Source of the DNA: Planctomycetota bacterium
Lineage (GTDB): Bacteria > Planctomycetota > Planctomycetia > Planctomycetales > Planctomycetaceae
Length of the DNA stretch: 64,000 nt
Assembly (NCBI GenBank): GCA_016872645.1
Contig: VGZH01000019.1
Span: 1 to 64,000 of the forward strand
Direction: 5' to 3'
Shown here: piece by piece, positions 1-64,000 of the stretch
How positions within the stretch are numbered: position 1 is the first letter of the stretch
How the letters are laid out: every line of letters starts with the position of its first letter
The notes under the pieces: model-generated
Database searches by the model: none
What the model was told of the DNA's origin: nothing
What the model saw: only the letters and a program-made list of their open reading frames with translations
Made by a program: the position numbers and the translations under genes

Positions 1-2253
1 GAACCGTTTCGCATCTACGCACCCGCACCCAAGACGCAAACGCTTTGGATCGTGGACGCCGTTCCCAAGGAGGACGGTGGGTTAGAACTGAAGGCGTCCC
101 ACAAGCAGGACCTCGGATTCAAAAGCTATGTCATCGCCGCGCATCCGGAGAAGCCGCTGCTCTATATCGCGGGCGGAGGAGGAGAACGTGGCAAGGTGCC
201 GGGCGCTGTGGTCACTTTGGCGAAAGACGGCACCTACGCCAGCCACCAGCGTGTCGACCTGAACGACGATGCCGCCTATCTCAGTCTCGACCGCAGCGGG
301 GCGTTTCTCTTCGGTGTCAGCTACGGAAATGGGCGGCTGAATGTCTATCGTCTGGATCAAGACGGACTGCCGGGAAAGGCCGTGGCGACGATTGATGAAG
401 GGAAGAAGGAAGCTCATTGCGTCCTGATCTCGCCCGACAACAAGTTCCTCTACATCCCCTATGTGAAAGGCAACCTGGCACTTTTCCAATACCGCTTCGA
501 TGCGACCGCGGGGACGGTCACGCCGCTCGCTCCGGCCAATGCGAATCCACCGGTCGGCACCGGCCCGCGGCACCTCGTCTACCACCCCAAGCTGCCGATG
601 GTCTATTTCACGAACGAGCAAGGCATCGGCCTTTCCACTTATGAGCGGCGTGCGGACGGTCAGCTGGCTCTGAAGCAAGACATTCCGATCCTGCCCGAGG
701 GAATGTCGAAGGAGGGCCTCAGTGCTTCCGACCTGGAGATTACACCGGACGGCAAATTCATCTTCGCCGGACTGCGCGGACACACCCAGGATTTTGATCG
801 GATCGCCCGCTACCGAGTGCGCGACGACGGGCAGGCCGAGTTGCTCGGGCTGACCCAGGCGGACAAGATTCCATGGGGACTGGCGCTGTCACCGGACGGC
901 AAGTATCTGCTCGTCTCCGCCTTCACCGGTGCGACGCTGACGGCCTATCGGATCACGACCGAAGGCGGATTGGAGAAAGCGGCGAGCCTGCCGTGGGACG
1001 CGGAAGTTTTTGACCTCATCACTCTCAAGGCGGCCTCCTCCGCTGCCGCTGGTCTCTCGGGGATCAAGTCACGCTCCGATCTCGATGCGGTCATCGCCGC
1101 CACGACCGATGCGGCGTTGAAGCAGGCGCTCACCGATCACGCCGATGCCATCCTCGCCGCCGCCGAGCGACATCCGCATGTCGAAGCCGTCATCCGCACG
1201 ATTCAAAAGGCACCGGGCTCGTTCACGACAATCAACACAACACCCGAGGCCCTGAAGAAGGCCGCGGGCGGTGACATCGCGATCTTCGACACACTGACGC
1301 AGATCAGCACCAACATCCTCGGCGGTAAGGCCCACGATCATCGCAAGGAAAGCGAAGACCCCTACAACGCCGCCTTCATCGAACACCTCGGACACATTTC
1401 CTCGCTGGAGTCGGTCAAGTTGGAGGCATCCGGAATCCAAGACGCTTGGGTGGCTCCGCTGCTCAAGCTCAAGAAGTTGAAGAGCCTGAGCGTGAGCGGC
1501 TTTGGCAGACTCGGTGATGCCAGCTTGGCTCAGTTCCAACAACTCTCCGAATGTCCGGACCTCACGAATCTCGAACTGGCCTATTTTGGCAAAGCCACCG
1601 ACACGGGCTGGGAACAGCTCGCGGGCCTGAAGAACCTCGAGTCCTTCACGCCACGAGGCGCAGGATACCCTGGCCATTTCTTCGCGAAGTTCGAGGGCTG
1701 GACCAAGCTCAAGCGGATCAACTTCCATAGTAACGGCCTGGATGACGAAGGGTTCGGATACGTCTGCGATCGCTTTCCCAACCTGGAGTTCATCAAGTTG
1801 TGGCACTCGAAGCTCCTCACGGATGCCAGCGCCGAGCACCTCAAAAAGCTGAAGAAGCTGACGGGCATTGAAATCAGTTGCTCCAAGGCCACCGCCGGCT
1901 TGGTCAAGCATCTGCGTGAGTTGCCGATGGAGTACGTGGCCCTCGAATACGGCGTGAACGCTCCGGCCGCCGACGCCATCGACACAGTCAAAGCCATTCC
2001 CACGCTGCGTCGGCTCAAGCTGTCGGGCAATCCTCTCACCGACGCCAATCTCACCGCGCTCGCCGGCGCGACGCAGCTCACCGAGTTGTCCTTTCATGTC
2101 AGCGACCTGCCCGACGAGCGACTCCCGCAGTTGAAGGCTTTTTCCTTCCTGAAGTCTCTGCGCATCGATTCACCCAAGAAGCCTCTCAGCCCGGAGACTC
2201 AGGCGAAAGTCAAAGCGTTGGTGCCGAAGGTCGAAGTCACCTTCAGCAACTGA
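1..2253 (+). CDS. Lactonase-type beta-propeller fused to leucine-rich repeats (5' end outside window)
   Basis: The frame is open from base 1, so the visible 750 residues lack their N-terminus; the GTG at 52 is internal. Residues about 1-337 show blade-like repeats such as VLISPDNKFLYIPYVKGN and LALSPDGKYLLVSAFTG, typical of the seven-bladed lactonase/YVTN propeller family (6-phosphogluconolactonase-like). Residues about 345-460 form an Ala-rich, probably helical linker. Residues about 464-735 carry at least eight irregular leucine-rich repeats of the kind LKKLKSLSVSGFGRLGD and TLRRLKLSGNPLTDANLTAL. The propeller may be enzymatic or a binding scaffold; no catalytic residue can be assigned from sequence alone. 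LRRs usually mediate protein binding. It lies 43 bp upstream of a secreted protein and is co-directional with the exported-protein block. The fold call is fairly sure; the function is not known. Confidence 0.8.
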   Translation, partial: EPFRIYAPAPKTQTLWIVDAVPKEDGGLELKASHKQDLGFKSYVIAAHPEKPLLYIAGGGGERGKVPGAVVTLAKDGTYASHQRVDLNDDAAYLSLDRSGAFLFGVSYGNGRLNVYRLDQDGLPGKAVATIDEGKKEAHCVLISPDNKFLYIPYVKGNLALFQYRFDATAGTVTPLAPANANPPVGTGPRHLVYHPKLPMVYFTNEQGIGLSTYERRADGQLALKQDIPILPEGMSKEGLSASDLEITPDGKFIFAGLRGHTQDFDRIARYRVRDDGQAELLGLTQADKIPWGLALSPDGKYLLVSAFTGATLTAYRITTEGGLEKAASLPWDAEVFDLITLKAASSAAAGLSGIKSRSDLDAVIAATTDAALKQALTDHADAILAAAERHPHVEAVIRTIQKAPGSFTTINTTPEALKKAAGGDIAIFDTLTQISTNILGGKAHDHRKESEDPYNAAFIEHLGHISSLESVKLEASGIQDAWVAPLLKLKKLKSLSVSGFGRLGDASLAQFQQLSECPDLTNLELAYFGKATDTGWEQLAGLKNLESFTPRGAGYPGHFFAKFEGWTKLKRINFHSNGLDDEGFGYVCDRFPNLEFIKLWHSKLLTDASAEHLKKLKKLTGIEISCSKATAGLVKHLRELPMEYVALEYGVNAPAADAIDTVKAIPTLRRLKLSGNPLTDANLTALAGATQLTELSFHVSDLPDERLPQLKAFSFLKSLRIDSPKKPLSPETQAKVKALVPKVEVTFSN

Positions 2254-2296
2254 TGCGAATCTCGTTTGCGTTACTCCGAACCAGGAACCAACACCG

Positions 2297-3541
2297 ATGC
2301 GATCCTTGATCTTCTGCTGTTGTTTCATCTCGTTCGCCGTCCTCCACGCCGAGGACAAGCCCCGATTCCGCACCGATGCGGACGGTCCCGTCACGGGCGA
2401 GCCGAAGAAAAAGAATCCGAAATCCCAGAAGCCCGACGACAAGCCAGATTGGTATCAGCTTGTCGATGGCGAGTTCCCGCCCGAGGGCTCGGCACACGCG
2501 GTCTCGGGCGAGTTGATTCAGGTCGATCATCTGGAACGCCGGTTTCAGATTCGAGTGGATCGCAACGACAGCCAGGATCGTGGCGTGATGGACCTGCCGC
2601 TGGAGGCCGGGATGCTGCCATACGGGTCGATCTGGTATCACGGCGCGCCGGCCGCGTTGCAGGATGTTCCGCTCGGCACGCATCTGCACGGCCTGTTTTA
2701 TCTGGCCGCTCCCGACGACAAGACGCCGCTGCCCGAGACAAGCAATAACCGAAAGTCGCCCGAATGGCAGTTCCGTCGCTGTCTGCGACTCGAGGACGAC
2801 TTCACGTTTCACTCGAAACAGAAGCAACTGTGGAAAGTTGAAAGCGTGGATCTCGACAAGAAGAAACTCAGCGTCACGCTGATCGAAAACGGCCAGTCTG
2901 TCGGCGATGGCAAGGCGAAGACTTTCGATTTACAGAGCAGTACGCGGGTGTTCCAAGGCCACGGCTTCGGTACGTTGAAGTCGCTGCAAGCCGGGCAGAC
3001 CGTGCTCTTCAACATCACATGGGCCACGCTCTACGGCCCGGGGCGCATCACGGCCATCTGGCTCGACGAGCAAAGTCGTTCGCTGGCGACCGAGCATCAA
3101 CGGGAGACGCATCGCGGCCACATCCGCGATCGAGGCCTCGCCGGCTACGTGACCGCCGTGAACGACAAGCAGCGGCTCGTCACGATTACGTTCTTCGACG
3201 GTGTGGATTCCCAACTCTTTGCGGAACTCAAGGGCATCAACGAGGAGACGCAAGGCTGGCCGTTCTCCTTTCCCGAAGACGATCCGAAGGCGCCCAAGGG
3301 TGGCATCGCCGTCTCGCGGGAATGCCTGATGACCTACGACCCGGTCAACGATCGCAAAGGGGGGAACATCATCGAGTTCGCCAAGGTCCCCGCGGCTCCC
3401 GGCTGCAGCGGCGTGCAGATCAAAGTGAAATGCGGCATGTTGCTCGAAGGCTACCGCCCGAAGCGCGTCGTGCGATTCTACCCTGCCACATGGAAAGTTG
3501 AGGCCCTGCCGCAGGAAGAACGTTTCGAGGGCCGCGAGTAG
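2297..3541 (+). CDS. Secreted protein of unknown function with three related beta segments
   Basis: This 414-aa protein begins with a clear signal peptide (MRSLIFCCCFISFAVLHA, cleavage near residue 18), then a lysine/proline-rich linker (residues about 30-50). Three stretches resemble one another: SGELIQVDHLERRFQIRVDR, WKVESVDLDKKKLSVTLIEN and GYVTAVNDKQRLVTITFFDG. Each has a V-x-x-V-D turn flanked by strands, which suggests repeated small beta-barrel or hairpin modules. I do not recognise a characterised family. It follows the lactonase/LRR gene by 43 bp and precedes a PSD1 gene, so periplasmic or surface location is likely. It lacks CxxCH motifs, so it is not one of the cytochrome-like neighbours. 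The start is the ATG directly before the signal peptide. Confidence 0.75.
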   Translation: MRSLIFCCCFISFAVLHAEDKPRFRTDADGPVTGEPKKKNPKSQKPDDKPDWYQLVDGEFPPEGSAHAVSGELIQVDHLERRFQIRVDRNDSQDRGVMDLPLEAGMLPYGSIWYHGAPAALQDVPLGTHLHGLFYLAAPDDKTPLPETSNNRKSPEWQFRRCLRLEDDFTFHSKQKQLWKVESVDLDKKKLSVTLIENGQSVGDGKAKTFDLQSSTRVFQGHGFGTLKSLQAGQTVLFNITWATLYGPGRITAIWLDEQSRSLATEHQRETHRGHIRDRGLAGYVTAVNDKQRLVTITFFDGVDSQLFAELKGINEETQGWPFSFPEDDPKAPKGGIAVSRECLMTYDPVNDRKGGNIIEFAKVPAAPGCSGVQIKVKCGMLLEGYRPKRVVRFYPATWKVEALPQEERFEGRE

Positions 3542-3558
3542 AGCCCCGTGCTATTATA

Positions 3559-3634
3559 GGTTCTCGGTTTACAACACATGGTTCTTGAGCCAGCCCGGCG
3601 AACAAAGAACTACGAACCAAGCACCACGAACGAA
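3559..3634. repeat. Inverted heptamer-array element, unit related to GAACCAA (locus A)
   Basis: The left arm 3559-3586 reads as 7-bp steps GGTTCTC, GGTTTAC, AACACAT, GGTTCTT. The right arm 3600-3634 reads GAACAAA, GAACTAC, GAACCAA, GCACCAC, GAACGAA. The arms are roughly reverse-complementary and could fold into an imperfect hairpin. The element fills the gap between the secreted-protein gene and the PSD1 gene and ends 4 bp before the PSD1 ATG. The same unit recurs at 14884-14976. Confidence 0.75.
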
Positions 3635-3638
3635 TGAC

Positions 3639-6176
3639 ATGAAACCTTCCTCCATCGCAATCCTGTTCCTCTCTGCCACCGCGTACATAGCCTTCGCTCT
3701 CGATCCGCATCTGGTCACATCGAGTTTCGGTGAAGACCGACAAGCTCCGACTCAAGAGCAGCTCAACTTCTTCGAGTCGAAGATTCGTCCGGTGCTGGTG
3801 ACGCATTGCTACGAGTGCCATTCGGCGGATTCGAAAATTGTGCAGGGCAGGTTGCGGCTGGATTCGCGCGAGGGGGTGCTCAAGGGGGGCGACACGGGCG
3901 CTGTCCTTCAACCCGGAAAGCCTGAGAAGAGCTTGCTCATCAAAGCGTTGCGGCATGACGGGATTGAGATGCCGCCGAAAGGAAAATTGTCGGCGTCGGT
4001 GATTAAGGATTTTGAGACATGGATCGCGATGGGAGCGCCCGATCCGCGAGTTGCCAAAGAATCAAAAGTCGCACGCACGATCGACATCGAAGAGGGCCGC
4101 AAGCATTGGTCGTTTCGGCCTGTCGCCAATCCGGCCGTGCCCGGAGTGAAAGACGAGTCGTGGCCCATCGATCCGCTCGATCGGTTTGTGTTGGCGCGAT
4201 TGGAAGCGAGCGGGTTGCGACCCGTGGCTGACGCCGACCGTTACGCCTGGCTGCGGCGCGTGAGTCTGGATCTGACCGGTCTGCCACCGACGCCCGCGGA
4301 GATCGACGCGTTCGTCCGCGATAACTCGCCGCGTGCCTGTGAGACCGTCGTCGATCGTTTGCTCAAGTCGCGTGCATTCGGCGAGCGCTGGGCCCGGCAT
4401 TGGCTCGATCTGACCGGCTATGCCGACATGATCGGCACGTCAAACAACGTCTTCGCGGAGCACGCCTGGCGGTATCGCGATTACTTGATCGAGGCGTTTC
4501 ATCAGGACAAGCCGTTCGACCGTTTCGTGCGAGAACAGATCGCGGGCGACCTGATGCCCGCCGAGTCTCCGCAACGGCGAGCCGAACAAATCACTGCGAC
4601 CGGGTTCCTGATGGTCGGCGATGTCGAGATCGTCGAGCCTGATAAAGCGAAGATGGAAGCCGATCACATCGACACGCAGGTCGCGAAGATCGGCACCGCG
4701 TTTCTTGGCATGACGCTCAACTGTGTCCGCTGTCACGATCACAAGTTCGACCCGATCGGACTGCCCGATTACTACGGAATTGCGGGCATGCTGCGCAGCT
4801 CGCCCGCGACGCACAAGATTCCGTTCGGCGTCTGGAGCCTGCTTAATTCGACCGAGTTGCCGGAGACACCGGAGCAACTCGTCGCGAGGCAAAAGCTCGA
4901 AGCCGAACAGGCGGAGAAACTCGCGGCGCTGAAGGCCGAGCGGGAGAAGTTGCAGGCGGAAAAGAAAGAGGTCGAGAGCCAGCTTGCGCTTCCCGAGAAC
5001 ACGGACTCTCGCGGAGCGAAAGCCGACATTGAAAAACGCCGCGACGAGATTGCTGAGCAACTCAAGAAACTCGGCCCGGCGATTCAGCATGCGGAGTTCT
5101 TCGCATCGAAGGTGCCGAAAGCCTTCGCGATGCGCGACGGTGAGACACCCGCAGACATGCCGATCTACATTCGTGGCAATCCCTACGCTCCCGGTGCAGT
5201 CATTCCGCGCGGGACAGTCCGCGTGGCCTCGTGGGACAAGTTCTCCGCGATTCCTGCCGGGCAGAGTGGTCGATTGCAGCTCGCCGATTGGCTGGCCGAC
5301 AAACGCAATTCGCTCACGCCGCGAGTCACGGTCAATCGCATCTGGCAAAAGCTGTTCGGCGAGGGACTGGTTCGGAGCGTCGATTACTTCGGCACGCGCG
5401 GTGAGACGCCCTCGCATCCCGAATTGCTCGATCATCTCGCGACGCGGTTCATGCAGGACGGTTGGTCGCAGAAGCAGTTGATCCGCTCGATCGTGCTGAG
5501 CCGAACCTATCGCCTGAGCAGCACCAACAACGCAGCCGCGATGCAGGTCGATCCCGACAACCGCTTGCTGTGGCGAATGAATCGTCAACGACTCGATGCC
5601 GAAGCGCTGCGCGATCAACTGCTCGCTGTCAGCGGCGAACTCAAGCAAAGCAACGGCGGCCCGGCGCTCGTTCTGGAAGACGTCGAAAACTGCGGCGCAC
5701 TCACGCAGCAGGGAGTGAACCCGCCGAACTACACGCATCGGAAACCGCGCGCGGGGGAAGAGTTCTTACGCACGATCTACCTGCCGGTGATGCGGACCAA
5801 CACCGCGACGAACGACCGGCTGCGTTCGTTCTTCGACTTCGTGAACCCGGCTCAAATCGCCGGGCAGCGCAGCCAAACCGTCGTGCCGACGCAATCGCTG
5901 TTCGTGATGAACAACGACCTCTTCCGCCAGCGAGCGAAAGCGCTGGCCGATCAACTCATCGCCGCCGCACCGCAACCCGACGCACGCCTCAATCAACTCT
6001 GGCTGCGAGTCTGCAACCGCCCCCTCACTCCGCCTGAGCGTGACGATGCACTGGCCTTCCTCAGGCAACTCGGGGAGTCCCTAGAAACCAAAGACGCCGC
6101 CGCGCGCGAGTCACTTCTCTGGACCGAACTGTGCCACAGCCTGCTGTCGTCGAATGAGTTTGTGTTTCGAATCTGA
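3639..6176 (+). CDS. PSCyt1-PSCyt2-PSD1 (DUF1549/DUF1553) cytochrome-like protein
   Basis: This 845-aa protein has the planctomycete order of domains. A signal-like N-terminus (MKPSSIAILFLSATAYIAFA) is followed by a PSCyt1 c-type-cytochrome-like segment with VTHCYECHS, a PSCyt2/DUF1549 domain (WSFRPVANP through LTGLPPTPAEIDAFV), and a second heme-type motif NCVRCHDHKFDP. A Glu/Lys-rich coiled coil lies at about residues 410-480. The C-terminal PSD1/DUF1553 domain contains VTVNRIWQKLFGEGLVRS and HPELLDHLATRF. Two CxxCH motifs imply covalent heme and export. The family's substrate is unproven; these proteins are often linked to polysaccharide use and are usually paired with DUF1501 proteins. 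I chose the ATG at 3639 because it begins the signal peptide; the TTG at 3498 would add residues encoded by the locus A repeat. Confidence 0.9.
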   Translation: MKPSSIAILFLSATAYIAFALDPHLVTSSFGEDRQAPTQEQLNFFESKIRPVLVTHCYECHSADSKIVQGRLRLDSREGVLKGGDTGAVLQPGKPEKSLLIKALRHDGIEMPPKGKLSASVIKDFETWIAMGAPDPRVAKESKVARTIDIEEGRKHWSFRPVANPAVPGVKDESWPIDPLDRFVLARLEASGLRPVADADRYAWLRRVSLDLTGLPPTPAEIDAFVRDNSPRACETVVDRLLKSRAFGERWARHWLDLTGYADMIGTSNNVFAEHAWRYRDYLIEAFHQDKPFDRFVREQIAGDLMPAESPQRRAEQITATGFLMVGDVEIVEPDKAKMEADHIDTQVAKIGTAFLGMTLNCVRCHDHKFDPIGLPDYYGIAGMLRSSPATHKIPFGVWSLLNSTELPETPEQLVARQKLEAEQAEKLAALKAEREKLQAEKKEVESQLALPENTDSRGAKADIEKRRDEIAEQLKKLGPAIQHAEFFASKVPKAFAMRDGETPADMPIYIRGNPYAPGAVIPRGTVRVASWDKFSAIPAGQSGRLQLADWLADKRNSLTPRVTVNRIWQKLFGEGLVRSVDYFGTRGETPSHPELLDHLATRFMQDGWSQKQLIRSIVLSRTYRLSSTNNAAAMQVDPDNRLLWRMNRQRLDAEALRDQLLAVSGELKQSNGGPALVLEDVENCGALTQQGVNPPNYTHRKPRAGEEFLRTIYLPVMRTNTATNDRLRSFFDFVNPAQIAGQRSQTVVPTQSLFVMNNDLFRQRAKALADQLIAAAPQPDARLNQLWLRVCNRPLTPPERDDALAFLRQLGESLETKDAAARESLLWTELCHSLLSSNEFVFRI

Positions 6177-6177
6177 A

Positions 6178-6259
6178 ACAGTGAGCCGAACGCGCTAGCG
6201 TCGGGCCGTATCAGAACACGCCGCGCACAAGCCCGAAGCTAGTGCCGATGGCTCACTGT
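6178..6259. repeat. Imperfect inverted repeat of the CTAGC-core family (copy 1)
   Basis: The arms are 6178-6206 and 6231-6259. Both outer ends are exact (ACAGTGAGCC against GGCTCACTGT), and both arms contain a CTAGC core and a CGGGC inner end. The element starts 2 bp after the PSD1 stop and would form a long hairpin in the gap before the next PSD1 gene. A second, diverged copy is at 10719-10799, so this is a dispersed family and not a chance hairpin. It may also act as a terminator or mRNA-stabilising structure. Confidence 0.75.
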
Positions 6260-6294
6260 CGCCTAAGACCACAAGCTTGGAGCACCCCGGCAAC

Positions 6295-9217
<2,923 letters not shown>

Positions 9218-9228
<11 letters not shown>

Positions 9229-10651
9229 TCCCTTCTTTCGATGCGCTGGAGGACGTGCCCTCCACGCGCCGGCCCGCCGTGATTTCATCTACGGTCTGGG
9301 GGCGAGCCTCGGCAGTGTCGCTTTGACTTCCTTGCTCGCCGAGGAAACGAAGGCCCCTGCGCCGGCTCAAACGAATAGTCACTTCTCAAACTCCAAGGCC
9401 AAGAACGTCATCTTCCTCCTGATGGAAGGTGGACCTTCGCACATCGACACGTTCGATCCAAAACCGGTGTTGGAGAAGCTGCATCTCAAGGAGTTCGTCC
9501 GCGAAGGGAAGCAGAAGTCGGCGATGGAGAGCGGCAAGCGGTACTACGTGCAGAGTCCCTTCAAGTTCATCAAGGCCGGTCAGAGCGGCGCGGACATGGC
9601 GGAGAACTGGTCGCATCTCGCAAAAGTGGCCGATGACATCTGCTTCTTCCGCGGTTGCACCGTCGACAGCGTGAATCATCCGACCGCCATGTATCAGATG
9701 AATTGCGGCAACCGTTTCGGAGGCGATCCGGGCATCGGTGCGTGGGTGAACTACGGGCTCGGCTCGATGAATCAGGATCTGCCCGGCTTCATCGTTCTGC
9801 CGGAGGTGAGCTATCCGCAGGGGGGCGCGGCGAACTGGAGCAACGGGTACTTGCCCGCCCGTTTTCAAGGCACGCCGCTCCGTCCCAAGGGCTCGCCGAT
9901 TCTCGATCTCACGCCCGGTGAAGGAGTCACCCCCGAGCATCAGCGGAAGAACCTCGATCTGTTGGCCAAGCTGAATGCCGGGCACGCCGCCGAGCATCCC
10001 GGTCACGACGAGCTGAACGCCCGCATGGACAATTACGAACTCGCGTTCCGCATGCAGATGCAGGTCCCCGAGGTGCTCGATCTCTCCAGAGAGGATGCTC
10101 GGACGAAGGACCTTTACGGCATCGGCCAGGAGGGCACCGACTCGTTTGGCCGCAAGTGCCTGCTGGCCCGCAAGCTCGTCGAGAAAGGGGTCCGCTTCGT
10201 GCAACTTTACAACGGCTCGTGGGACAGCCACGACTACATCGAGCGGGCGCATGGCAATCTCGTCCGAGGAGTGGACCGACCCATTGCGGCGCTGATCACC
10301 GATCTCAAGCAGCGCGGGTTGCTCGACAGCACTCTGATCGTCTGGTGCGGCGAGTTCGGTCGCACGCCCGACAACGGCGTCCGCGGAGGAATCGCTTACG
10401 GCCGCGATCACAACCCCAACGCCATGACGATCTGGCTTGCCGGCGGAGGCTGCAACGCCGGTCACACGATCGGCGCGACCGACGAACGGGGCATGGAAGC
10501 CGTCGAAGGCAAAGCGCACGTCCGAGATTTCCATGTCACCTTGCTGCGGCTTCTTGGCCTCGACGACAACAAGCTGACGTTCTACCACGCCGGCCGCTTT
10601 AAGCAGCTCAGCCAATTCGGCGGCCAAGTCATTAAGGGTTTGATAGGATGA
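9218..10651 (+). CDS. DUF1501 protein, Tat-exported, partner of the upstream PSD1 protein
   Basis: This 477-aa DUF1501 protein belongs to a family with a sulfatase/alkaline-phosphatase-like fold. The N-terminus contains a twin-arginine signal (ARRDFIYGLGASLGSVALTS). Family motifs follow: NVIFLLMEGGPSHIDTFDPK near residue 60, FIVLPEVSYPQGG in the middle, and near the C-terminus IVWCGEFGRTPDNG with a conserved Glu and Arg. The start overlaps the PSD1 gene by 11 bp; an in-frame ATG at 9206 is an alternative that adds four residues. The overlap and the usual PSD1-DUF1501 pairing in planctomycetes argue for co-translation and a joint extracytoplasmic function. The biochemical activity of DUF1501 proteins is not established. 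Confidence 0.9.
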
Positions 10652-10691
10652 GGAGTCGAACAGCCAAAAGCGGCATGGACGCGAGAGGCAG

Positions 10692-10710
10692 GACGGTCTT
10701 TCAGACCGTC
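10692..10710. repeat. Perfect short hairpin GACGGTCT-TTC-AGACCGTC
   Basis: An 8-bp perfect stem with a TTC loop lies 40 bp after a DUF1501 stop. It could act as a transcription terminator, although no T-run follows. It resembles hairpins at 12323-12361 and 32782-32831 that also contain GTCTGTC or GGCTGT-type stems, and immediately precedes a CTAGC-family inverted repeat. Confidence 0.6.
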
Positions 10711-10718
10711 GTTCCGAC

Positions 10719-10799
10719 CGTGAGTCGCACGCGCTAGCGTCGGACCGATATAAGAGAACGCATCCATTTAAACTCGAGACTAGCGTCAACGGTTCACTC
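10719..10799. repeat. Imperfect inverted repeat of the CTAGC-core family (copy 2)
   Basis: The left arm contains GAGTCGCACGCGCTAGCGTC (from 10722) and the right arm GACTAGCGTCAACGGTTCAC (from 10778). The arms share the sequence and arrangement of the 6178-6259 element (GTGAGxCG, CTAGC core, CGGxCCG inner end). It occupies the gap between the two DUF1501 genes. Confidence 0.7.
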
Positions 10800-10815
10800 C
10801 CGGAGACCGAAACTT

Positions 10816-12216
10816 ATGAATCAGCAATTCTCCACCACTCGGCGCCGCATGCTTCAGACGGCCTCGATCGGCTTTGGCGGTATGGCATTGGCGGACATCG
10901 TCCATGCCGCGAGTCGCTCGCAGGCGGCGCGCGGGCCGGGGATGGTGCCGAAGGCGAAGCGGGTGATCTTCCTGTTTATGGCCGGAGGACCATCGCAGCA
11001 CGACCTCTTCCAAGAGAAAAAGTTTCTCGCGGATCGGCATGGTCAGAAGATCGATTCGCCGCTGAGGAAAGAAGTCACGCAGGTCGGCACGGAGAAATTC
11101 CTGGCGCTCGGCACGATGGCTCCCATTCGGCCGCGGGGTGACTCCGGGATGTTGATCTCGGACTTGATGCCGCACCTGTCGAGCGTCGCGGATGACATCT
11201 GCTTGCTGCGCGGGATGAATGCCGACAATCCGCAACATGCCAGTGCCACGAATCAGTTTCACACGGGCGTCTTCACCGAAGTGCGGCCGTCGATGGGAGC
11301 GTGGATCAGTTACGGGCTCGGGACCGAGAACCACAACTTGCCGAGTTTCGTCAGCATTCATGCTCCGGGAGTGAGAACGTATGGCTCGGGCTTTCTTCCG
11401 GCTCAGCATCAAGGTACGCCGCTAACCGTGCCGCTCAACGACAAGACGCTGCCGATCGAGAACCTGCGTAACGCATCGAGCAGCGCGGCGATCCAGAGGC
11501 AACGCCTCGACCTGACGAAGCGACTGAATCAACGGCTGCTCGACGACCTGCACGGCGACGCCAACATGGAAGGGATGATCCAGAACATGGAGCTGGCCTT
11601 TCGCATGCAGACGACCACGCCGCAACTGGTCGATCTGTCGCAGGAGACGCAGGGGACGCTCGATCTGTACGGCATCGGCGGCAAGGAGAGCGACAAGCAT
11701 GGCCGCGCGTGTCTCCTGGCTCGCAAGCTCAGCGAGTCCGGCGTGCGGTTCGTGCAGGTCACGATGGATGGCTGGGACCATCACGGCGACATTCGCGGCA
11801 ACCTGCCGAGACTCTGTCAGCAGACCGATCAACCGGTGGCGGGACTGCTCAAGGACTTGAAGCAGCGCGGCTTGCTCGACGACACGCTGGTGCTGTGGAG
11901 CGGCGAGTTCGGTCGCACGCCGTGGAGCCAGGATCTGAGCGGCACGGCTCCGATCGACAATCACGGTCGCGAGCATCAGCCCGAGAGTTTTTGTGCGTGG
12001 CTGGCGGGCGGCGGCGTGAAAGGGGGCCTGACTTACGGCGAGACCGACCACATGGGCTACCGAGTCATCGAAGGCAAAATCCACATCCACGACCTGCACG
12101 CGACCATGCTGCACCTGCTGGGCATCGACCACACGCAACTCACCTTCAACCAAGTCGGCCGCGACTTCCGCCTGACCGACGTGCATGGCTCGGTCGTGCA
12201 GGAGATCTTGGCGTAA
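10816..12216 (+). CDS. DUF1501 protein, Tat-exported
   Basis: This 466-aa DUF1501 protein is a paralogue of the one at 9218. Its twin-arginine signal is TTRRRMLQTASIGFGGMALA. Family motifs are RVIFLFMAGGPSQHDLFQEK, SFVSIHAPGVRTYGSGFLPA, and VLWSGEFGRTPWSQ followed by DNHGREHQPESFCAWLAGGG. The gene follows the CTAGC-family repeat by 16 bp and precedes the DUF1592-type gene, a common pairing in planctomycetes (DUF1501 with DUF1587/1592/1588/1585 proteins). An exported protein acting with its cytochrome-like neighbour is inferred; the reaction is unknown. Confidence 0.9.
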   Translation: MNQQFSTTRRRMLQTASIGFGGMALADIVHAASRSQAARGPGMVPKAKRVIFLFMAGGPSQHDLFQEKKFLADRHGQKIDSPLRKEVTQVGTEKFLALGTMAPIRPRGDSGMLISDLMPHLSSVADDICLLRGMNADNPQHASATNQFHTGVFTEVRPSMGAWISYGLGTENHNLPSFVSIHAPGVRTYGSGFLPAQHQGTPLTVPLNDKTLPIENLRNASSSAAIQRQRLDLTKRLNQRLLDDLHGDANMEGMIQNMELAFRMQTTTPQLVDLSQETQGTLDLYGIGGKESDKHGRACLLARKLSESGVRFVQVTMDGWDHHGDIRGNLPRLCQQTDQPVAGLLKDLKQRGLLDDTLVLWSGEFGRTPWSQDLSGTAPIDNHGREHQPESFCAWLAGGGVKGGLTYGETDHMGYRVIEGKIHIHDLHATMLHLLGIDHTQLTFNQVGRDFRLTDVHGSVVQEILA

Positions 12217-12322
12217 AGGGGTTGCGCAGTTCCGTAACGATCCTCATTTCGCTTGTGGCAAGCGGGGGGAGCGGTCAAATACAGCGCCGTCACTCCTGAG
12301 GCAAGCGTGTATTGGATGTCTG

Positions 12323-12361
12323 GACTTCCGGTCTGTTGCGCCGATCGACGGACTGGAAGTC
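12323..12361. repeat. Inverted repeat GACTTCCGGTCTGT / ACGGACTGGAAGTC
   Basis: Two 14-bp arms (12323-12336 and 12348-12361) are complementary at 12 of 14 positions with an 11-bp loop. It lies in the 204-bp gap before the DUF1592-type gene. The right arm and its flank (ACTGGAAGTCTGTCG) resemble the hairpin at 32812-32831 (GGCTGGGAAGTCTGTCG), which suggests another small dispersed family. Confidence 0.6.
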
Positions 12362-12420
12362 TGTCGTACACAAGAGGCGCGGAAGACTCGCTGAAGTCAC
12401 GAAAGAACGATGAAAGATCA

Positions 12421-14880
12421 ATGAACAACCTGCACATCATTCTGACTTTCCTGCTGCTCATCGCCGTCGCACAAGAAGCGCAGTCCGCGACCTCGCCGGC
12501 TGAGTTTGACAAGGCGCTGCTGCCCTATTTGCAATCGCACTGTGTCCGCTGTCACAACGCGGAGAAGCAGGAGGGGGAGTTTCGCGTCGACAAGCTCTCG
12601 AAGAACGTCGGCACGGAGAACAATCCGCAGTGGCTGGAAGTGATGGAGCGGATCAACTCGGGCGAGATGCCGCCGAAGACGCAAGCGAAACGCCCCACCG
12701 CCGCCGAAAGCGCGCAGGCCGTCGAGTGGATCGCAGCACGCATGAAGGACGGCGAGGCGGCACGCATGGCCGCGCGAGTCAGAGTGACTTACAACCGGCT
12801 CACGCGCGATGAATATGTCAACACGGTGCGAGACTTGATCGGCGTCGAATTCGACGCGAAGGATCCGGGGAACTTCCTGGAAGATCCCGAGTGGCAGGGC
12901 TTCGAGCGTCTCGGCTCGGTGCTCACGTTGTCGCCGTCGAATATCGAGAAGTATCTGGCGGCGGCGGAGGTCATCCTGAATGAAGCCTATCCGCCAAACG
13001 TGTTGCCGTTGAAGAAGGGGCAGAAGCCGCTGGAACCGTTCGGTGGCACAAAGCGGGCGATCGAAGAAAACCAGATCAAAGAACGGCATCGCGAGCGGCT
13101 GCGCGAGCTGGGCCTGCTCGACAAAGTGCGATTCGAAATGTGGCCGGGCGACATCTTTCGCTACTCAAGGCTAGATTCACTGCCCGAAGCCGGTATCTAC
13201 GAAATCAGCTACAAGCTCAGTGGTCTGCGTCCGCCCGGTGGCCGTGCCCCGCGACTGAAGGTGTATGAAGAAAAGCTGGATCGCGTGCTGTTCGAGCAAG
13301 ACATCGTGGCCGACGAGGACAAGCCGATCACGGTGACTTTCCGGGCTCATTTGCCGAAGGGGTCGCCGAACATCATGGTCTACAACGATGTGTCTGGGCC
13401 GTCGAACAATCCCCGTTCCGGTCGTCACAGCGCCGTTCCGTTCGTCAGTACAAAGCTGGGCCGCACCCCGTGGCAGATGAAGCTCACGGACGAAGAGGGG
13501 CTGGCGATCTATCCGTTTCTCATCCTCGACTCGATCACCTGGCGCGGGCCGATCCTGACCGACGAAGAGAAGCAACGCCGCGTCGACTACATGCCCGCCG
13601 AAGAGGGCAACCTGCAGCAGGCCCGCGACTGCCTCACCACGTTGGCCAGGCGCGCCTTCCGTCGCCCCGTGACGGATGCGGAGATGGACGGCTATATGAA
13701 GATCGTGCAGAGCGAACTCGCTGCGAAGGAATCGTTTCGCGACGCGGTGAAATCGGGCATGGCCGCGATCCTGAACTCCAAGAGCTTTCTGTTTCTCGCG
13801 GAAGGTGATGAGAAGTCGAGTCGCGGCACGCTGAACGATTGGGAGATCGCCTCGCGGCTGTCGTACTTGTTGTGGAGCACGATGCCGGACAACGAACTGT
13901 TCTCGCTCGCCGAACAAGGCAAGCTGCGGGACAAAGCCGTGCTCGCTCGGCAGTTCGCTCGCATGATTGCCGATCCGCGGGCCGAACGCTTCAGCGATTC
14001 CTTCGCCACGCAATGGCTGCGGTTGCGCAAGGTCGGGATGTTCCAGCCGGACAAGAAGCTCTACCCGGACTACGACCAGACGCTCGAGAACAGCATGATC
14101 GCCGAGACGAAGCTGTTCTTCCGCGAGGTTCTTGAGCGCGGGCTAACGCTGCGCGAGTTCCTGCACTCCGACTGGAGCGTGATGAACGAACTGCTGGCGA
14201 AGCATTATGGAGTCGAGGAGGTCTTCGCGGCCGCGCGACAACACGCGGCCACCGATCGGGAGTTCGTCCGCGTCTCACTGCCGCCCGCATCACATCGAGG
14301 CGGGTTGCTCACCCAGGCGTCGATCCTGTCGCTTACCAGCGACGGCGTGCGACACCGACCCGTGCATCGCGGTGTGTGGTTGAGCGAAGCGATCTTCGGC
14401 AAGTCGCCGCCGCCGCCCCCGGCGAACGTCGACCCGATTCCCACGAACCCCACCGGCCCGAAGGCGACGCTGCGTCAGAAGCTCGAAGCCCACATTCACG
14501 ACGCCCGCTGTGCCGCGTGTCATGCGAAGATCGACCATCTGGGCCTCGCCTTCGAGAACTACGACGCGATCGGCCGCTGGCGCACCGTGGAGATCACGGA
14601 CGGCGTCGGTGAGAACCCCACGGTCGTCTCCTCCGGCAAGTTCCCCGATGGCCGCGAGTACCAGAACGCCGCGGAGTTCAAGCAACTGCTTCTCCGCGAC
14701 CTTGACGCCTTCAACCACACGTTCATTGAAAAGCTCGCCACCTACGGCCTGCGCCGCACGACGAGCTTCGGCGACCGCGAAGAACTGCAGAAGATCGCCG
14801 CCGCAAGCAAGGCGAAGGACTATCGGCTGCAAGACCTCGTCGAGGCTTTTGTGACTTCCGATCTGTTTCAAATGCGGTAA
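12421..14880 (+). CDS. DUF1587/DUF1595/DUF1592/DUF1588/DUF1585 cytochrome-like protein
   Basis: This 819-aa exported protein shows the full planctomycete module order. It has a signal peptide (MNNLHIILTFLLLIAVAQEA), an N-terminal heme-type motif SHCVRCHNAEKQEGEF, and DUF1587 (TYNRLTRDEYVNTVRDLIGV). DUF1595 follows (LTTLARRAFRRPVTDAEMD), then DUF1592 (SRLSYLLWSTMPDNELFSL, WSVMNELLAKHYGV), DUF1588 (HRGGLLTQASILSLTSDGV, HRGVWLSEAIFGKSPPPPP), and DUF1585 with RCAACHAKIDHLGLAFENYD at the C-terminus. Two CxxCH motifs imply c-type heme. It sits 204 bp after a DUF1501 gene, its usual partner. The ATG at 12421 begins the signal peptide; an upstream TTG at 12253 would read through the intergenic inverted repeat and is unlikely. 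Confidence 0.9.
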   Translation: MNNLHIILTFLLLIAVAQEAQSATSPAEFDKALLPYLQSHCVRCHNAEKQEGEFRVDKLSKNVGTENNPQWLEVMERINSGEMPPKTQAKRPTAAESAQAVEWIAARMKDGEAARMAARVRVTYNRLTRDEYVNTVRDLIGVEFDAKDPGNFLEDPEWQGFERLGSVLTLSPSNIEKYLAAAEVILNEAYPPNVLPLKKGQKPLEPFGGTKRAIEENQIKERHRERLRELGLLDKVRFEMWPGDIFRYSRLDSLPEAGIYEISYKLSGLRPPGGRAPRLKVYEEKLDRVLFEQDIVADEDKPITVTFRAHLPKGSPNIMVYNDVSGPSNNPRSGRHSAVPFVSTKLGRTPWQMKLTDEEGLAIYPFLILDSITWRGPILTDEEKQRRVDYMPAEEGNLQQARDCLTTLARRAFRRPVTDAEMDGYMKIVQSELAAKESFRDAVKSGMAAILNSKSFLFLAEGDEKSSRGTLNDWEIASRLSYLLWSTMPDNELFSLAEQGKLRDKAVLARQFARMIADPRAERFSDSFATQWLRLRKVGMFQPDKKLYPDYDQTLENSMIAETKLFFREVLERGLTLREFLHSDWSVMNELLAKHYGVEEVFAAARQHAATDREFVRVSLPPASHRGGLLTQASILSLTSDGVRHRPVHRGVWLSEAIFGKSPPPPPANVDPIPTNPTGPKATLRQKLEAHIHDARCAACHAKIDHLGLAFENYDAIGRWRTVEITDGVGENPTVVSSGKFPDGREYQNAAEFKQLLLRDLDAFNHTFIEKLATYGLRRTTSFGDREELQKIAAASKAKDYRLQDLVEAFVTSDLFQMR

Positions 14881-14883
14881 GAA

Positions 14884-14976
14884 GTTCTTGGTTCTTCATT
14901 CTTGGTTGAAATCGGGGGCACGGACTACGAACGAAGTCGCAGGACCAAGAACCGCGTACAACGAACCAAGACCAGA
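14884..14976. repeat. Inverted heptamer-array element, unit related to GAACCAA (locus E)
   Basis: The left arm 14884-14911 reads GTTCTTG, GTTCTTC, ATTCTTG, GTTGAAA. The right arm 14942-14976 reads GGACCAA, GAACCGC, GTACAAC, GAACCAA, GACCAGA. Two earlier right-side heptamers (14922-14935) are one base out of register. It begins 4 bp after the DUF1592-type stop and runs into the N-terminal codons of the sulfatase remnant. Confidence 0.75.
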
Positions 14977-15324
14977 AAACTCCACGTCATCCTTATCGGG
15001 CTTCTCACTGCCCTGCTGCTCGCGCCGCTGGCGGAGATGCACGCTGCGGATGCACCTGCACTCAGGAAGCCCAACGTTGTTTTTGTGGTGTTCGATGATC
15101 TGAACAATCGGCCAAAAACTGCTTCTCAGAAATCGAACGTGCTCTTCATTGCCATCGATGATTTGAGGCCGCTGCTTGGCTATTACGGCGCGTCGTGGAT
15201 CAGGTCGCCGAACATCGATCGGCTTGCGGCGCGCGGCACAACCTGCGGTTCCAGCGACATCTTCAGTAATCGCACAACTTCCACCGAGACAGCCATCCCT
15301 GCAGCAGTCACTCTGGCAGCCTGA
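14902..15324 (+). pseudogene. Mosaic sulfatase remnant (two N-terminal fragments)
   Basis: The frame encodes a signal-like stretch ([20 protein letters not shown]), then the start of a sulfatase domain ([13 protein letters not shown]). After only eight residues a second sulfatase start follows ([20 protein letters not shown], then [13 protein letters not shown]) resembling iduronate-2-sulfatase-type enzymes. The reading then turns into unrelated Ser/Thr-rich residues and stops at 140 aa, against about 450-550 for an intact sulfatase. The Cys-x-Pro-x-Arg formylglycine site and all C-terminal metal ligands are missing. This looks like two different sulfatase 5' ends joined by recombination or decay. 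An overlapping frame continues to 15481 with Gln/Pro-rich residues that may be a further fragment. It is almost certainly non-functional as a sulfatase. Confidence 0.7.
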
Positions 15325-15452
15325 GCTACCTCGACGATCGTCGGACAGACTCCCGCAGGCTTTTCAGGATTCGAACCTTCTGGAATACGTCCAGCGCAAT
15401 CCTTCGAATCTTCGTCAGCCCGGTCAGCGGAGACTCAGTCAATCCACCAAGC
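15325..15452. other. Unassigned gap between sulfatase remnant and kinase 3' end
   Basis: No intact gene is visible. One plus-strand frame stays open to 15481 and reads Gln/Pro/Ser-rich sequence (for example SSDRLPQAFQDSNLLEYVQR), which could be the end of a decayed gene. The convergent kinase gene ends at 15453. Confidence 0.4.
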
Positions 15453-18400
15453 TCACCGAACCGCTGGCGGCTGGCTCCTGAGAATCGCGCTTACTTCTGG
15501 ACGCGGCCGCGCGTCCCACACCCTCACCGTCTGGTCTGAACTCGCCGAGGCCAGCCGCTGCCCGTCCGGGCTAAACGCCACGCTCCTGACAAGGCTGGTG
15601 TGTCCTTTCAGAGTGAGCGACTCCTGGCCCGTGGTTGCGTCCCACACCTTCACCGTCCCGTCAACACTCGCCGAGGCCAGCCGCTGCCCGTCCGGGCTGA
15701 ACGCCACGCTATTGACCCCGCTGGTGTGTCCTTTCAGCGTGAGTGACTCCTGGCCCGTGATCGCGTCCCACACCTTCACCGTCTTGTCATCACTCGCCGT
15801 TGCCAGCCGCTGCCCGTCCGGGCTAAACGCCACGCTCACGAGCCCGCCGGTGTGTCCTTTCAGCGTGAGCGACTCCTGGCCCGTGGTCGCGTTCCACACC
15901 TTTACCGTTTGGTCATAACTCGCCGAGGCCAGCCGCTGCCCGTCCGGACTAAACGCTACGCTCTCGACCACGTCGGTGTGTCCTTTGAGCGTGAGCAACT
16001 CTTGGCCCGTAGTCGCGTCCCACACCTTGACTGTCTGGTCCTCACTCGCCGAGGCCAGCCGCTGCCCGTCCGGGCTAAACGCTACGCTCTCGACCACGTC
16101 GGTATGTCCATTCAGCGTGAGCGACTCCTGGCCCGTGGTCGCGTCCCACACCTTGACCGTTTTGTCCCAACTCGCGGAGGCCAGCCGTTGCCCGTCCGGA
16201 CGAAACGCCACGCTCCTGACCCGGTCAATATGTCCTTTCAGCGTGAGCGACTCCTGGCCCGTGGTCGCGTCCCACACCTTCACCGTCTGGTCCGAGCTCG
16301 CCGAGGCCAGCCGCTGCCCGTCCGGGCGAAACGCCACGCTCCAGACCAAGCCGGTGTGTCCTTTCAGCGTGAGCGACTCCTGGCCCGTGGTCGCGTCCCA
16401 CACCTTCACCGTCTGGTCCTCACTCGCCGAGGCCAGCCTCTGCCCGTCCGAGCAAAATGCCACGCTCGAGACCCTGCCCGTGTGTCCTTTCAACGTGAGC
16501 GACTCCTGGCCCTTGGTCGCGTCCCAAATCTTAACTTCCCCCGATTTATTGACCTCACCACTCGTCGAGGCCAGCCGCTGCCCGTCCGGACTAAACGCCA
16601 CGCTATAGACCCTGCCCGTGTGTCCTTTGAGCGTGAGCGACTCCTGGCCCGTGGTCGCGTCCCACAACTTCACTGTCCCGTCCCAACTCGCCGAGGCCAG
16701 CCGTTGCCCGTCCGGACTAAACGCCACGCTCACGACCTCGCCGATGTGTCCTTTCAGCGTGAGCAACTCCTGGCCCGTGGTTGCGTCCCACAGCTTCACC
16801 GTCTCGTCAGCACTCGCCGAGGCCAGCCGCTGCCCGTCCGGGCTGAACGCCACGCTATAGACTTGGTCGCTGTGTCCATTCAGCGTGAGCGACTCCTGGC
16901 CCGAAGTCTCGTCCCACACCTTTATCGTTTTGTCAGCACTCGCGGAGGCCAGTCGCTGCCCGTCCGGGCGAAACGTCACGCTCCAGACCGCTTGGGTGTG
17001 TCCTTTCAGCGTAAGTGACTCCTGGCCGGTGGTCGCGTCCCACACCTTGACTGTTTTGTCACCACTCGCCGTTGCCAGCCGCTGCCCGTCCGGGCGAAAC
17101 GCCACGCTTGTGACCCAGTGGGTGTGCCCTTTCAGCGTGAGCGACTCCTGGCCCGTGGTCGTGTCCCACACCTTCACCGTCTGGTCCCAACTCGCCGAGG
17201 CCAGCCGCTGCCCGTCCGGGCGAAACGCCACGCTCGAGACCCAGCCGGTTTGTCCCTTCAAATCCAGCAGCGATGAATGGCAAAGTCGATCCCAGTAGTA
17301 CCACTCGAAGCCGCGCAGGTCGTCCGTCTTCGGCATCTCATCGGGTTTTAGACGATGTTGCTCCAGTCGATCGAGCACCAATCCCACACGGTTGTTTTCC
17401 CAGTGCAGTTGCGTCAGGTTCATGTCAGCGACATACAGATGCCGCTGAGCCAGCTTGGCGTTCTCGTCCGCTTCGTCGGCTTTTCGATTCGCGCGTTTCG
17501 TCTCTTCGGTCAACTCACCCTGCTTGTTCGCGAGAGCGTTGGCACGCTGCGAGGACTGGCTGGCAAAGAACCACGAAACCGCCATGCCGATCAGCAAGAC
17601 GAGCGCGACTGTTGCGCTCAAAGCGGCGACAGTGGGGTTGCGGCGATGCCACAGGCGGAGGCGTTCCCACAGACCGGCGTGATAGACAGAGACCGGTTGA
17701 TGCGCCAAGGAACGTTTGACGTCGGCGGCCAAGTCTTTCGCGTCGAGGTAACGCTCGTCCTGCTCCCTGGCCATCGCGGTGGCACAGATCGCATCGAGTT
17801 CTCGCGAGATCGTGGGATCGAGTTCACGCGCGCGCGGCGTGGGGCCTTCGCTGATGCGTTGAAGGAGGTCGGAGATTATCTCACATGGTGATCCGAGGAG
17901 CAGGTCTTCTTCGATAGAGTGCGGTTTGTCAGGACTGCTCAGGAATGGTTCGGTGGGAGCAGCAGCAGAAACCGAAGCGGAAAGCGGCGCTAACACGCCG
18001 CACTCCGCAGCGGTGCGATGAGGTGGGTGGCCCGTCAGAATTTCGAAGAGGATAGTGCCCAGGCCGTATACGTCGGTGCGTTGGTCGAGCAGGTCCACTC
18101 GGCCGGCGGCTTGTTCGGGGGACATGTACTTGGGCGTACCAAGAGTGTCTCCCAGACGCGTTGCCCGCGATTGAGCATCGTCGGTGAGCACCACCGGGGC
18201 GGTCTCTTCGTCCGGGGTGCCGACGTGTTTGGCCAGGCCCCAGTCGACCACGATCGCTTCGCCGTAATCGCCCAGGACGATGTTCGCCGGCTTCAAGTCG
18301 CGGTGAATGATCCCTCGCCAGTGTGCGTAGGCCAACGCCTCGCACACATTCACGAACACGTTCAGCAGCCGCGGGAGCGACAACGGGTCTTCGCGACCCG

Positions 18401-19070
18401 CTCGAACCTGTTCGTGATGCTTCTTGATCGCCTTCGAGAGCGACTCCCCTTTGACCAGCTTCATCGTGTAGAACGGCCGGGCGCCCCGATTCAATTCGTA
18501 GACCGGCACGATGTTGGGATGCTGCAATTGTCCGGTGATCTGCGCCTCTTTGATCAACCGCTGCACCGCGTCCTGCGAGGCCGAGCCGGGCTTCACTTCC
18601 TTGATCGCGACCTCGCGAGCCAAATCGTTGTCCCGCGCCAGCGAAACCCTGCCGAGTCCCCCTTTGCCGACTTCGCTGACCCATGTGTACCGCGACTTGA
18701 GCTGCTCCGGTTCTACCAGCGTCTCGCCAGTCGTTTCGATCTGCACCGGCCCGCCCGACGGCCACGAACTGAGCGACTGCTGAATGTCAGCATCCTCGAC
18801 TTGCTTGATCGCACGGCAGACGTCGCCGCGCGTGACGGCGTTGAGGGTGACACGCGCGTCGTTTTGATGCTTCGCCAGCTTGCGTTCGAGTTGCTTCTCG
18901 AGGAAGCCGCGATCCTCGGCGTTGATCCAACCACGCTCGACCAGCAGATCGGCCAGCGGCTTCGACTTGTCTGTCGCCCAGGCCCGACACGCCGACGTGA
19001 GCTGAACCAAATCGATCAGCTCGTTCTCAAACGCCAAAACCGCAAACAGCAAATGCCGCTCAGCCGACAT
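15453..19070 (-). CDS. Membrane serine/threonine protein kinase with 14 WD40 repeats
   Basis: This 1205-aa protein has four parts. Residues 1-127 are a helical N-terminus common to planctomycete kinases. Residues about 128-440 are a Hanks-type kinase with the glycine loop VGKGGLGRVSLAR, catalytic Lys in VAIKEVK, the loop IIHRDLKPANIV, DWG replacing DFG (VVDWGLAK), and GTPKYMSPEQAAG. One transmembrane helix follows near 515-535 (VAALSATVALVLLIGMAVSW). From about residue 600 there are 14 WD40 repeats of 42 residues (for example SVAFSPDGQRLASAS with TVKVWDATTGQE), enough for two seven-bladed propellers. One repeat has a five-residue insertion. The kinase is predicted active and membrane-anchored with an external sensor or scaffold domain; its ligand is unknown. 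The start is the ATG before SAERHLLFAVLAFE, matching related kinases. Confidence 0.93.
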   Translation of the reverse strand: MSAERHLLFAVLAFENELIDLVQLTSACRAWATDKSKPLADLLVERGWINAEDRGFLEKQLERKLAKHQNDARVTLNAVTRGDVCRAIKQVEDADIQQSLSSWPSGGPVQIETTGETLVEPEQLKSRYTWVSEVGKGGLGRVSLARDNDLAREVAIKEVKPGSASQDAVQRLIKEAQITGQLQHPNIVPVYELNRGARPFYTMKLVKGESLSKAIKKHHEQVRAGREDPLSLPRLLNVFVNVCEALAYAHWRGIIHRDLKPANIVLGDYGEAIVVDWGLAKHVGTPDEETAPVVLTDDAQSRATRLGDTLGTPKYMSPEQAAGRVDLLDQRTDVYGLGTILFEILTGHPPHRTAAECGVLAPLSASVSAAAPTEPFLSSPDKPHSIEEDLLLGSPCEIISDLLQRISEGPTPRARELDPTISRELDAICATAMAREQDERYLDAKDLAADVKRSLAHQPVSVYHAGLWERLRLWHRRNPTVAALSATVALVLLIGMAVSWFFASQSSQRANALANKQGELTEETKRANRKADEADENAKLAQRHLYVADMNLTQLHWENNRVGLVLDRLEQHRLKPDEMPKTDDLRGFEWYYWDRLCHSSLLDLKGQTGWVSSVAFRPDGQRLASASWDQTVKVWDTTTGQESLTLKGHTHWVTSVAFRPDGQRLATASGDKTVKVWDATTGQESLTLKGHTQAVWSVTFRPDGQRLASASADKTIKVWDETSGQESLTLNGHSDQVYSVAFSPDGQRLASASADETVKLWDATTGQELLTLKGHIGEVVSVAFSPDGQRLASASWDGTVKLWDATTGQESLTLKGHTGRVYSVAFSPDGQRLASTSGEVNKSGEVKIWDATKGQESLTLKGHTGRVSSVAFCSDGQRLASASEDQTVKVWDATTGQESLTLKGHTGLVWSVAFRPDGQRLASASSDQTVKVWDATTGQESLTLKGHIDRVRSVAFRPDGQRLASASWDKTVKVWDATTGQESLTLNGHTDVVESVAFSPDGQRLASASEDQTVKVWDATTGQELLTLKGHTDVVESVAFSPDGQRLASASYDQTVKVWNATTGQESLTLKGHTGGLVSVAFSPDGQRLATASDDKTVKVWDAITGQESLTLKGHTSGVNSVAFSPDGQRLASASVDGTVKVWDATTGQESLTLKGHTSLVRSVAFSPDGQRLASASSDQTVRVWDARPRPEVSAILRSQPPAVR
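15490..17265 (-). repeat. Tandem 126-bp DNA repeats encoding the WD40 blades (14 copies)
   Basis: The 3' half of the kinase gene consists of 14 tandem units of 126 bp, one with an extra 15 bp near 16540. Many blocks are identical between units at the nucleotide level, including silent positions, for example CTCCTGGCCCGTGGTCGCGT on the plus strand. Such identity points to recent duplication or gene conversion. Because 126 is a multiple of three, the antisense strand also shows long repetitive open frames, which are by-products. Confidence 0.9.
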
Positions 19071-19085
19071 AATGCGCCTCTGCCA

Positions 19086-19495
19086 CTAGAGACCATGATA
19101 CCGCTGGGCAGACATCACAATCGCGAAGCTCGGCCACTGCAAGCCTGAGGCGAACTCACAATGCGGCGACACCGCCGTTTCGTCGATCGTGTGAATCGTG
19201 ACCACGTTGTCGTGACACGCCGCCGCTGCCGCTTGAGCCTCGCGAATGAATCGCTTTCGAGCGGCCGCATGATGAGCCAAGTGTGACGCCAGCACTTTGA
19301 CCGGGACGACTCGCTGCAGGCTCGGATCGTACGCCTTGAGCACGACTCCCACGCCCCCCAGCCAACGATCTCGCTGATTTTGTGCTGATCGAGTTTGCCG
19401 AGCAGCTTTGGATTATCCGCCAGTTGCAAGAGGTCGAGCGTCGGCTGCGGATCATTCTCCGACTCACTGGATTCGGCCCCCGAATCATCTTCCAC
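19086..19495 (-). pseudogene. Frameshifted, truncated serine/threonine kinase remnant
   Basis: From 19495 leftwards one frame reads a kinase lead-in (LLQLADNPKLLGKLDQHKIS, then EIVGWG). At about 19352 the similarity moves to another frame (GVVLKAYDPSLQRVVPVKVL, then AARKRFIREAQAAAAACHDN and VVTIHTIDE). Joined, these match the N-lobe of planctomycete kinases of the EVIGRGGMGVVLKA type; the glycine loop region carries the frameshift. After VVTIHTIDE the sequence loses similarity near 19150 and stops at 19086, so the catalytic loop and C-lobe are absent. It lies immediately upstream of the intact WD40 kinase and may be what remains of a gene displaced by it. Confidence 0.75.
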
Positions 19496-19501
19496 CCTGA
19501 A

Positions 19502-19579
19502 TCACTCCAGCACCTCGCGGTCGTGAGCGTCTTTCAATCGGACCAGCCAGCTGAGCTGTGTCGACGGAACGTGCGACAT
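19502..19579 (-). pseudogene. N-terminal remnant of an ECF-type sigma factor
   Basis: A 25-codon frame (STQLSWLVRLKDAHDREVLE near its end) resembles the first residues of planctomycete sigma-70/ECF factors (pattern TSxSLLxRLRDxxDxxAWxxF), then stops where the family would continue with W-x-x-F. It is followed after 6 bp by the kinase remnant. Sigma factor and kinase genes are often adjacent in planctomycetes, so this is probably the remnant of such a pair. The match is short and the call is tentative. Confidence 0.45.
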
Positions 19580-19643
19580 GGCGTGCTCGAACGACGACAC
19601 CAACGATGATGAGCAAGCGATCTCGGAAATCGAGCTGGTCGCC
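19580..19643. other. Short gap between sigma remnant and YgiQ gene
   Basis: No gene or clear signal is visible. Together with the remnants at 19086-19579 it makes a region of about 570 bp without an intact gene between the WD40 kinase and the YgiQ-family gene. Confidence 0.4.
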
Positions 19644-21758
19644 TCAATCCGAAGTGCTCCGTCGTCCCGGCCGATAGCCCTGCCCCGGACCATGCCGAGA
19701 CTGCTTCTTGGAAGTCTTCCCCTTCGCTGGAGACGAACCCTTCGGCGGAATCGTGTGGACGAACTCGCCACGGAATTTCGAGTTGGCCTCCCTGCGGCGG
19801 TTCTCCAACGCCTCGCGCGGTGGCTTGTCCGGAATCAGGCTGTCGCAGCCAGAGCCGATCAGGTCTTGCCGACCAGCTTGTTCGAGCGCCCTGCGGACCT
19901 CGAAGTAATTTTCCGGTTTGAAGAACTGCATCAGCGCGCGCTGCAGCTTGCGGTCGCGCAGGTGCTGAGCGACGTAAACCTGCTTCTTGGTGAATGGGTC
20001 GATGCCGGTGTAGTACATCGCCGTCGCGACATCGAACGGAGCCGGAATGAAATCCTGCACTTGGTCCGGGCGATAGCCGTTCCGCTTCAAGAATACAGCG
20101 AGGTCGATCATCGCGTGGAGGTCGCTGCCGGGGTGACTCGCGATGTAGTACGGGATGAGATACTGCGTCTTGCCCGCCTTCTTCGACTCGCGTTCGAACA
20201 CGTCCGCGAACTTATCGAAGTCATCGCTGGCCGGCTTGCGCATCAGGTTAAGAACGCCGGTATCAGAGTGCTCCGGCGCAACCTTCAAGTGTCCGCCGAC
20301 GTGATGCCGAACCAGCTCACGCATGTATTCAGGCGAGCGTCTCGCGAGGTCCATGCGAATGCCGCTGGCGACGAACACCTTCTTGATGCCGGGGACTTCG
20401 CGAGCGTCCTTCATCAGCTTGACCAGCGGCCCGTGATCGGTTCCCAGCAACTTGCAGATCGTCGGATGCACGCACGATTGCCGCCGGCATTTGGCTTCGA
20501 CGTCCGGTCGAGAGCACCGCATCTCGTACATGTTCGCGGTCGGGCCGCCGATGTCGCTGATGACTCCCTTGAACTGCGGGTCGCGGGTCATCGTTTCGAT
20601 CTCGCCAATGACCGAATCGTGGCTGCGCGACTGAATGATCCGTCCCTGATGTGTCGTGATCGAGCAGAACGTGCAACCGCCAAAGCAGCCGCGCATGATC
20701 GTCACCGAGTCCTTGATCATCTCGAACGCGGGGATCTTTTCCGTGTAGCTGGGATGCGGCCGCCGCGTGTACGGCAGCGAGTAGATCGCGTCCATCGCCG
20801 CCTGCGAGATCGGAAAGCTGGGCGGATTACAGATGACCGCTTGCTTGTCGTGAAACTGAATCAACCCGCGCGCGTTGTACGGATTCGTTTCGTTATGAAT
20901 GAGCTTTGTCGCTTCCGCGAATGTTGGTTTATCGGCGCAGACGGCTTCGTAGCTGGGGAGTTGAAGGTCGGCAGTCAGCAGTCGGCCGTTGGCAGAGGAT
21001 GGAGCAGGTTCATCTCCCACTGCCCGCTGCCGACTGCCGACGGCCTCACTTTCCTTGGCTCCCAGCACGTACGCTACGCCGCGCAGGTCTCGCAGTTCAC
21101 GCACCGTTTGGCCGGCATCGAGTCGTCGAGCGATTTCCAAAATCGTCTCCTCGCCCATGCCGAACGCGACGAGGTCTGGCTTTGCGTCGAGCAGAATCGA
21201 GCGACGGACTTTATCGCTCCAGTAGTCGTAGTGAGCCAGTCGTCGCAGTGATGCCTCGACGCCGCCGGCGATGACTGGCACGCCGGAGTACGCTTGGCGA
21301 GCGCGCTGACAGTACGCGAGCGTTGCGCGATCCGGTCGCAGGCCGATGCGGCCACCCGGAGAGTACGCATCATCGTTGCGAACTTTCCGATTGGCGGTGT
21401 AGTGGTTGATCATGGAGTCCATGTTCCCCGCGCTGATTGCGAAGAATAGCCGAGGCTTGCCGAACGTCCGCCAGGCGTCGCACGAATGCCAATCGGGTTG
21501 GCTGACGATTCCGACTCGAAAGCCTGCCGCTTCGAGCACTCGCCCGAGAATCGCCATCGCGAAGCTGGGGTGGTCGATGTAAGCGTCGCCCGTCACGAAC
21601 ACGACGTCGAGTTCATTCCAGCCTCGCTCGCGAGCTTCTGTCATCGTCATCGGCAAGGGGCGCGGACGGCGCGACTTTTCTCCCGCGAGGTGTAATGCGG
21701 CCAAGGGGTCGGCGTCTGGATGCTCGATAATCGGCAGATCAAGTTTCAGAGAGGGCAT
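19644..21758 (-). CDS. YgiQ-family (UPF0313) radical SAM protein
   Basis: This 704-aa protein begins MPSLKLDLPIIEH, followed by the YgiQ N-terminal domain (ELDVVFVTGDAYIDHPSFAM, then RKVRNDDAYSPGG and RPDRATLAYCQRAR). The radical SAM core has the cluster motif MRGCFGGCTFCSITTHQGR (three cysteines in CxxxCxxC) and later DIGGPTANMYEMRCS. The basic C-terminal tail (KGKTSKKQSRHGPGQGY) may bind nucleic acid or be disordered. The biochemical role of YgiQ is not settled. About 30 residues (near GDEPAPSSANGRLLTADLQL) break the conserved sequence between YVLGAKE and LPSYEAV; they are encoded by an inverted heptamer array, an in-frame insertion. The ATG at 21758 gives the usual family start; the longer frame to 21893 adds unlikely residues. 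It is divergent from the HD-domain gene. Confidence 0.92.
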   Translation of the reverse strand: MPSLKLDLPIIEHPDADPLAALHLAGEKSRRPRPLPMTMTEARERGWNELDVVFVTGDAYIDHPSFAMAILGRVLEAAGFRVGIVSQPDWHSCDAWRTFGKPRLFFAISAGNMDSMINHYTANRKVRNDDAYSPGGRIGLRPDRATLAYCQRARQAYSGVPVIAGGVEASLRRLAHYDYWSDKVRRSILLDAKPDLVAFGMGEETILEIARRLDAGQTVRELRDLRGVAYVLGAKESEAVGSRQRAVGDEPAPSSANGRLLTADLQLPSYEAVCADKPTFAEATKLIHNETNPYNARGLIQFHDKQAVICNPPSFPISQAAMDAIYSLPYTRRPHPSYTEKIPAFEMIKDSVTIMRGCFGGCTFCSITTHQGRIIQSRSHDSVIGEIETMTRDPQFKGVISDIGGPTANMYEMRCSRPDVEAKCRRQSCVHPTICKLLGTDHGPLVKLMKDAREVPGIKKVFVASGIRMDLARRSPEYMRELVRHHVGGHLKVAPEHSDTGVLNLMRKPASDDFDKFADVFERESKKAGKTQYLIPYYIASHPGSDLHAMIDLAVFLKRNGYRPDQVQDFIPAPFDVATAMYYTGIDPFTKKQVYVAQHLRDRKLQRALMQFFKPENYFEVRRALEQAGRQDLIGSGCDSLIPDKPPREALENRRREANSKFRGEFVHTIPPKGSSPAKGKTSKKQSRHGPGQGYRPGRRSTSD
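20967..21045. repeat. Inverted heptamer-array element inside a coding region, unit GTCGGCA (locus D)
   Basis: The left arm 20967-20994 reads GTCGGCA, GTCAGCA, GTCGGCC, GTTGGCA. The right arm 21018-21045 reads CACTGCC, CGCTGCC, GACTGCC, GACGGCC. The arms are reverse-complementary with few mismatches and a loop of about 23 bp. The element lies within the YgiQ-family gene and preserves its frame. Confidence 0.85.
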
Positions 21759-21901
21759 AGGCCCGCCAGTGTATGAAGCGACCTTCAGGACCGCATGGCC
21801 GCACTCGCCGGAATCAGTCGAGTTGCCAAAGTCCGTTCGCGTCGTATGATGTTTAGCAGCCCGGTGCCGCTTGGAGGGGCTTGATTTCGGCACATTGCTT
21901 C

Positions 21902-23092
21902 ATGTCGCACGACAAATCGCTGGAGAACGTGGATGAGACGTTCGATCCCGAACCGCAATCAGAGGGACGGGACCGCTTCGCTCGTACCCGCGGCAACGAA
22001 AAACTGCGGCGGCAGATCGTCTTCGAGGCCGCTCGGCTGATGTATCGCCGCGAAGAGAAAGAGTATTACCGAGCCAAGCTCAAGGCCGCGCGAGCCATCT
22101 GCCAAGGCTGGGTGAAGCCCTCCGACTTGCCGAGCAACTCCGAAATCCGCGACGAGATTCAGCGGATGGCGTTTCTTTTCGAGGGAGATTCGCGGCACGA
22201 CCACCTGCGCGAGATGCGCATCGAAGCCTTGCGGCTGATGCGGCTGCTGTCGGCGTTTAAGCCGAAGCTGATCGGCAGCACGTTGACCGGTCATGTGCGG
22301 CACGGCTCGGACATCGATCTGCACGTCTTCACGTCGAGCGCCGAATCGGTCGCGATGGTGCTCGATCAGGAAGGGATGACGTTCGACATTGAGAGCAAGC
22401 GCGTCAACAAGCACGGCGCGGAACGAGTCTTCACGCACATCCACATCCAAGACCGGTTCCCGATTGAACTGACACTTTACCCGGTCGAAAAGCTGGCCTA
22501 CGTCTTCAAGAGTTCGATCACCGGCAAAGCGATCGAACGCGTGTCGCTGGCCGAGTTCGAGCAACTGCTCCGCAACGAGTATCCCGACATCGAACTCGAC
22601 AACGAAGTGCTTGAGGCCGAGAGCAAGGTCGATCGCTTCCAGGTCTTTCGCTCGCTGCTGCTGCCGCTGGAGGGAGTCGGCCAGTCGAAGAAGCATCACC
22701 CGGAAGGAGACGTGCTGTATCACAGCCTGCAAGTCTTTGAGCTGGCTCGTGACGAGTTGCCCTACGACGAGGAGTTCCTGCTGGCCGCTCTGCTGCACGA
22801 CGTCGGCAAGGGACTTGATCCGGAGAATCACGTCGCTGCCGCGCTAGACGCATTGAGTGACGTCATCACGCCGCGCACGGCGTGGTTCATCGAACACCAC
22901 ATGGAGGCGCACCTTGTGGCCGACGGCACGCTTGGCTTCCGCGCGAGACAACGACTGCGCGAGTCGCCTGACTTCGACGAGTTGATGCTGCTCCAAAAAT
23001 GCGATCGAGGTGGCCGAGTCCGCGGTATGCAGGTCATGGAAGTCGATGAGGCACTCGATTTCCTGCGAGAACTGGCGCGGATGAATGGATAA
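21902..23092 (+). CDS. Nucleotidyltransferase-HD domain protein
   Basis: This 396-aa protein joins two catalytic folds. Residues about 95-190 contain the polymerase-beta nucleotidyltransferase signature (LIGSTLTGHVRHGSDIDLHV), with the GS and DxD residues in place and a third acidic position in FPIELTLY. Residues about 260-390 form an HD domain with YHSLQVFELA, LAALLHDVGKG and WFIEHHMEAH, ending CDRGGR. Similar pairings occur in CCA-adding enzymes and in nucleotide-signalling or nucleotidase proteins, but the CCA-enzyme RNA-binding region is not recognisable, so the substrate is open. The ATG at 21902 is preferred. The GGAGGGG at 21873-21879 is 22 bp away and only 1 bp from an alternative TTG at 21881. 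The gene converges on truA with 25 bp between stops. Confidence 0.8.
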   Translation: MSHDKSLENVDETFDPEPQSEGRDRFARTRGNEKLRRQIVFEAARLMYRREEKEYYRAKLKAARAICQGWVKPSDLPSNSEIRDEIQRMAFLFEGDSRHDHLREMRIEALRLMRLLSAFKPKLIGSTLTGHVRHGSDIDLHVFTSSAESVAMVLDQEGMTFDIESKRVNKHGAERVFTHIHIQDRFPIELTLYPVEKLAYVFKSSITGKAIERVSLAEFEQLLRNEYPDIELDNEVLEAESKVDRFQVFRSLLLPLEGVGQSKKHHPEGDVLYHSLQVFELARDELPYDEEFLLAALLHDVGKGLDPENHVAAALDALSDVITPRTAWFIEHHMEAHLVADGTLGFRARQRLRESPDFDELMLLQKCDRGGRVRGMQVMEVDEALDFLRELARMNG

Positions 23093-23117
23093 GCCACGTC
23101 CCATCAAAGTAGAACAG

Positions 23118-24023
23118 TCATTCGATGACCGGGATTCGATTCATGGAGTAACTGGTTGAGTTGGTCGGCGCGTCCGCAGTGTCACGGTCCGCGCCCCCGT
23201 ATTCCACGCTGACCATGTACAATCCGTGAGCGGGTGCCGTCTCGCCAGCGAGCGTGCGGTCCTGATCGTTGATGATCCGGCGAAGATCACTTGGCTGCCA
23301 GTAGCCTCGGCCAACGCGAATCAGCGTTCCGGCAATCGATCGGACCATGTTGTAGAGAAAACCGTCGGCAGCGATGTCAATCCACAGGAACTCGTGACCA
23401 GGAGCCACGACGGGCGTGACGGGCATCTTGGCCGAGCGGTACGGTTTCGATTCGCTCGGCTCGGGATACCCGAAGATCGGCCAACCAGTCTGGCGAGTGA
23501 CCGAACAGCGGAGCACTGTTCGCACGCTGGTCGCCTTGTTTGGCCAGCGGCTCTCGAAGCATCGGAAGTCGTGCGTCCCCAGCAACTCTTGAGCCGCCGT
23601 CTGCATCGCCTCGGCGTTGAGCGTGACGTGGTAGTGGTAGGCGTATCGCTTCGAAAAGGGATTCGGCAGCTTCGAATTCCAAATCACGTAGCGGTAGTGC
23701 TTCGACTTCGCCGAGTACGTCGCGTGAAAGTCGAGCGGCACCTCCTCGATCTCGCGCACGAGGATGTCTTCCGGCAGGATGTCGTGCAAAGCGGCGCGCA
23801 AGCCAAGGCAGGGAATCGAGGTGTTCGTCAGCAGGCTGCAAACTTGTCCGAGTGCATGGACACCCGAATCGGTGCGACCGGCTACGACCAGTTTGCTTGA
23901 TTCACCGGTCAGCTTTGAGATCGCCCGTTCGAGTACTTCCTGAATCGCTCGTCCGTTGGTTTGCGTCTGCCAGCCGACGTAGTCCGTCCCGTCGTAAGCC
24001 AGCGTGAGCTTCAGATTCCTCAT
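23118..24023 (-). CDS. truA: tRNA pseudouridine(38-40) synthase TruA
   Basis: This 301-aa protein starts MRNLKLTLAYDGTDYVGWQT, the standard TruA opening. The catalytic aspartate lies in LVVAGRTDSGVHALGQV. Later blocks are ATYSAKSKHYRYVIWN, LLGTHDFRCFES and DIAADGFLYNMVRSIAGTLI. The enzyme isomerises uridines 38-40 in the tRNA anticodon arm. Residues near 205-225 (PEPSESKPYRSAKMPVTPVV) form an insertion relative to shorter TruA proteins. Its start overlaps the MFS-carrier stop by 4 bp (ATGA at 24020-24023), so translation of the two is coupled; the functional link is unclear. Confidence 0.95.
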   Translation of the reverse strand: MRNLKLTLAYDGTDYVGWQTQTNGRAIQEVLERAISKLTGESSKLVVAGRTDSGVHALGQVCSLLTNTSIPCLGLRAALHDILPEDILVREIEEVPLDFHATYSAKSKHYRYVIWNSKLPNPFSKRYAYHYHVTLNAEAMQTAAQELLGTHDFRCFESRWPNKATSVRTVLRCSVTRQTGWPIFGYPEPSESKPYRSAKMPVTPVVAPGHEFLWIDIAADGFLYNMVRSIAGTLIRVGRGYWQPSDLRRIINDQDRTLAGETAPAHGLYMVSVEYGGADRDTADAPTNSTSYSMNRIPVIE

Positions 24024-25714
24024 TTCGCCGCCTCGACCCAATGATGCCTCGGATCGACCGGCCGCACTAGCCAATTGGCCACGAAGGCGATCGCCAGCAA
24101 TCCGGCCATTGTCAGCATTGTGCTGCTGTACAGCGTGCTCGATGGATCGACGGTCCTCGCCGGAGCGAGTGCCATCAGCTTTGGCAGCGTCACCGACTTC
24201 TTGGCGATCAGTGCCGGCAGTTCAGTCAGCGTTGCTCCGAATGTGTTCTCGAACAGCGCGGGATCAATCTTAAACGCGAGATCCGATAACGCAGTTCGCA
24301 ACGAACGGTCTCGCAGATACGTGATTGCAACAGGGCCGAGTACGCCGGCGGTGCTCCATGCGGTGAGCAGCCGGCCGTGAATTGCTCCGACGTGCTTCGT
24401 GCCGAACAGGTCCGACAGATATGCCGGGATCGCCGCAAAGCCGCCGCCGTACATCGTGAAGATGACCATCGAGACCGCATAAAACGCGATCAACCATTGC
24501 ACCGCTGGCTGCTGACCTTGCTCGTAGGCGATGAACGGGATCGAGGCGTACAACAATGTTCCCAGCGCGAAAAAGATTGCGTAGGTTCGTTGCCGGCCCA
24601 GATAATCCGAAGCCGTGGACCAACCGAATCGACCGACCATGTTGAAGACGCTCGTCATCAACACGAACGTCGCCGCAAAGCTGCTCGTGACGATCGTCGG
24701 CAGCGTCGTTCCAAAGATTTCGCCCATCATCGTCTTAGCCACGCCGAGCACTCCGATACCGGCAGTGACGTTAAAGCAAAGCACGATCCACAAGAGATAA
24801 AACTGCGGCGTCTTGATCGCCGCATCGGGCGAGACGTTGTGTGACGTGATCATCGATCCCGCCTGCCCCTCGACCGGTGGAGCCCAACCGGCCGGCTTCC
24901 AATCCGCTGACGGCAGCCGATACGAAAACGCTGCGATCAGCATCACGACGAAGTATGCCAGCCCCAGAGTGAAGAAGGTCTCGGCGACTCCCGTTCGTCC
25001 GGTGCCGACGACGTACACCCCCTCGTTCCCCTTGACCAGCATCTGCGAGATTTCGTTCTTGCCGACCACCACGACTTCACGCGATTGCCCATCGACGTTG
25101 GCGAATCGCCGGCCGGATTCCGTCTTGAGTTCGACCGATTGGACCGTGCCGACATACTGCGGTGGCTCATAGTACGACTCCATCAGCCATTCTTTCAGTG
25201 GAGCTCCGATGATCGCTCCGCCGCCGAAGCCCATGATTGCCAAGCCGGTCGCCATGCCGCGCCGGTCGGGAAACCATTTGATGAGCGTGCTCACTGGCGA
25301 AACGTAACCGAGTCCCAAACCAATCCCGCCAATGACGCCATATCCGAGGTACAGAATCCACAACTGGTGTGTCAGGATGCCGACACCACCAATCAGAAAC
25401 CCGCCACCCCAACAGCAGGCCGAAACGGAACCGACCAGCCTCGCCCCGACTCGTTCGAGCCATTTTCCCGCGACCGCCGCCGACAGACCCAGACACACGA
25501 TCGCGACTGTGAAAATCCAAGTGACTTGCGACAGTGTCCAATCATCCGCCGCGCTGGCGACCACGCCGTGCAGTTTCATCAGCGGCGGATTAAAGATGCT
25601 CCAGGCATAGACCGACCCGATACAAAGATGGATCGCAACCGATGCGGGAGGAACTCGCCACCGGTTGAACCCCGGCGGAGCGATGATCCGATCTTTGGTG
25701 AAGAGGTTCGGCAT
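24020..25714 (-). CDS. OFA-family MFS transporter (oxalate/formate antiporter-like)
   Basis: This 564-aa membrane protein resembles the OFA branch of the major facilitator superfamily. The opening FNRWRVPPASVAIHLCIGSV runs into helix 1 (YAWSIFNPPL), and the loop motif KWFPDRRGMATGLAIMGFGG is characteristic. About 12 hydrophobic helices are visible. A hydrophilic segment of about 60 residues (near GRRFANVDGQSREVVVVGKN) lies in the first half of the protein, and another of about 50 residues precedes the last helix (FKIDPALFENTFGATLTELP). The family includes oxalate/formate and other monocarboxylate exchangers; the substrate here cannot be read from sequence. The gene precedes truA with a 4-bp overlap. 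Confidence 0.88.
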   Translation of the reverse strand: MPNLFTKDRIIAPPGFNRWRVPPASVAIHLCIGSVYAWSIFNPPLMKLHGVVASAADDWTLSQVTWIFTVAIVCLGLSAAVAGKWLERVGARLVGSVSACCWGGGFLIGGVGILTHQLWILYLGYGVIGGIGLGLGYVSPVSTLIKWFPDRRGMATGLAIMGFGGGAIIGAPLKEWLMESYYEPPQYVGTVQSVELKTESGRRFANVDGQSREVVVVGKNEISQMLVKGNEGVYVVGTGRTGVAETFFTLGLAYFVVMLIAAFSYRLPSADWKPAGWAPPVEGQAGSMITSHNVSPDAAIKTPQFYLLWIVLCFNVTAGIGVLGVAKTMMGEIFGTTLPTIVTSSFAATFVLMTSVFNMVGRFGWSTASDYLGRQRTYAIFFALGTLLYASIPFIAYEQGQQPAVQWLIAFYAVSMVIFTMYGGGFAAIPAYLSDLFGTKHVGAIHGRLLTAWSTAGVLGPVAITYLRDRSLRTALSDLAFKIDPALFENTFGATLTELPALIAKKSVTLPKLMALAPARTVDPSSTLYSSTMLTMAGLLAIAFVANWLVRPVDPRHHWVEAAK

Positions 25715-25733
25715 GAGCTCGTGTCAACGGATT

Positions 25734-25825
25734 GAGTGCAAAGTGCAGACTGCAAAGTGAAGAATGTCGAACCAGCAGTCTTGCCTCAGTCCTGATTTTC
25801 CACTTTGCCGTCTGTACTTTTCACT
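25734..25825. repeat. Inverted heptamer-array element, unit AAGTGCA (locus F)
   Basis: The left arm 25734-25761 reads GAGTGCA, AAGTGCA, GACTGCA, AAGTGAA. The right arm 25798-25825 reads TTCCACT, TTGCCGT, CTGTACT, TTTCACT. The arms are imperfectly complementary. It lies in the 130-bp gap between the MFS gene start and the FG-GAP gene stop, so it could also act on transcription of either. Confidence 0.8.
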
Positions 25826-25844
25826 GAATTGCGGCGCTGCGGTG

Positions 25845-27089
25845 TTAACGCTTCTGCAGCAGCACGTTGGTCCCCTTCTTGTTGCTCAGCACGATGTCGA
25901 GCAGTTTGTCGCCGTTAAAGTCACCGACGAAGAACTGCGTGCCGACGCCGGTGTCGGTGCCGGCTTCGATCTTGTGCTTGATGAACTTCGGCGGTTGTCC
26001 GGCGGACTTTTTGATCTCGTACCAGACCATCACGACTTCGCCCTTCGGATCGGGATCGCCGCCGGAGCCGTGAGCGTAGAACCGCTTGCCGGTGATCAGG
26101 TCTTTGACGCCGTCGCCGTTCACATCCTGGTAGTGCAGCGCGTGAGTCTGGGAAAACGTGTCGTCGATGACGTGCTGCTTGAACTTGGGATCGGGTGAAC
26201 CGCCGACGTTTTCGAACCACCACACGCCGATGTGATGCGCGGCGCTCATCAGGATGTCGTTGTCGCCGTCGCCGTCGAGATCATCGACATAAATGTCCGC
26301 CGCCGTCTCTGGATCGGGACCGCTGCCATCTCCCTTGAGAATGTGTTTGTGAAATGTCCAAGGTCCGTCGTTGAGTTTGGCCGGCTGCTCCCACCAACCG
26401 TGGGGGATGACGATGTCCTTCCGGCCGTCTTTGTTCACGTCACCGAGGCCGAGGCCGTGGTAGTAGCGATGCCCCAATTTCGGCCCCAGTTTCTCGCCGC
26501 TGACTTGCGTGTAGGTCCACTTTTTCGTGGCCTCTCCCGGCGATGGGATTTCCAGATAGCCCATCATCTGCTCGGTCTCGGAACTCATGATGAGTTCCGG
26601 CTTGCCGTCGCCGGTGATGTCCAGGAACTGCGGAGTTTCATTCGCCGCGCTGTGCCAGATTTCATACTTGTTCCAAGGGCCGGTTTTGCCCTGCGGGTTC
26701 TCGAACCAGTGGCATGGGACACCGGGAAAGCCGATGACGATGACATCTTGCCAACCGTCGCCGCTGATGTCGTAGGCCCAGACCGCGAAGTTGTTGCTGT
26801 AGGCTCCGTCGGCGATGTAACGCCGGATCCCTTCGGAGCGAAGCGGGTGCATCGTCCAGTTTCCGGACTGCAATATTTTCAAATCGCCGGGCTGTTCGTA
26901 CCACGCCTCGCCGTTGATCAGGTCCATGCGGCCGTCTTTGTTGATGTCCGCCACCGCGACCCCTTCCGCTCGGAAGATCTCTTCGAGCTTGATTCGCTCC
27001 CATTTCACTGGCGTGTCCTCCGCCGAGGCCGATGTCAGCAGAGTCAATATGCAGCAACACAAAGCGATACAAGCAGCCAATCGACGCAT
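25845..27089 (-). CDS. Secreted FG-GAP/VCBS repeat protein
   Basis: This 414-aa protein has a signal peptide (MRRLAACIALCCCILTLLTS, cleaved near ASA-ED). At least six calcium-loop repeats of the FG-GAP type follow: VADINKDGRMDLINGE, YDISGDGWQDVIVIGF, LDITGDGKPELIMSSE, DVNKDGRKDIVIPH, DDLDGDGDNDILMSA, QDVNGDGVKDLITGK and GDFNGDKLLDIVLSNK. These form an integrin-like beta-propeller with Ca2+-binding DxDGxxD loops. Several W-rich blade tips (EAWYEQPGD, GWWEQPAK, VWWFENVG) are repeated. Such proteins are abundant in planctomycetes and may bind carbohydrate or protein outside the cytoplasm; the partner is unknown. The ATG at 27089 starts the signal peptide; a longer frame reaches 27374 but lacks coding character. 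Confidence 0.88.
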   Translation of the reverse strand: MRRLAACIALCCCILTLLTSASAEDTPVKWERIKLEEIFRAEGVAVADINKDGRMDLINGEAWYEQPGDLKILQSGNWTMHPLRSEGIRRYIADGAYSNNFAVWAYDISGDGWQDVIVIGFPGVPCHWFENPQGKTGPWNKYEIWHSAANETPQFLDITGDGKPELIMSSETEQMMGYLEIPSPGEATKKWTYTQVSGEKLGPKLGHRYYHGLGLGDVNKDGRKDIVIPHGWWEQPAKLNDGPWTFHKHILKGDGSGPDPETAADIYVDDLDGDGDNDILMSAAHHIGVWWFENVGGSPDPKFKQHVIDDTFSQTHALHYQDVNGDGVKDLITGKRFYAHGSGGDPDPKGEVVMVWYEIKKSAGQPPKFIKHKIEAGTDTGVGTQFFVGDFNGDKLLDIVLSNKKGTNVLLQKR

Positions 27090-27392
27090 GATTTGTTCCC
27101 TCTCAAGGCGATAAACGAACCGCAAACGGAGAAGACAGTGTATCGGTCGATCAGACAACGTCCACAAAGCCGCTTGGTTGTGAATTCCGCAGTCATCCGT
27201 TGATTCACTATTGCCGCTCCGACGCACAATCGCTCTGAAAAGTTTTTGAAAAGAACAAGCGGAGATAAAAGCAAAGCGGAGGCCACGTCCAGCCGACAGC
27301 GGTTGCGAACAAAAAACCGCAAATGCGACAGTCTTGATCGGGTCGGATGTTGTCGTTCGGCAACATGTCGCCAAAAAGCGACATGCATTCGC
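27090..27392. other. Intergenic region without a recognisable gene
   Basis: These 303 bp separate two minus-strand genes. Nothing gene-like is seen on either strand apart from short overlapping frames with no family resemblance. The right end holds the hairpin at 27364-27385. A promoter for the FG-GAP gene presumably lies here but no strong box pair stands out. Confidence 0.5.
27364..27385 (-). terminator. Possible terminator hairpin CATGTCGC-CAAAAA-GCGACATG
   Basis: An exact 8-bp stem with a 6-base loop lies 8 bp beyond the stop of the serine hydrolase gene on its strand. No T-run follows the stem, so an intrinsic terminator is only a possibility; a 3' mRNA-end structure is the alternative. 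Confidence 0.4.
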
Positions 27393-28535
27393 TCACACAA
27401 ACGACGCGACGATCGCATTCGACAGCCGCTGAAACGTCACTTGGTTTTCACCGAGCGGCTGCGTTGTCAGCACCAGTGCGAAGGAGTTGCTCTCCGGATC
27501 GATCCACAGCATCGTGCCGGTGGAACCCCAATGGCCGAACGTCGCTGGGCTGACGAGGTCGCCAAACGAGCTTGAGTGATTCATCCACTGCAATCGCCAG
27601 CCGAATCCCCACGGCCGAAAGCGGCGATCTTCGTCTGGGACATCCTTCATCGGCGCGAGCTGGTTGCGAGTCGCTTCGACCACCGTCGCCGGTGCAAGGA
27701 GCTGCTTCTCCGCGATGCGGCCGCCAGTCAACATTAATTGTGCGAACTGTCCCAAGTCCCACGGCGTCGTCAAAAGTCCGCCCCACGGTGCTCCGAACTG
27801 TCGCCAGTAACGGCTATTCCAATTCCAATCGGTCGTATCCGCTTGATCGGCGGCGACCCTGAGTTCGGCGATGCGATCGACCGTCGGATTCATTCCCGCG
27901 AACCATTCATCCGGCGCACCGAGTTGCGTGTCCTTCATGCCCAGCGGCTCAAAGAACTCGCGCCGCAGAAATTGATTGCAACTCATGCCGGACAACTTTT
28001 CGATGATCGCGCCGAGCACTGCAATCCCCATGCTCTGGTACTGTACCGAGCGTCCGGGTGGAAAGTCCGGTGTCAGCTCGCAGGTGCCTGTGACAAACGC
28101 CGAGCGTGCTGAGTGCTGCTTTCGCAATTCGGTGTTGCTCGGCAGCATGTCCGGCAGTCCGGATGTGTGCGTCAGCAGATGTCGGATCGTTGTCCCATGT
28201 TTGCCGCCTTTGCCGAACTCCGGCAGAAACTCGGTCACTCGGTCGTTGAGCGTCAACTTCCCGCGCTCGATCAGCAGCATCACCCCCATCGCGACGATCG
28301 GCTTGGTGATCGATGCGATCAGAAAAATTGCATCCTGCCGCACCTTGGCTGAGTTCACCGCCACACGTTGCCTGCCGAACAACTGCGGTCCCGGCGAATG
28401 CCCGTTCCGAGCCACAAGCAGTCCCACCGCCGGCGCGACATCTCGATCGGCCCATTCGCGAGCGATTTCCAACGCGGTGTTCCAGCGAGTCGGTTCCAAA
28501 CCACATTGCTCTACGGGAGCTTTCGTCAGCATCAC
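27393..28535 (-). CDS. Beta-lactamase-fold serine hydrolase (class C/esterase-like)
   Basis: This 380-aa protein belongs to the serine beta-lactamase-like/penicillin-binding family. The nucleophile motif SxxK is SITK within IFLIASITKPIVAMGVML, and HTSGLPDML follows. The second motif is Tyr-Gln-Ser (VQYQSMGIAVLG), which is YxS instead of the YxN of AmpC and resembles EstB-type esterases. The third motif is HWG (FGHWGSTGTMLW), replacing KTG. No signal peptide is visible, so it is probably cytoplasmic. The substrate may be an ester or peptide; antibiotic resistance is not implied. The ATG at 28535 overlaps the STAS gene stop (ATGA), giving translational coupling; a second ATG follows at once. 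Confidence 0.85.
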   Translation of the reverse strand: MMLTKAPVEQCGLEPTRWNTALEIAREWADRDVAPAVGLLVARNGHSPGPQLFGRQRVAVNSAKVRQDAIFLIASITKPIVAMGVMLLIERGKLTLNDRVTEFLPEFGKGGKHGTTIRHLLTHTSGLPDMLPSNTELRKQHSARSAFVTGTCELTPDFPPGRSVQYQSMGIAVLGAIIEKLSGMSCNQFLRREFFEPLGMKDTQLGAPDEWFAGMNPTVDRIAELRVAADQADTTDWNWNSRYWRQFGAPWGGLLTTPWDLGQFAQLMLTGGRIAEKQLLAPATVVEATRNQLAPMKDVPDEDRRFRPWGFGWRLQWMNHSSSFGDLVSPATFGHWGSTGTMLWIDPESNSFALVLTTQPLGENQVTFQRLSNAIVASFV

Positions 28536-28858
28536 GGCGAGACCTCGCGCACTTCAAAAATCTGGTTCAGCTTGGTGATTTCCAAAACCTCGCGCACATC
28601 GTCGGAGGGATTCAGAATCTGAATCTTGGTGACGATGTCACGCAGCGAGACCAGCAACCCCAACATCCCGCTGGGAATGAATTGCACGCCGGTCATCTCG
28701 AGCGTGAGAGTCTTAGTTTGATTCCGCCTTACGATCTCGATGATTTGCTCACGGCAAGCGGCGAGATTGATCTGATCCAGCACGTCGCAGTCGGCGAAAC
28801 TCAAGATCGTGGTCTCGCCGTTTTGAACCAGCTTAAGTGTGGCAAATTCGTTGGCCAT
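28532..28858 (-). CDS. STAS-domain protein (anti-sigma factor antagonist-like)
   Basis: This 108-aa protein is a single STAS domain: TTILSFADCDVLDQINLAA, the core TLTLEMTGVQFIPSGMLGLL, then RDIVTKIQILNPSDDVREVL. The conserved region around the usual phosphorylatable serine reads FIPSGMLGLL, where canonical SpoIIAA has DSSGLG; the serine is kept but the preceding Asp-Ser is not. It probably works in a partner-switching pathway, but no anti-sigma kinase is seen nearby. Coupling to the serine hydrolase gene through an ATGA overlap suggests co-expression. Confidence 0.85.
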   Translation of the reverse strand: MANEFATLKLVQNGETTILSFADCDVLDQINLAACREQIIEIVRRNQTKTLTLEMTGVQFIPSGMLGLLVSLRDIVTKIQILNPSDDVREVLEITKLNQIFEVREVSP

Positions 28859-28936
28859 GTCTTGGGACTCTTGTTGAGCAGAAAAGGGGAAGACGGGGGA
28901 CGGATAATAACAACGCCCGCAATCCTCGGCAGCTTC

Positions 28937-30247
28937 TCACTTCTTCGCGGCGATGCGATAGAGGGCTTTGCTGGTCCGCACGAACAGGTCCGCATCGACT
29001 GCCGCAGGTGTCGCCATGATTTCGCCGTCGAGCAAGTTCGTGGCCAGCAGCTTGTAGGTCTTTCCGGGAGCAATCACGAACGTCTGACCCTCACGATTGC
29101 CAATCAGAATTCGCCCGTCGGCAAACATCGGCGACGAACAGAAGTTGCCTCCCAAACGCTCCGTCCAGTTGGCTTCACCGGACTTCGCGTCGAGGCAGGT
29201 CGCGACCCCCTTGTCGGCCACGATGTAAAGCTCGTCACCCACCAGCAGCGGCGATGGCATGTTCGGCGCTTGCTTGCTGAATCGCCAGGCGATCTTCGGG
29301 TTGTCGTCGAGCGTCACCGCCAGGATCTCCGGCTTCATGAAACTGGTGCCGACAAAAATCATTCCGTGCCCAACGACCGGCCGCGGCACAATCGAAAAGC
29401 CCAACGCTCCGTATTTGAGCTTCCACAACTCGCGGCCGGTTTCCGGTTCATAGGCATACAACCAATCGGCGGCCGGCGAGAGCACCGCCTCGCGCCCGCT
29501 GACCTTTGTGATGAGCGGCGTGCCGTAGGCCTTCTTGAGCTGTGGTTCGGGATTCATTTCACCGCTACGGTTCGTGCGCCAAGCAACCTTCCCGTCGAGT
29601 TTGCTGAGAGCCGCGATCGATTGTGTGTCGCTGCCGTCGCAATGCACGATCAACAAGTCACCCCACAAGATCGGCGTACTACCGGGACCGTTCTCGTGCT
29701 TGAGCTTCAACTCACGATTCGTCCACAAGACCTTCTGCGTCGTCGTTTCGAGACACGCCGTTCCATTCGTGCCAAAGTGAGCATACAGCCGTCCGTTCTC
29801 CAGAATCGGCGACGGCGACGCGAACGAATTCAACTGATGCACCGGATCAGGTGATTCGGCCACCAGCAATTCGACGTCGTGTAACAGCTTCCCGGACGAG
29901 CGATCGACACAGACGGCTCGCAGACTGACCTTGCCCACGATGCTCAGGGGTTGACCCGCGAAGTTGTCCTTCAGCTTCTTGGCCTTTTCGGTCAACGGGG
30001 CTTCCGATTCAACCGCCGTTGTCAACCAGATGTGCTGTCCTTCGATCACAGGCGAAGACCATGCGCGTCCGGGAATCACCGTCCGCCAAGCGACGTTCTC
30101 AGTCTCACTCCATGTCAGGGGCAGCCCTTTGGCATTCGAATGCCCTTGCCCTCCTGGACCACGCCACTGCGGCCAGTCCGCCGCAGGTACCGCAGACGCA
30201 ACACCGAGCAGCACGACCGCCAACATACAACCGACAGCAAGTTTCAC
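28937..30247 (-). CDS. Secreted PQQ-type beta-propeller protein (BamB-like repeats)
   Basis: This 436-aa protein has a signal peptide (KLAVGCMLAVVLLGVASAVP) followed by ADWPQWRGPGGQGHSNAKGL, the signature opening of planctomycete PQQ-like proteins. The body is a repeated beta-propeller with ENVAWRTVIPGRAWSSPVI, KVAWRTNRSGEM, GRELWKLKYGALGFS and CLDAKSGEANWTERLGGNF. It lacks the residues needed to call a quinoprotein dehydrogenase, so a scaffold or binding role is more likely. The start is a GTG at 30247, chosen because CAGGGAGA lies just upstream at good spacing and the signal peptide begins there; the longer frame to 30322 would overlap msrB and precede the signal peptide with basic residues. 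Confidence 0.85.
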   Translation of the reverse strand: MKLAVGCMLAVVLLGVASAVPAADWPQWRGPGGQGHSNAKGLPLTWSETENVAWRTVIPGRAWSSPVIEGQHIWLTTAVESEAPLTEKAKKLKDNFAGQPLSIVGKVSLRAVCVDRSSGKLLHDVELLVAESPDPVHQLNSFASPSPILENGRLYAHFGTNGTACLETTTQKVLWTNRELKLKHENGPGSTPILWGDLLIVHCDGSDTQSIAALSKLDGKVAWRTNRSGEMNPEPQLKKAYGTPLITKVSGREAVLSPAADWLYAYEPETGRELWKLKYGALGFSIVPRPVVGHGMIFVGTSFMKPEILAVTLDDNPKIAWRFSKQAPNMPSPLLVGDELYIVADKGVATCLDAKSGEANWTERLGGNFCSSPMFADGRILIGNREGQTFVIAPGKTYKLLATNLLDGEIMATPAAVDADLFVRTSKALYRIAAKK

Positions 30248-30252
30248 ATTAA

Positions 30253-30258
30253 TCTCCC
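30253..30258 (-). promoter_or_regulatory. Shine-Dalgarno site that fixes a GTG start
   Basis: On the minus strand AGGGAG lies 5 bp before the GTG at 30247. It supports the GTG as the start of the propeller gene over the in-frame upstream codons. Confidence 0.65.
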
Positions 30259-30318
30259 TGGCACGAGGGCGAAGTCGCAAGAGTGTCGTCGGCTTGCGCG
30301 ATGTCATCTGCCGAGACG

Positions 30319-30873
30319 TCACTTCGCATCACTTGCGCGTTTTTCGAATTTCAGAGCGGCCGAGTTCATACAGTACCTCAGGCCGGTCGGTTGCGGACCG
30401 TCATCAAAGACGTGTCCGAGGTGCGCGTCGCAGCGACTGCAAACGACTTCGGTCCGAGTTGCGAACCAAGAACGATCAATGACCTCGCCGACACTTTCGG
30501 AGGATATCGGCTGGAAGAAGCTCGGCCAGCCAGTACCGGAGTCGAATTTCGTGTCGGCATCAAACAGCTTTTGGCCGCAGCAGACACAGCGATACACGCC
30601 CGGCTCGTGGTTGTCCCAGTATGCTCCCGTGAAAGCTCGCTCGGTCCCCTTTTTTCGAGCTACTTTGAATTGTTCCGGAGTCAATCGCTGCTGCCATTCG
30701 GCATCGTCTTTCGCAATCGGCAAAAGATCCGGATCGGATTCATTCGACGCGTTCATCGGAGGAGCCCTTCGAAGCGGCGGTGTGAACTCGTCGCGAGACG
30801 GATGGACCGAGAATGCACTCACAACTAAAGCACCGACGACAACAACCGCGAACACGACAACACACTTGAGCAT
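30319..30873 (-). CDS. msrB: Exported peptide-methionine (R)-S-oxide reductase
   Basis: This 184-aa protein reduces methionine-R-sulfoxide in proteins. A hydrophobic N-terminus (VVVFAVVVVGALVVSAFSVH) indicates export or membrane anchoring. The MsrB domain begins EWQQRLTPEQFKVARKKGTE and includes FDSGTGWPSFFQPI. Zinc-binding CxxC pairs lie in YRCVCCGQKL and VVCSRCDAHLGHVFDDGP. The catalytic cysteine is in GLRYCMNSAALKF. An exported MsrB would repair envelope proteins. It is followed after about 70 bp by the PQQ-propeller gene on the same strand. Confidence 0.95.
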   Translation of the reverse strand: MLKCVVVFAVVVVGALVVSAFSVHPSRDEFTPPLRRAPPMNASNESDPDLLPIAKDDAEWQQRLTPEQFKVARKKGTERAFTGAYWDNHEPGVYRCVCCGQKLFDADTKFDSGTGWPSFFQPISSESVGEVIDRSWFATRTEVVCSRCDAHLGHVFDDGPQPTGLRYCMNSAALKFEKRASDAK

Positions 30874-30939
30874 GGCTCCATCCTTTGAATGTCTCGGGAA
30901 TCCACGAATGCTCGAACTGATGACGGCGCGGTGAGTCGT

Positions 30940-31218
30940 CTACACCAGGCTGTCCAAATCGATGCCCGCGTCACGGCGCTTGCGACCTTCGCCGGGACCG
31001 CCATCGCCGGCGATCGCCACCTGCCCGGACGTATCCAGAAAGATTTTATCGCCGAGAATCTCTGCGACGACGATCTCCAGCGGGTTTTTGGTACTCAGTT
31101 CGACCAGCGGTCGAGCTCCACGGTTCAACGCAACCAGCCGTTTTTGGATCAGCGACGACAATTTGAAGCGGCCGCCGACCTTGTTCACGATCGCTTCATC
31201 TTTGAAAACATCAAGCAT
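30940..31218 (-). CDS. rpoZ: RNA polymerase omega-type subunit
   Basis: This 92-aa protein has the omega pattern [20 protein letters not shown] followed by [20 protein letters not shown]. The usual bacterial signature is VGNRFxLVxxAxxRARQL, so this is a diverged planctomycete form. The Gly/Arg-rich tail ([20 protein letters not shown]) is variable. Identification rests strongly on position: it overlaps gmk by 8 bp in the order yicC-gmk-rpoZ found in many bacteria. Confidence 0.85.
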
Positions 31219-31852
31219 TCGAGTTCCCCTCCACGCCTTTCAGGATTTGAACGATCTCGGACGTCGCCCGATCCAGGTCGTCATTTATCACCTGATAACG
31301 GTAACGGTCCACCATTTCCAGTTCACGCCGAGCGGTCTGCAACCGCCGTTGAATCACTTCTTCCGATTCGGTGCCTCGCGCCCGCAACCGCTGCTCGAAT
31401 TCCACTTCGGAGGTGGTGCGAATGAAAATTGTCACTGCCTCAGGATAAAGAGCGACCACCTGCATCGCTCCTTGCACGTCAATTTCCAACATGGCCCAGC
31501 CGCCGCAGTCGTGTGCTCGCTGCACCTCAGATTTCAGAGTTCCGTACCACTTTTCAGAGCCATGCACTTCAAAACACTCAACGAATTCCTGGGCGTCACG
31601 TCTCCGCAGGAACTCTTCTTTGGACAAAAAATAGTAGTCGACCCCCTGCCGCTCCTGGTTGCGTGGCGCTCTTGTTGTCGCCGAGATCGCCTTGACGAGT
31701 TTGACTTCGTTTTGAGCCGCCAGCCGATTTACGATGGTCGATTTTCCGGTGCCGCTTGGTCCGGATAGCACGACAATCCGCAACCCCTTCGCTCCGGCCG
31801 AACGACCGGACGATCTGGGAGAACTGGTTGCGGACAAAGTCAATTCGGACAC
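31211..31852 (-). CDS. gmk: Guanylate kinase
   Basis: This 213-aa enzyme phosphorylates GMP to GDP with ATP. The P-loop is [16 protein letters not shown]. The GMP-binding region includes [20 protein letters not shown] and [20 protein letters not shown], with the Walker-B-like [11 protein letters not shown]. The lid and C-terminus carry [20 protein letters not shown]. About 20 residues precede the P-loop domain ([14 protein letters not shown]) and are probably disordered. It sits between yicC (6 bp upstream) and rpoZ (8-bp overlap). Confidence 0.96.
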
Positions 31853-31858
31853 CGGAAA

Positions 31859-32734
31859 CTACTCCACGTTCTGCAAGACTTCACGGATTCGCTCGACAGC
31901 CGACTTCATTTCCACGGCATGCCGCGAGAGCGACACATGATTGGCCTTCGAACCGATCGTGTTGACCTCGCGAAACATCTCTTGAATCAGAAAATCGAGC
32001 TTGCGCCCCTGTGACACTTTGTCGCTAAGGAACGCTTCAAATTGTTCGAGGTGGCATCGCAGCCGCGTGATCTCTTCGTTGATGTCGCAGCGATCGGCAA
32101 ACAGGCTGACCTCGCGAATCAAATCTGGCTCAGTGATGACGACATTTGTCCCTTTGAGCAATTCGCTGACGCGGTCCAGCAGCCTGTTGCGGTAATGCTT
32201 GACGACCTCGGACGCGGTCTTGGCGATCTCGTCGAGGTTGCTGACGAGGACTCGACCGTTGAGCCGCAAGTCGTCCTCCATCGAGCGGCCTTCGCGAACC
32301 CGGAACTCTTTGAACTTGCTGAGCGCCTCTTCCAATTGCGCCTTCAGGAAAGGCCAGTCACGCTCTGCGTCGAGTTCGCCTCGACTGCAGTCAGTGACCA
32401 CGCCGGGGAGCAACAGGAAGTTGGAAATGTCCAACGCCGGTGCGCCGACGGTGAGATGACGTGACACGTCCTTCACTTGGTTCCAATACGCCGTGAGCAC
32501 ATCGACATTGAGCTGCGACGCGGACATCCCCGCGACCGGTCGGACGTCGAATGCGACTGTGACCGTGCCGCGCGCGACATGCTCGCGCACGACGCGCTCG
32601 ATTTCCCCTTCAAGTGCCGCGTATGCGTCGGGGAATCGCGAGTTCACCTTCAGATACCGGTTGTTGACGGCTCGGACCTCGACGGCGACGTTCAGTCGCT
32701 CGTTCTGCCCCTTCGAGGCTCCGAATCCGGTCAT
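31859..32734 (-). CDS. yicC: YicC-family protein (putative endoribonuclease)
   Basis: This 291-aa protein opens MTGFGASKGQ and continues with VEVRAVNNRYLKVNSRFPDA, both standard YicC motifs. The C-terminal DUF1732-type region contains VSLFADRCDINEEITRLRCH and GRKLDFLIQEMFREVNTIGS, ending in NHVSLSRHAVEMKSAVERIR. YicC proteins have been reported as endoribonucleases involved in RNA turnover. It is the first gene of the yicC-gmk-rpoZ operon. I chose the ATG at 32734, which places MTGFG at the N-terminus as in the family; the longer frame to 32770 has no support. Confidence 0.93.
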   Translation of the reverse strand: MTGFGASKGQNERLNVAVEVRAVNNRYLKVNSRFPDAYAALEGEIERVVREHVARGTVTVAFDVRPVAGMSASQLNVDVLTAYWNQVKDVSRHLTVGAPALDISNFLLLPGVVTDCSRGELDAERDWPFLKAQLEEALSKFKEFRVREGRSMEDDLRLNGRVLVSNLDEIAKTASEVVKHYRNRLLDRVSELLKGTNVVITEPDLIREVSLFADRCDINEEITRLRCHLEQFEAFLSDKVSQGRKLDFLIQEMFREVNTIGSKANHVSLSRHAVEMKSAVERIREVLQNVE

Positions 32735-32781
32735 GCTCAGTAACACAACGCGCCCTCTCCGACTGGCCAAACTAAGTCACA

Positions 32782-32831
32782 ACAGCCTTTCAAGGCTGTC
32801 GATTTTCCCACGACAGGCTGGGAAGTCTGTC
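32782..32831. repeat. Tandem hairpins between secG and yicC
   Basis: The first hairpin is exact: ACAGCCTT (32782-32789), loop TC, AAGGCTGT (32792-32799). The second pairs GACAG (32812-32816) with CTGTC (32827-32831). They follow the secG stop on the minus strand and may end the tpiA-secG transcript. The second resembles the repeat at 12348-12361 through the sequence GGAAGTCTGTCG. Confidence 0.6.
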
Positions 32832-32860
32832 GCTCCGGTTTCATTGCTGCCGTGGTTGCG

Positions 32861-33406
32861 TTACTTCTTTTCGCCGCTCTTTTCCTCGGGTTTAGCGTCT
32901 GACGTCTCATCGAGTTCCTTCTTCGGCGGCTCTTTGGATTTTGGGGCGGAGTTCGACGTCTTGTCGTCCTCTGGGGTGACATCCTTAGTCGCTTCATCGG
33001 ACTTCGTTGCCGCCTTCGAACCCTGGTCTTTCTCACCCTTTTCCTCCGATGTCCCGGTGGATGAACCGAGTCCCGATTCCCCCTTCGAATCATCGGACTT
33101 GGTCGCGCTCTCGTTGTCTTTGTCCTTTGAGGAGTTGCTTGTTTCCCTCTCAACGGTTTCGTTCTTGAACTTCTCCGTTCGGGCACGGAGCACTTGGCCG
33201 TGGATACCTGCCAGCAGCACCCAGACCGCAGCAATGCCGATGGTGATGCGAGTGAACATATCCCCGGCCTTCGTACCAAAGGCACTTTGTCCACCCAGGC
33301 CGCTCAGCGCGCCGACCAATCCGCCGCCCCGTCCGCGTTGCAGCAGAATGATTCCGATCAGCAGAACGCTGATGAATATCCCCACTAAGGCCAAAAACGT
33401 TGGCAT
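32861..33406 (-). CDS. secG: Preprotein translocase subunit SecG with a long charged tail
   Basis: This 181-aa protein begins with a SecG module: helix 1 [20 protein letters not shown], the conserved cytosolic loop [29 protein letters not shown] (split here), then helix 2 ([16 protein letters not shown]). SecG stimulates SecYEG-dependent export. Canonical SecG ends near residue 75; here about 105 extra residues follow, rich in Lys, Glu, Asp and Ser (for example [20 protein letters not shown]) and predicted disordered. It follows tpiA by 48 bp, an order seen in many bacteria. Confidence 0.92.
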
Positions 33407-33454
33407 GAAAACTCCTCACTCGATTCCGCGCCGCCGCAAAGTTTGCGAGCGGCC

Positions 33455-34225
33455 CTAGTTTTTTCGGGTCTGAGCCTGAATCCCTGCTTCAATAATCGCG
33501 ATGAATGAATCCGCTTTCAGACTGGCTCCACCGACCAACGCACCATCCACATCCGGTTGCGACAGCAATTCCAGAGCGTTGTCCGCCTTTACACTGCCGC
33601 CATAAAGAATTCGCGTGGCTGAGGCAACCGTTTCGCCGTACTTCGACTTCAATTGACCGCGAAGAAAACTATGAGCCTGTTGAGCTTGTTCTGTCGAGGC
33701 CGTGACTCCCGTGCCGATCGCCCAAACCGGTTCGTAGGCAATCACGATGTTGGCCATCTGCTCGGCGGAAACTTGGGCTAGCCCGGCCATCTGTTTTTCG
33801 AGCACTGCTTCGGTCTGTCCCGATTGTCGCTCGGCCAGCAATTCGCCGACACACAACACGACTTTCAAACTGTGCTGCAAACCGGCCGCAACCTTCTTGG
33901 CGAGCAGTTCGTCTTGCTCACCGAAAAATTGACGTCGCTCGCTATGCCCGACCAGCACCCAACCGCAGCCGATGTCTTTCAACATGTCGCCGCAGACCTC
34001 GCCGGTGAATGCACCTTGCGGAGCGAAGTACAGATTCTGTGCTCCGAGCTGAACGGCTGAACCGCGAATTGTCGTGGCGATGCCACTGAGGTACGGAAGT
34101 GCCGGGCAGACCAAAACCTCAACGGCGCACGAGGCATATTTGCTCGCCAGGGCCTGGCTGAGCGCCACCCCTTGGTTCTGCAACAAATTCATCTTCCAAT
34201 TGCCAGCGACCAAAATCTGTCGCAT
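33455..34225 (-). CDS. tpiA: Triose-phosphate isomerase
   Basis: This 256-aa TIM barrel interconverts glyceraldehyde-3-phosphate and dihydroxyacetone phosphate. All catalytic residues are visible: Lys in VAGNWKMNL, His in VLVGHSERRQFFGE, and Glu in VIAYEPVWAIGTGVTAS, which also carries loop 6. The phosphate-binding ends are RILYGGSVKADN and VDGALVGGASL. The start at 34225 gives the standard MRQILVAGNWKMN opening; an ATG two codons upstream (34231) is possible. It precedes secG. Confidence 0.96.
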   Translation of the reverse strand: MRQILVAGNWKMNLLQNQGVALSQALASKYASCAVEVLVCPALPYLSGIATTIRGSAVQLGAQNLYFAPQGAFTGEVCGDMLKDIGCGWVLVGHSERRQFFGEQDELLAKKVAAGLQHSLKVVLCVGELLAERQSGQTEAVLEKQMAGLAQVSAEQMANIVIAYEPVWAIGTGVTASTEQAQQAHSFLRGQLKSKYGETVASATRILYGGSVKADNALELLSQPDVDGALVGGASLKADSFIAIIEAGIQAQTRKN

Positions 34226-34387
34226 GAACATCGACCCTTCAAAAGACGACAACTCCGTCACCGGTGACGAGTTCCGGCCAGACACAGCGACTCGGCATAA
34301 TTCGCTCGCTAGGCGGCGGGTCGGGAATGATGACGGCCAAAGGCTTTGAGTTCAACCCGTGGCCGTTGGTCCCTCGCCGTGTGCTGG

Positions 34388-35533
34388 TCAACTTAACGGT
34401 TCGCTCCGCGGGTACGAGCCGAGCACTTCCATCCGCACCGCCAGCCGCTCGATTTCGGAAAGCGTCCGATTGATGCGTGGATCGTGCGAGTGCCCCTCGA
34501 AGTCCAGAAAGAACAGATAGCCCGACTCCGGTCCTCGCAGCGGGAACGACTCAATCCAGGTCAGGTTGATTTTATTTCGCTTGAACGACCCCAGCGCGTC
34601 CGCCAAAGCTCCTGGTTTGTGCGGGATTTGCAACAACAAGGCGGTGCGATCCTTGCCCGTCGGTTTCGTGTCGTCGTCACCGATGATGGCGAACCGCGTG
34701 ACGTTGTTTTTGTTGTCCTGGATCGACTCGGCTACGACGTTCAAGTCGTATTCGACCGCAGCTCTCATGCTGGCGACCGCCGCCGTTCCTGGTTTGTCTC
34801 GAGCCAACTGAGCCGCTGTTGAAGTGCTGGTCACTTCCAGCAGCCGAGCCTGCGGCATGTTCTTGTTGAGCCACTCACGACACTGCGATAAAGCCTGCGG
34901 TTTGCTGTAGATTTCGGTCACTTCACTCCGAGGGCAGCGAGCCAACAGATTGTGATGAATCGCGATCTGGACCTCGCCGCAAATCCGCAGCGGCAACCGA
35001 GTGAACATGTCGAGCGTGTCCACAATCCGGCCGTCGGTGCTGTTCTCGATCGGGACGATACCGTAGTCGGCCTGCCCTCGATTTACCTCTTCGAAGACGG
35101 CGGCGATCGTCGTGACGGGTACCAAATCGGCTGATTCGCCAAACCGTTCGATCGCCGCGATGTGGGTGTAGCTGTAGGCCGGGCCGAGATAGGCCACTCG
35201 CACGGTTTTCACTTGCTGGCGCGAGGCGCTCAAGATTTGGCGGAAGATTCCCCGAATGGCCGACGCAGGAAGCGGGCCTCGATTCGAAGCTTCCAAAGCT
35301 GCAAACAGTGCGTCGTCTGCCAGCGGCGCGAACATCGCACGCTTTTGATCCGGCTGGCTTTGAATCCAGGCGGTGGTCGTGCCGGCACGCTTGTTGACCA
35401 ACGTGAGAATCTCGCGGTCGAGGCGTTTAAGGTCGCTCTCCAGTGCCGCAGTCGATTTTCGGGCGGGCTTGGAAGGCTTCGGTGGAGCCGCTGCCGACTT
35501 GCGCACTTTCTTCGGAAGTGGTTTCTTGGCCAT
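34388..35533 (-). CDS. pheA: Prephenate dehydratase (P-protein) with degenerate chorismate mutase domain
   Basis: This 381-aa protein has a basic Ala/Lys/Pro-rich leader (residues 1-28), an AroQ-type helical domain ([17 protein letters not shown] to [20 protein letters not shown]), the dehydratase domain ([39 protein letters not shown], catalytic TRF in [13 protein letters not shown]), and an ACT domain ([38 protein letters not shown]). It makes phenylpyruvate for phenylalanine, with ACT-mediated feedback likely. In the AroQ part the lysine of the usual GxxK turn and the PxRE motif are replaced ([20 protein letters not shown]), so mutase activity is doubtful. The start at 35533 has AAGGA just upstream. 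It is divergent from dnaK. Confidence 0.93.
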
Positions 35534-35886
35534 GAGTTCCTTTCGCGGTCGCAAGGCCAGAAATGCAGCAAAATCGGCTCTGCCATGCGGATCATCGCTT
35601 GTATTGGGGCATTTCCGAGGTGTCAAGCAGCCAAGAATTTCGGTTCACCTTGGGGTCAAAAAGCGAGGCTGCCAGATTGACAATCCCGGCAGCGGATCGA
35701 GGGCCCTGAGTCAGTGCCAAAGTGGCAACTTCTCAAACGGTCTACGTGCTGAACAAGCCGCAATCTTCGGCCGCGCCAGAGTTTGTCGAGTCAACAAAAG
35801 CCAAACCACGGCTGGCACGCTCTTTGCCTTCTGCTGCGACGACGTTTCACATTCGAACCAAAACGGACCACCGAAGGAGCCAAGTC
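35534..35886. other. Divergent regulatory region between pheA and dnaK
   Basis: This 353-bp gap contains no gene. It holds the sigma-54-type promoter at 35813-35827 for dnaK and a small palindrome TGCCA-AAG-TGGCA at 35715-35727 about 90 bp upstream of it. No CIRCE element (TTAGCACTC with its inverted partner) was found. Confidence 0.6.
35813..35827 (+). promoter_or_regulatory. Sigma-54 (-24/-12) type promoter upstream of dnaK
   Basis: TGGCACG (35813-35819), four bases, then TTGC (35824-35827) matches the RpoN consensus TGGCACG-N4-TTGC, including the required GG and GC doublets at correct spacing. Transcription would begin near 35838, giving a leader of about 49 bases with AAGGAG at 35874-35879 and the dnaK ATG at 35887. 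If real, an enhancer-binding activator should be needed; its site is not identified. Confidence 0.65.
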
Positions 35887-37794
35887 ATGGCTGTCACAGA
35901 GAAAGTTATCGGAATCGATCTGGGGACCACGAACTCCGTCGTCTCGATTATGGAAGGGGGCGAGGTCAAAGTCCTTGCCAACCTCGAAGGCAACCGGCTG
36001 ACGCCGAGTATCGTCGCGTTCACCGACAAGGGTGAGACCCTGGTGGGCGATCCGGCTCGTCGCCAAGCGGTCACCAACCCGAAGAACACGATTTACTCGA
36101 TCAAGCGTTTCATGGGCAGACGACACAACGAAGTCGCATCTGAGGAAAAACTCGTCCCGTACAAAATTGTGGGGGGGCCAACCGACTATGTGAAGGTCGA
36201 GACCGGCAACGGCAAGCAGCACACGCCCCCCGAGATTTCGGCACTCGTACTCCGCAAGCTGAAGGAAGCTTCCGAGAGCTATCTGGGCCACAAGGTCAAC
36301 AAGGCGGTCATCACCGTCCCGGCCTACTTTAACGACGCGCAGCGACAGGCGACGAAGGACGCTGGTCAGATCGCCGGCCTGGAAGTCGCGCGAATCATCA
36401 ACGAGCCGACCGCCGCCGCCTTGGCCTACGGGCTCGAAAAGAAGAAGGACGAAAAGATTTGCGTGTTCGACCTCGGTGGAGGCACGTTTGACGTGTCGAT
36501 CCTGGAAGTCAGCAATGAACTGGTCGAAGTGCTCAGCACGAACGGCGACACGCACCTGGGTGGTGATGACTTCGACGAAGAACTGATCAACTTTATCGCC
36601 GCGAAGTTCAAAGCTGAGAACAACATCGACCTCCGCAAAGACCCGATGGCGTTGCAACGACTGCGTGAAGCGGCCGAGAAGGCCAAGAAAGAACTTTCGT
36701 CGTTGCAGAATTCGGAGATCAACCTGCCGTTCATCACGGCCGATGCCAGCGGCGCGAAGCACTTGCAGATGTCGATCACGCGGTCTGAGTTCGAGAAGAT
36801 GATCGATTCGCTCATCGAACGCTGCCGCATCCCGGTTGAAAGTGCTCTGAGAGACGCGAAGCTCAAGCCGGCCGACATCGACGAGGTCGTGCTCGTCGGC
36901 GGTTCGACCCGTGTGCCGAAGGTGCAAGACTTCGTCAAGAAAATCTTCCAAGGCAAAGAGCCGCACAAAGGAGTGAACCCGGACGAAGTCGTCTCGATCG
37001 GTGCTGCGATTCAGGGCGGCATCATCACGGGTGAAGTGACCGACGTCGTGCTGATGGATGTGACGCCGCTGTCGCTGGGAATCGAAACCGAAGGTGGCGT
37101 GATGACGGCACTCGTCGAACGGAATACGACGATCCCGACCACGAAGAAGGAAACGTTCTCGACGGCCGCCGACAATCAGCGGGCAGTCACAGTCAGCGTC
37201 TATCAGGGGGAACGCCCGATGGCTCGCGACAACCGGCTGCTCGGCCAGTTCAATCTGGAAGACATCCCGTCCGCCCCGCGCGGCGTGCCGAAGATCGAGG
37301 TCGCGTTCGACATCGACGTCAACGGCATCCTCAAGGTCTCGGCAAAGGATCTCGGCACCGGTAAGGAGCATTCGGTCCGTATCGAAAACTCCAGCGGCTT
37401 GTCCAAGGAGGAGATCGAGAAAATGAAGCGTGACGCCGACGCTCACGCCGACGAAGACAAGAAGCGCAAGGCGTTGGCCGAAGCAAAGAACAAAGGTTCG
37501 ATGCTCGCCTACGAAGCGGAAAAGCAGCTCAAGCAGAACGGTGACAAGCTGGACCCCGCGTCAAAGGGAGCCATCGAGTCGTCGGTTGCGAAGCTGAACG
37601 AGACGTTGAAGTCCGAGGACGCCGACCAGATTAACAGCGCGGTTGCAGCCCTCGAACAAAGTCTGCACGCGATGGCCGAGCACCTCTACAAGGACGCGGG
37701 TGCTCAAGCAGGTGCGCAGGGAGCCGCAGCCGAGTCGGGAGGCTCAAAGCCCGCCGGGGACGACGTCATCGACGCGGAGTTCGAGAAGAAGTAA
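35887..37794 (+). CDS. dnaK: Molecular chaperone DnaK (Hsp70)
   Basis: This 635-aa Hsp70 has the ATPase signatures [35 protein letters not shown] and [20 protein letters not shown]. The substrate-binding domain begins at [21 protein letters not shown] helical lid follows, and the C-terminus is an acidic tail ([11 protein letters not shown]), whose VIDAEFEE-like end is typical of bacterial DnaK. It binds exposed hydrophobic segments and cycles with DnaJ and GrpE, which are not encoded next to it. The ATG at 35887 is chosen because AAGGAG precedes it by 7 bp and it gives the standard N-terminus; the frame is open upstream to 35722 but would pass through the promoter. Confidence 0.97.
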
Positions 37795-37817
37795 TCGATC
37801 ATCTGCCGCAAAACAGA

Positions 37818-37852
37818 AACGCCCAGTCACCAACGGAGGGGAGGCTGGGCGT
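37818..37852. terminator. Bidirectional terminator hairpin after dnaK
   Basis: AACGCCCAG (37818-37826) pairs exactly with CTGGGCGTT (37844-37852), followed by GTCGTTTG on the plus strand. It sits 23 bp after the dnaK stop and 19 bp before the stop of the convergent gene, so it can serve both. The stem is strong, but the T-run is short. Confidence 0.7.
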
Positions 37853-37871
37853 TGTCGTTTGCGAATTTCGA

Positions 37872-39329
37872 TCAAGCCGCGCGTTGCAGCCGCATCGGCA
37901 ACGGTTGGCCGTTTTTTTGTTGAGCCACCTGCACCTCTTCGAAGTGCCGAGCGACGGCCGCTCGGAAGGCGGCACCGAATTCCGGCTGGCCACGCCAGGC
38001 TTTCATAAATCGGAGCCAGTCGCGGTCGCGGCGATGCAGGAACGTCAGATCGAACCAGTGTCGCCAGGTGCCGTCGAGATTGATCAGCTTGACCTGTCGG
38101 TCCGGCGTGACGAGGAAGTTGGAAGCGTGCATCGAACCATGCACGATCCGCAGTTCACCGAGCGTGTGCCAGATGCGAGCGAACTGTCCGGCCAGCCGAT
38201 CGAGTTCCAGCGAGTTGATTGGCGTCGTCGCGAGGAACTGCGGAAGCGGCGTGCCTTCGACCTGCTCGGTCAGTACGAACGATCGGAAGCGAAGCGGTCC
38301 AAGCCGATCCTCGACCATCGCCAGCGGCCGAGCGGTTTCGACTCCCGCATCAAGCATCTCGCGACCGTAGGTCCATGAGCGGCTGCCGCGCGTGAACAGC
38401 AGCAGGCGAGTCAACGTGTGAGCCACACCACGCAAGTTGAAGCGTTTCAGAACCCCAACCGCAGCGTTGCAGAAATGACCGTCGGCCGTCGGAGCTTTCA
38501 CTGGAACGCGAGCCACCGCGCCGTGATCGTCCTGCGACAGGACTTGGCCAGCGGCCAGGAATTCGGCGGGATCGTCCCACAACCGATCGACCACCTGCGC
38601 AGCGAGCTGGCTATCAAAAACGATCCGTCGGAACGGTGACTGCTTGAGCGACACGTTGGCTCCGCGCAGCTCGAAGTGCCAAGGCCAGTCGATGTCGGGA
38701 ATTAATTGAGCGATCGCTCGGATCGGCGCGGTGACGAGCGACCAGACTGGGTGAATCAGCTCGTTGTGAATCATCGACAGGAAGTCGTTGATCCCCTTGA
38801 CGAAGCGGTCCCACCACATCGGCTTGAGGTACTCGAGGAAAAACTCTTCAAGCTTCTCCGTGATCCACAGCGTCTCGCGATCGACCATGCGGGCCTCGAC
38901 GTCGAAGTGCCACCACGGCTCGGAACCCTCAGCCCATTGCAGGCGAACATCATCGCGCGGGTCGCCGGAAAACCGATCGCGCGTGTGCAACGGCTCCCGA
39001 GATGGCAACGATTCCAAACCAATCGTTGAGTCTCCTCGACCAAACACCGCACGCAGTTGTTGCAACTTCAGCAGTATCGGATTCTGAGTTGGCTTCGTCG
39101 GTACTGCGAATTCATGAGCCGTTTCCAAGCGGATCTTCGGACTCGATGGGTCTGACGATGCTGTGAGGGAGCGATCCAGGTAAGCTGGCAATGAAGTCGT
39201 TGGCGACGCGTTCGCACCATTCGTTGATGTCGACAAATGCTGTGACAGATGGATGGCAATACCTTCAAATCCGGGCATCGCTGGTGATGAATCGTCCATT
39301 GATGGATTTGCTTGGTGATCTGACATCAC
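37872..39329 (-). CDS. Lipopolysaccharide-kinase-like (WaaP/Kdo kinase-type) protein with divergent catalytic motifs
   Basis: This 485-aa protein has a poorly conserved N-terminal half and a kinase-like C-terminal half. ELRGANVSLKQSPFRRIVFD is followed by AVGVLKRFNLRGVAHTLTRL and SRSWTYGREMLDAGVETARP, typical of bacterial LPS heptose/Kdo kinase-type folds. The catalytic region reads RIVHGSMHASNFLV, where the usual HxDxxxxN has Ser-Met for the Asp position, and the metal motif appears as INLDGTWRHWFD. The catalytic Asp therefore seems displaced or lost. Residues about 170-215 (DFLSMIHNELIHPVWSLVTA) are hydrophobic and may contact membrane. It lies directly downstream of hldE, which supports a role in LPS core biosynthesis. 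Activity is uncertain. Confidence 0.65.
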   Translation of the reverse strand: MMSDHQANPSMDDSSPAMPGFEGIAIHLSQHLSTSTNGANASPTTSLPAYLDRSLTASSDPSSPKIRLETAHEFAVPTKPTQNPILLKLQQLRAVFGRGDSTIGLESLPSREPLHTRDRFSGDPRDDVRLQWAEGSEPWWHFDVEARMVDRETLWITEKLEEFFLEYLKPMWWDRFVKGINDFLSMIHNELIHPVWSLVTAPIRAIAQLIPDIDWPWHFELRGANVSLKQSPFRRIVFDSQLAAQVVDRLWDDPAEFLAAGQVLSQDDHGAVARVPVKAPTADGHFCNAAVGVLKRFNLRGVAHTLTRLLLFTRGSRSWTYGREMLDAGVETARPLAMVEDRLGPLRFRSFVLTEQVEGTPLPQFLATTPINSLELDRLAGQFARIWHTLGELRIVHGSMHASNFLVTPDRQVKLINLDGTWRHWFDLTFLHRRDRDWLRFMKAWRGQPEFGAAFRAAVARHFEEVQVAQQKNGQPLPMRLQRAA

Positions 39330-39393
39330 TTATCTCACTTAAATTCTTGAGGTCGCGAAATTTCAATTTGGAACCGTGTTCGAGCAGCTCCAA

Positions 39394-40875
39394 TCACGCC
39401 GCATCGCGCAGGGTGCGAATCTGCGAGACGATGCGAGTCGTAGAAACATTCGGGACTTCGGACAGGATGCGGACTTCGCCACCGTAGCTCTCGACCAATT
39501 CGCGGCCCACGACGACGGGCGTTGTGCCACCTTTGACCAGGACGTGCGGTCGCAGTCGTTCGAGCAGCGCCAGCGGAGTGTCTTCGTCAAAGATGACGGC
39601 GTGATCGACGCACTCCAGCGCGGCGAGCATCATCGACCGCTGCTGTTCGGAGATGACCGGGCGAGTCGGGCCTTTCAATCGTCGAGTGCTGTCATCGCTG
39701 TTAAGGGCCACGATCAGGCAATCGCCGAGCGTCGCCGCCTCTTGCAGATATTGAACGTGTCCGGCGTGCAACAGATCGTAGCAACCGTTCGTGAACACGA
39801 CCTTCTGACCGAGCTGCTTGCGAGCATCGACCAGGCGAGCCAGTTCGTTCAGGTCACTGATTTTCTCTTGAACCTTGCGCGAGCCGCCGAGCAGGTCACC
39901 GAGAATCTCTTGCCGAGTGATCGCCACGACGCCGACTCGTTCGACTTCGAGTCCTCCGGCGATGTTCGCGAGACGACACAAATCTTGCGGTGACAGTCCA
40001 TCCGCCATGCCGACACCGATCATCGCCAGAACCATGTCCCCCGCGCCGGTGATGTCGTAGACCTCACGCTTGCGAGTCGCGAACAGCTCGGCCGAGCCGT
40101 CGTTCAATGCCAGCGCGATTCCGTCCTTGTCGAGCGTCACGAAGGCATGTTCGAGTTGCAGTGTTTCGACCAGTTGTTGTCCCGCAGCAAAGGCCTCGTC
40201 GGTTGAACTGACCTCACGGGCAGTTGCGAGTTTGGTTTCCAAGCGGTTCGGCGTGACGGCGGTCGCTCCGCGATAGTCGGCGTAGTTCGCCTTTGGTCCC
40301 GGATCGACGAGCACGGGAATTCCGGCGGCTTTCGCGGCATCGATCACGGCTCGCAACACGCGCGGTGTGCAGACGCCCTTCGAGTAATCGGAGATTAAGA
40401 TCGCCTGATGCCGTTCGATCTGACTCAGGACTTGTGCGATGAAGTCGTCTTCGATCGCCGTCGGCAGCGCATGGCGGGACTCGCGATCGACTCGCAAAAT
40501 CTGATGCGGATGTCGGCTCTGAGCTTTTCCGATAAACCGCACTTTGACCGTCGTGGGGCGAGACTCGTCGATCAGCAACGTTGAACAGTCGACCCCCGCG
40601 TTGATGAGTGACGCCTGTAATTCCTCGCCGTCACTGTCGCGGCCGACGACTCCGGCGATGGTCACGTCGGCGTCGAGTCCGCGAATCATGTTCGCCACGT
40701 TGGCCGCTCCGCCGAGCCGCATCTCGTCCGATTCTTGCCGCAGCAGAATCACGGGAGCTTCCTGGCTGACTCGTTCCGCTTCGCCCCAGACGTAGCGGTC
40801 CAGAATCAAATCGCCAAGCACCAGCAGCCGGGGATGCCCCAACTGCTGCATGACATCAATCAAGTGGTACGACAT
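39394..40875 (-). CDS. hldE: Bifunctional D-beta-D-heptose 7-phosphate kinase / heptose 1-phosphate adenylyltransferase
   Basis: This 493-aa protein has the full two-domain HldE layout. The N-terminal PfkB-type kinase (residues about 1-330) contains LVLGDLILDRYVWGEAERVS, GGAANVANMIRGL, and the catalytic DITGAGDMVLAMIGVGMADG. The C-terminal adenylyltransferase (about 350-493) contains KVVFTNGCYDLLHAGHVQYL with the HxGH motif, then LIVALNSDDSTRRLKGPTRP and LVKGGTTPVVVGRELVESYG. It makes ADP-heptose for the LPS inner core, implying an LPS-bearing outer membrane. It is separated from fabD by a gap carrying an inverted repeat. Confidence 0.96.
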   Translation of the reverse strand: MSYHLIDVMQQLGHPRLLVLGDLILDRYVWGEAERVSQEAPVILLRQESDEMRLGGAANVANMIRGLDADVTIAGVVGRDSDGEELQASLINAGVDCSTLLIDESRPTTVKVRFIGKAQSRHPHQILRVDRESRHALPTAIEDDFIAQVLSQIERHQAILISDYSKGVCTPRVLRAVIDAAKAAGIPVLVDPGPKANYADYRGATAVTPNRLETKLATAREVSSTDEAFAAGQQLVETLQLEHAFVTLDKDGIALALNDGSAELFATRKREVYDITGAGDMVLAMIGVGMADGLSPQDLCRLANIAGGLEVERVGVVAITRQEILGDLLGGSRKVQEKISDLNELARLVDARKQLGQKVVFTNGCYDLLHAGHVQYLQEAATLGDCLIVALNSDDSTRRLKGPTRPVISEQQRSMMLAALECVDHAVIFDEDTPLALLERLRPHVLVKGGTTPVVVGRELVESYGGEVRILSEVPNVSTTRIVSQIRTLRDAA

Positions 40876-40908
40876 CGTGGCCAGCCGTCCTTTGCTGGGT
40901 CAGATTCA

Positions 40909-40990
40909 GTAGGTCCGGCTTTCCTGCCTGACACAAATTGGCAAAAACGCGTCAACTCTTGACCGGGTCAGCCGAGAAAGGCTGACCTAC
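40909..40990. repeat. Long inverted repeat of the GTAGGTC...GACCTAC type
   Basis: The arms 40909-40932 and 40967-40990 are complementary over 24 bp with about six mismatches (outer ends GTAGGTC and GACCTAC exact, inner CTTTC against GAAAG). It lies between the hldE start and the fabD stop and may terminate the fabD transcript. It resembles other GTAG-ended repeats in this window (46752-46810, 52442-52513). Confidence 0.7.
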
Positions 40991-41061
40991 GGAGGTTGCC
41001 GAGACTGACGCGGCGGCATGTTCTGCCGAGAAGCAAAAACGTGTCAATGGCGGTTCTGCCA

Positions 41062-41970
41062 TCACAGCGACTCGTTGACGTTCTCGCACTTCGCCTTACG
41101 GTCGATCCGCTTGAGCAGTCCGGCGAGGACCTTGCCGGGGCCGACTTCGGTGAACTCGGTGACTCCGTTGGCTAACAGCCAGCGGATCGAGTCTTCCCAC
41201 TTCACCGGGTTGACGACTTGTCGCACCAGCAGTTGGCGAATCTCGTCCGGCTCCCAATGCACTGAGGCATCAACGTTCGACACGACCGGGATGCGCGGCT
41301 TTTGAATGGGGACACTCGCAAGCGCCTCGGCCAACTTTTGATCGGCGGGTTCCATGATGCTCGTGTGAAACGCTCCTGCCACGGCGAGCGTGACGGTCTT
41401 GCCGCCGGCGGCCTCCGCCAGCTCAACAGCTTTTGCGACAGCCGGCTTTTCACCAGAGATCACCAGGTTGCCGGGGCAGAGAAAATTCGCAATCGAGACC
41501 TGTCCGACGGCTGACGCTTCGTCACACACCGCCTGAACCTTCTCCCGTTCAAGCATCAACAGGCTGGCCATGCCGGAGGGCCGGTGATCCGCCGCCTCTT
41601 GCATCACTTGGCCTCGGCGTCGGACGACTCGCAGACCGTCCTCGAACGTCATTGCTCCGGCGAACACGAGGGCGGTGTACTCACCCAGACTCAGCCCCGC
41701 TGTGTGGGTCGCGCTGGCGACGAGTTCCGGCTTCACCTCTTTGAGCATTTCCAGTGCGGCGAGAGCACTCACGAACAATGCCGGCTGGCTGTTGACCGTC
41801 GAATCGAGCAGCTCTTTCGGCCCCTCAAAGCAGAGCTTGGCGAGGTCGTCGCCGAGGATCTCAGACGCTCGGTCGAACAGCGATTTCGCGCAGGGGTACT
41901 TGTCATAGATCGACTTGCACATCCCGACGGACTGCGCACCTTGGCCGGGGAAGAGGAAGGCCATGCTCAT
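41062..41970 (-). CDS. fabD: Malonyl-CoA:ACP transacylase
   Basis: This 302-aa enzyme loads malonate onto acyl carrier protein for fatty-acid synthesis. It begins MSMAFLFPGQGAQSVGMCKS. The nucleophile motif is HTAGLSLGEYTALVFAGAM, with Leu where many FabD proteins have His before the catalytic Ser. The active-site histidine lies in VAGAFHTSIMEPA and the malonyl-binding arginine region in VVRRRGQVMQEAA. The C-terminal block is VTEFTEVGPGKVLAGLLKRI. It follows plsX by 11 bp in the rpmF-plsX-fabD order common in bacteria. Confidence 0.96.
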   Translation of the reverse strand: MSMAFLFPGQGAQSVGMCKSIYDKYPCAKSLFDRASEILGDDLAKLCFEGPKELLDSTVNSQPALFVSALAALEMLKEVKPELVASATHTAGLSLGEYTALVFAGAMTFEDGLRVVRRRGQVMQEAADHRPSGMASLLMLEREKVQAVCDEASAVGQVSIANFLCPGNLVISGEKPAVAKAVELAEAAGGKTVTLAVAGAFHTSIMEPADQKLAEALASVPIQKPRIPVVSNVDASVHWEPDEIRQLLVRQVVNPVKWEDSIRWLLANGVTEFTEVGPGKVLAGLLKRIDRKAKCENVNESL

Positions 41971-41981
41971 GATTCAGCACC

Positions 41982-42983
41982 TCACGCCAGCGGCATCTCT
42001 ACCAGTGCGGTGGAGATCGACGAGTTGATGTCGCGGTCTTTGAACGTGGTCGCGACTTTGAGCGCATTGCGGATCGACAGGCCGTTGCTCGAACCGTGGC
42101 AGATGATGCAAATGCCATCGATCCCCAGCAGCGGAGCGCCACCCTCTTCGCTGTAGTGGTAGCGTTTGCCGACATTGTGCAGAGCCTGCATCCCGTGATC
42201 CCGTTCGGTCGTGAGCTGGCCGATGACATCGCGGGCGACCGTCTTGAACAGGAAATCGGCCATTCCCTCGCTGACTTTCAGCACGACGTTGCCGACGAAG
42301 CCCTCGCAGATGATGACATCAACGTTTCCCTGATACAGATCGCGACCCTCGACGTTGCCGACGTACACCTCGCGCAGCCGGCTGTTCTGCAACAGCGAGT
42401 GCGTCTCTCGGTACAGGTCATTCCCTTTGCCGTCTTCGCTGCCGATGTTCATCAGTCCGACGCGCGGGTTCTCGATCCCCAGCACGTCGCGAGCGTAAAC
42501 CAGTCCCATGATGCCGTACTGAAAGAGGTGCTCCGGCCGAGCCGCCGGATTCGCTCCGACATCCATCAGCACCGCGCGTCCCTTTTGTGTCGGCAGGGCG
42601 ACCGCGATACCGGGGCGTTTGACGTTCTTCAGATACAGCCGAGTCTTCAGTCCCGCCGCGACGACTGCTCCGGTGTGACCCGCGCTGACGACCGCATCGA
42701 CTTCACGGCCGGCCATCATCTGCCAGCAAACCGAGATTGAGCAGTTCGGCTTCTTGCGAAGCGCCTCGGTCGGCTTCTCCTCCATCGTGATCCAACTGTC
42801 GGAGTGCTGCAGGATCAAACGCTCAGACGAAAAACCCGCCTTCGCCAGCAACGGCTCCAGTTGTGGTCGGTCGCCCACGAGCACAATTTCCAACTCGGGG
42901 TGAGCTTGCAGCGCGGCAATGGCCCCGTCGATGTTCGGGTCGGGAGCATAATCGCCCCCCATGGCGTCCAGCGCGATCCGCAT
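41982..42983 (-). CDS. plsX: Phosphate acyltransferase PlsX
   Basis: This 333-aa protein starts MRIALDAMGGDYAPDPNIDG, the standard PlsX opening. Other family blocks are VDAVVSAGHTGAVVAAGL, KRPGIAVALPTQKGRAVLMD, GLMNIGSEDGKGNDLYRET, DVIICEGFVGNVVLKVSEG and APLLGIDGICIICHGSSNGL. It converts acyl-ACP and phosphate to acyl-phosphate, the first step of the PlsX/PlsY phospholipid pathway. The ATG at 42983 has GAGGA 7 bp upstream and matches the family start. It lies 29 bp after rpmF. Confidence 0.96.
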   Translation of the reverse strand: MRIALDAMGGDYAPDPNIDGAIAALQAHPELEIVLVGDRPQLEPLLAKAGFSSERLILQHSDSWITMEEKPTEALRKKPNCSISVCWQMMAGREVDAVVSAGHTGAVVAAGLKTRLYLKNVKRPGIAVALPTQKGRAVLMDVGANPAARPEHLFQYGIMGLVYARDVLGIENPRVGLMNIGSEDGKGNDLYRETHSLLQNSRLREVYVGNVEGRDLYQGNVDVIICEGFVGNVVLKVSEGMADFLFKTVARDVIGQLTTERDHGMQALHNVGKRYHYSEEGGAPLLGIDGICIICHGSSNGLSIRNALKVATTFKDRDINSSISTALVEMPLA

Positions 42984-43012
42984 GAGGATGTTCCTCGTCG
43001 AAGCGTCGGCGA

Positions 43013-43195
43013 CTATTCCTCGTTGCCAGCGTCGTAGCTTCGGCCGTGGTAGTATCCGCATTGCGGACAGACGCTGTGGGTAGGCACCGAAGCACCGCAT
43101 TGCGGGCAAGTCGTCAAATTGAGGGGCTTGATCGCGTTGTGACTCTTGCGTGTCCGGGCGCGAGACCTTGAGGTACGCCGTTTGGGAACTGCCAT
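43013..43195 (-). CDS. rpmF: Large ribosomal subunit protein bL32
   Basis: This 60-aa protein opens MAVPKRRTSRSRARTRKSHN, typical of bL32, and carries a zinc ribbon with two CxxC pairs (TTCPQCGASV and SVCPQCGYYHGRS). It is part of the large subunit near the peptidyltransferase entrance. The ATG at 43195 is preceded by GGCGGAG at good spacing; the same frame stays open far upstream but without coding features. The DUF177/YceD gene that often precedes rpmF is absent here. Confidence 0.96.
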   Translation of the reverse strand: MAVPKRRTSRSRARTRKSHNAIKPLNLTTCPQCGASVPTHSVCPQCGYYHGRSYDAGNEE

Positions 43196-43356
43196 GATCT
43201 CTCCGCCAAAATGTTCCAAAAGTGGGCACAGCCCACAGGTTAGACACGATTTACCAATCGTCACCACACGAACGAGCGAAGCATAGTATTGGCATATCCC
43301 CCGCACTTCAAGCAACGGTGCCAACACGGCAGAACCAGGGTGATTCGAGTCCTTCC

Positions 43357-43466
43357 CCTTCTCCCTTGGGGTGAGGATCGGTGAAGGATACACAGGAGGC
43401 GAAGCCATTAACGGTTGGGTGAACCTCTCATCCGGGCTTCAGCCGCCTGCCTCCAAAGGGAGAAGG
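43357..43466. repeat. Inverted repeat CCTTCTCCCTT ... AAGGGAGAAGG
   Basis: An exact 11-bp pair (43357-43367 and 43456-43466) flanks about 90 bp with further partial complementarity (TGAGG with CCTCTCA). It lies between the transhydrogenase stop and rpmF. Similar CTTCTCCCTT-containing repeats are common in GC-rich bacterial genomes, so this is probably another mobile or REP-like family. Confidence 0.6.
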
Positions 43467-43476
43467 CCAGCCACAA

Positions 43477-44760
43477 TCACCAGATCACCATCGACTCCTC
43501 GAACATCCGACTGAGTTCGTCCGCCCCGGCCACCGCCGGCGACAGTTTGATGAGCCGTTGCTGAGCCAGTGTTCCCTCAACCAGAGCGGGAATATCGGCC
43601 GAACCGTAGCCGACTTCCCTCAGCCCGTGCGGCATCTTCAACGTCTGCATGAAATGGATCACGCGGTCGGCAAGCATGCGTCCCGCGTCAGCGGGATTCG
43701 CGCGCGAGATGTCCGCTCCCAAAGCTTTCGCCCCCAGCAAGTGGCGCTGCGGCGATGTCGGAGCGGTGAACCGGGCGACGGCGGGAGTGTGCAGGATGAC
43801 CGACATACCGTGCGGCACCATCGGGTGATCGGTCGCGAATCCGGCAGGTTTGAACTCGCGAACCATGCCCGCGACCGGATAGGCCATCGCGTGTGGCAGG
43901 TGGACTCCGGCGTTTCCGAAGCCGATGCCCGCCATCGACGAAGCGAGGATCATGTTCATCCGAGCCTCGTCGTCGCTCGTGTCGGCGACCGCTCGCGGCA
44001 GGAACTCGGCGACGATCTCGAGTGCTCGCAACGCCCAGACATCGCTCATCGGGTTCGAACCTTGATAGGCCGACCGCTCGCTCGGCCGAGCCGGTCGTAA
44101 TCGCTGTTCGTACGGAATCGCTGTGTAGCTTTCGAGCGCATGGCTGAGCACATCCAAGCCCGCACTCGCGGCGACGGCGGCAGGCTGAGTTCGTGTATTG
44201 TCCCAATCGACGATGCCGAGCGTCGGCCGAACATACTTCGAGGCGATGCCGGTTTTCACTCGGCGCGACACGAGATCGAAGATCGCCACGCCAGTCGTTT
44301 CGCTGCCGGTACCGGCAGTTGTCGGAATCGCGATGAGCGGCTTGAGCGGGCCAGGCACTGGTATCCCTTTGCCGATCGGAGCGTTGACGTAATCCAGGAA
44401 GTCCGCCGGATGTGTCGCGAAGACATTCGCCGCCTTGGCGGTGTCGATTGTGCTGCCGCCGCCCACCGCGACGAATGCGTCAAAGTGTCCCTCGGTCGCG
44501 AACTTCGAGGCGGCGAGAAAACTCGAGTCGGTCGGCTCTATCTCGATCGCGTCGAACACGGCGAAGTCGAGCTTGTTGTCTTCCAGAGATTGCTGCACGA
44601 CCGTTCCGGTCGATGTTCGCCGCACGGACGGGTCAATCACCAGCAGCACACGCTTTGCACCGAGATCGACCAAATCCATGCCGACCTCGTGCGTGATGCC
44701 GCTTCCGAAGCGGCAGTTCGAGGCCATGATTTGAAAGGCGGTGTCAGTGGCTTGTTTCAT
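43477..44760 (-). CDS. Hydroxyacid-oxoacid transhydrogenase (ADHFE1-type iron-containing alcohol dehydrogenase)
   Basis: This 427-aa protein belongs to group III iron-dependent alcohol dehydrogenases and resembles the animal ADHFE1 enzyme along its length. Blocks include GSGITHEVGMDLVDLGAKRV, IEPTDSSFLAASKFA, FDAFVAVGGGSTIDTAKAAN, PLIAIPTTAGTGSETTGVAI, HALESYTAIPYEQR, RSAYQGSNPMSDVWALRALE and MAGIGFGNAGVHLPHAMAYP. Metal ligands are His/Asp residues within the DVLSHALES and HLPHAMAYP regions and the later HPMVPHG. The mammalian enzyme couples 4-hydroxybutyrate oxidation to 2-oxoglutarate reduction without free cofactor exchange; that reaction is inferred here. It lies 28 bp after pilT on the same strand, with no obvious metabolic partner nearby. 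Confidence 0.85.
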   Translation of the reverse strand: MKQATDTAFQIMASNCRFGSGITHEVGMDLVDLGAKRVLLVIDPSVRRTSTGTVVQQSLEDNKLDFAVFDAIEIEPTDSSFLAASKFATEGHFDAFVAVGGGSTIDTAKAANVFATHPADFLDYVNAPIGKGIPVPGPLKPLIAIPTTAGTGSETTGVAIFDLVSRRVKTGIASKYVRPTLGIVDWDNTRTQPAAVAASAGLDVLSHALESYTAIPYEQRLRPARPSERSAYQGSNPMSDVWALRALEIVAEFLPRAVADTSDDEARMNMILASSMAGIGFGNAGVHLPHAMAYPVAGMVREFKPAGFATDHPMVPHGMSVILHTPAVARFTAPTSPQRHLLGAKALGADISRANPADAGRMLADRVIHFMQTLKMPHGLREVGYGSADIPALVEGTLAQQRLIKLSPAVAGADELSRMFEESMVIW

Positions 44761-44788
44761 AGTTCATTCCCTCGTCTCGCAACCATGT

Positions 44789-45853
44789 TCATGTGCGGTT
44801 TGTGCGGGTCTTGATGAAGTCAGGTTCGCGAGCGTTTGACAGTGCCACGTCGTAACTGATCTCGCCCCGTTGGTAGAGATCCAGCAGCGCGTGATCCATC
44901 GTCTGCATTTGGTGTTTCTTGCCGGTCTGCAATTCGTTGTAGATCTGGTGGGCTTCGCGGTCGCGGATATGTTTGCGGACGGCGGGCGTGGCGATGCAGA
45001 CTTCGCACGCAAGCACTCGACCATCACCGCTGGCTTTGGGCAGCAGCTTTTGTGAGATGATTGCTTGCAGGCTATTGGCCAGTTGCACAGTGATCGCGTT
45101 TTGTTGCTCGGCCGGGAAGACGCTGAAGATGCGTTGAATCGTCTGTACCGAGTCCGGCGTATGCAGCGTGGCCATGACGAGGTGCCCCGTCTCGGCGGCG
45201 ACGAGCGCGGTCTCGATCGTTTCCAGATCGCGCATCTCACCGATGACGACGACATCCGGGTCTTGTCGCAAGACGTGGATCAGAGTGCTGCGGAACGAAG
45301 GCGCGTCGGTCATCACTTCCAGTTGAATCACGATGCTGCGATTGTTTTCGTGAACGTACTCGATGGGATCTTCGATGGTGATGATCTTCTCGCGACGCTC
45401 GCGGTTGATCGAGTCGATCATGTAGTTCAGCGTGGTGGTCTTGCCGACTCCGGTCTGGCCGGTTACCAGAATCAGGCCGTTCGGCAAGCGTGTGAGGTCT
45501 TGCAAGATCGGCGGCAAACCGAGTTCTTCGCTGGGACGGACGACGTTCTCGCAGAGCCGAATCGCCATCTCAGGAATGCCGGAGCGGTAGTAAATGCTGA
45601 CTCGAAAGCGACCGATCTCCGGGAAGTGTCGCGAGAAGCAGGCCTGCCAGTCGGACTCAAGTTTCGCGCGCTGCTTTTCGTTGAGCAGTTCATTGGTCAT
45701 CTGATTGAGCGTCTCGGCGTCGAGCGGCTCGCCGTCGATCGGCCGAATTTCGCCGTTGAGCCGAAAGACCGGAGCGACGCCGTTGACCAAATGGATGTCA
45801 CTGGCTTTGAAGCGTCGCGCCCCTTTGAAAATCTTGTCGAGCGTCCAAGACAT
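44789..45853 (-). CDS. pilT: PilT-family twitching ATPase
   Basis: This 354-aa ATPase of the type II/IV secretion superfamily matches PilT, the pilus retraction motor. It shows SDIHLVNGVAPVFRLNGEI near the N-terminus, Walker A LVTGQTGVGKTTTLNYMIDS, the Asp box IITIEDPIEYVHENN, Walker B VVVIGEMRDLETIETALVAA, and the His box ETGHLVMATLHTPDS. No other pilus genes are in the window. PilT paralogues also serve in non-pilus secretion, so motility is not proven. It lies between the TPR gene (74 bp upstream, with a hairpin) and the transhydrogenase gene. Confidence 0.93.
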   Translation of the reverse strand: MSWTLDKIFKGARRFKASDIHLVNGVAPVFRLNGEIRPIDGEPLDAETLNQMTNELLNEKQRAKLESDWQACFSRHFPEIGRFRVSIYYRSGIPEMAIRLCENVVRPSEELGLPPILQDLTRLPNGLILVTGQTGVGKTTTLNYMIDSINRERREKIITIEDPIEYVHENNRSIVIQLEVMTDAPSFRSTLIHVLRQDPDVVVIGEMRDLETIETALVAAETGHLVMATLHTPDSVQTIQRIFSVFPAEQQNAITVQLANSLQAIISQKLLPKASGDGRVLACEVCIATPAVRKHIRDREAHQIYNELQTGKKHQMQTMDHALLDLYQRGEISYDVALSNAREPDFIKTRTNRT

Positions 45854-45901
45854 GAGTTGTCCGTTCGTGGGGCGCGTTTTAATTTGCCCGTCGGGTTTTG
45901 A

Positions 45902-45920
45902 AGCACGTTAGAAACGTGCT
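45902..45920. repeat. Perfect hairpin AGCACGTT-AGA-AACGTGCT
   Basis: An exact 8-bp stem with a 3-base loop lies 7 bp past the TPR gene stop on the minus strand. It could be a terminator or an mRNA end structure; no T-run follows. Confidence 0.55.
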
Positions 45921-45927
45921 CCACGTT

Positions 45928-46689
45928 TTATCCAAACAATCGTCGCCATGTGCGGCGCAGAGACCAGCCCCCTTCGGCCAATTGGATCAGCCGCTGCCGG
46001 GCTTCGCCATGTTTGGGGCAAAGCTGCAAGCAGCGCTGCAGACTTTGTTGAGCGTCCTTGCGCAGGTCCAGTTCCATTTGGGCGGTCCCGTGAATGAACC
46101 AGATCAACGGCTGATCGGCTGCCTTGTCCAACGCCTGCTTGGACCGAATCAATGCCGGGGCCGGATGATTGTGAAACAGATAAATCCGAGCGATCTCCAG
46201 CGGCACGAGCCAATCGGGGTCGGTTTGAATTGCCTTGTCAAAGCAATGCCGCGCCGGATCGAGCCCCCCTTCGAGCATCACCTCACCGCGCACGATCCAA
46301 CGATACGCCGACTGCCCCGGCTGCTTGAACGCCCCGTCGACTGTCGCCAGAGCCGCAGCCGATTCGGCCTGCCGGCATTGAGCCTGCGCCCGGCCCGCCA
46401 GCAACTCGGGATTGTTGGGAAACAGTTCCAGTGCCTTGCGAGCCCAAGTATCGGCCTCTTTGAGTTCCCCCAACTGCACGAGCATCTGCACCTGGCCGAC
46501 CCAGCCGAGGATCAACGTTTTGTCTTCTTCGAGTGCACGCGAGTAAAACCGCAGAGCATCCTCATACTCGCCGGCACGGCGTTGCTGATCGGCCCTCTTC
46601 AGCCAATTGGCTTCCTCCGGCTCAGCCCTCATTTGGAGCGGCCCGGGCTGCGTTGGCTGATTCAGTTCGAGTTTGTCAAAACGGGCCAT
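45928..46689 (-). CDS. Tetratricopeptide-repeat protein
   Basis: This 253-aa protein has no signal peptide. It contains about five TPR units: NWLKRADQQRRAGEYEDALR, ILGWVGQVQMLVQLGELKEA, PELLAGRAQAQCRQAESAAA, YRWIVRGEVMLEGGLDPARH, and WFIHGTAQMELDLRKDAQQS. The C-terminus is basic (GGWSLRRTWRRLFG) and could contact membrane or nucleic acid. TPRs are protein-docking scaffolds; its partner may be an adjacent gene product such as the signal-peptidase-like protein or PilT, which is inference from position only. The ATG at 46689 directly precedes the repeat domain; an in-frame extension to 47121 overlaps the next gene and looks non-coding. Confidence 0.8.
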   Translation of the reverse strand: MARFDKLELNQPTQPGPLQMRAEPEEANWLKRADQQRRAGEYEDALRFYSRALEEDKTLILGWVGQVQMLVQLGELKEADTWARKALELFPNNPELLAGRAQAQCRQAESAAALATVDGAFKQPGQSAYRWIVRGEVMLEGGLDPARHCFDKAIQTDPDWLVPLEIARIYLFHNHPAPALIRSKQALDKAADQPLIWFIHGTAQMELDLRKDAQQSLQRCLQLCPKHGEARQRLIQLAEGGWSLRRTWRRLFG

Positions 46690-46751
46690 GCGTGTCGAAC
46701 CTGAACGGGGATGTGACCTCCACACAGTATCGCGAGCACGAGAGCGCAGCC

Positions 46752-46810
46752 AGTAGTCCGGATGCCTACGTTCGGACACAATCTGACTGGACGTAGGCGT
46801 CCGGGCTACT
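46752..46810. repeat. Inverted repeat with 20-bp arms, AGTAG...CTACT type
   Basis: The arms 46752-46771 (AGTAGTCCGGATGCCTACGT) and 46791-46810 (ACGTAGGCGTCCGGGCTACT) pair at 18 of 20 positions with a 19-bp loop. The right arm covers the stop codon of the signal-peptidase-like gene (46806-46808). It is a dispersed-repeat candidate and a possible terminator. Confidence 0.75.
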
Positions 46811-47804
46811 CGATCGCTCCCCAGCGATGCAGGGGCCAGGTTCGCCACACCGCTCGGCCGAGGATGTGCTGATCGGCAACCACCGCCAAGCGAGCGAAGG
46901 CGTCTTGCTGGTTCAATCGTGGCACTTGAACCTCCTGATTTGCACGTCCGAAAAAAATCGGCGGAGCAATCAGGACATTCCCAGCCGGAATCTGCAAATC
47001 CAAACCTTCGGGAATTGAGCCTCCCAGTGGCCGGTGTGCCACCGGTTGACCATCGACTTTCAGTTGTTGCGTCGCGTATTCGACTCGGCAGGGGCCTCGC
47101 GCGAGTACTCGTTCCATCCAATCGCCGCGAATGTAGTAGCCTGGGACTGCCGAGCCATCCTGGTCGTACAACACGACATCACCGGGCTGCGCGAATGACT
47201 GACGCACCAAGCGGCGATTGATCAGCAGCACATCGCCCGCTGGCAAATGGGTGCCGAGAGACCGCTCAATCACCACCGGTTGAGCGATCGTTTGGCCGAA
47301 CAAATAGGCCGGCAGGTAGATCACGCCGATGACCACTCCGAGCAGTGCGAACATCTGGCCGACATTCTGACGCCCTTCCTCCGTGTGCAGCACAATGTCC
47401 ATCACGCTGGAGAAATGGGCGGCCAACGCGAGCCCCAGCAGCAAGGTGCTCAGCCAACTCCCCCAGGTCAGCAGCGCGGGAATCAGCGACAACACAAACA
47501 ACAACGAGAAGATTCGACCCAGCCAGGCTCGCCCCGCACAAAACTGCGGCCAACCCGGCCAGATCAACGTGATCAACGGCACGGCCACGTCGATGTCCGC
47601 CCGAAACTCACCAATCCGTTTTCGCGTCCGACCGGTCAGCCGATTCCACAGTCGACCAAAGCCGTCGAACATTCGGAGCCGCCGTTGACTGGCTCTCGGA
47701 GGAATCACGTTGATGTCTGACATCGACGCACCGAGCACGCCGCCGCAGCGGACGCACTTTTTCATCCCCGGCATGTTTTCAAAGCGGCAGTTCGAACATT
47801 GCAT
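46806..47804 (-). CDS. Zinc-ribbon membrane protein with a signal-peptidase-I-like domain lacking the catalytic serine
   Basis: This 332-aa protein begins with a zinc ribbon (CSNCRFENMPGMKKCVRCGG, two CxxC pairs). It then has three or four hydrophobic helices between residues about 70 and 180 (FSLLFVLSLIPALLTWGSWL, FALLGVVIGVIYLPAYLFG). The C-terminal part resembles S26 signal peptidases: HLPAGDVLLINRRLVRQSFA, QPGDVVLYDQDGS, RVLARGPCRVEYATQQLKVD and DQHILGRAVWRTWP. The nucleophile position expected in PSxSMxPTL before GD is not present (VVIERSLGTHLPAGD), and the general-base lysine is not evident. It is probably a non-catalytic relative, and a binding or assembly role is an inference. It starts 3 bp after the DUF2997 stop. 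Confidence 0.65.
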   Translation of the reverse strand: MQCSNCRFENMPGMKKCVRCGGVLGASMSDINVIPPRASQRRLRMFDGFGRLWNRLTGRTRKRIGEFRADIDVAVPLITLIWPGWPQFCAGRAWLGRIFSLLFVLSLIPALLTWGSWLSTLLLGLALAAHFSSVMDIVLHTEEGRQNVGQMFALLGVVIGVIYLPAYLFGQTIAQPVVIERSLGTHLPAGDVLLINRRLVRQSFAQPGDVVLYDQDGSAVPGYYIRGDWMERVLARGPCRVEYATQQLKVDGQPVAHRPLGGSIPEGLDLQIPAGNVLIAPPIFFGRANQEVQVPRLNQQDAFARLAVVADQHILGRAVWRTWPLHRWGAIE

Positions 47805-47807
47805 GGC

Positions 47808-48011
47808 TCACCGCCGTCCGCGCACTTCGATTTGGCCGCTGACGTGTCCTTCGGCCTCGTAGTATTCGCTGGTCAGTTCGCGCGACTCGATCTGCCCGAT
47901 GATCTTGGCGACCGCTTCGGCCGCCTGAACGCACTTCGGGCCCTTGATGCCAATCGTGCGGACGGTGACTTGTCCGGTCGGGCTGATGCTGATTTCGATT
48001 TCTTCGGCCAT
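47808..48011 (-). CDS. DUF2997-family small protein
   Basis: This 67-aa protein reads MAEEIEISISPTGQVTVRTI then GIKGPKCVQAAEAVAKIIGQ, the DUF2997 pattern (beta strands, a conserved G-xx-C, then a helix). DUF2997 genes commonly accompany DUF1257 (Ycf35) and a Ycf46-type AAA gene in cyanobacteria and planctomycetes, as here. The single cysteine in GPKCVQA is the notable conserved residue. Function unknown. It follows the DUF1257 gene by 18 bp and precedes the signal-peptidase-like gene by 3 bp. Confidence 0.85.
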   Translation of the reverse strand: MAEEIEISISPTGQVTVRTIGIKGPKCVQAAEAVAKIIGQIESRELTSEYYEAEGHVSGQIEVRGRR

Positions 48012-48029
48012 CTGGTTTCCTTTACCGAG

Positions 48030-48497
48030 TTACCAATTCCGCACGCGAATCTTCACCGTGCGGTCGGCTTCGACTTCTTCGTGGACGATCGGCATTCCGC
48101 GTTCCTTCAATTCGGTCACGACGCGGTGATAGACGTACTGCTGAGTCACCTGCTCCATCAACTCTTGGCCGATCTGCTTGAGTTGCCCTTTCGAGTACCC
48201 GGTCCCTTCCATGCAAACTTTGAGGGCTCCGCGAGCGTCGCGGCTGAACGTCGCTCGCACCCCGTCCTTCTCGACGACCATTTCCTCGTCGGTTCCGCCG
48301 CCACCCGCGAGCACTTCGCTGTTCTCGACTTCGATTTCCGCGCGAGTCACCGACGACCCGGATCTGGCTCGCCCGCTACCAGAGACAGCACCGCTCGCCA
48401 CCGTGAAGCCCATTGCTCCGCAGGCTCCCAACACGGCCGCCGAGATCACTGACCAATTCGCGATGATCAACGGAGTCACCAGAATGACGCTGCTCAT
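48030..48497 (-). CDS. DUF1257 (Ycf35-type) protein
   Basis: This 155-aa protein has a hydrophobic N-terminal segment (MSSVILVTPLIIANWSVISA and AAVLGACGAMGFTVAS), then a soluble domain (VVEKDGVRATFSRDARGALK) and a C-terminal block QLKQIGQELMEQVTQQYVYH followed by KERGMPIVHEEVE and RTVKIRVRNW. The C-terminal block matches DUF1257/Ycf35 proteins. The possible membrane-anchored N-terminus distinguishes it from soluble Ycf35. Function unknown. Placement between the AAA gene (29-bp gap) and DUF2997 (18-bp gap) reproduces the conserved Ycf46-Ycf35-DUF2997 set. The ATG at 48497 is chosen over a TTG five codons upstream. Confidence 0.75.
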   Translation of the reverse strand: MSSVILVTPLIIANWSVISAAVLGACGAMGFTVASGAVSGSGRARSGSSVTRAEIEVENSEVLAGGGGTDEEMVVEKDGVRATFSRDARGALKVCMEGTGYSKGQLKQIGQELMEQVTQQYVYHRVVTELKERGMPIVHEEVEADRTVKIRVRNW

Positions 48498-48526
48498 GGG
48501 AGTGCCTTTCAATCGTGGAAACGGAA

Positions 48527-50188
48527 TTACAGCTCGATCTTTCTCCGTGCTTCTTCCGTGCTCTTCGTCGAACTGGCGGACGCCAACCGCGCTCGTCCAA
48601 CCGCCCAGGTCCGCAATCGATTCAACTCCTCGGGCATCGTCTTCGACAGCGGCACGGTTTCGGAAACGCTCCGTTTGAGAATCTCAGTATCGAGATCGCT
48701 GCGCTGACTGAAGGCATCGAACAGCGCCGCGATGACGACCTCTTCGATTTCCGCGCCGCTGAAACCGTCGCTGAGTCGAGCCAGGTCGACGGTGTCGAAT
48801 TTCTCGGGATTCCGGCCACGACGTTTTAGGTGAATGCGGAACATGTCGATCCGCTCCTCCTCGGTCGGCAGATCGACGAAGAAGATGTCATCCAGGCGTC
48901 CTTTGCGGAGCAGTTCGGGGGGCAGGTGGCTGATGTCATTGGCCGTCGCGATCACAAACACGGGGGAAGTCTTCTCGGACATCCACGTCAGCAGAGTGCC
49001 GAAGACTCGCGACGAAGTGCCGCCGTCATTGCCGGCTGAACCGGTCGCTCCGGCGAACGCCTTGTCAATTTCGTCGATCCACAAGATCGCCGGGGCGACG
49101 CTCTCCGCCGTTTGAATCGCACGGCGGATGTTCTCTTCGCTGGAACCGATCAAGCTGCTGAACAGCCGCCCGATATCGAATCGCAGAAGCGGTTGTTTCC
49201 AGAGCGCGGCGGCGGCCTTCGCGCACAAACTCTTGCCGCAACCTTGCACCCCCAGCAGCAGGACGCCGCGCGGCGGAGGCAGACCGAAATTCGCCGCGCG
49301 ATCCGTGAACGCAATGCTTCGCTTCTGGAACCACTGCTTGAGATTCTTCATCCCGCCGACGTGTCCGAAGCCTTCCTGAGTTTCGTAGTACTCCAGCAGG
49401 CCGCTCTTTTTGATGATCTGCTGCTTCTCGCTGAAGACGATGCCGATGTCGTCGGCGTCGATCTTGCCGTCGAGCACCAACGTCTTCGCGAAGACGTTCT
49501 CCGCCTCCTTCAGCGTCAGCCCGCGAGCCGCGTTGAGCAACCGCTCGCGCGACTCCGTATCCAGGCTGATCTTCACCTGCGGGTTGTCCTTGACGTCATC
49601 GACGATGCGGTCCAGCAACTGGCTAAAGTCATTCGTGACGGGCAAACCGAAATCGACGACGGTCACATCCTTGGTCAATTCCGGCGCGATCTGCAACAGC
49701 GGCGAGACAATGACGATCGACTTGTAGGTGTCGCGCAGATGCAGCGCGACATCGCGCAGTCGCCTCAGCACCGACATGTTGCAACGCTGGTCGTCTGTGA
49801 AATGGTGGAAGTCCTTGAAGAGATAAATCGCCGGCTCGATCTGATCGACGACCGAGTCCAATGCGGCAAGCGGATCAGTGGTCGCGTTCGATTTGCCGCG
49901 CGGCGGTTCCGATCCCGATTTGACGACTCCTGTGGAGAGAGTCCAGACAAAGAGTTTCTTGTTGCGTGACTCGGCGATCTGTCGCAGGCACCGCTCGACG
50001 CGCTCTTCTTCCCAACTGACGACGTAGATGATCGGGTAGCGCGCGCGGATCAGGACTTCCAATTCTTCCGGGGCACTAAGCTTTCGCGACGCACCCGGCT
50101 CTGGCCGAGCAACAGCAGTCGGCTTCGGCTTGCTGGCAGGAGCGAGCGATGTCGTCGGCTTCACTTCCGTCCCGGTGGGAGTCGTCAT
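48527..50188 (-). CDS. Ycf46-type AAA ATPase
   Basis: This 553-aa protein matches Ycf46-like AAA proteins. A Pro/Ala-rich leader (residues 1-40) precedes the conserved ELEVLIRARYPIIYVVSWEE and the degenerate N-terminal domain (DQIEPAIYLFKDFHHFTDDQ). The AAA module follows with GFGHVGGMKNLKQWFQKRS, Walker A GVQGCGKSLCAKA, Walker B APAILWIDEIDKAFAG, sensor 1 PVFVIATANDISHLPPELLR and arginine-finger region RKGRLDDIFFVDLPTEEER. The C-terminal lid contains SDGFSGAEIEEVVIAALFDA. It should be an active ATP-driven remodeller. Its start overlaps the 75-aa gene by 4 bp (ATGA). The target of Ycf46 is poorly known; work in cyanobacteria links it to CO2 responses. Confidence 0.9.
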   Translation of the reverse strand: MTTPTGTEVKPTTSLAPASKPKPTAVARPEPGASRKLSAPEELEVLIRARYPIIYVVSWEEERVERCLRQIAESRNKKLFVWTLSTGVVKSGSEPPRGKSNATTDPLAALDSVVDQIEPAIYLFKDFHHFTDDQRCNMSVLRRLRDVALHLRDTYKSIVIVSPLLQIAPELTKDVTVVDFGLPVTNDFSQLLDRIVDDVKDNPQVKISLDTESRERLLNAARGLTLKEAENVFAKTLVLDGKIDADDIGIVFSEKQQIIKKSGLLEYYETQEGFGHVGGMKNLKQWFQKRSIAFTDRAANFGLPPPRGVLLLGVQGCGKSLCAKAAAALWKQPLLRFDIGRLFSSLIGSSEENIRRAIQTAESVAPAILWIDEIDKAFAGATGSAGNDGGTSSRVFGTLLTWMSEKTSPVFVIATANDISHLPPELLRKGRLDDIFFVDLPTEEERIDMFRIHLKRRGRNPEKFDTVDLARLSDGFSGAEIEEVVIAALFDAFSQRSDLDTEILKRSVSETVPLSKTMPEELNRLRTWAVGRARLASASSTKSTEEARRKIEL

Positions 50189-50412
50189 GTCGCGGATTCC
50201 TGTTGAGTGGTCTCGGCGGCGGTTTGTTGCAGGGCTTGTATCCGAGCCGTCACCGCTTGGTCGCCCCAACCAAGATCGCTGAGCATTTCCAACACCGGCC
50301 GCGACGTGCCGAACACGAACACTCGCCCGTCTGGTGCGATCCGAATGTCGGTCACGGCCGCTTCGTCGTCGGCCGAGATCAGCGTTCGTTTTTTCGGCGA
50401 GACGGTCTTCAT
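50185..50412 (-). CDS. 75-aa protein of unknown function, coupled to radical SAM and AAA genes
   Basis: This protein reads MKTVSPKKRTLISADDEAAV, then TDIRIAPDGRVFVFGTSRPV and LEMLSDLGWGDQAVTARIQA, ending with a Gln/Thr/Ser-rich tail. I do not recognise a family. The core has a beta-hairpin character (IRIAPDGRVFVFG) followed by a helix. It overlaps the radical SAM stop (ATGA, 50409-50412) and its own stop overlaps the AAA start (ATGA, 50185-50188). Such double coupling implies a real product made in step with both neighbours. It could be a substrate or adaptor of the system; this is inference. Confidence 0.8.
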   Translation of the reverse strand: MKTVSPKKRTLISADDEAAVTDIRIAPDGRVFVFGTSRPVLEMLSDLGWGDQAVTARIQALQQTAAETTQQESAT

Positions 50413-51227
50413 CGAATCACGTTCAACCCCAGCTGCGTCGCCCATTCGCGAGCACGATCGCCGATTCCCGGCTTCAGCAACTGGCTCAAGTCCGCGTGCT
50501 GTCGGGCTTGCCACATTGGCAGATACCCGTCGCGGAGGCTCAATTTTACCGTCGGCATCTCGCGGAGCAACCACTCACAGATCGGTACGAAGCAACAATC
50601 CCAATGTTCGGGCAGCAGCAGATGCCGCACGATGACGTCCGCTTGTTGCGCCGCCAACCGGAGATTCCGAGTCACCACCTCGAAGTAGCGAGATACGCCA
50701 GCAATCCGCTGAGCACACTCGTCGTTGCCGAATTTGAAGTCCGGGACAAAGACCGAAACGACACCGTCGAGCAACTCAAATGCTTCGGGAGTCCCGTAGA
50801 AATCGGACTTCCAGACGACCGGCGGCAGATCGTCGATCCCGGCCATCGCCGACAGGATCGACGGGATGTGAATCGTCGGTTCACCGCCAACCCACTGAAT
50901 ATTTTTGGCTCCTTGAGCACGCCCTTTCGGGATCACTTGCCGCAAGAAGTCGGCCGTCAGCACCGTGCCGCGTAACGGATCGAAGGCATTCGCCTCGGCA
51001 ATGCAGAAGGCACATCGCAGATCGCAGCCGGACAAATAGAACAGGTGCGACGGAATCAGCTCCGATTCCTCGCCCCATTCGACTCGCTGCCGAAAGACGC
51101 GAGCTTCCGTCAACGCTTGGCACGGCCCGCGCTCACCAGCCGAGCGATTTGCCAGACAGCGATGCTCGCAAAGCTGACAATGTGCGAGATGCCACTGCCC
51201 CGGTTCTTCGAAATTCGGCAGACGCAT
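50409..51227 (-). CDS. Radical SAM protein (PFL-activating-enzyme-like) with extra N-terminal cysteines
   Basis: This 272-aa protein has a 4Fe-4S-type SAM motif CxxxCxxC in LFYLSGCDLRCAFCIAEANA. Upstream it has a further cysteine set (HLAHCQLCEHRCLANRSAGE, then GPCQAL) as in YfkAB/PflX-like enzymes. The core continues with NIQWVGGEPTIHIPSILSAM, VVWKSDFYGTPEAFELLDGV, VSVFVPDFKFGNDECAQRIA and VIVRHLLLPEHWDCCFVPIC. It is probably an activase or modifying enzyme for a partner protein. The target is unknown; the neighbouring 75-aa or Ycf proteins are candidates. The ATG at 51227 is preferred, with GGGGGAG 6 bp upstream; a GTG at 51245 is possible. It lies 24 bp after the M28 gene. Confidence 0.85.
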   Translation of the reverse strand: MRLPNFEEPGQWHLAHCQLCEHRCLANRSAGERGPCQALTEARVFRQRVEWGEESELIPSHLFYLSGCDLRCAFCIAEANAFDPLRGTVLTADFLRQVIPKGRAQGAKNIQWVGGEPTIHIPSILSAMAGIDDLPPVVWKSDFYGTPEAFELLDGVVSVFVPDFKFGNDECAQRIAGVSRYFEVVTRNLRLAAQQADVIVRHLLLPEHWDCCFVPICEWLLREMPTVKLSLRDGYLPMWQARQHADLSQLLKPGIGDRAREWATQLGLNVIR

Positions 51228-51251
51228 GGTCACTCCCCCGAGCACACCCGA

Positions 51252-52424
51252 TCAGAACACTGACAGCAACAGCAACTGCGAAATGCGGATCAGCCACTTG
51301 CGATCGTCGGCGGTGAACGTGCCTCGGTTGAGAATCTGCTGGCACTTGTTCTTGGCTTGCGTGACGATCAGGCGTTGTAGATCGGTGAGCGGTTTTTTCT
51401 CGCCGGCTTCGAGCAGCAGGTCAGTGATGCGGTGGATGGCCTTGACCTCGTCGATGTTTGGCTGAACTTCGTCGGTCCATTCCGGAGCACTATCGGCGTT
51501 CGCGGTGGTCTCGATCAATTTCAGCACCAGGCTCGAAACGCGAGCCACCTTGTCAAAGTCGAGCTTCTCAAGAACGTCGCGCGGCGTGTGGTAGTCGGGA
51601 TGCTGGCCGGTCGAGAAAAACAAGAACGGAATCTTTTCGTTCCAGAATGGCCCGTAGTCGCTGCGGACGCCGATCAGGTCAATCCCCAGCCGCGCGACTT
51701 CCAGTCCGCGCGGCGAGCCGACATCGTCCAGCAGCAGCTTCATTCGGGGTGCGTGTTCGCTCCCCATGACAAAGATTGTCGGCAGCGGCAAATCCCCCAG
51801 CGACCGGCCAATCATGTCAGCGGTGATGAAGAGCTTCACTCGGTTCAGCTCAAATGGCGGATGGGCAACAAACCAGCGCGAGCCCCACAGCAATTGCTCT
51901 TCGAGATCGAAACCGACGAAGACGATGCTCCGCCTTGGACGCTGCTTTGCGACAGCGAAATTCCGAGCGACCTCCAGCATCATCGCGGTGCCGCTGGCAT
52001 TGTCGTCGGCTCCGGGAAAGATTCTCCCGTTGCGAGTGCCGAGGTGATCGAAATGCGTGCCAATCACAATCAGCTCATCGCGCAATTTTGGATCGCTCCC
52101 TTCCAGCCAGGCACCGACATTGCGGCCGACAATGCGCGGACTTTCGTCCGACGAATCCTCTTGGGCCGAGGTCGGGATCGGCTGGTCGAATGAGCCGTTT
52201 GCGAACAGCGGTCGCAGCTTGCAATCGCGAAACTGCTTGGTCAGGTAGTCAGCGGCTTTGGCAGAGTTGGCCCCGGATCGGCCGCCCAGTTCGCTGCTGG
52301 CGAGGAACTCGACGTGCGGCCGGACATGCTCAGGACGGATCGCACCGTCCCAAACGTCTGGTCGATCGCCAGCTCGTGCGGGCAGCAAAGCAAACAGGAT
52401 CAAAAGCCAGAAGAAGCGAGGCAT
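51252..52424 (-). CDS. Secreted M28-family metallopeptidase
   Basis: This 390-aa protein has a signal peptide (MPRFFWLLILFALLPARAGD). The M28 zinc site is intact: His in LIVIGTHFDHLGT, bridging Asp in IFPGADDNASGTAMML, Glu pair in GFDLEEQLLWGSRWF, Asp in FITADMIGRSLG and His in GQHPDYHTPRDVLEKL. These are co-catalytic aminopeptidase/glutamate-carboxypeptidase-type enzymes that remove N-terminal residues from peptides. A helical C-terminal extension (LLLEAGEKKPLTDLQRLIVT) follows. It may feed amino acids from extracytoplasmic peptides. It is the first gene of the long minus-strand run and is divergent from the small exported protein gene. Confidence 0.9.
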   Translation of the reverse strand: MPRFFWLLILFALLPARAGDRPDVWDGAIRPEHVRPHVEFLASSELGGRSGANSAKAADYLTKQFRDCKLRPLFANGSFDQPIPTSAQEDSSDESPRIVGRNVGAWLEGSDPKLRDELIVIGTHFDHLGTRNGRIFPGADDNASGTAMMLEVARNFAVAKQRPRRSIVFVGFDLEEQLLWGSRWFVAHPPFELNRVKLFITADMIGRSLGDLPLPTIFVMGSEHAPRMKLLLDDVGSPRGLEVARLGIDLIGVRSDYGPFWNEKIPFLFFSTGQHPDYHTPRDVLEKLDFDKVARVSSLVLKLIETTANADSAPEWTDEVQPNIDEVKAIHRITDLLLEAGEKKPLTDLQRLIVTQAKNKCQQILNRGTFTADDRKWLIRISQLLLLSVF

Positions 52425-52441
52425 GGGGACTCCGGTTCACG

Positions 52442-52513
52442 GTAGCCCGACACCCTGTGGGTCGGTTGATTCAGTTCGAGTCGAATCACCCAGGCCAAAC
52501 GGGCCTGAGCTAC
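52442..52513. repeat. Complex inverted repeat with GTAG/CTAC ends
   Basis: The outer ends are GTAGCCCG (52442) and GGGCCTGAGCTAC (ends 52513). An inner pair GGTTGATTC/GAATCACCC and a further GGCC-AAAC-GGGCC hairpin add to the structure. It fills the start of the 269-bp gap between the divergent M28 and small exported protein genes. Its ends match the GTAGG...CCTAC and AGTAG...CTACT repeats elsewhere here. Confidence 0.55.
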
Positions 52514-52693
52514 GGGATTGAGAAAAAGCCTTTGATGCGTGTCTACGTTACGGTCGATCCAGCGAACGGCTCAAGCGGAAGAGTTTGCCGGTGCGTGAAG
52601 CTCTGTCGATTTTTCTTGTGGTGCGGGTCGTGCCGATGCCGATGAAGAGTCAGACGCTTTGTCCAAATCACGGACTTCAGGAGTACGCGGACC

Positions 52694-52996
52694 ATGCTGC
52701 GACAATTTTTGACTACCGGATTGATCTGCTTGGCGGTTCTCGCCGCGACGCAGTTTGACGGCTCGACCGCTCAGGCCGCCGGACGTGGGCAACCGACCGA
52801 TTGGAACCGGTTCAACTACTATCCGTATTTGTACTACCCGCACAACTTCCAGCGCCCGCAAGGGAGCAACGACAGCTTGTACTACCGGTACAACCCCCAG
52901 CAGCGGATCCCGGTTCAAAACAAGAACTGGTACAACTTTTACGGAACCGAGCAGCCGTATCACCGCGGCCATCACTTCATTCTCGACGTGTTCTAG
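52694..52996 (+). CDS. Small exported Tyr/Asn/Pro-rich protein
   Basis: This 100-aa protein has a signal peptide (MLRQFLTTGLICLAVLAATQ, cleavage near AQA). The mature part is dense in Tyr, Asn, Pro, Arg and Gln: DWNRFNYYPYLYYPHNFQRP, then NDSLYYRYNPQQRIPVQNKN and WYNFYGTEQPYHRGHHF. No domain is recognised. Composition and export suggest a surface or wall-associated protein able to bind carbohydrate or self-associate, which is inference. CAGGAG lies about 11 bp before the ATG. The gene is isolated, divergent from the M28 gene and convergent with the methyltransferase. Confidence 0.75.
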   Translation: MLRQFLTTGLICLAVLAATQFDGSTAQAAGRGQPTDWNRFNYYPYLYYPHNFQRPQGSNDSLYYRYNPQQRIPVQNKNWYNFYGTEQPYHRGHHFILDVF

Positions 52997-53096
52997 GCCA
53001 GCGCGTCCGCGAAGCGACGAACAGGGACGTTCGATGCCGGCAAGGATGCCGCGCGCTTCAGGACTCATTTCTGTGCCACAGCAAGAGCCTGCTCGA

Positions 53097-54296
53097 TCAA
53101 CCGAGCGGGCTCTCTGCGTTTCGTCCGCCGACGATCACCTGCGCCTTACCGAGCACGCGAGCGAATATCAGCACGCCGGCCCGCGATCCGTCCAACGGCA
53201 GCTTCCGGCGGACACGCTCGACTTCTATCGGTAAGTGTCGGCACTTGATCTCGACCGAACCAAATTCGCAGCGGCGACACGCAGCACGAACTTCGCGGTC
53301 GTTATTCGGGATAACCTCCAGCACTCGAAACGTCTGCAACCACGGCGAGCGGAGCGGCTCATCGCCGGTCAAATACTCCTCGGCATCGTCGAGCCGCGTG
53401 AGTTGCAGTCGCTCGGCCAGCACGTCCAGCAATCCAGCGCGAACGATGGCCGGATCGGGATCGAAAACGAACGCTCGCGGCGGCGTGACATCGACTCGCG
53501 CGGAGAGCGGATCGGCGGCGATCGTCTCGCCCGACGGCAGCGAGGTCGCTCGAAACGGCTGATCGCCCGCGAGATCACCGAACCAAACCGTTGCCTCTTT
53601 GCACTCGCCGTGCAGACTGACCAGTTCGATTTCGACGTTGGTGAACTTGCCACCGAAATTGCTCGCCGGGCTGAGCTTGATCGCACCGCCGCGAAATTCG
53701 GACATCAACGTCCGCAGCACGTCCAAGTTTGGCGAGCAATCTTCGATGCGCCGCATCCGTTGTTGCCCACCTGGCCGGCGATCCGGGTCGATGTGCAGCC
53801 ACCCCGTGCGGTCGCCTGGTTGCGAGACATCGGCGACGACGGTGCGAACTCGCTCGTGAACGCCGTAGATTGCCGCGTTCCATTCCGTTCGCAGGCACAT
53901 CGCCGGATCGAGATCGACGCTCTGAACCTCGCAACGCTCGGCCAGTGCCAGCGAATCGCCGCCGATGCCGCAGCAGAAATCCCAAACGGTCCCGCTGAAC
54001 CGCCGAGCTTTGTGCCGAGCAATCGGCTCCGAGGTTGCCTGTTCGAGTCCAGCCGGCGTGAGCCACATCTGATCGGCTCGCGTGAATTTTCCTGAGGCTG
54101 TGGCCTTCCGGCGAAGATCTTGCAGGGTCAGCGCGGCAACCACCATTTCGCTGGGGAACTCGTCGCGTAGGCGTTGCTGCAAACGGAATTCTTTCTCGGT
54201 TGGCTCCGCGCGAGCAATCTGCTCGAACAACGACGTGGACGCGCGCAGAGCTTGAAGCAGCGATGATTCATCCAGAAATTGTCGTGGCTCGGTCAT
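53097..54296 (-). CDS. Class I SAM-dependent methyltransferase with THUMP-like C-terminus
   Basis: This 399-aa protein has a helical N-terminus (EPRQFLDESSLLQALRASTS), then a Rossmann-type methyltransferase domain with motif I TVWDFCCGIGGDSLALAERC, SVDLDPAMCLRTEWNAAIYG, and GWLHIDPDRRPGGQQRMRRI. The later SPASNFGGKFTNVEIELVSL and a C-terminal block ACRRCEFGSVEIKCRHLPIE with GKAQVIVGGRNAE match the THUMP-like family. The substrate is likely nucleic acid or a nucleotide but is not established. The ATG at 54296 is preferred to the TTG three codons upstream. It lies 12 bp after the spermidine-synthase-like gene and is probably co-transcribed. Confidence 0.85.
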   Translation of the reverse strand: MTEPRQFLDESSLLQALRASTSLFEQIARAEPTEKEFRLQQRLRDEFPSEMVVAALTLQDLRRKATASGKFTRADQMWLTPAGLEQATSEPIARHKARRFSGTVWDFCCGIGGDSLALAERCEVQSVDLDPAMCLRTEWNAAIYGVHERVRTVVADVSQPGDRTGWLHIDPDRRPGGQQRMRRIEDCSPNLDVLRTLMSEFRGGAIKLSPASNFGGKFTNVEIELVSLHGECKEATVWFGDLAGDQPFRATSLPSGETIAADPLSARVDVTPPRAFVFDPDPAIVRAGLLDVLAERLQLTRLDDAEEYLTGDEPLRSPWLQTFRVLEVIPNNDREVRAACRRCEFGSVEIKCRHLPIEVERVRRKLPLDGSRAGVLIFARVLGKAQVIVGGRNAESPLG

Positions 54297-54308
54297 GGGC
54301 CGCAAAGC

Positions 54309-56369
54309 CTATTCCCGCTTCATCAGAATCGCCATCAGATCGCTGCGATCGTCCGTCCAGAGGATCTTCCGGCCCCCACTGGCGAACTTGTGTTTCGCGA
54401 GTTCCTTGCGGCTGAAAAGGCTCGCATCGCGGCTGAGCAGCACCCACTCGCTGGTCGCGGCACCCGCAGTGTCACTGTGTTTGATGACGGTCAGCATTTG
54501 CTGCCCGAGCCGTTCCGCTTGAGCCAGCAACACCGGCTTCAGGTCGATGTGCCGATTCGACACATGCGCCGCGATCACGCCATTGGGTTGCAGCTGCTTT
54601 TGGTAAATGTCGAACGCTTCGCTGGTCAGTAGATGCACCGGGATACCGTCGCCAGAGAACGCATCGAGCACCAACACGTCGTATTCTTGCGGCAGCTCTT
54701 GTTCGAGTTGCAACCGCGCGTCACCGAGCACCACCTCAACCTTCGCCGGGCAGTCGGACAGGTACGAGAAGTACTTTTGGGCGAGCCGCTGGACATCTGG
54801 GTTGATTTCGTAAAAGCGGAAATGATCACCGGCCCGGCCGTAGACCGCGATCGTACCGGCTCCAAGTCCGACCAGTCCGACTTTGATCGGTCGATCCGGA
54901 CGAAACGGCTTCAAGATCATTCCAACGCCAGAAGTCTCTGCGTAGTACGTTGTGGCAATTCGCCGTTTCGCGGGATCCCGCCACTGCATTCCGTGCAGGA
55001 CGCCACCGTGCTTCATTTTCACAGCCTTGTCATCGATCTCGATTTTCAAGACTCCGAAAAAGTTCCTGGTCGCGTCGGCGCTGAACTCGGTCGTCGCCTT
55101 CAGGTGCTTGCCCAACCCGATCGACAACATCGCAAACACGGCAACGAGCACTGTCCCTCCACACAACAAACGACGACGGCTGAGAGTCGATCCAACGTCT
55201 CGAATCATTACGTCCGCTGGCAGTACGCATGTCACGAGGATGGCCAAGTGCCACTCGAAGTATCCCGTGAACAATCGCGGTGCGAGTAATCCCACGAACA
55301 TCCCGCCCAACGCTCCGCCAGCGGAGAGGCACATGTAAAACGAGGTCAGGTGACGCGGATGTGGCTTGAGTTTTACCAGTTCGCCATGGCAGACCATGCA
55401 GCCGAAGAACAGCAATCCGAAATTCGCCGCCAGCTGTCGCATGATGGGGACTTGGCCTCCCTTCAGCATCAGCCAGACGCTGGCTAACGCGCACAGTAAC
55501 AGCCCGCTGTAGAACCACGACCGCCGATACCACCGACGGCTTTCAAAGGTCAGGATGAACGACAGCAGATACAACGCCAACGGCACGACCCACAGGAAAG
55601 GGATCACCGCGACCTCTTGGCAGATTTGATTCGTCGCCGCGATCAATAACACGCAAGCAGTCATTGGCAACGCGATCCACATTGGCCAATCGGCGCGAGT
55701 CGGTGTGGCAGGTACTTCAGGCAACTCGGCGGCGCTCGTTTCAGGCATCGCGACTGATGACTTGGATCTCGCGTTAGTTGCGGCGCACATCGCACAGCAG
55801 ACGGCAAAGGTGATGAAGCCCCACGACCAGAGCTGTCCCTGGCGAGCGATGTCATATGCCGGCTCGAACGCGAACGGGTACGACAGCAGTGCGAGCAGCG
55901 ACCCCGCGTTCGACAAGGCGTACAACCGATACGGCAGCAGTCCGGGCCTTATTCGCGCGAACCATGCTTGCAGCAATGGTCCGGTGGCCGACAGCAGGAA
56001 GTAGGGCAGTCCGACGCATACCGTCAGCAACTTCAAGATGTGCATGGTTGGATCGTCGGCCGATCCCGGTTTCCAACTCGCAGCGGGAGTGATTGGTCCG
56101 ATCAGCGTCGCGACCAACAGCAGCACCACATGCAGCGCGGCTTGTCCTGATTGGGACAGATGCCGTGTCGTCAAATGGGCGTAGAGGTATCCCGCAAACA
56201 GTGTCACCTGAAAGAACAACATGCAGACGGTCCACACCGCCGGACTGCCGCCGAACCAGGGCAAGATCGCCTTGCTCAGCAACGGCTGCACTTGAAACAG
56301 CAGGAAAGCACTCAGGAATGTGGTCAGTGCAAACATCATGCAGCAGTCTGCAATGCGGCCGATGGTCAT
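54309..56369 (-). CDS. Membrane protein fused to a spermidine-synthase-like methyltransferase domain
   Basis: This 686-aa protein has about 10-12 hydrophobic helices in its first 430 residues, with the characteristic opening ALTTFLSAFLLFQVQPLLSK and AILPWFGGSPAVWTVCMLFF. The C-terminal domain (about 470-686) has an aminopropyltransferase/Rossmann fold: VGLVGLGAGTIAVYGRAGDH, FYEINPDVQRLAQKYFSYL, EVVLGDARLQLEQ, YDVLVLDAFSGDGIPVHLL and LQPNGVIAAHVSNRH. Fused proteins of this kind are common in environmental bacteria; their substrate is unknown and polyamine synthesis should not be assumed. ATG codons at 56369 and 56339 are both plausible; the latter gives the usual MMFALTTFLSAF start. Confidence 0.85.
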   Translation of the reverse strand: MTIGRIADCCMMFALTTFLSAFLLFQVQPLLSKAILPWFGGSPAVWTVCMLFFQVTLFAGYLYAHLTTRHLSQSGQAALHVVLLLVATLIGPITPAASWKPGSADDPTMHILKLLTVCVGLPYFLLSATGPLLQAWFARIRPGLLPYRLYALSNAGSLLALLSYPFAFEPAYDIARQGQLWSWGFITFAVCCAMCAATNARSKSSVAMPETSAAELPEVPATPTRADWPMWIALPMTACVLLIAATNQICQEVAVIPFLWVVPLALYLLSFILTFESRRWYRRSWFYSGLLLCALASVWLMLKGGQVPIMRQLAANFGLLFFGCMVCHGELVKLKPHPRHLTSFYMCLSAGGALGGMFVGLLAPRLFTGYFEWHLAILVTCVLPADVMIRDVGSTLSRRRLLCGGTVLVAVFAMLSIGLGKHLKATTEFSADATRNFFGVLKIEIDDKAVKMKHGGVLHGMQWRDPAKRRIATTYYAETSGVGMILKPFRPDRPIKVGLVGLGAGTIAVYGRAGDHFRFYEINPDVQRLAQKYFSYLSDCPAKVEVVLGDARLQLEQELPQEYDVLVLDAFSGDGIPVHLLTSEAFDIYQKQLQPNGVIAAHVSNRHIDLKPVLLAQAERLGQQMLTVIKHSDTAGAATSEWVLLSRDASLFSRKELAKHKFASGGRKILWTDDRSDLMAILMKRE

Positions 56370-56509
56370 GCCGAGACCGGCGTCCGCCGATCCCTGCAAA
56401 GCGGTCGCTCGGCAGAGGCGGTGCCGACTTTTCGGATTGTGCGTGCCGCTCGGTTGCCTGCTGGCTCGACAGTGGCCAATCTGCTGAGGTCGATTATAGG
56501 GAGCTTCTC

Positions 56510-57010
56510 ATGTCCACCAGCAACTCGTCGTCACAATCAGTGGGCTCTTGGCCGCTCGGGCCGTTTCTGGAAGGTTTGCGAGCCGAGCCGATTTCGTCCG
56601 AGCCAGGCCGAGCAACCTGGCGTTTGAAGGTTACTGAGCAACACCTGCGGACTTACGGCATCCTGCATGGTGGAGTGGTCGCGACCCTGCTCGACACGGC
56701 GATGGGACGAGCTGTCTCAACGCTCTGCCGCGACGATCAGAATTGTGTGACGGTGCAACTCAACGTCAATTTCATTCGACCCTCTTGGAGTGGCGAGGTG
56801 CTGATGATCACCGGAGACGTGCCGCATTCCGGTCGGCAAACCGCAGTGGCTCGCGGCGAGATTCGCACGGCAGCAGGAGTGCTCGTCGCGACTGGAACGG
56901 GTACGTTCATGTTTGTCGCGCGTCCGGCCGAAGGGCAGCCGCTGTTCGTCCAACAGCCGGAAGACACGCTGCCGCCTCAGGGTGTCGTCGCAGGGACCGG
57001 CAGGAAGTAG
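56510..57010 (+). CDS. PaaI-type hotdog-fold thioesterase
   Basis: This 166-aa protein contains the hotdog thioesterase pattern YGILHGGVVATLLDTAMGRA, with HGG and the catalytic Asp, then TVQLNVNFIRPSWSGEVLMI and SGRQTAVARGEIRTAAGVLV followed by ATGTGTFMFV. It hydrolyses acyl-CoA thioesters, with an unknown acyl group. AGGGAG at 56498-56503 precedes the ATG by 6 bp and fixes this start, although the frame is open upstream to 56093. The last 34 bp overlap the convergent antiporter gene, so the two 3' ends are complementary. Confidence 0.92.
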   Translation: MSTSNSSSQSVGSWPLGPFLEGLRAEPISSEPGRATWRLKVTEQHLRTYGILHGGVVATLLDTAMGRAVSTLCRDDQNCVTVQLNVNFIRPSWSGEVLMITGDVPHSGRQTAVARGEIRTAAGVLVATGTGTFMFVARPAEGQPLFVQQPEDTLPPQGVVAGTGRK

Positions 57011-58035
57011 AGGCCGATGGCCAGGATCAGATAGATCGCCACCAGCATCACCCCTTCCATCCAGTGTGACTCGCCGTCATGGGTCAGATTGCGTACCGCC
57101 AGAATCGTGATCGCCAAGCCGATGACCTCGAATTCCGTAAACACCAAATCCATGCGCTGACCGGTCGCGAAACCGATGAAGACCAACAACGGAGCCACCA
57201 GCAGCGCGATCTGAGTGCTCGAACCGACCGTGATGCTCAAGGCCAGATCCATTTTGTCCTTGCGGGCGAATCGCACGGAATTGATCAGTTGAGCCAAATT
57301 GCCGACTGTGGCCAGCAGGATCACGCCAGCGAAAACGTCTGACAGTCCCATCAGCTTCGCGGTTGCCTCGACCGATCCGGTCAGCACTTCGCTGACCACG
57401 GCGATGACGATCGTCACTCCCACCAACACCATAGAGGCGACGCGGACGCTCCAGAGCGAAGCGGTGTGCCCCATCTCGTCCGGCGTCCGCTCGCCCAGCA
57501 AGTGCTTGTGTGTCTTGAGCGAAAACAGCAGGCTCAAACCATAGACCAGAAACAGGATCACGGCGATCTCGACGCTGATCTCGCGAGTGGAGGAGTTCGC
57601 CGAGTGAAAGAACAACGCGGGCACCATCAACGCTGACACCGCGAGAAACAGCAGGCCAGAGCCCAGCGAGGCCGATTCCCGATTGAAGTACTGAACGCTG
57701 CGACCGGTTCCGCCGGCGATCATCGCGACGCCCAACACGAACAACAGATTTCCCAGGATCGACCCGACGATCGACGCCTTCACGATCTCGTCCAGCCCTT
57801 TGTACAGCGCGGAGATGGCAATGATCATTTCCGGCGCGTTGCCGAGCGACGCGCTGAGCAGCCCTCCCAAATTCGGTCCCAACACATGCGCGAGGCTCTC
57901 TGTCGCCCGCTCCATCAAGCTCGCCAGCGGCACGATCGAGATCGCCGACGTCAGGAATACCAGCCAGGGCGCGGCTTCAAACCAGTCGAGAGCCAAGGAC
58001 ACGGGGACCATCGCCAACAGCCAGTAAATCCGCAT
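56977..58035 (-). CDS. CAX-type calcium/proton antiporter with an altered alpha-2 motif
   Basis: This 352-aa membrane protein has about 11 helices in two related halves, as in the CaCA superfamily. The first alpha repeat is conserved: LSASLGNAPEMIIAISALYK with its Glu. The second reads LLATVGNLAQLINSVRFARK, DKMDLALSITVGSSTQIALL, where CAX proteins normally have GNAAEH; the Glu is replaced by Gln. A hydrophilic loop (LKTHKHLLGERTPDEMGHTA) divides the halves. CAX proteins exchange Ca2+ (or other cations) for H+. The Gln substitution may alter ion binding. It overlaps the thioesterase gene tail to tail and is divergent from ftsK. Confidence 0.9.
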   Translation of the reverse strand: MRIYWLLAMVPVSLALDWFEAAPWLVFLTSAISIVPLASLMERATESLAHVLGPNLGGLLSASLGNAPEMIIAISALYKGLDEIVKASIVGSILGNLLFVLGVAMIAGGTGRSVQYFNRESASLGSGLLFLAVSALMVPALFFHSANSSTREISVEIAVILFLVYGLSLLFSLKTHKHLLGERTPDEMGHTASLWSVRVASMVLVGVTIVIAVVSEVLTGSVEATAKLMGLSDVFAGVILLATVGNLAQLINSVRFARKDKMDLALSITVGSSTQIALLVAPLLVFIGFATGQRMDLVFTEFEVIGLAITILAVRNLTHDGESHWMEGVMLVAIYLILAIGLYFLPVPATTP

Positions 58036-58276
58036 CCTTTCGTCTCCATCTGGTCTCGCGTGCGATCATCGCTCGCCTGCGAATCGTAGTGCTGCTGATC
58101 CACGATGCAAAGGATTTTCCGAACCGTAAACCTGTCGCATCCGTCACGACCGGAAGTCTTTCGCTCATTGGCTCGACCGCTGCGATGCGTTGAGTCGCGC
58201 TGCGGAAGGCCATTTTGCATCGCATTAAACAGCCAGCGTGGTTCTTATTGAAGTTTGGCGGGTAATCTTGAGCACA

Positions 58277-60712
58277 ATGGGAGAGACCTTCGATTTTCGG
58301 CGATTGCGAGACGACTTGCTGTCGCTCCTGCTGCTCGGCGCGGTGGCGTATCTCGGCCTCAGTCTGGTGAGCTGGGACGCGGCCGATCCACCGTCGACGC
58401 AGACGTATCCGGTGCGCGCGATGGCTCACAATTGGGGCGGGAATCTCGGGGCGTATCTGATCTACGGCTTGCGGACGGTCACGGGACTCGGTGCATATTT
58501 CGTATGGCTGTCGCTGTTGGCGTTGGATGTGCGGCTGTTTTCGCGGCGCGAGGTCGTCGGCTGGGGAGCGGTCATGTTCGGCTGGTCGTTGCTGCTGATC
58601 GCGGTCTGCGTCGGTTTGCAATTGCTGATGCCCGGACTTGGCGGCGGGCAGATCGTCGGCAGTGGCGGATACGTCGGAGCGTGGGGCGTCGCGTTGTTGC
58701 AGCCGTTGTTCTCAAAGGCCGGGCTGATGATTGTGCTCGGCTCGTGTGCAGCATCGGGCCTGTTGCTGGCGGGAGACATTCTGCTCGTCGATGCCGCGCT
58801 GGACTGCGTCGCCGCGCCGATGTGGGTCGTCAACTGGGTCGCGTTTGGTAAAGCCAAGCGACCGGTGAAGGAAAAGCCGGTGAAGCCGAAATTCGAAGCG
58901 CCGCTCGCGGTGCGCGAGTCTCTGCCGCTGGAAGAGGTCTTGTCTGAGTCGGTCAAACCGACCAGCGCGGAGGAGGCCGCTGGCAGTGCCGTGGACTTGC
59001 TCGATTCAATGAATGCCGAAATCGCAGCGGTTCTCCACGAAGTTGAATCTCTCACGGCCGCGGCGGTCCCGAGCGAAGTCGAAGCTGCTCCGACCGACGA
59101 CTCGGAACGGCTGCCGATCAAGGTCAATCCGCCCGTGTCGGTCAAGTCGGATCGCGAGCAAGTCATCGCGCAGCTCGAAGCTGGCAGCCAGCAAGCGGAC
59201 GGTTCGCAGTACGTCCTGCCGAGCCTCGAAGCGCTCGAACAGCCGGCGGAGTTCCCTTACGAAGAACTGGCGAAGAAGGCTCAGGTCGCTGCGGTCACGC
59301 TCGAAAAAACATTCACCGAGTTCGGCCTGAACGTGAAGATCAACGAGATCGACACGGGGCCGGTGATCACGCAGTTTGAGCTGTCGCTCGAAGCGGGCCT
59401 GCGGCTCAACAAGGTCATGGCGTTGGAGAACGACCTCGCGATTGCGCTCCGCGTGCCCGCCGTGCGCGTCGTCGCGCCGATTCCGGGAAAGAATACCGTC
59501 GGCGTCGAAGTACCAAACGAAAAGCAAGTCATGGTCCGTCTGCGCGAGCTGATCGAAGCCTGCCCGCAAGACACCGAAAAGAAGCGCATCCCGCTGTTTC
59601 TTGGCAAGGACGTCAGCGGGCGGCCGATGGTGATGGACCTCTGCAAGATGCCGCACCTGTTGATCGCCGGTCGCACGGGAACGGGCAAGAGCGTCTGCCT
59701 CAATACGCTGATCCTCTCGATCTTGATGACTCGCAGCCCCGACCAGGTGCGGATGCTGATGATCGATCCGAAGATGGTCGAGCTGTCGCCGTACAAACGG
59801 ATTCCGCACCTGATGCACCCGGTCATCACCGACATGAAAAAGGCCGAGGCGGTCCTCGCGTGGGCCGTGGACAAGATGGAGGAGCGGTACGATCTGCTCG
59901 CTCGTGTGGGCGTGCGGCATCTCGACAGCTACAACGCGATGACCCGCGAGGAAGTGCTGCGTCGCTGCGGCCTGACCGCCGACTGCGCCGAAGCGGACTC
60001 GATTCCCGAGCAGATGCCGTACATCGTCATCGTCGCTGACGAGATGGCCGACATGATGATGACCTCCGGCAAGGACGTCGAAGGGCACATCATCCGCCTC
60101 GCTCAGAAGTCGCGAGCGGTCGGCATCCATCTGGTCCTCGCCACGCAGAAACCGACGGTCGATGTCATCACCGGCCTGATCAAGTCGAATTTGCCCGCCC
60201 GAATCGCGTTCCAAGTCGCGAGCCGAACGGATAGTCGGGTTGTGCTCGACGAGAACGGAGCCGATCGGTTGCTCGGCAACGGCGACATGCTGTTTCTCGT
60301 GCCGGGAACCAGCAACCTCGTGCGCGCTCAAGGGACGTATGTCAGCGACAATGAGGTCAACCGCATCATCGACCACTTCGGCGATCAAGCTCCGCAATAC
60401 AGCGCTGAGATCGCTCAAGCCGCGTCGAAGGCCCTCGCCACCGGCGACGGCTCCAGCGGAGGCCCGCGCGAGAAAGATGATCTTTACGAACCAGCCGTCG
60501 AGATCATCATCCGCGAAGGTCGCGGCAGCGTATCGCTGCTGCAACGCCATCTCGGCATCGGCTATGGCCGAGCCGCTCGCTTGATCGACTACATGGCTGA
60601 AGACGGTATCGTCGGCGACTACAACGGCAGCCAAGCCCGCGAGGTGCTCTACAACCTCGAACAATGGGAAGCGATCAAAGCCTCCCGCCTGCCGATGGAA
60701 GCGGCGGTGTGA
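58277..60712 (+). CDS. ftsK: DNA translocase FtsK/SpoIIIE
   Basis: This 811-aa protein has an N-terminal membrane part with four or five helices (DLLSLLLLGAVAYLGLSLVS, GAVMFGWSLLLIAVCVGLQL, LMIVLGSCAASGLLLAGDI), an acidic Ala/Glu/Pro linker (residues about 215-330) and the motor. The motor has FGLNVKINEIDTGPVITQFE, Walker A LLIAGRTGTGKSVCLNTLIL near residue 465, MLMIDPKMVELSPYKRIPHL, Walker B YIVIVADEMADMMMTSGKD, and GIHLVLATQKPTVDVITGLI. The C-terminal gamma winged helix (AVEIIIREGRGSVSLLQRHL, GYGRAARLIDYMAEDGIVGD) recognises KOPS-type DNA. It pumps DNA at the septum and aids chromosome dimer resolution. The ATG at 58277 is chosen; a TTG three codons upstream is possible. Confidence 0.95.
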   Translation: MGETFDFRRLRDDLLSLLLLGAVAYLGLSLVSWDAADPPSTQTYPVRAMAHNWGGNLGAYLIYGLRTVTGLGAYFVWLSLLALDVRLFSRREVVGWGAVMFGWSLLLIAVCVGLQLLMPGLGGGQIVGSGGYVGAWGVALLQPLFSKAGLMIVLGSCAASGLLLAGDILLVDAALDCVAAPMWVVNWVAFGKAKRPVKEKPVKPKFEAPLAVRESLPLEEVLSESVKPTSAEEAAGSAVDLLDSMNAEIAAVLHEVESLTAAAVPSEVEAAPTDDSERLPIKVNPPVSVKSDREQVIAQLEAGSQQADGSQYVLPSLEALEQPAEFPYEELAKKAQVAAVTLEKTFTEFGLNVKINEIDTGPVITQFELSLEAGLRLNKVMALENDLAIALRVPAVRVVAPIPGKNTVGVEVPNEKQVMVRLRELIEACPQDTEKKRIPLFLGKDVSGRPMVMDLCKMPHLLIAGRTGTGKSVCLNTLILSILMTRSPDQVRMLMIDPKMVELSPYKRIPHLMHPVITDMKKAEAVLAWAVDKMEERYDLLARVGVRHLDSYNAMTREEVLRRCGLTADCAEADSIPEQMPYIVIVADEMADMMMTSGKDVEGHIIRLAQKSRAVGIHLVLATQKPTVDVITGLIKSNLPARIAFQVASRTDSRVVLDENGADRLLGNGDMLFLVPGTSNLVRAQGTYVSDNEVNRIIDHFGDQAPQYSAEIAQAASKALATGDGSSGGPREKDDLYEPAVEIIIREGRGSVSLLQRHLGIGYGRAARLIDYMAEDGIVGDYNGSQAREVLYNLEQWEAIKASRLPMEAAV

Positions 60713-60786
60713 CCTGTAGGTTGGGGACTCTTGCCCGACCGGGGATTGTTTTTCGGCTTGGTTACAGACTTCTGAAAAGACTCTGA

Positions 60787-60814
60787 TTGCAGTTCGGAGA
60801 TCTGCCGATATAAT
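60787..60814 (+). promoter_or_regulatory. Sigma-70-type promoter TTGCAG-N16-TATAAT
   Basis: TTGCAG at 60787-60792 and an exact TATAAT at 60809-60814 are separated by 16 bp. Transcription would start near 60821, just before GAGGAGG and the leader ORF. It is the most consensus-like promoter I noticed and would drive the leader and the RbfA-like/rtcB genes. Confidence 0.6.
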
Positions 60815-60843
60815 CCCACGCTGTCGCTTGAGGAGGTTCAATC

Positions 60844-60888
60844 ATGGCACGCCAATCTTTCAATCGTGTTGTCCGGGCTTGGGAATAA
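60844..60888 (+). CDS. Putative 14-residue leader peptide
   Basis: ATG at 60844 begins MARQSFNRVVRAWE and stops at 60888. GAGGAGG ends about 7 bp before the ATG and a TATAAT promoter lies 30 bp upstream, so the initiation signals are strong for so short a frame. It precedes the RbfA-like/rtcB pair by 225 bp. It may be a translated leader that senses ribosome state or part of an attenuator. No family is known, and chance cannot be excluded. Confidence 0.35.
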   Translation: MARQSFNRVVRAWE

Positions 60889-61113
60889 TTCCGCCCGTGA
60901 TCCGTGCTGACTTTCGGTGACGCCTTTGCGAACTGACAGTCTCTCGCTCCACGTTATTGATGCTGTTCCCAAGCCATTCTCCGCGCGTTGCTCACCCTGA
61001 CTTGTGTGTACGCGGAACGTGTTTGGCTGCGCGTCGGTTCCACTGCGGATTCCGGCCTGCGCTCGTGTTCCCGTGCGCGAAACTTGCGTTGAATTCTTTC
61101 TGGGAACGAACAT

Positions 61114-61605
61114 ATGAAACCGCGAACAAACTCGCGCAATTCCAATTGGAAACAGTTCTGTCAACAACTCGGAGAAGGTGATGGCGTTGATCCTCGGCTG
61201 GCAGCTCGCCAGTCGTCTGGCTCGCGCCGTCGAGAGGACGATCGCAAGACGCAACAATTCTGCCAGCAAGTCGCCCATGTGCTCGAAGCGGTACTGACGG
61301 GCGAGGCCAGAGATGCGGACTTGCAAGACTTGAACGTCGCTAGCGTCGTGCCCGCGCCTCATGCGGGGCGATTGCTGGTGACGGTGCAATCGTGGGCGGA
61401 GGATGCGCTCAGCCGTTGGTCAGTGATTGACGAAAAGCTGCGCCGAGCAGCCCCGTGGTTACGTTCAGAATTGGCCGCGTCGATCTCGCGCCGTCGGATT
61501 CCGGAGTTGGTGTTTCAATTCGTGGGGCCGAATGCGGCAACCGATTCGGGTCGGGACGGAGTTCCAACCTACGGTGATTCAGGAGAGGAGGTCGGCGATG
61601 CGTGA
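61114..61605 (+). CDS. RbfA-like protein coupled to rtcB
   Basis: This 163-aa protein has a basic leader (MKPRTNSRNSNWKQFCQQLG, residues 1-48), then an RbfA-type KH domain. It includes KTQQFCQQVAHVLEAVLTGE, ADLQDLNVASVVPAPHAGRL, LVTVQSW, and LRRAAPWLRSELAASISRRR followed by IPELVFQFVG. These correspond to the RbfA pattern (L-x-R-E-L-x-x, P-x-L-x-F near the end). Canonical RbfA matures the 16S rRNA 5' end and binds near its 3' end. Whether this is the only RbfA of the genome is not visible; the gene is not next to infB/truB, so it may be a specialised paralogue. Its 3' end overlaps rtcB by 8 bp. Confidence 0.7.
   Translation: MKPRTNSRNSNWKQFCQQLGEGDGVDPRLAARQSSGSRRREDDRKTQQFCQQVAHVLEAVLTGEARDADLQDLNVASVVPAPHAGRLLVTVQSWAEDALSRWSVIDEKLRRAAPWLRSELAASISRRRIPELVFQFVGPNAATDSGRDGVPTYGDSGEEVGDA
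61581..61591 (+). promoter_or_regulatory. Strong Shine-Dalgarno site for rtcB inside the RbfA-like gene
   Basis: AGGAGAGGAGG ends 6 bp before the rtcB ATG at 61598. It supports that start over the longer open frame and indicates independent initiation on the shared transcript. Confidence 0.7.
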
Positions 61606-62743
61606 CCGCAAACTCCCGGATCATGTTTCGTGTTGGCTGGCCGGGCCGTTACCGAGCGACTGTCGAGTCGCGCTGCAACGGCTCGCGACGGCCGACGATG
61701 TCGTGCATGTCGCCGTCATGCCCGACGTGCATCTGGTCGAAGAGGTTTGCAACGGTGTCGCCGTCGCCACCACCGACTTGATTTATCCCCAAGCGGTGGG
61801 AGGCGACATCGGCTGCGGCATCGTCGCCGTCGCGGCGGATTCAACGGCCGAGCCGCTTGAAGACGAATTGGTCTCCCGACGAGTTCTCGATCGTTTGAGT
61901 GAGCAAATTCCTGGCAATCGTCATCCGGCCGTCACGGCTGCGGCTGAATTGCCGGACGACCTTTCGTGCGAGCGGCTCAGCAACGACCGGCTGACGAAGC
62001 TGGCCGAACGTGACGGTCGCGTGCAACTTGGCACGTTGGGACGCGGCAATCACTTCGTCGAACTGCAACGAGATGACGACAGTCAGTTGTGGGTGATGAT
62101 CCACTCTGGATCGCGCGGGATCGGCCAAGCGATTTCGCAATGGCATCTCGACCGCGCGCGGCAGGCCAGTCGGCAACGATTGGTTTGTGTGTCGGCCAGC
62201 AACGATGCCGGGCAGCAGTATCTTCACGACATGGCTTGGGCAAGACGGTATGCGAGTGCCAATCGCCGAGCGATGCTCCGCGCCGTCGAGAAGGTCTTGT
62301 CCGATGTGACGGGCTGTCGATTGGATTGGGCCAGCTTGATCGAAACCGATCACGATCATCTGATCCGCGAGCAGCACTTCGGCCGCGACTTGTGGGTTCA
62401 TCGCAAGGGAGCACAGCCCGCGTCACTCGATCAACTCGGTTTAATTCCCGGTTCGATGGGGACTCGCAGCTACCTCGTGCGCGGTCGAGGCTGCGCGGAG
62501 TCGCTGAATTCAAGCTCTCACGGAGCCGGTCGAGCGTTACCTCGCTCAATCGCTCGGCAGCAGATTGGCCAACGGCAGTTGATTCGCGAGATGCACGGCG
62601 TCTGGTTCGACGATCACCGCAGCGACCAATTACGCGACGAAGCGCCGTCGGCCTACAAAGACGTGCAAACCGTCCTGCGAGCACAACGCGACCTGACGGC
62701 GATTGTCCGCGAATTGCGGCCGATGTTGGTCTACAAGCGGTGA
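61598..62743 (+). CDS. rtcB: RNA ligase RtcB (3'-phosphate/5'-hydroxyl)
   Basis: This 381-aa protein is a compact RtcB. Metal and nucleotide-binding motifs are visible: VMPDVHLVEEVCNGVAVATT, AVGGDIGCGIVAVAAD with the metal-binding Cys, TLGRGNHFVELQRD, and MIHSGSRGIGQAIS. Further blocks are SLIETDHDHLIREQHFGRDL and LIPGSMGTRSYLVRGRG. The guanylylated His lies in NSSSHGAGRALPRSIARQQI. RtcB seals RNA with 2',3'-cyclic phosphate or 3'-phosphate to 5'-OH ends using GTP, in tRNA or rRNA repair. The first loop (DVHLVEEVCNGV) differs from the common DVHxGYGFPIG, marking a divergent subgroup. It overlaps the RbfA-like gene and converges on the aminotransferase gene. Confidence 0.92.
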   Translation: MRDRKLPDHVSCWLAGPLPSDCRVALQRLATADDVVHVAVMPDVHLVEEVCNGVAVATTDLIYPQAVGGDIGCGIVAVAADSTAEPLEDELVSRRVLDRLSEQIPGNRHPAVTAAAELPDDLSCERLSNDRLTKLAERDGRVQLGTLGRGNHFVELQRDDDSQLWVMIHSGSRGIGQAISQWHLDRARQASRQRLVCVSASNDAGQQYLHDMAWARRYASANRRAMLRAVEKVLSDVTGCRLDWASLIETDHDHLIREQHFGRDLWVHRKGAQPASLDQLGLIPGSMGTRSYLVRGRGCAESLNSSSHGAGRALPRSIARQQIGQRQLIREMHGVWFDDHRSDQLRDEAPSAYKDVQTVLRAQRDLTAIVRELRPMLVYKR

Positions 62744-62758
62744 CGGAAAGGCAGCAAG

Positions 62759-64000
62759 CTACTGCGGCAACCGCTCGGCCAGCTTGGTGCAGATGTCGTA
62801 GAGCAGATCGAGTGACGCTTTCGCCTCTGCGCGGCTGATCGTCAACGGTGGACTGATGCGCAACACCTTGCCGGCCAGCGCGCCGAGCAGGTGGATGCCG
62901 TCATCGCCGAGTCCGAGGTACGCGGCTTCGACGATCTTCACGGCGACTTCGTTGGCGGTCAGGTTGCCGCGCGGGGCGCATTCGATGCCGTACACGAGGC
63001 CCTCGCGTTCGCCGCGGACTTTGGCGATCAGGCCGGTTTCCTTGAGACGGTTGAGGCCCTCGAAGAACGCGGCCGTGAGCGACCGCGTGTGTTCGAGAAT
63101 CGGATTGGTTTCGAATTCATCCAACGTTGCGAGCACCGCCGCGCAGCCGATCGGGTTGCCGGACCATGTGTCGGAGGCTTCGCCATATTTCAGGCTGGCG
63201 ATAAAGTCCGCTCGACCGACCACCGCGCTGACCGGCACACCGTTGCCGAGCCCTTTGCCGAGTGTCACGAAGTCCGGTTCGATGCCGTAGGTCTCGAAGG
63301 CGTACATCCGGCCGCAGCGGCCAAAGTTGGCTTGCACTTCGTCGAGAATGAACGCGACGTCGTGCGCTCGGCAGAAGCGTTGCAGTAGTTGCAGGTACTC
63401 GACCGGCGGATGATAGCTGCCGCCGCCGCCGAGGTACGGTTCGGTGATCAGACAGTTAAGACGATCGCCGTACTCAGCCGAGAGCGTTTCAAGTTCGTTC
63501 ACGTACGGCGCGGGATCGAACGGTGCGCCGTACTTGCTGGCGTCATCGCACTCTGCCATTGGGAAGGCAATGAACTTCACTCGCGGGTCACGGTCGTGAT
63601 CGGTCTCGCAACCGGTGACGGCTCCGGCGAGTCCCTTCTTGCCGTGAAAGCCGTATCGCGTGGCGAGAATGATGTCGCGCGATTCGTCCCGATGCAGACA
63701 GGCCCAGATTGCCTTCTGTACTGCTTCACTGCCGGACGCGGCCCATATGACTGTCTGCAATCGGCTGCCGCCCGGCGAGGCCTGCAGGCTCTTGACCAAC
63801 CGCTCCGTCGCGCGAGTTTCGATTTCCGTCACGGCGTTATAGGCCGTCAGCGGCACGGCCGGGTAGTAGTCGTCGAAGCCGTTCGATGGTTTCAGCATCT
63901 CGGCCGACCAACCCATGTAGCCTGCCAACCGTCCGAGCCAGCGTTTTGGATTGTGTCCCAAGTTCGCGACCAACACACCAGAACTGTAGTCGTACAACCG
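62759..64000 (-). CDS. Class III pyridoxal-phosphate aminotransferase (N-terminus outside window)
   Basis: The frame is open to base 64000, so the first residues (probably about 40-60) are missing; the TTG at 63997 is internal. The visible 413 residues include YDYSSGVLVANLGHNPKRWL, ASGSEAVQKAIWACLHRD, ILATRYGFHGKKGLAGAV, CLITEPYLGGGGSYHPPVEY, the PLP Asp in VAFILDEVQANFGRCGRM, and the Schiff-base Lys in DFVTLGKGLGNGVPVSAVVG. The C-terminal block is VLRISPPLTISRAEAKASLD. Class III enzymes move amino groups from omega positions (4-aminobutyrate, ornithine, diamines) or act on glyoxylate/alanine; the substrate is not clear. Confidence 0.9.
   Translation of the reverse strand, partial: RLYDYSSGVLVANLGHNPKRWLGRLAGYMGWSAEMLKPSNGFDDYYPAVPLTAYNAVTEIETRATERLVKSLQASPGGSRLQTVIWAASGSEAVQKAIWACLHRDESRDIILATRYGFHGKKGLAGAVTGCETDHDRDPRVKFIAFPMAECDDASKYGAPFDPAPYVNELETLSAEYGDRLNCLITEPYLGGGGSYHPPVEYLQLLQRFCRAHDVAFILDEVQANFGRCGRMYAFETYGIEPDFVTLGKGLGNGVPVSAVVGRADFIASLKYGEASDTWSGNPIGCAAVLATLDEFETNPILEHTRSLTAAFFEGLNRLKETGLIAKVRGEREGLVYGIECAPRGNLTANEVAVKIVEAAYLGLGDDGIHLLGALAGKVLRISPPLTISRAEAKASLDLLYDICTKLAERLPQ

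Follow-up and report, generated by a model that had tools for sequence, protein, structure and literature searches.

A planctomycete operon of eight genes encodes a Ycf46-type AAA+ ATPase together with DUF1257 (Ycf35) and DUF2997 proteins, a radical SAM enzyme that by its sequence belongs to a distinct subfamily, and a 75-residue protein, p75, that accompanies this enzyme. Plastid genomes and cyanobacteria retain Ycf46 and Ycf35, whose role is not settled, and the operon provides a concrete lead to their function. Our survey joins Ycf46, Ycf35 and DUF2997 in one module that repeatedly includes an Fe–S protein as an additional component, and the eight-gene bacterial operon is a place where the link of Ycf46 and Ycf35 to an Fe–S partner can be tested.

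Anatomy of the locus

The operon lies on the minus strand of the window, the whole stretch of 64,000 nucleotides that was analysed (Table 1). By operon we mean a unit inferred from spacing and conserved gene order. The original prediction described five consecutive open reading frames, from radical SAM to DUF2997, as one coupled unit, and their order, coordinates, overlaps and gaps are exact to the base: 4-bp overlaps join radical SAM to p75 (50409-50412) and p75 to the AAA gene (50185-50188), with spacings of 29 bp from AAA to DUF1257 and 18 bp from DUF1257 to DUF2997. The coupling is real, as the conserved operon, the single AAA clade and the gene co-occurrence described below attest, but its extent is eight genes, as the unit continues past DUF2997 into the S26-like, TPR and PilT-like genes, which had been overlooked. 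The spacings here are 3 bp (DUF2997 to S26-like), 116 bp (S26-like to TPR) and 74 bp (TPR to PilT). An alternative GTG start at 51245 would give a radical SAM protein of 278 aa. On the same strand, a peptidase-like gene (51252-52424; M28-type by eye) ends 24 bp upstream of the radical SAM gene and is probably co-transcribed with it in the window; in the relatives checked, no such gene is found at that place.

Table 1 Genes of the operon in the window
Feature	Coordinates	Strand	Remarks
Radical SAM protein, 272 aa	50409..51227	-	Pfam Radical_SAM, E 7e-10
p75 (75-aa protein), partner of radical SAM	50185..50412	-	no match to known families (Pfam)
Ycf46-type AAA+ ATPase, 553 aa	48527..50188	-	Pfam AAA, E 2e-29
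DUF1257 (Ycf35) protein, 155 aa, hydrophobic-N-terminus subtype	48030..48497	-	Pfam, weak
DUF2997 protein, 67 aa, single invariant Cys	47808..48011	-	Pfam, clear
S26-like membrane protein, N-terminal zinc ribbon (pseudo-peptidase)	46806..47804	-	catalytic Ser/Lys motif not conserved
TPR protein	45928..46689	-	syntenic in relatives
PilT-like ATPase	44789..45853	-	syntenic in relatives

Conservation of the operon in planctomycetes

A radical SAM profile run over 392 planctomycete genomes matched 88 of them at E ≤ 1e-20, and the scores split cleanly into 26 genomes at E ≤ 1e-54 and a remainder at E ≥ 1e-39. Most of the strong matches that had not previously been covered were fetched with their genomic places. 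The radical SAM gene stands directly upstream of the AAA gene in 14 of the 392 genomes, which come from nine families (f1, f33, f58, f66, f70, f75, f76, f80 and f94), and apart from it in nine (G018, G065, G084, G102, G123, G134, G149, G178 and G191); the other three strong genomes (G214, G289 and G318) are without placement. Gene calls outside the window come from a home-made caller and several loci are truncated by contig ends; where the contig is long enough, the radical SAM-AAA pair is followed by DUF1257, DUF2997, S26-like, TPR and PilT genes, with the S26-like gene unmatched in two operon loci (L097 and L103). A Pirellula sp. MAG (L109, CAIYZV010000267.1) carries all eight genes, p75 included. 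The linkage could have proved incidental if the radical SAM and 75-aa genes were absent beside Ycf46 elsewhere; that comparison, named in the original prediction, was run, and it shows that the linkage is no coincidence, since 14 planctomycete genomes and the Pirellula MAG keep the radical SAM and AAA genes adjacent. In f1, the family of the window, 4 of 28 genomes have the operon, which makes it accessory there.

The radical SAM gene and DUF2997 also co-occur across genomes. DUF2997 is present in 24 of the 26 strong radical SAM genomes, which span 15 families, and in 34 of the 366 others (Fisher 2.5e-20, in a test that ignores relatedness), and the association persists where the two genes are unlinked. 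DUF2997 is missing from just two of the 26: G145, where the contig breaks off within DUF1257, and G214, which is an incomplete genome. Just one of the 62 genomes with weak radical SAM matches has DUF2997. When the DUF2997 loci of 149 planctomycete genomes were re-fetched with their flanks, nearly all had a Ycf46-type AAA gene nearby.

In the open part of PubMed Central we found no description of this operon or of a system of Ycf46/radical SAM, DUF1257 and DUF2997, and a paper on vWA-MoxR ternary systems (PMC7159879) has no mention of ycf or DUF1257. As a separate observation, a gene for a rhomboid-like membrane protein lies directly upstream of radical SAM in three families (L090:1725-2408, L091:9509-10210 and L094:1580-2296); of these, L094 has the GxSG serine motif and L090 does not.

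The Ycf46-type ATPase forms its own clade

The AAA protein has active Walker A/B and GRxD motifs in an AAA domain at approximately residues 300-500, and its N-terminal half returns no Pfam match and nothing significant among PDB sequences. The protein shares approximately 42-43% identity with cyanobacterial Ycf46-type proteins across some 500 aa, N-terminal half included. In a tree of 90 AAA proteins, all 15 operon AAAs fall in one clade (SH-aLRT 99), outside of which lie cyanobacterial Ycf46, a mobile-element group and a group that occurs with another radical SAM protein; the planctomycete operon has a single origin. The name Ycf46 first given to the protein is therefore apt at the level of the family, as it has the AAA+ family and architecture of cyanobacterial and plastid Ycf46 (Slr0374) in common, but does not extend to membership of the cyanobacterial/plastid clade, from which the operon proteins are separate. 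Nor is the occurrence in a non-photosynthetic lineage, noted in the original prediction, special, since DUF2997, DUF1257 and Ycf46-type AAA proteins occur across many non-photosynthetic phyla.

In Synechocystis, slr0374 belongs to a stress operon, slr0373-slr0374-slr0376, and has an effect on CO2 use (PMC7496141). In red-algal plastids the presence of both ycf35 and ycf46 is correlated with habitat (PMC5940233), a pattern that weakly and indirectly supports a Ycf35-Ycf46 link. The window's genome also encodes a second full-length Ycf46-type AAA protein (G000:C157:5114-6586, E 1.6e-154), and no second DUF1257 was found in that genome.

The radical SAM enzyme and its partner p75

The radical SAM protein has an N-terminal CxxCxxxCx11C motif and a SAM-cluster CxxxCxxC motif (C68, C72 and C75), both in common with its outgroup relatives, which we take to be PflX/COG1313-like. 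The operon subfamily adds C171 and a C211-C212 pair (window numbering), present in 27 of 27 members and absent from five outgroup rows, as well as the p75 partner, found in at least 13 genomes and lacking in the outgroup. By this sequence pattern, the three additional cysteines set the enzyme apart as a distinct subfamily, and it likely carries more than one Fe–S cluster. Identification as a pyruvate formate-lyase or NrdG activase was considered and rejected, as the NCBIfam equivalog scores are all far below cut-off (for example, PFLA at 16.6 against 231.75). A comparison of the profile with the PDB returned just PFL-activase and an rSAM protein (5wgg), at E of about 1e-3.

The p75 protein contains the motif I-x-I-x-x-D-G-R-[VI] followed by helices; its conserved part is the central D-G-R strand segment, and its C-terminus is short, of low complexity and without Cys. 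The predicted model, a strand-strand-helix, is of low confidence (pTM 0.33). The possibility that p75 is a diverged DUF2997 was rejected, as hhalign aligns 18 columns with a probability of 70 and p75 has no Cys at the corresponding place. Relatives of p75 could be read directly after radical SAM in six operons and at three unlinked radical SAM places, and a profile search of the 392 genomes found it in 13, all of them among the 26 strong radical SAM genomes and all 13 with p75 adjoining radical SAM. It lies between radical SAM and AAA in nine cases, and in the other four (G065, G084, G102 and G123) the pair is away from AAA; two of the matches (G065 and G233) were absent from the query alignment and are also the weakest (E 3e-6 and 6e-4). 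Thus p75 is a new small-protein family and a strict neighbor of a new radical SAM subfamily. No p75 was found in the f33, f76 and f80 operons, so the protein is either dispensable or diverged beyond detection.

Because p75 stays with radical SAM where AAA is elsewhere, we assign it to the radical SAM enzyme. It had been proposed as a candidate substrate or adaptor sitting between the two enzymes. As a general link between them it fails, both for this reason and because several operons lack it; as a dedicated radical SAM partner it stands, with an adaptor role fitting better and that of a precursor-peptide substrate unlikely given its conservation pattern. Two of the unlinked radical SAM-p75 pairs have neighbors of their own, one a histone-deacetylase-like gene and an FHA/AAA-lid protein (L095:3074-8273), the other protoglobin and MarR genes (L092:9732-12791).

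DUF1257 and DUF2997

The window DUF1257 protein matches PF06868 at 26.1 bits against a gathering threshold of 22.2, and the match is confined to the last 44 residues (107-150). The hydrophobic N-terminus originally noted in this protein is real and is common to all 11 operon-type members tested, in which the best 19-residue hydropathy is 1.8-2.2; ten of the 11 are uncharged to residue 34 or later. In the window protein this value is 2.08 and no charged residue precedes position 43. Seven canonical DUF1257 proteins lack the hydrophobic segment, and the window protein in turn lacks the canonical charged N-terminal segment. An AlphaFold model (pLDDT 74.7) places a helix at residues 15-29 within the hydrophobic N-terminus, and a Foldseek search with the model gave no significant PDB match. 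The N-terminal hydrophobicity and the modeled helix together make it likely that this DUF1257 subtype inserts in the membrane, in keeping with the membrane placement first suggested for its complex. The DUF2997 protein matches PF11211 at 53.4 bits against a cut-off of 24.1, and its single Cys is invariant in 62 of 62 distinct members collected.

Fe–S partners in other settings

Cyanobacterial cluster g consists of DUF2997-ycf35-fed7, with Synechocystis fed7 being sll0662 (PMC4284462), and we see DUF2997-DUF1257 followed by the ferredoxin Fed7 in six cyanobacterial genomes. As in the operon, DUF2997 and DUF1257 adjoin and are accompanied by an Fe–S protein; however, this is a ferredoxin in place of radical SAM, the AAA gene is usually elsewhere in the genome, DUF1257 has no hydrophobic N-terminus, and the S26, TPR and PilT genes are missing. 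A further variant appears at nine Ycf46/DUF2997 loci, five of them in planctomycetes and four in other phyla, an archaeal MAG among the latter, where an unrelated short radical SAM protein (Fer4_12-type, NrdG-like) is likewise encoded in the Ycf46/DUF1257/DUF2997 cluster. It belongs to a different, shorter family, and no p75, S26, TPR or PilT gene was seen in these clusters. With a second radical SAM type in Ycf46 clusters and Fed7 in cyanobacteria, an Fe–S partner is recurrent.

DUF1257 and DUF2997 also adjoin a Ycf46 AAA gene in other phyla and in two cyanobacteria. Many Ycf46-type AAAs (Proteobacteria, Acidobacteria and Nitrospira) occur in genomes without DUF1257 and DUF2997 (50 genomes searched), indicating that the partnership is clade-specific and that the AAA protein can work without them. 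When the neighbors of such lone Ycf46 genes in other phyla were compared, the short radical SAM (four loci) was the one partner shared beyond local synteny.

A proposed mechanism and its alternatives

The reading that we favor, tentatively and at somewhat less than an even chance, is a membrane AAA/DUF1257/DUF2997 remodeler that serves radical SAM and p75 on an envelope- or pilus-linked target; the physical complex, the direction of action and the target are all inferred. The three proteins would assemble into a remodeling complex that the hydrophobic DUF1257 N-terminus anchors to the cytoplasmic membrane and that uses ATP to open or activate a protein target; the radical SAM enzyme, with p75 as adaptor, would then perform Fe–S/radical chemistry on that target, either a modification or a radical-type activation. 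The original prediction had likewise supposed that the ATPase and its two small partners act on something modified by the radical SAM enzyme. The single invariant DUF2997 Cys probably links the two halves as a redox or cluster contact. We favor an envelope or pilus target because of the linked pseudo-S26, TPR and PilT genes, and PilT itself is a candidate, although its link may be one of co-expression alone. In cyanobacteria, Fed7 would replace radical SAM as the Fe–S partner of DUF2997 and DUF1257. More broadly, it is possible, if doubtful, that these genes represent an undescribed protein-activation system in which a Ycf46/DUF1257/DUF2997 motor opens targets for Fe–S/radical chemistry by interchangeable partners (Fed7 and two unrelated radical SAM families), tied in planctomycetes to a membrane PilT machine.

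The nine genomes with radical SAM unlinked from AAA speak against constant physical coupling, and the operons without p75 also weigh against our reading. There is a real though minor chance that the operon holds two co-regulated units, a radical SAM-p75 pair for small-molecule or protein modification and a separate AAA-DUF1257-DUF2997 chaperone. The four genomes in which the pair stands apart from the AAA module fit such a division, as do f20 genomes with radical SAM alone and the varied neighbors of unlinked radical SAM genes (protoglobin, glycosyltransferase, histone-deacetylase-like and FHA); the co-occurrence of radical SAM and DUF2997 even when unlinked, together with the second, unrelated radical SAM type that accompanies Ycf46 in other phyla, argues for one system.

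The downstream genes raise the further possibility, which we consider unlikely, of a type IV pilus accessory operon in which the radical SAM-AAA module acts on the pilus motor, by regulation or modification, through a dedicated PilT. TPR and PilT do lie downstream in nearly every operon with enough contig, and both DUF1257 and the S26-like protein, which combines its zinc ribbon with hydrophobic helices, have membrane features. The operon PilT is one of several PilT/GspE-type proteins of the window's genome (35-44% identical) and may thus be dedicated. However, PilT does not accompany AAA or radical SAM outside the operon, and no pilin or PilB/PilC gene was recognized beside it. An assignment of the S26-like protein as signal peptidase S26 was rejected, since the catalytic Ser and Lys positions are not conserved in operon members.

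An improbable reading makes AAA-DUF1257-DUF2997 a mobile defense component and the operon an anti-phage conflict module. Other clusters of these three genes do occur in apparent mobile elements, where one genome can have as many as seven copies of DUF2997, or next to an SF1 helicase with a partial match to Mokosh MkoA, and the operon is patchy within f1; against this, the operon forms one clade that shows few traces of recent transfer, and PADLOC finds no system in it, with just the generic AAA domain matching IetA and no effector. Most improbable is a RiPP-like pathway of p75 precursor peptide and radical SAM maturase, with AAA, S26-like and PilT proteins for processing and export, as the small overlapping ORF right after radical SAM and the protease-like protein and secretion-type ATPase might suggest, for p75 is conserved in its central strand rather than its short, Cys-free C-terminus, the S26-like protein lacks its catalytic motif, and p75 was not detected in operons in which all the other genes are retained.

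Related clusters elsewhere

Three other arrangements were seen during the survey. A second DUF1257-DUF2997-AAA type is found in apparent mobile elements of the same planctomycete family (L037, L041-L044, L050, L052 and L055; G238 and G361), surrounded by an excisionase-like HTH, a PD-(D/E)XK nuclease and conserved small ORFs; the multiple DUF2997 copies, up to seven in a genome, belong to this type. Elsewhere (L057:2-9311, L056, L124:4932-12443, L127 and L132) a Ycf46-type AAA gene is followed by the SF1 helicase, uncharacterized genes, DUF2997, a DUF1257-like gene and the short radical SAM, the last three being not all present or within reach in L124 and L132. The hosts are planctomycetes, Bacteroidales and two archaeal MAGs, and this looks like an undescribed defense-type cluster. 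Finally, in family f47 (L036, L039 and L047) DUF1257-DUF2997-AAA has a DUF6744-like gene and additional conserved ORFs as neighbors, in a variant that is possibly phage- or element-borne.
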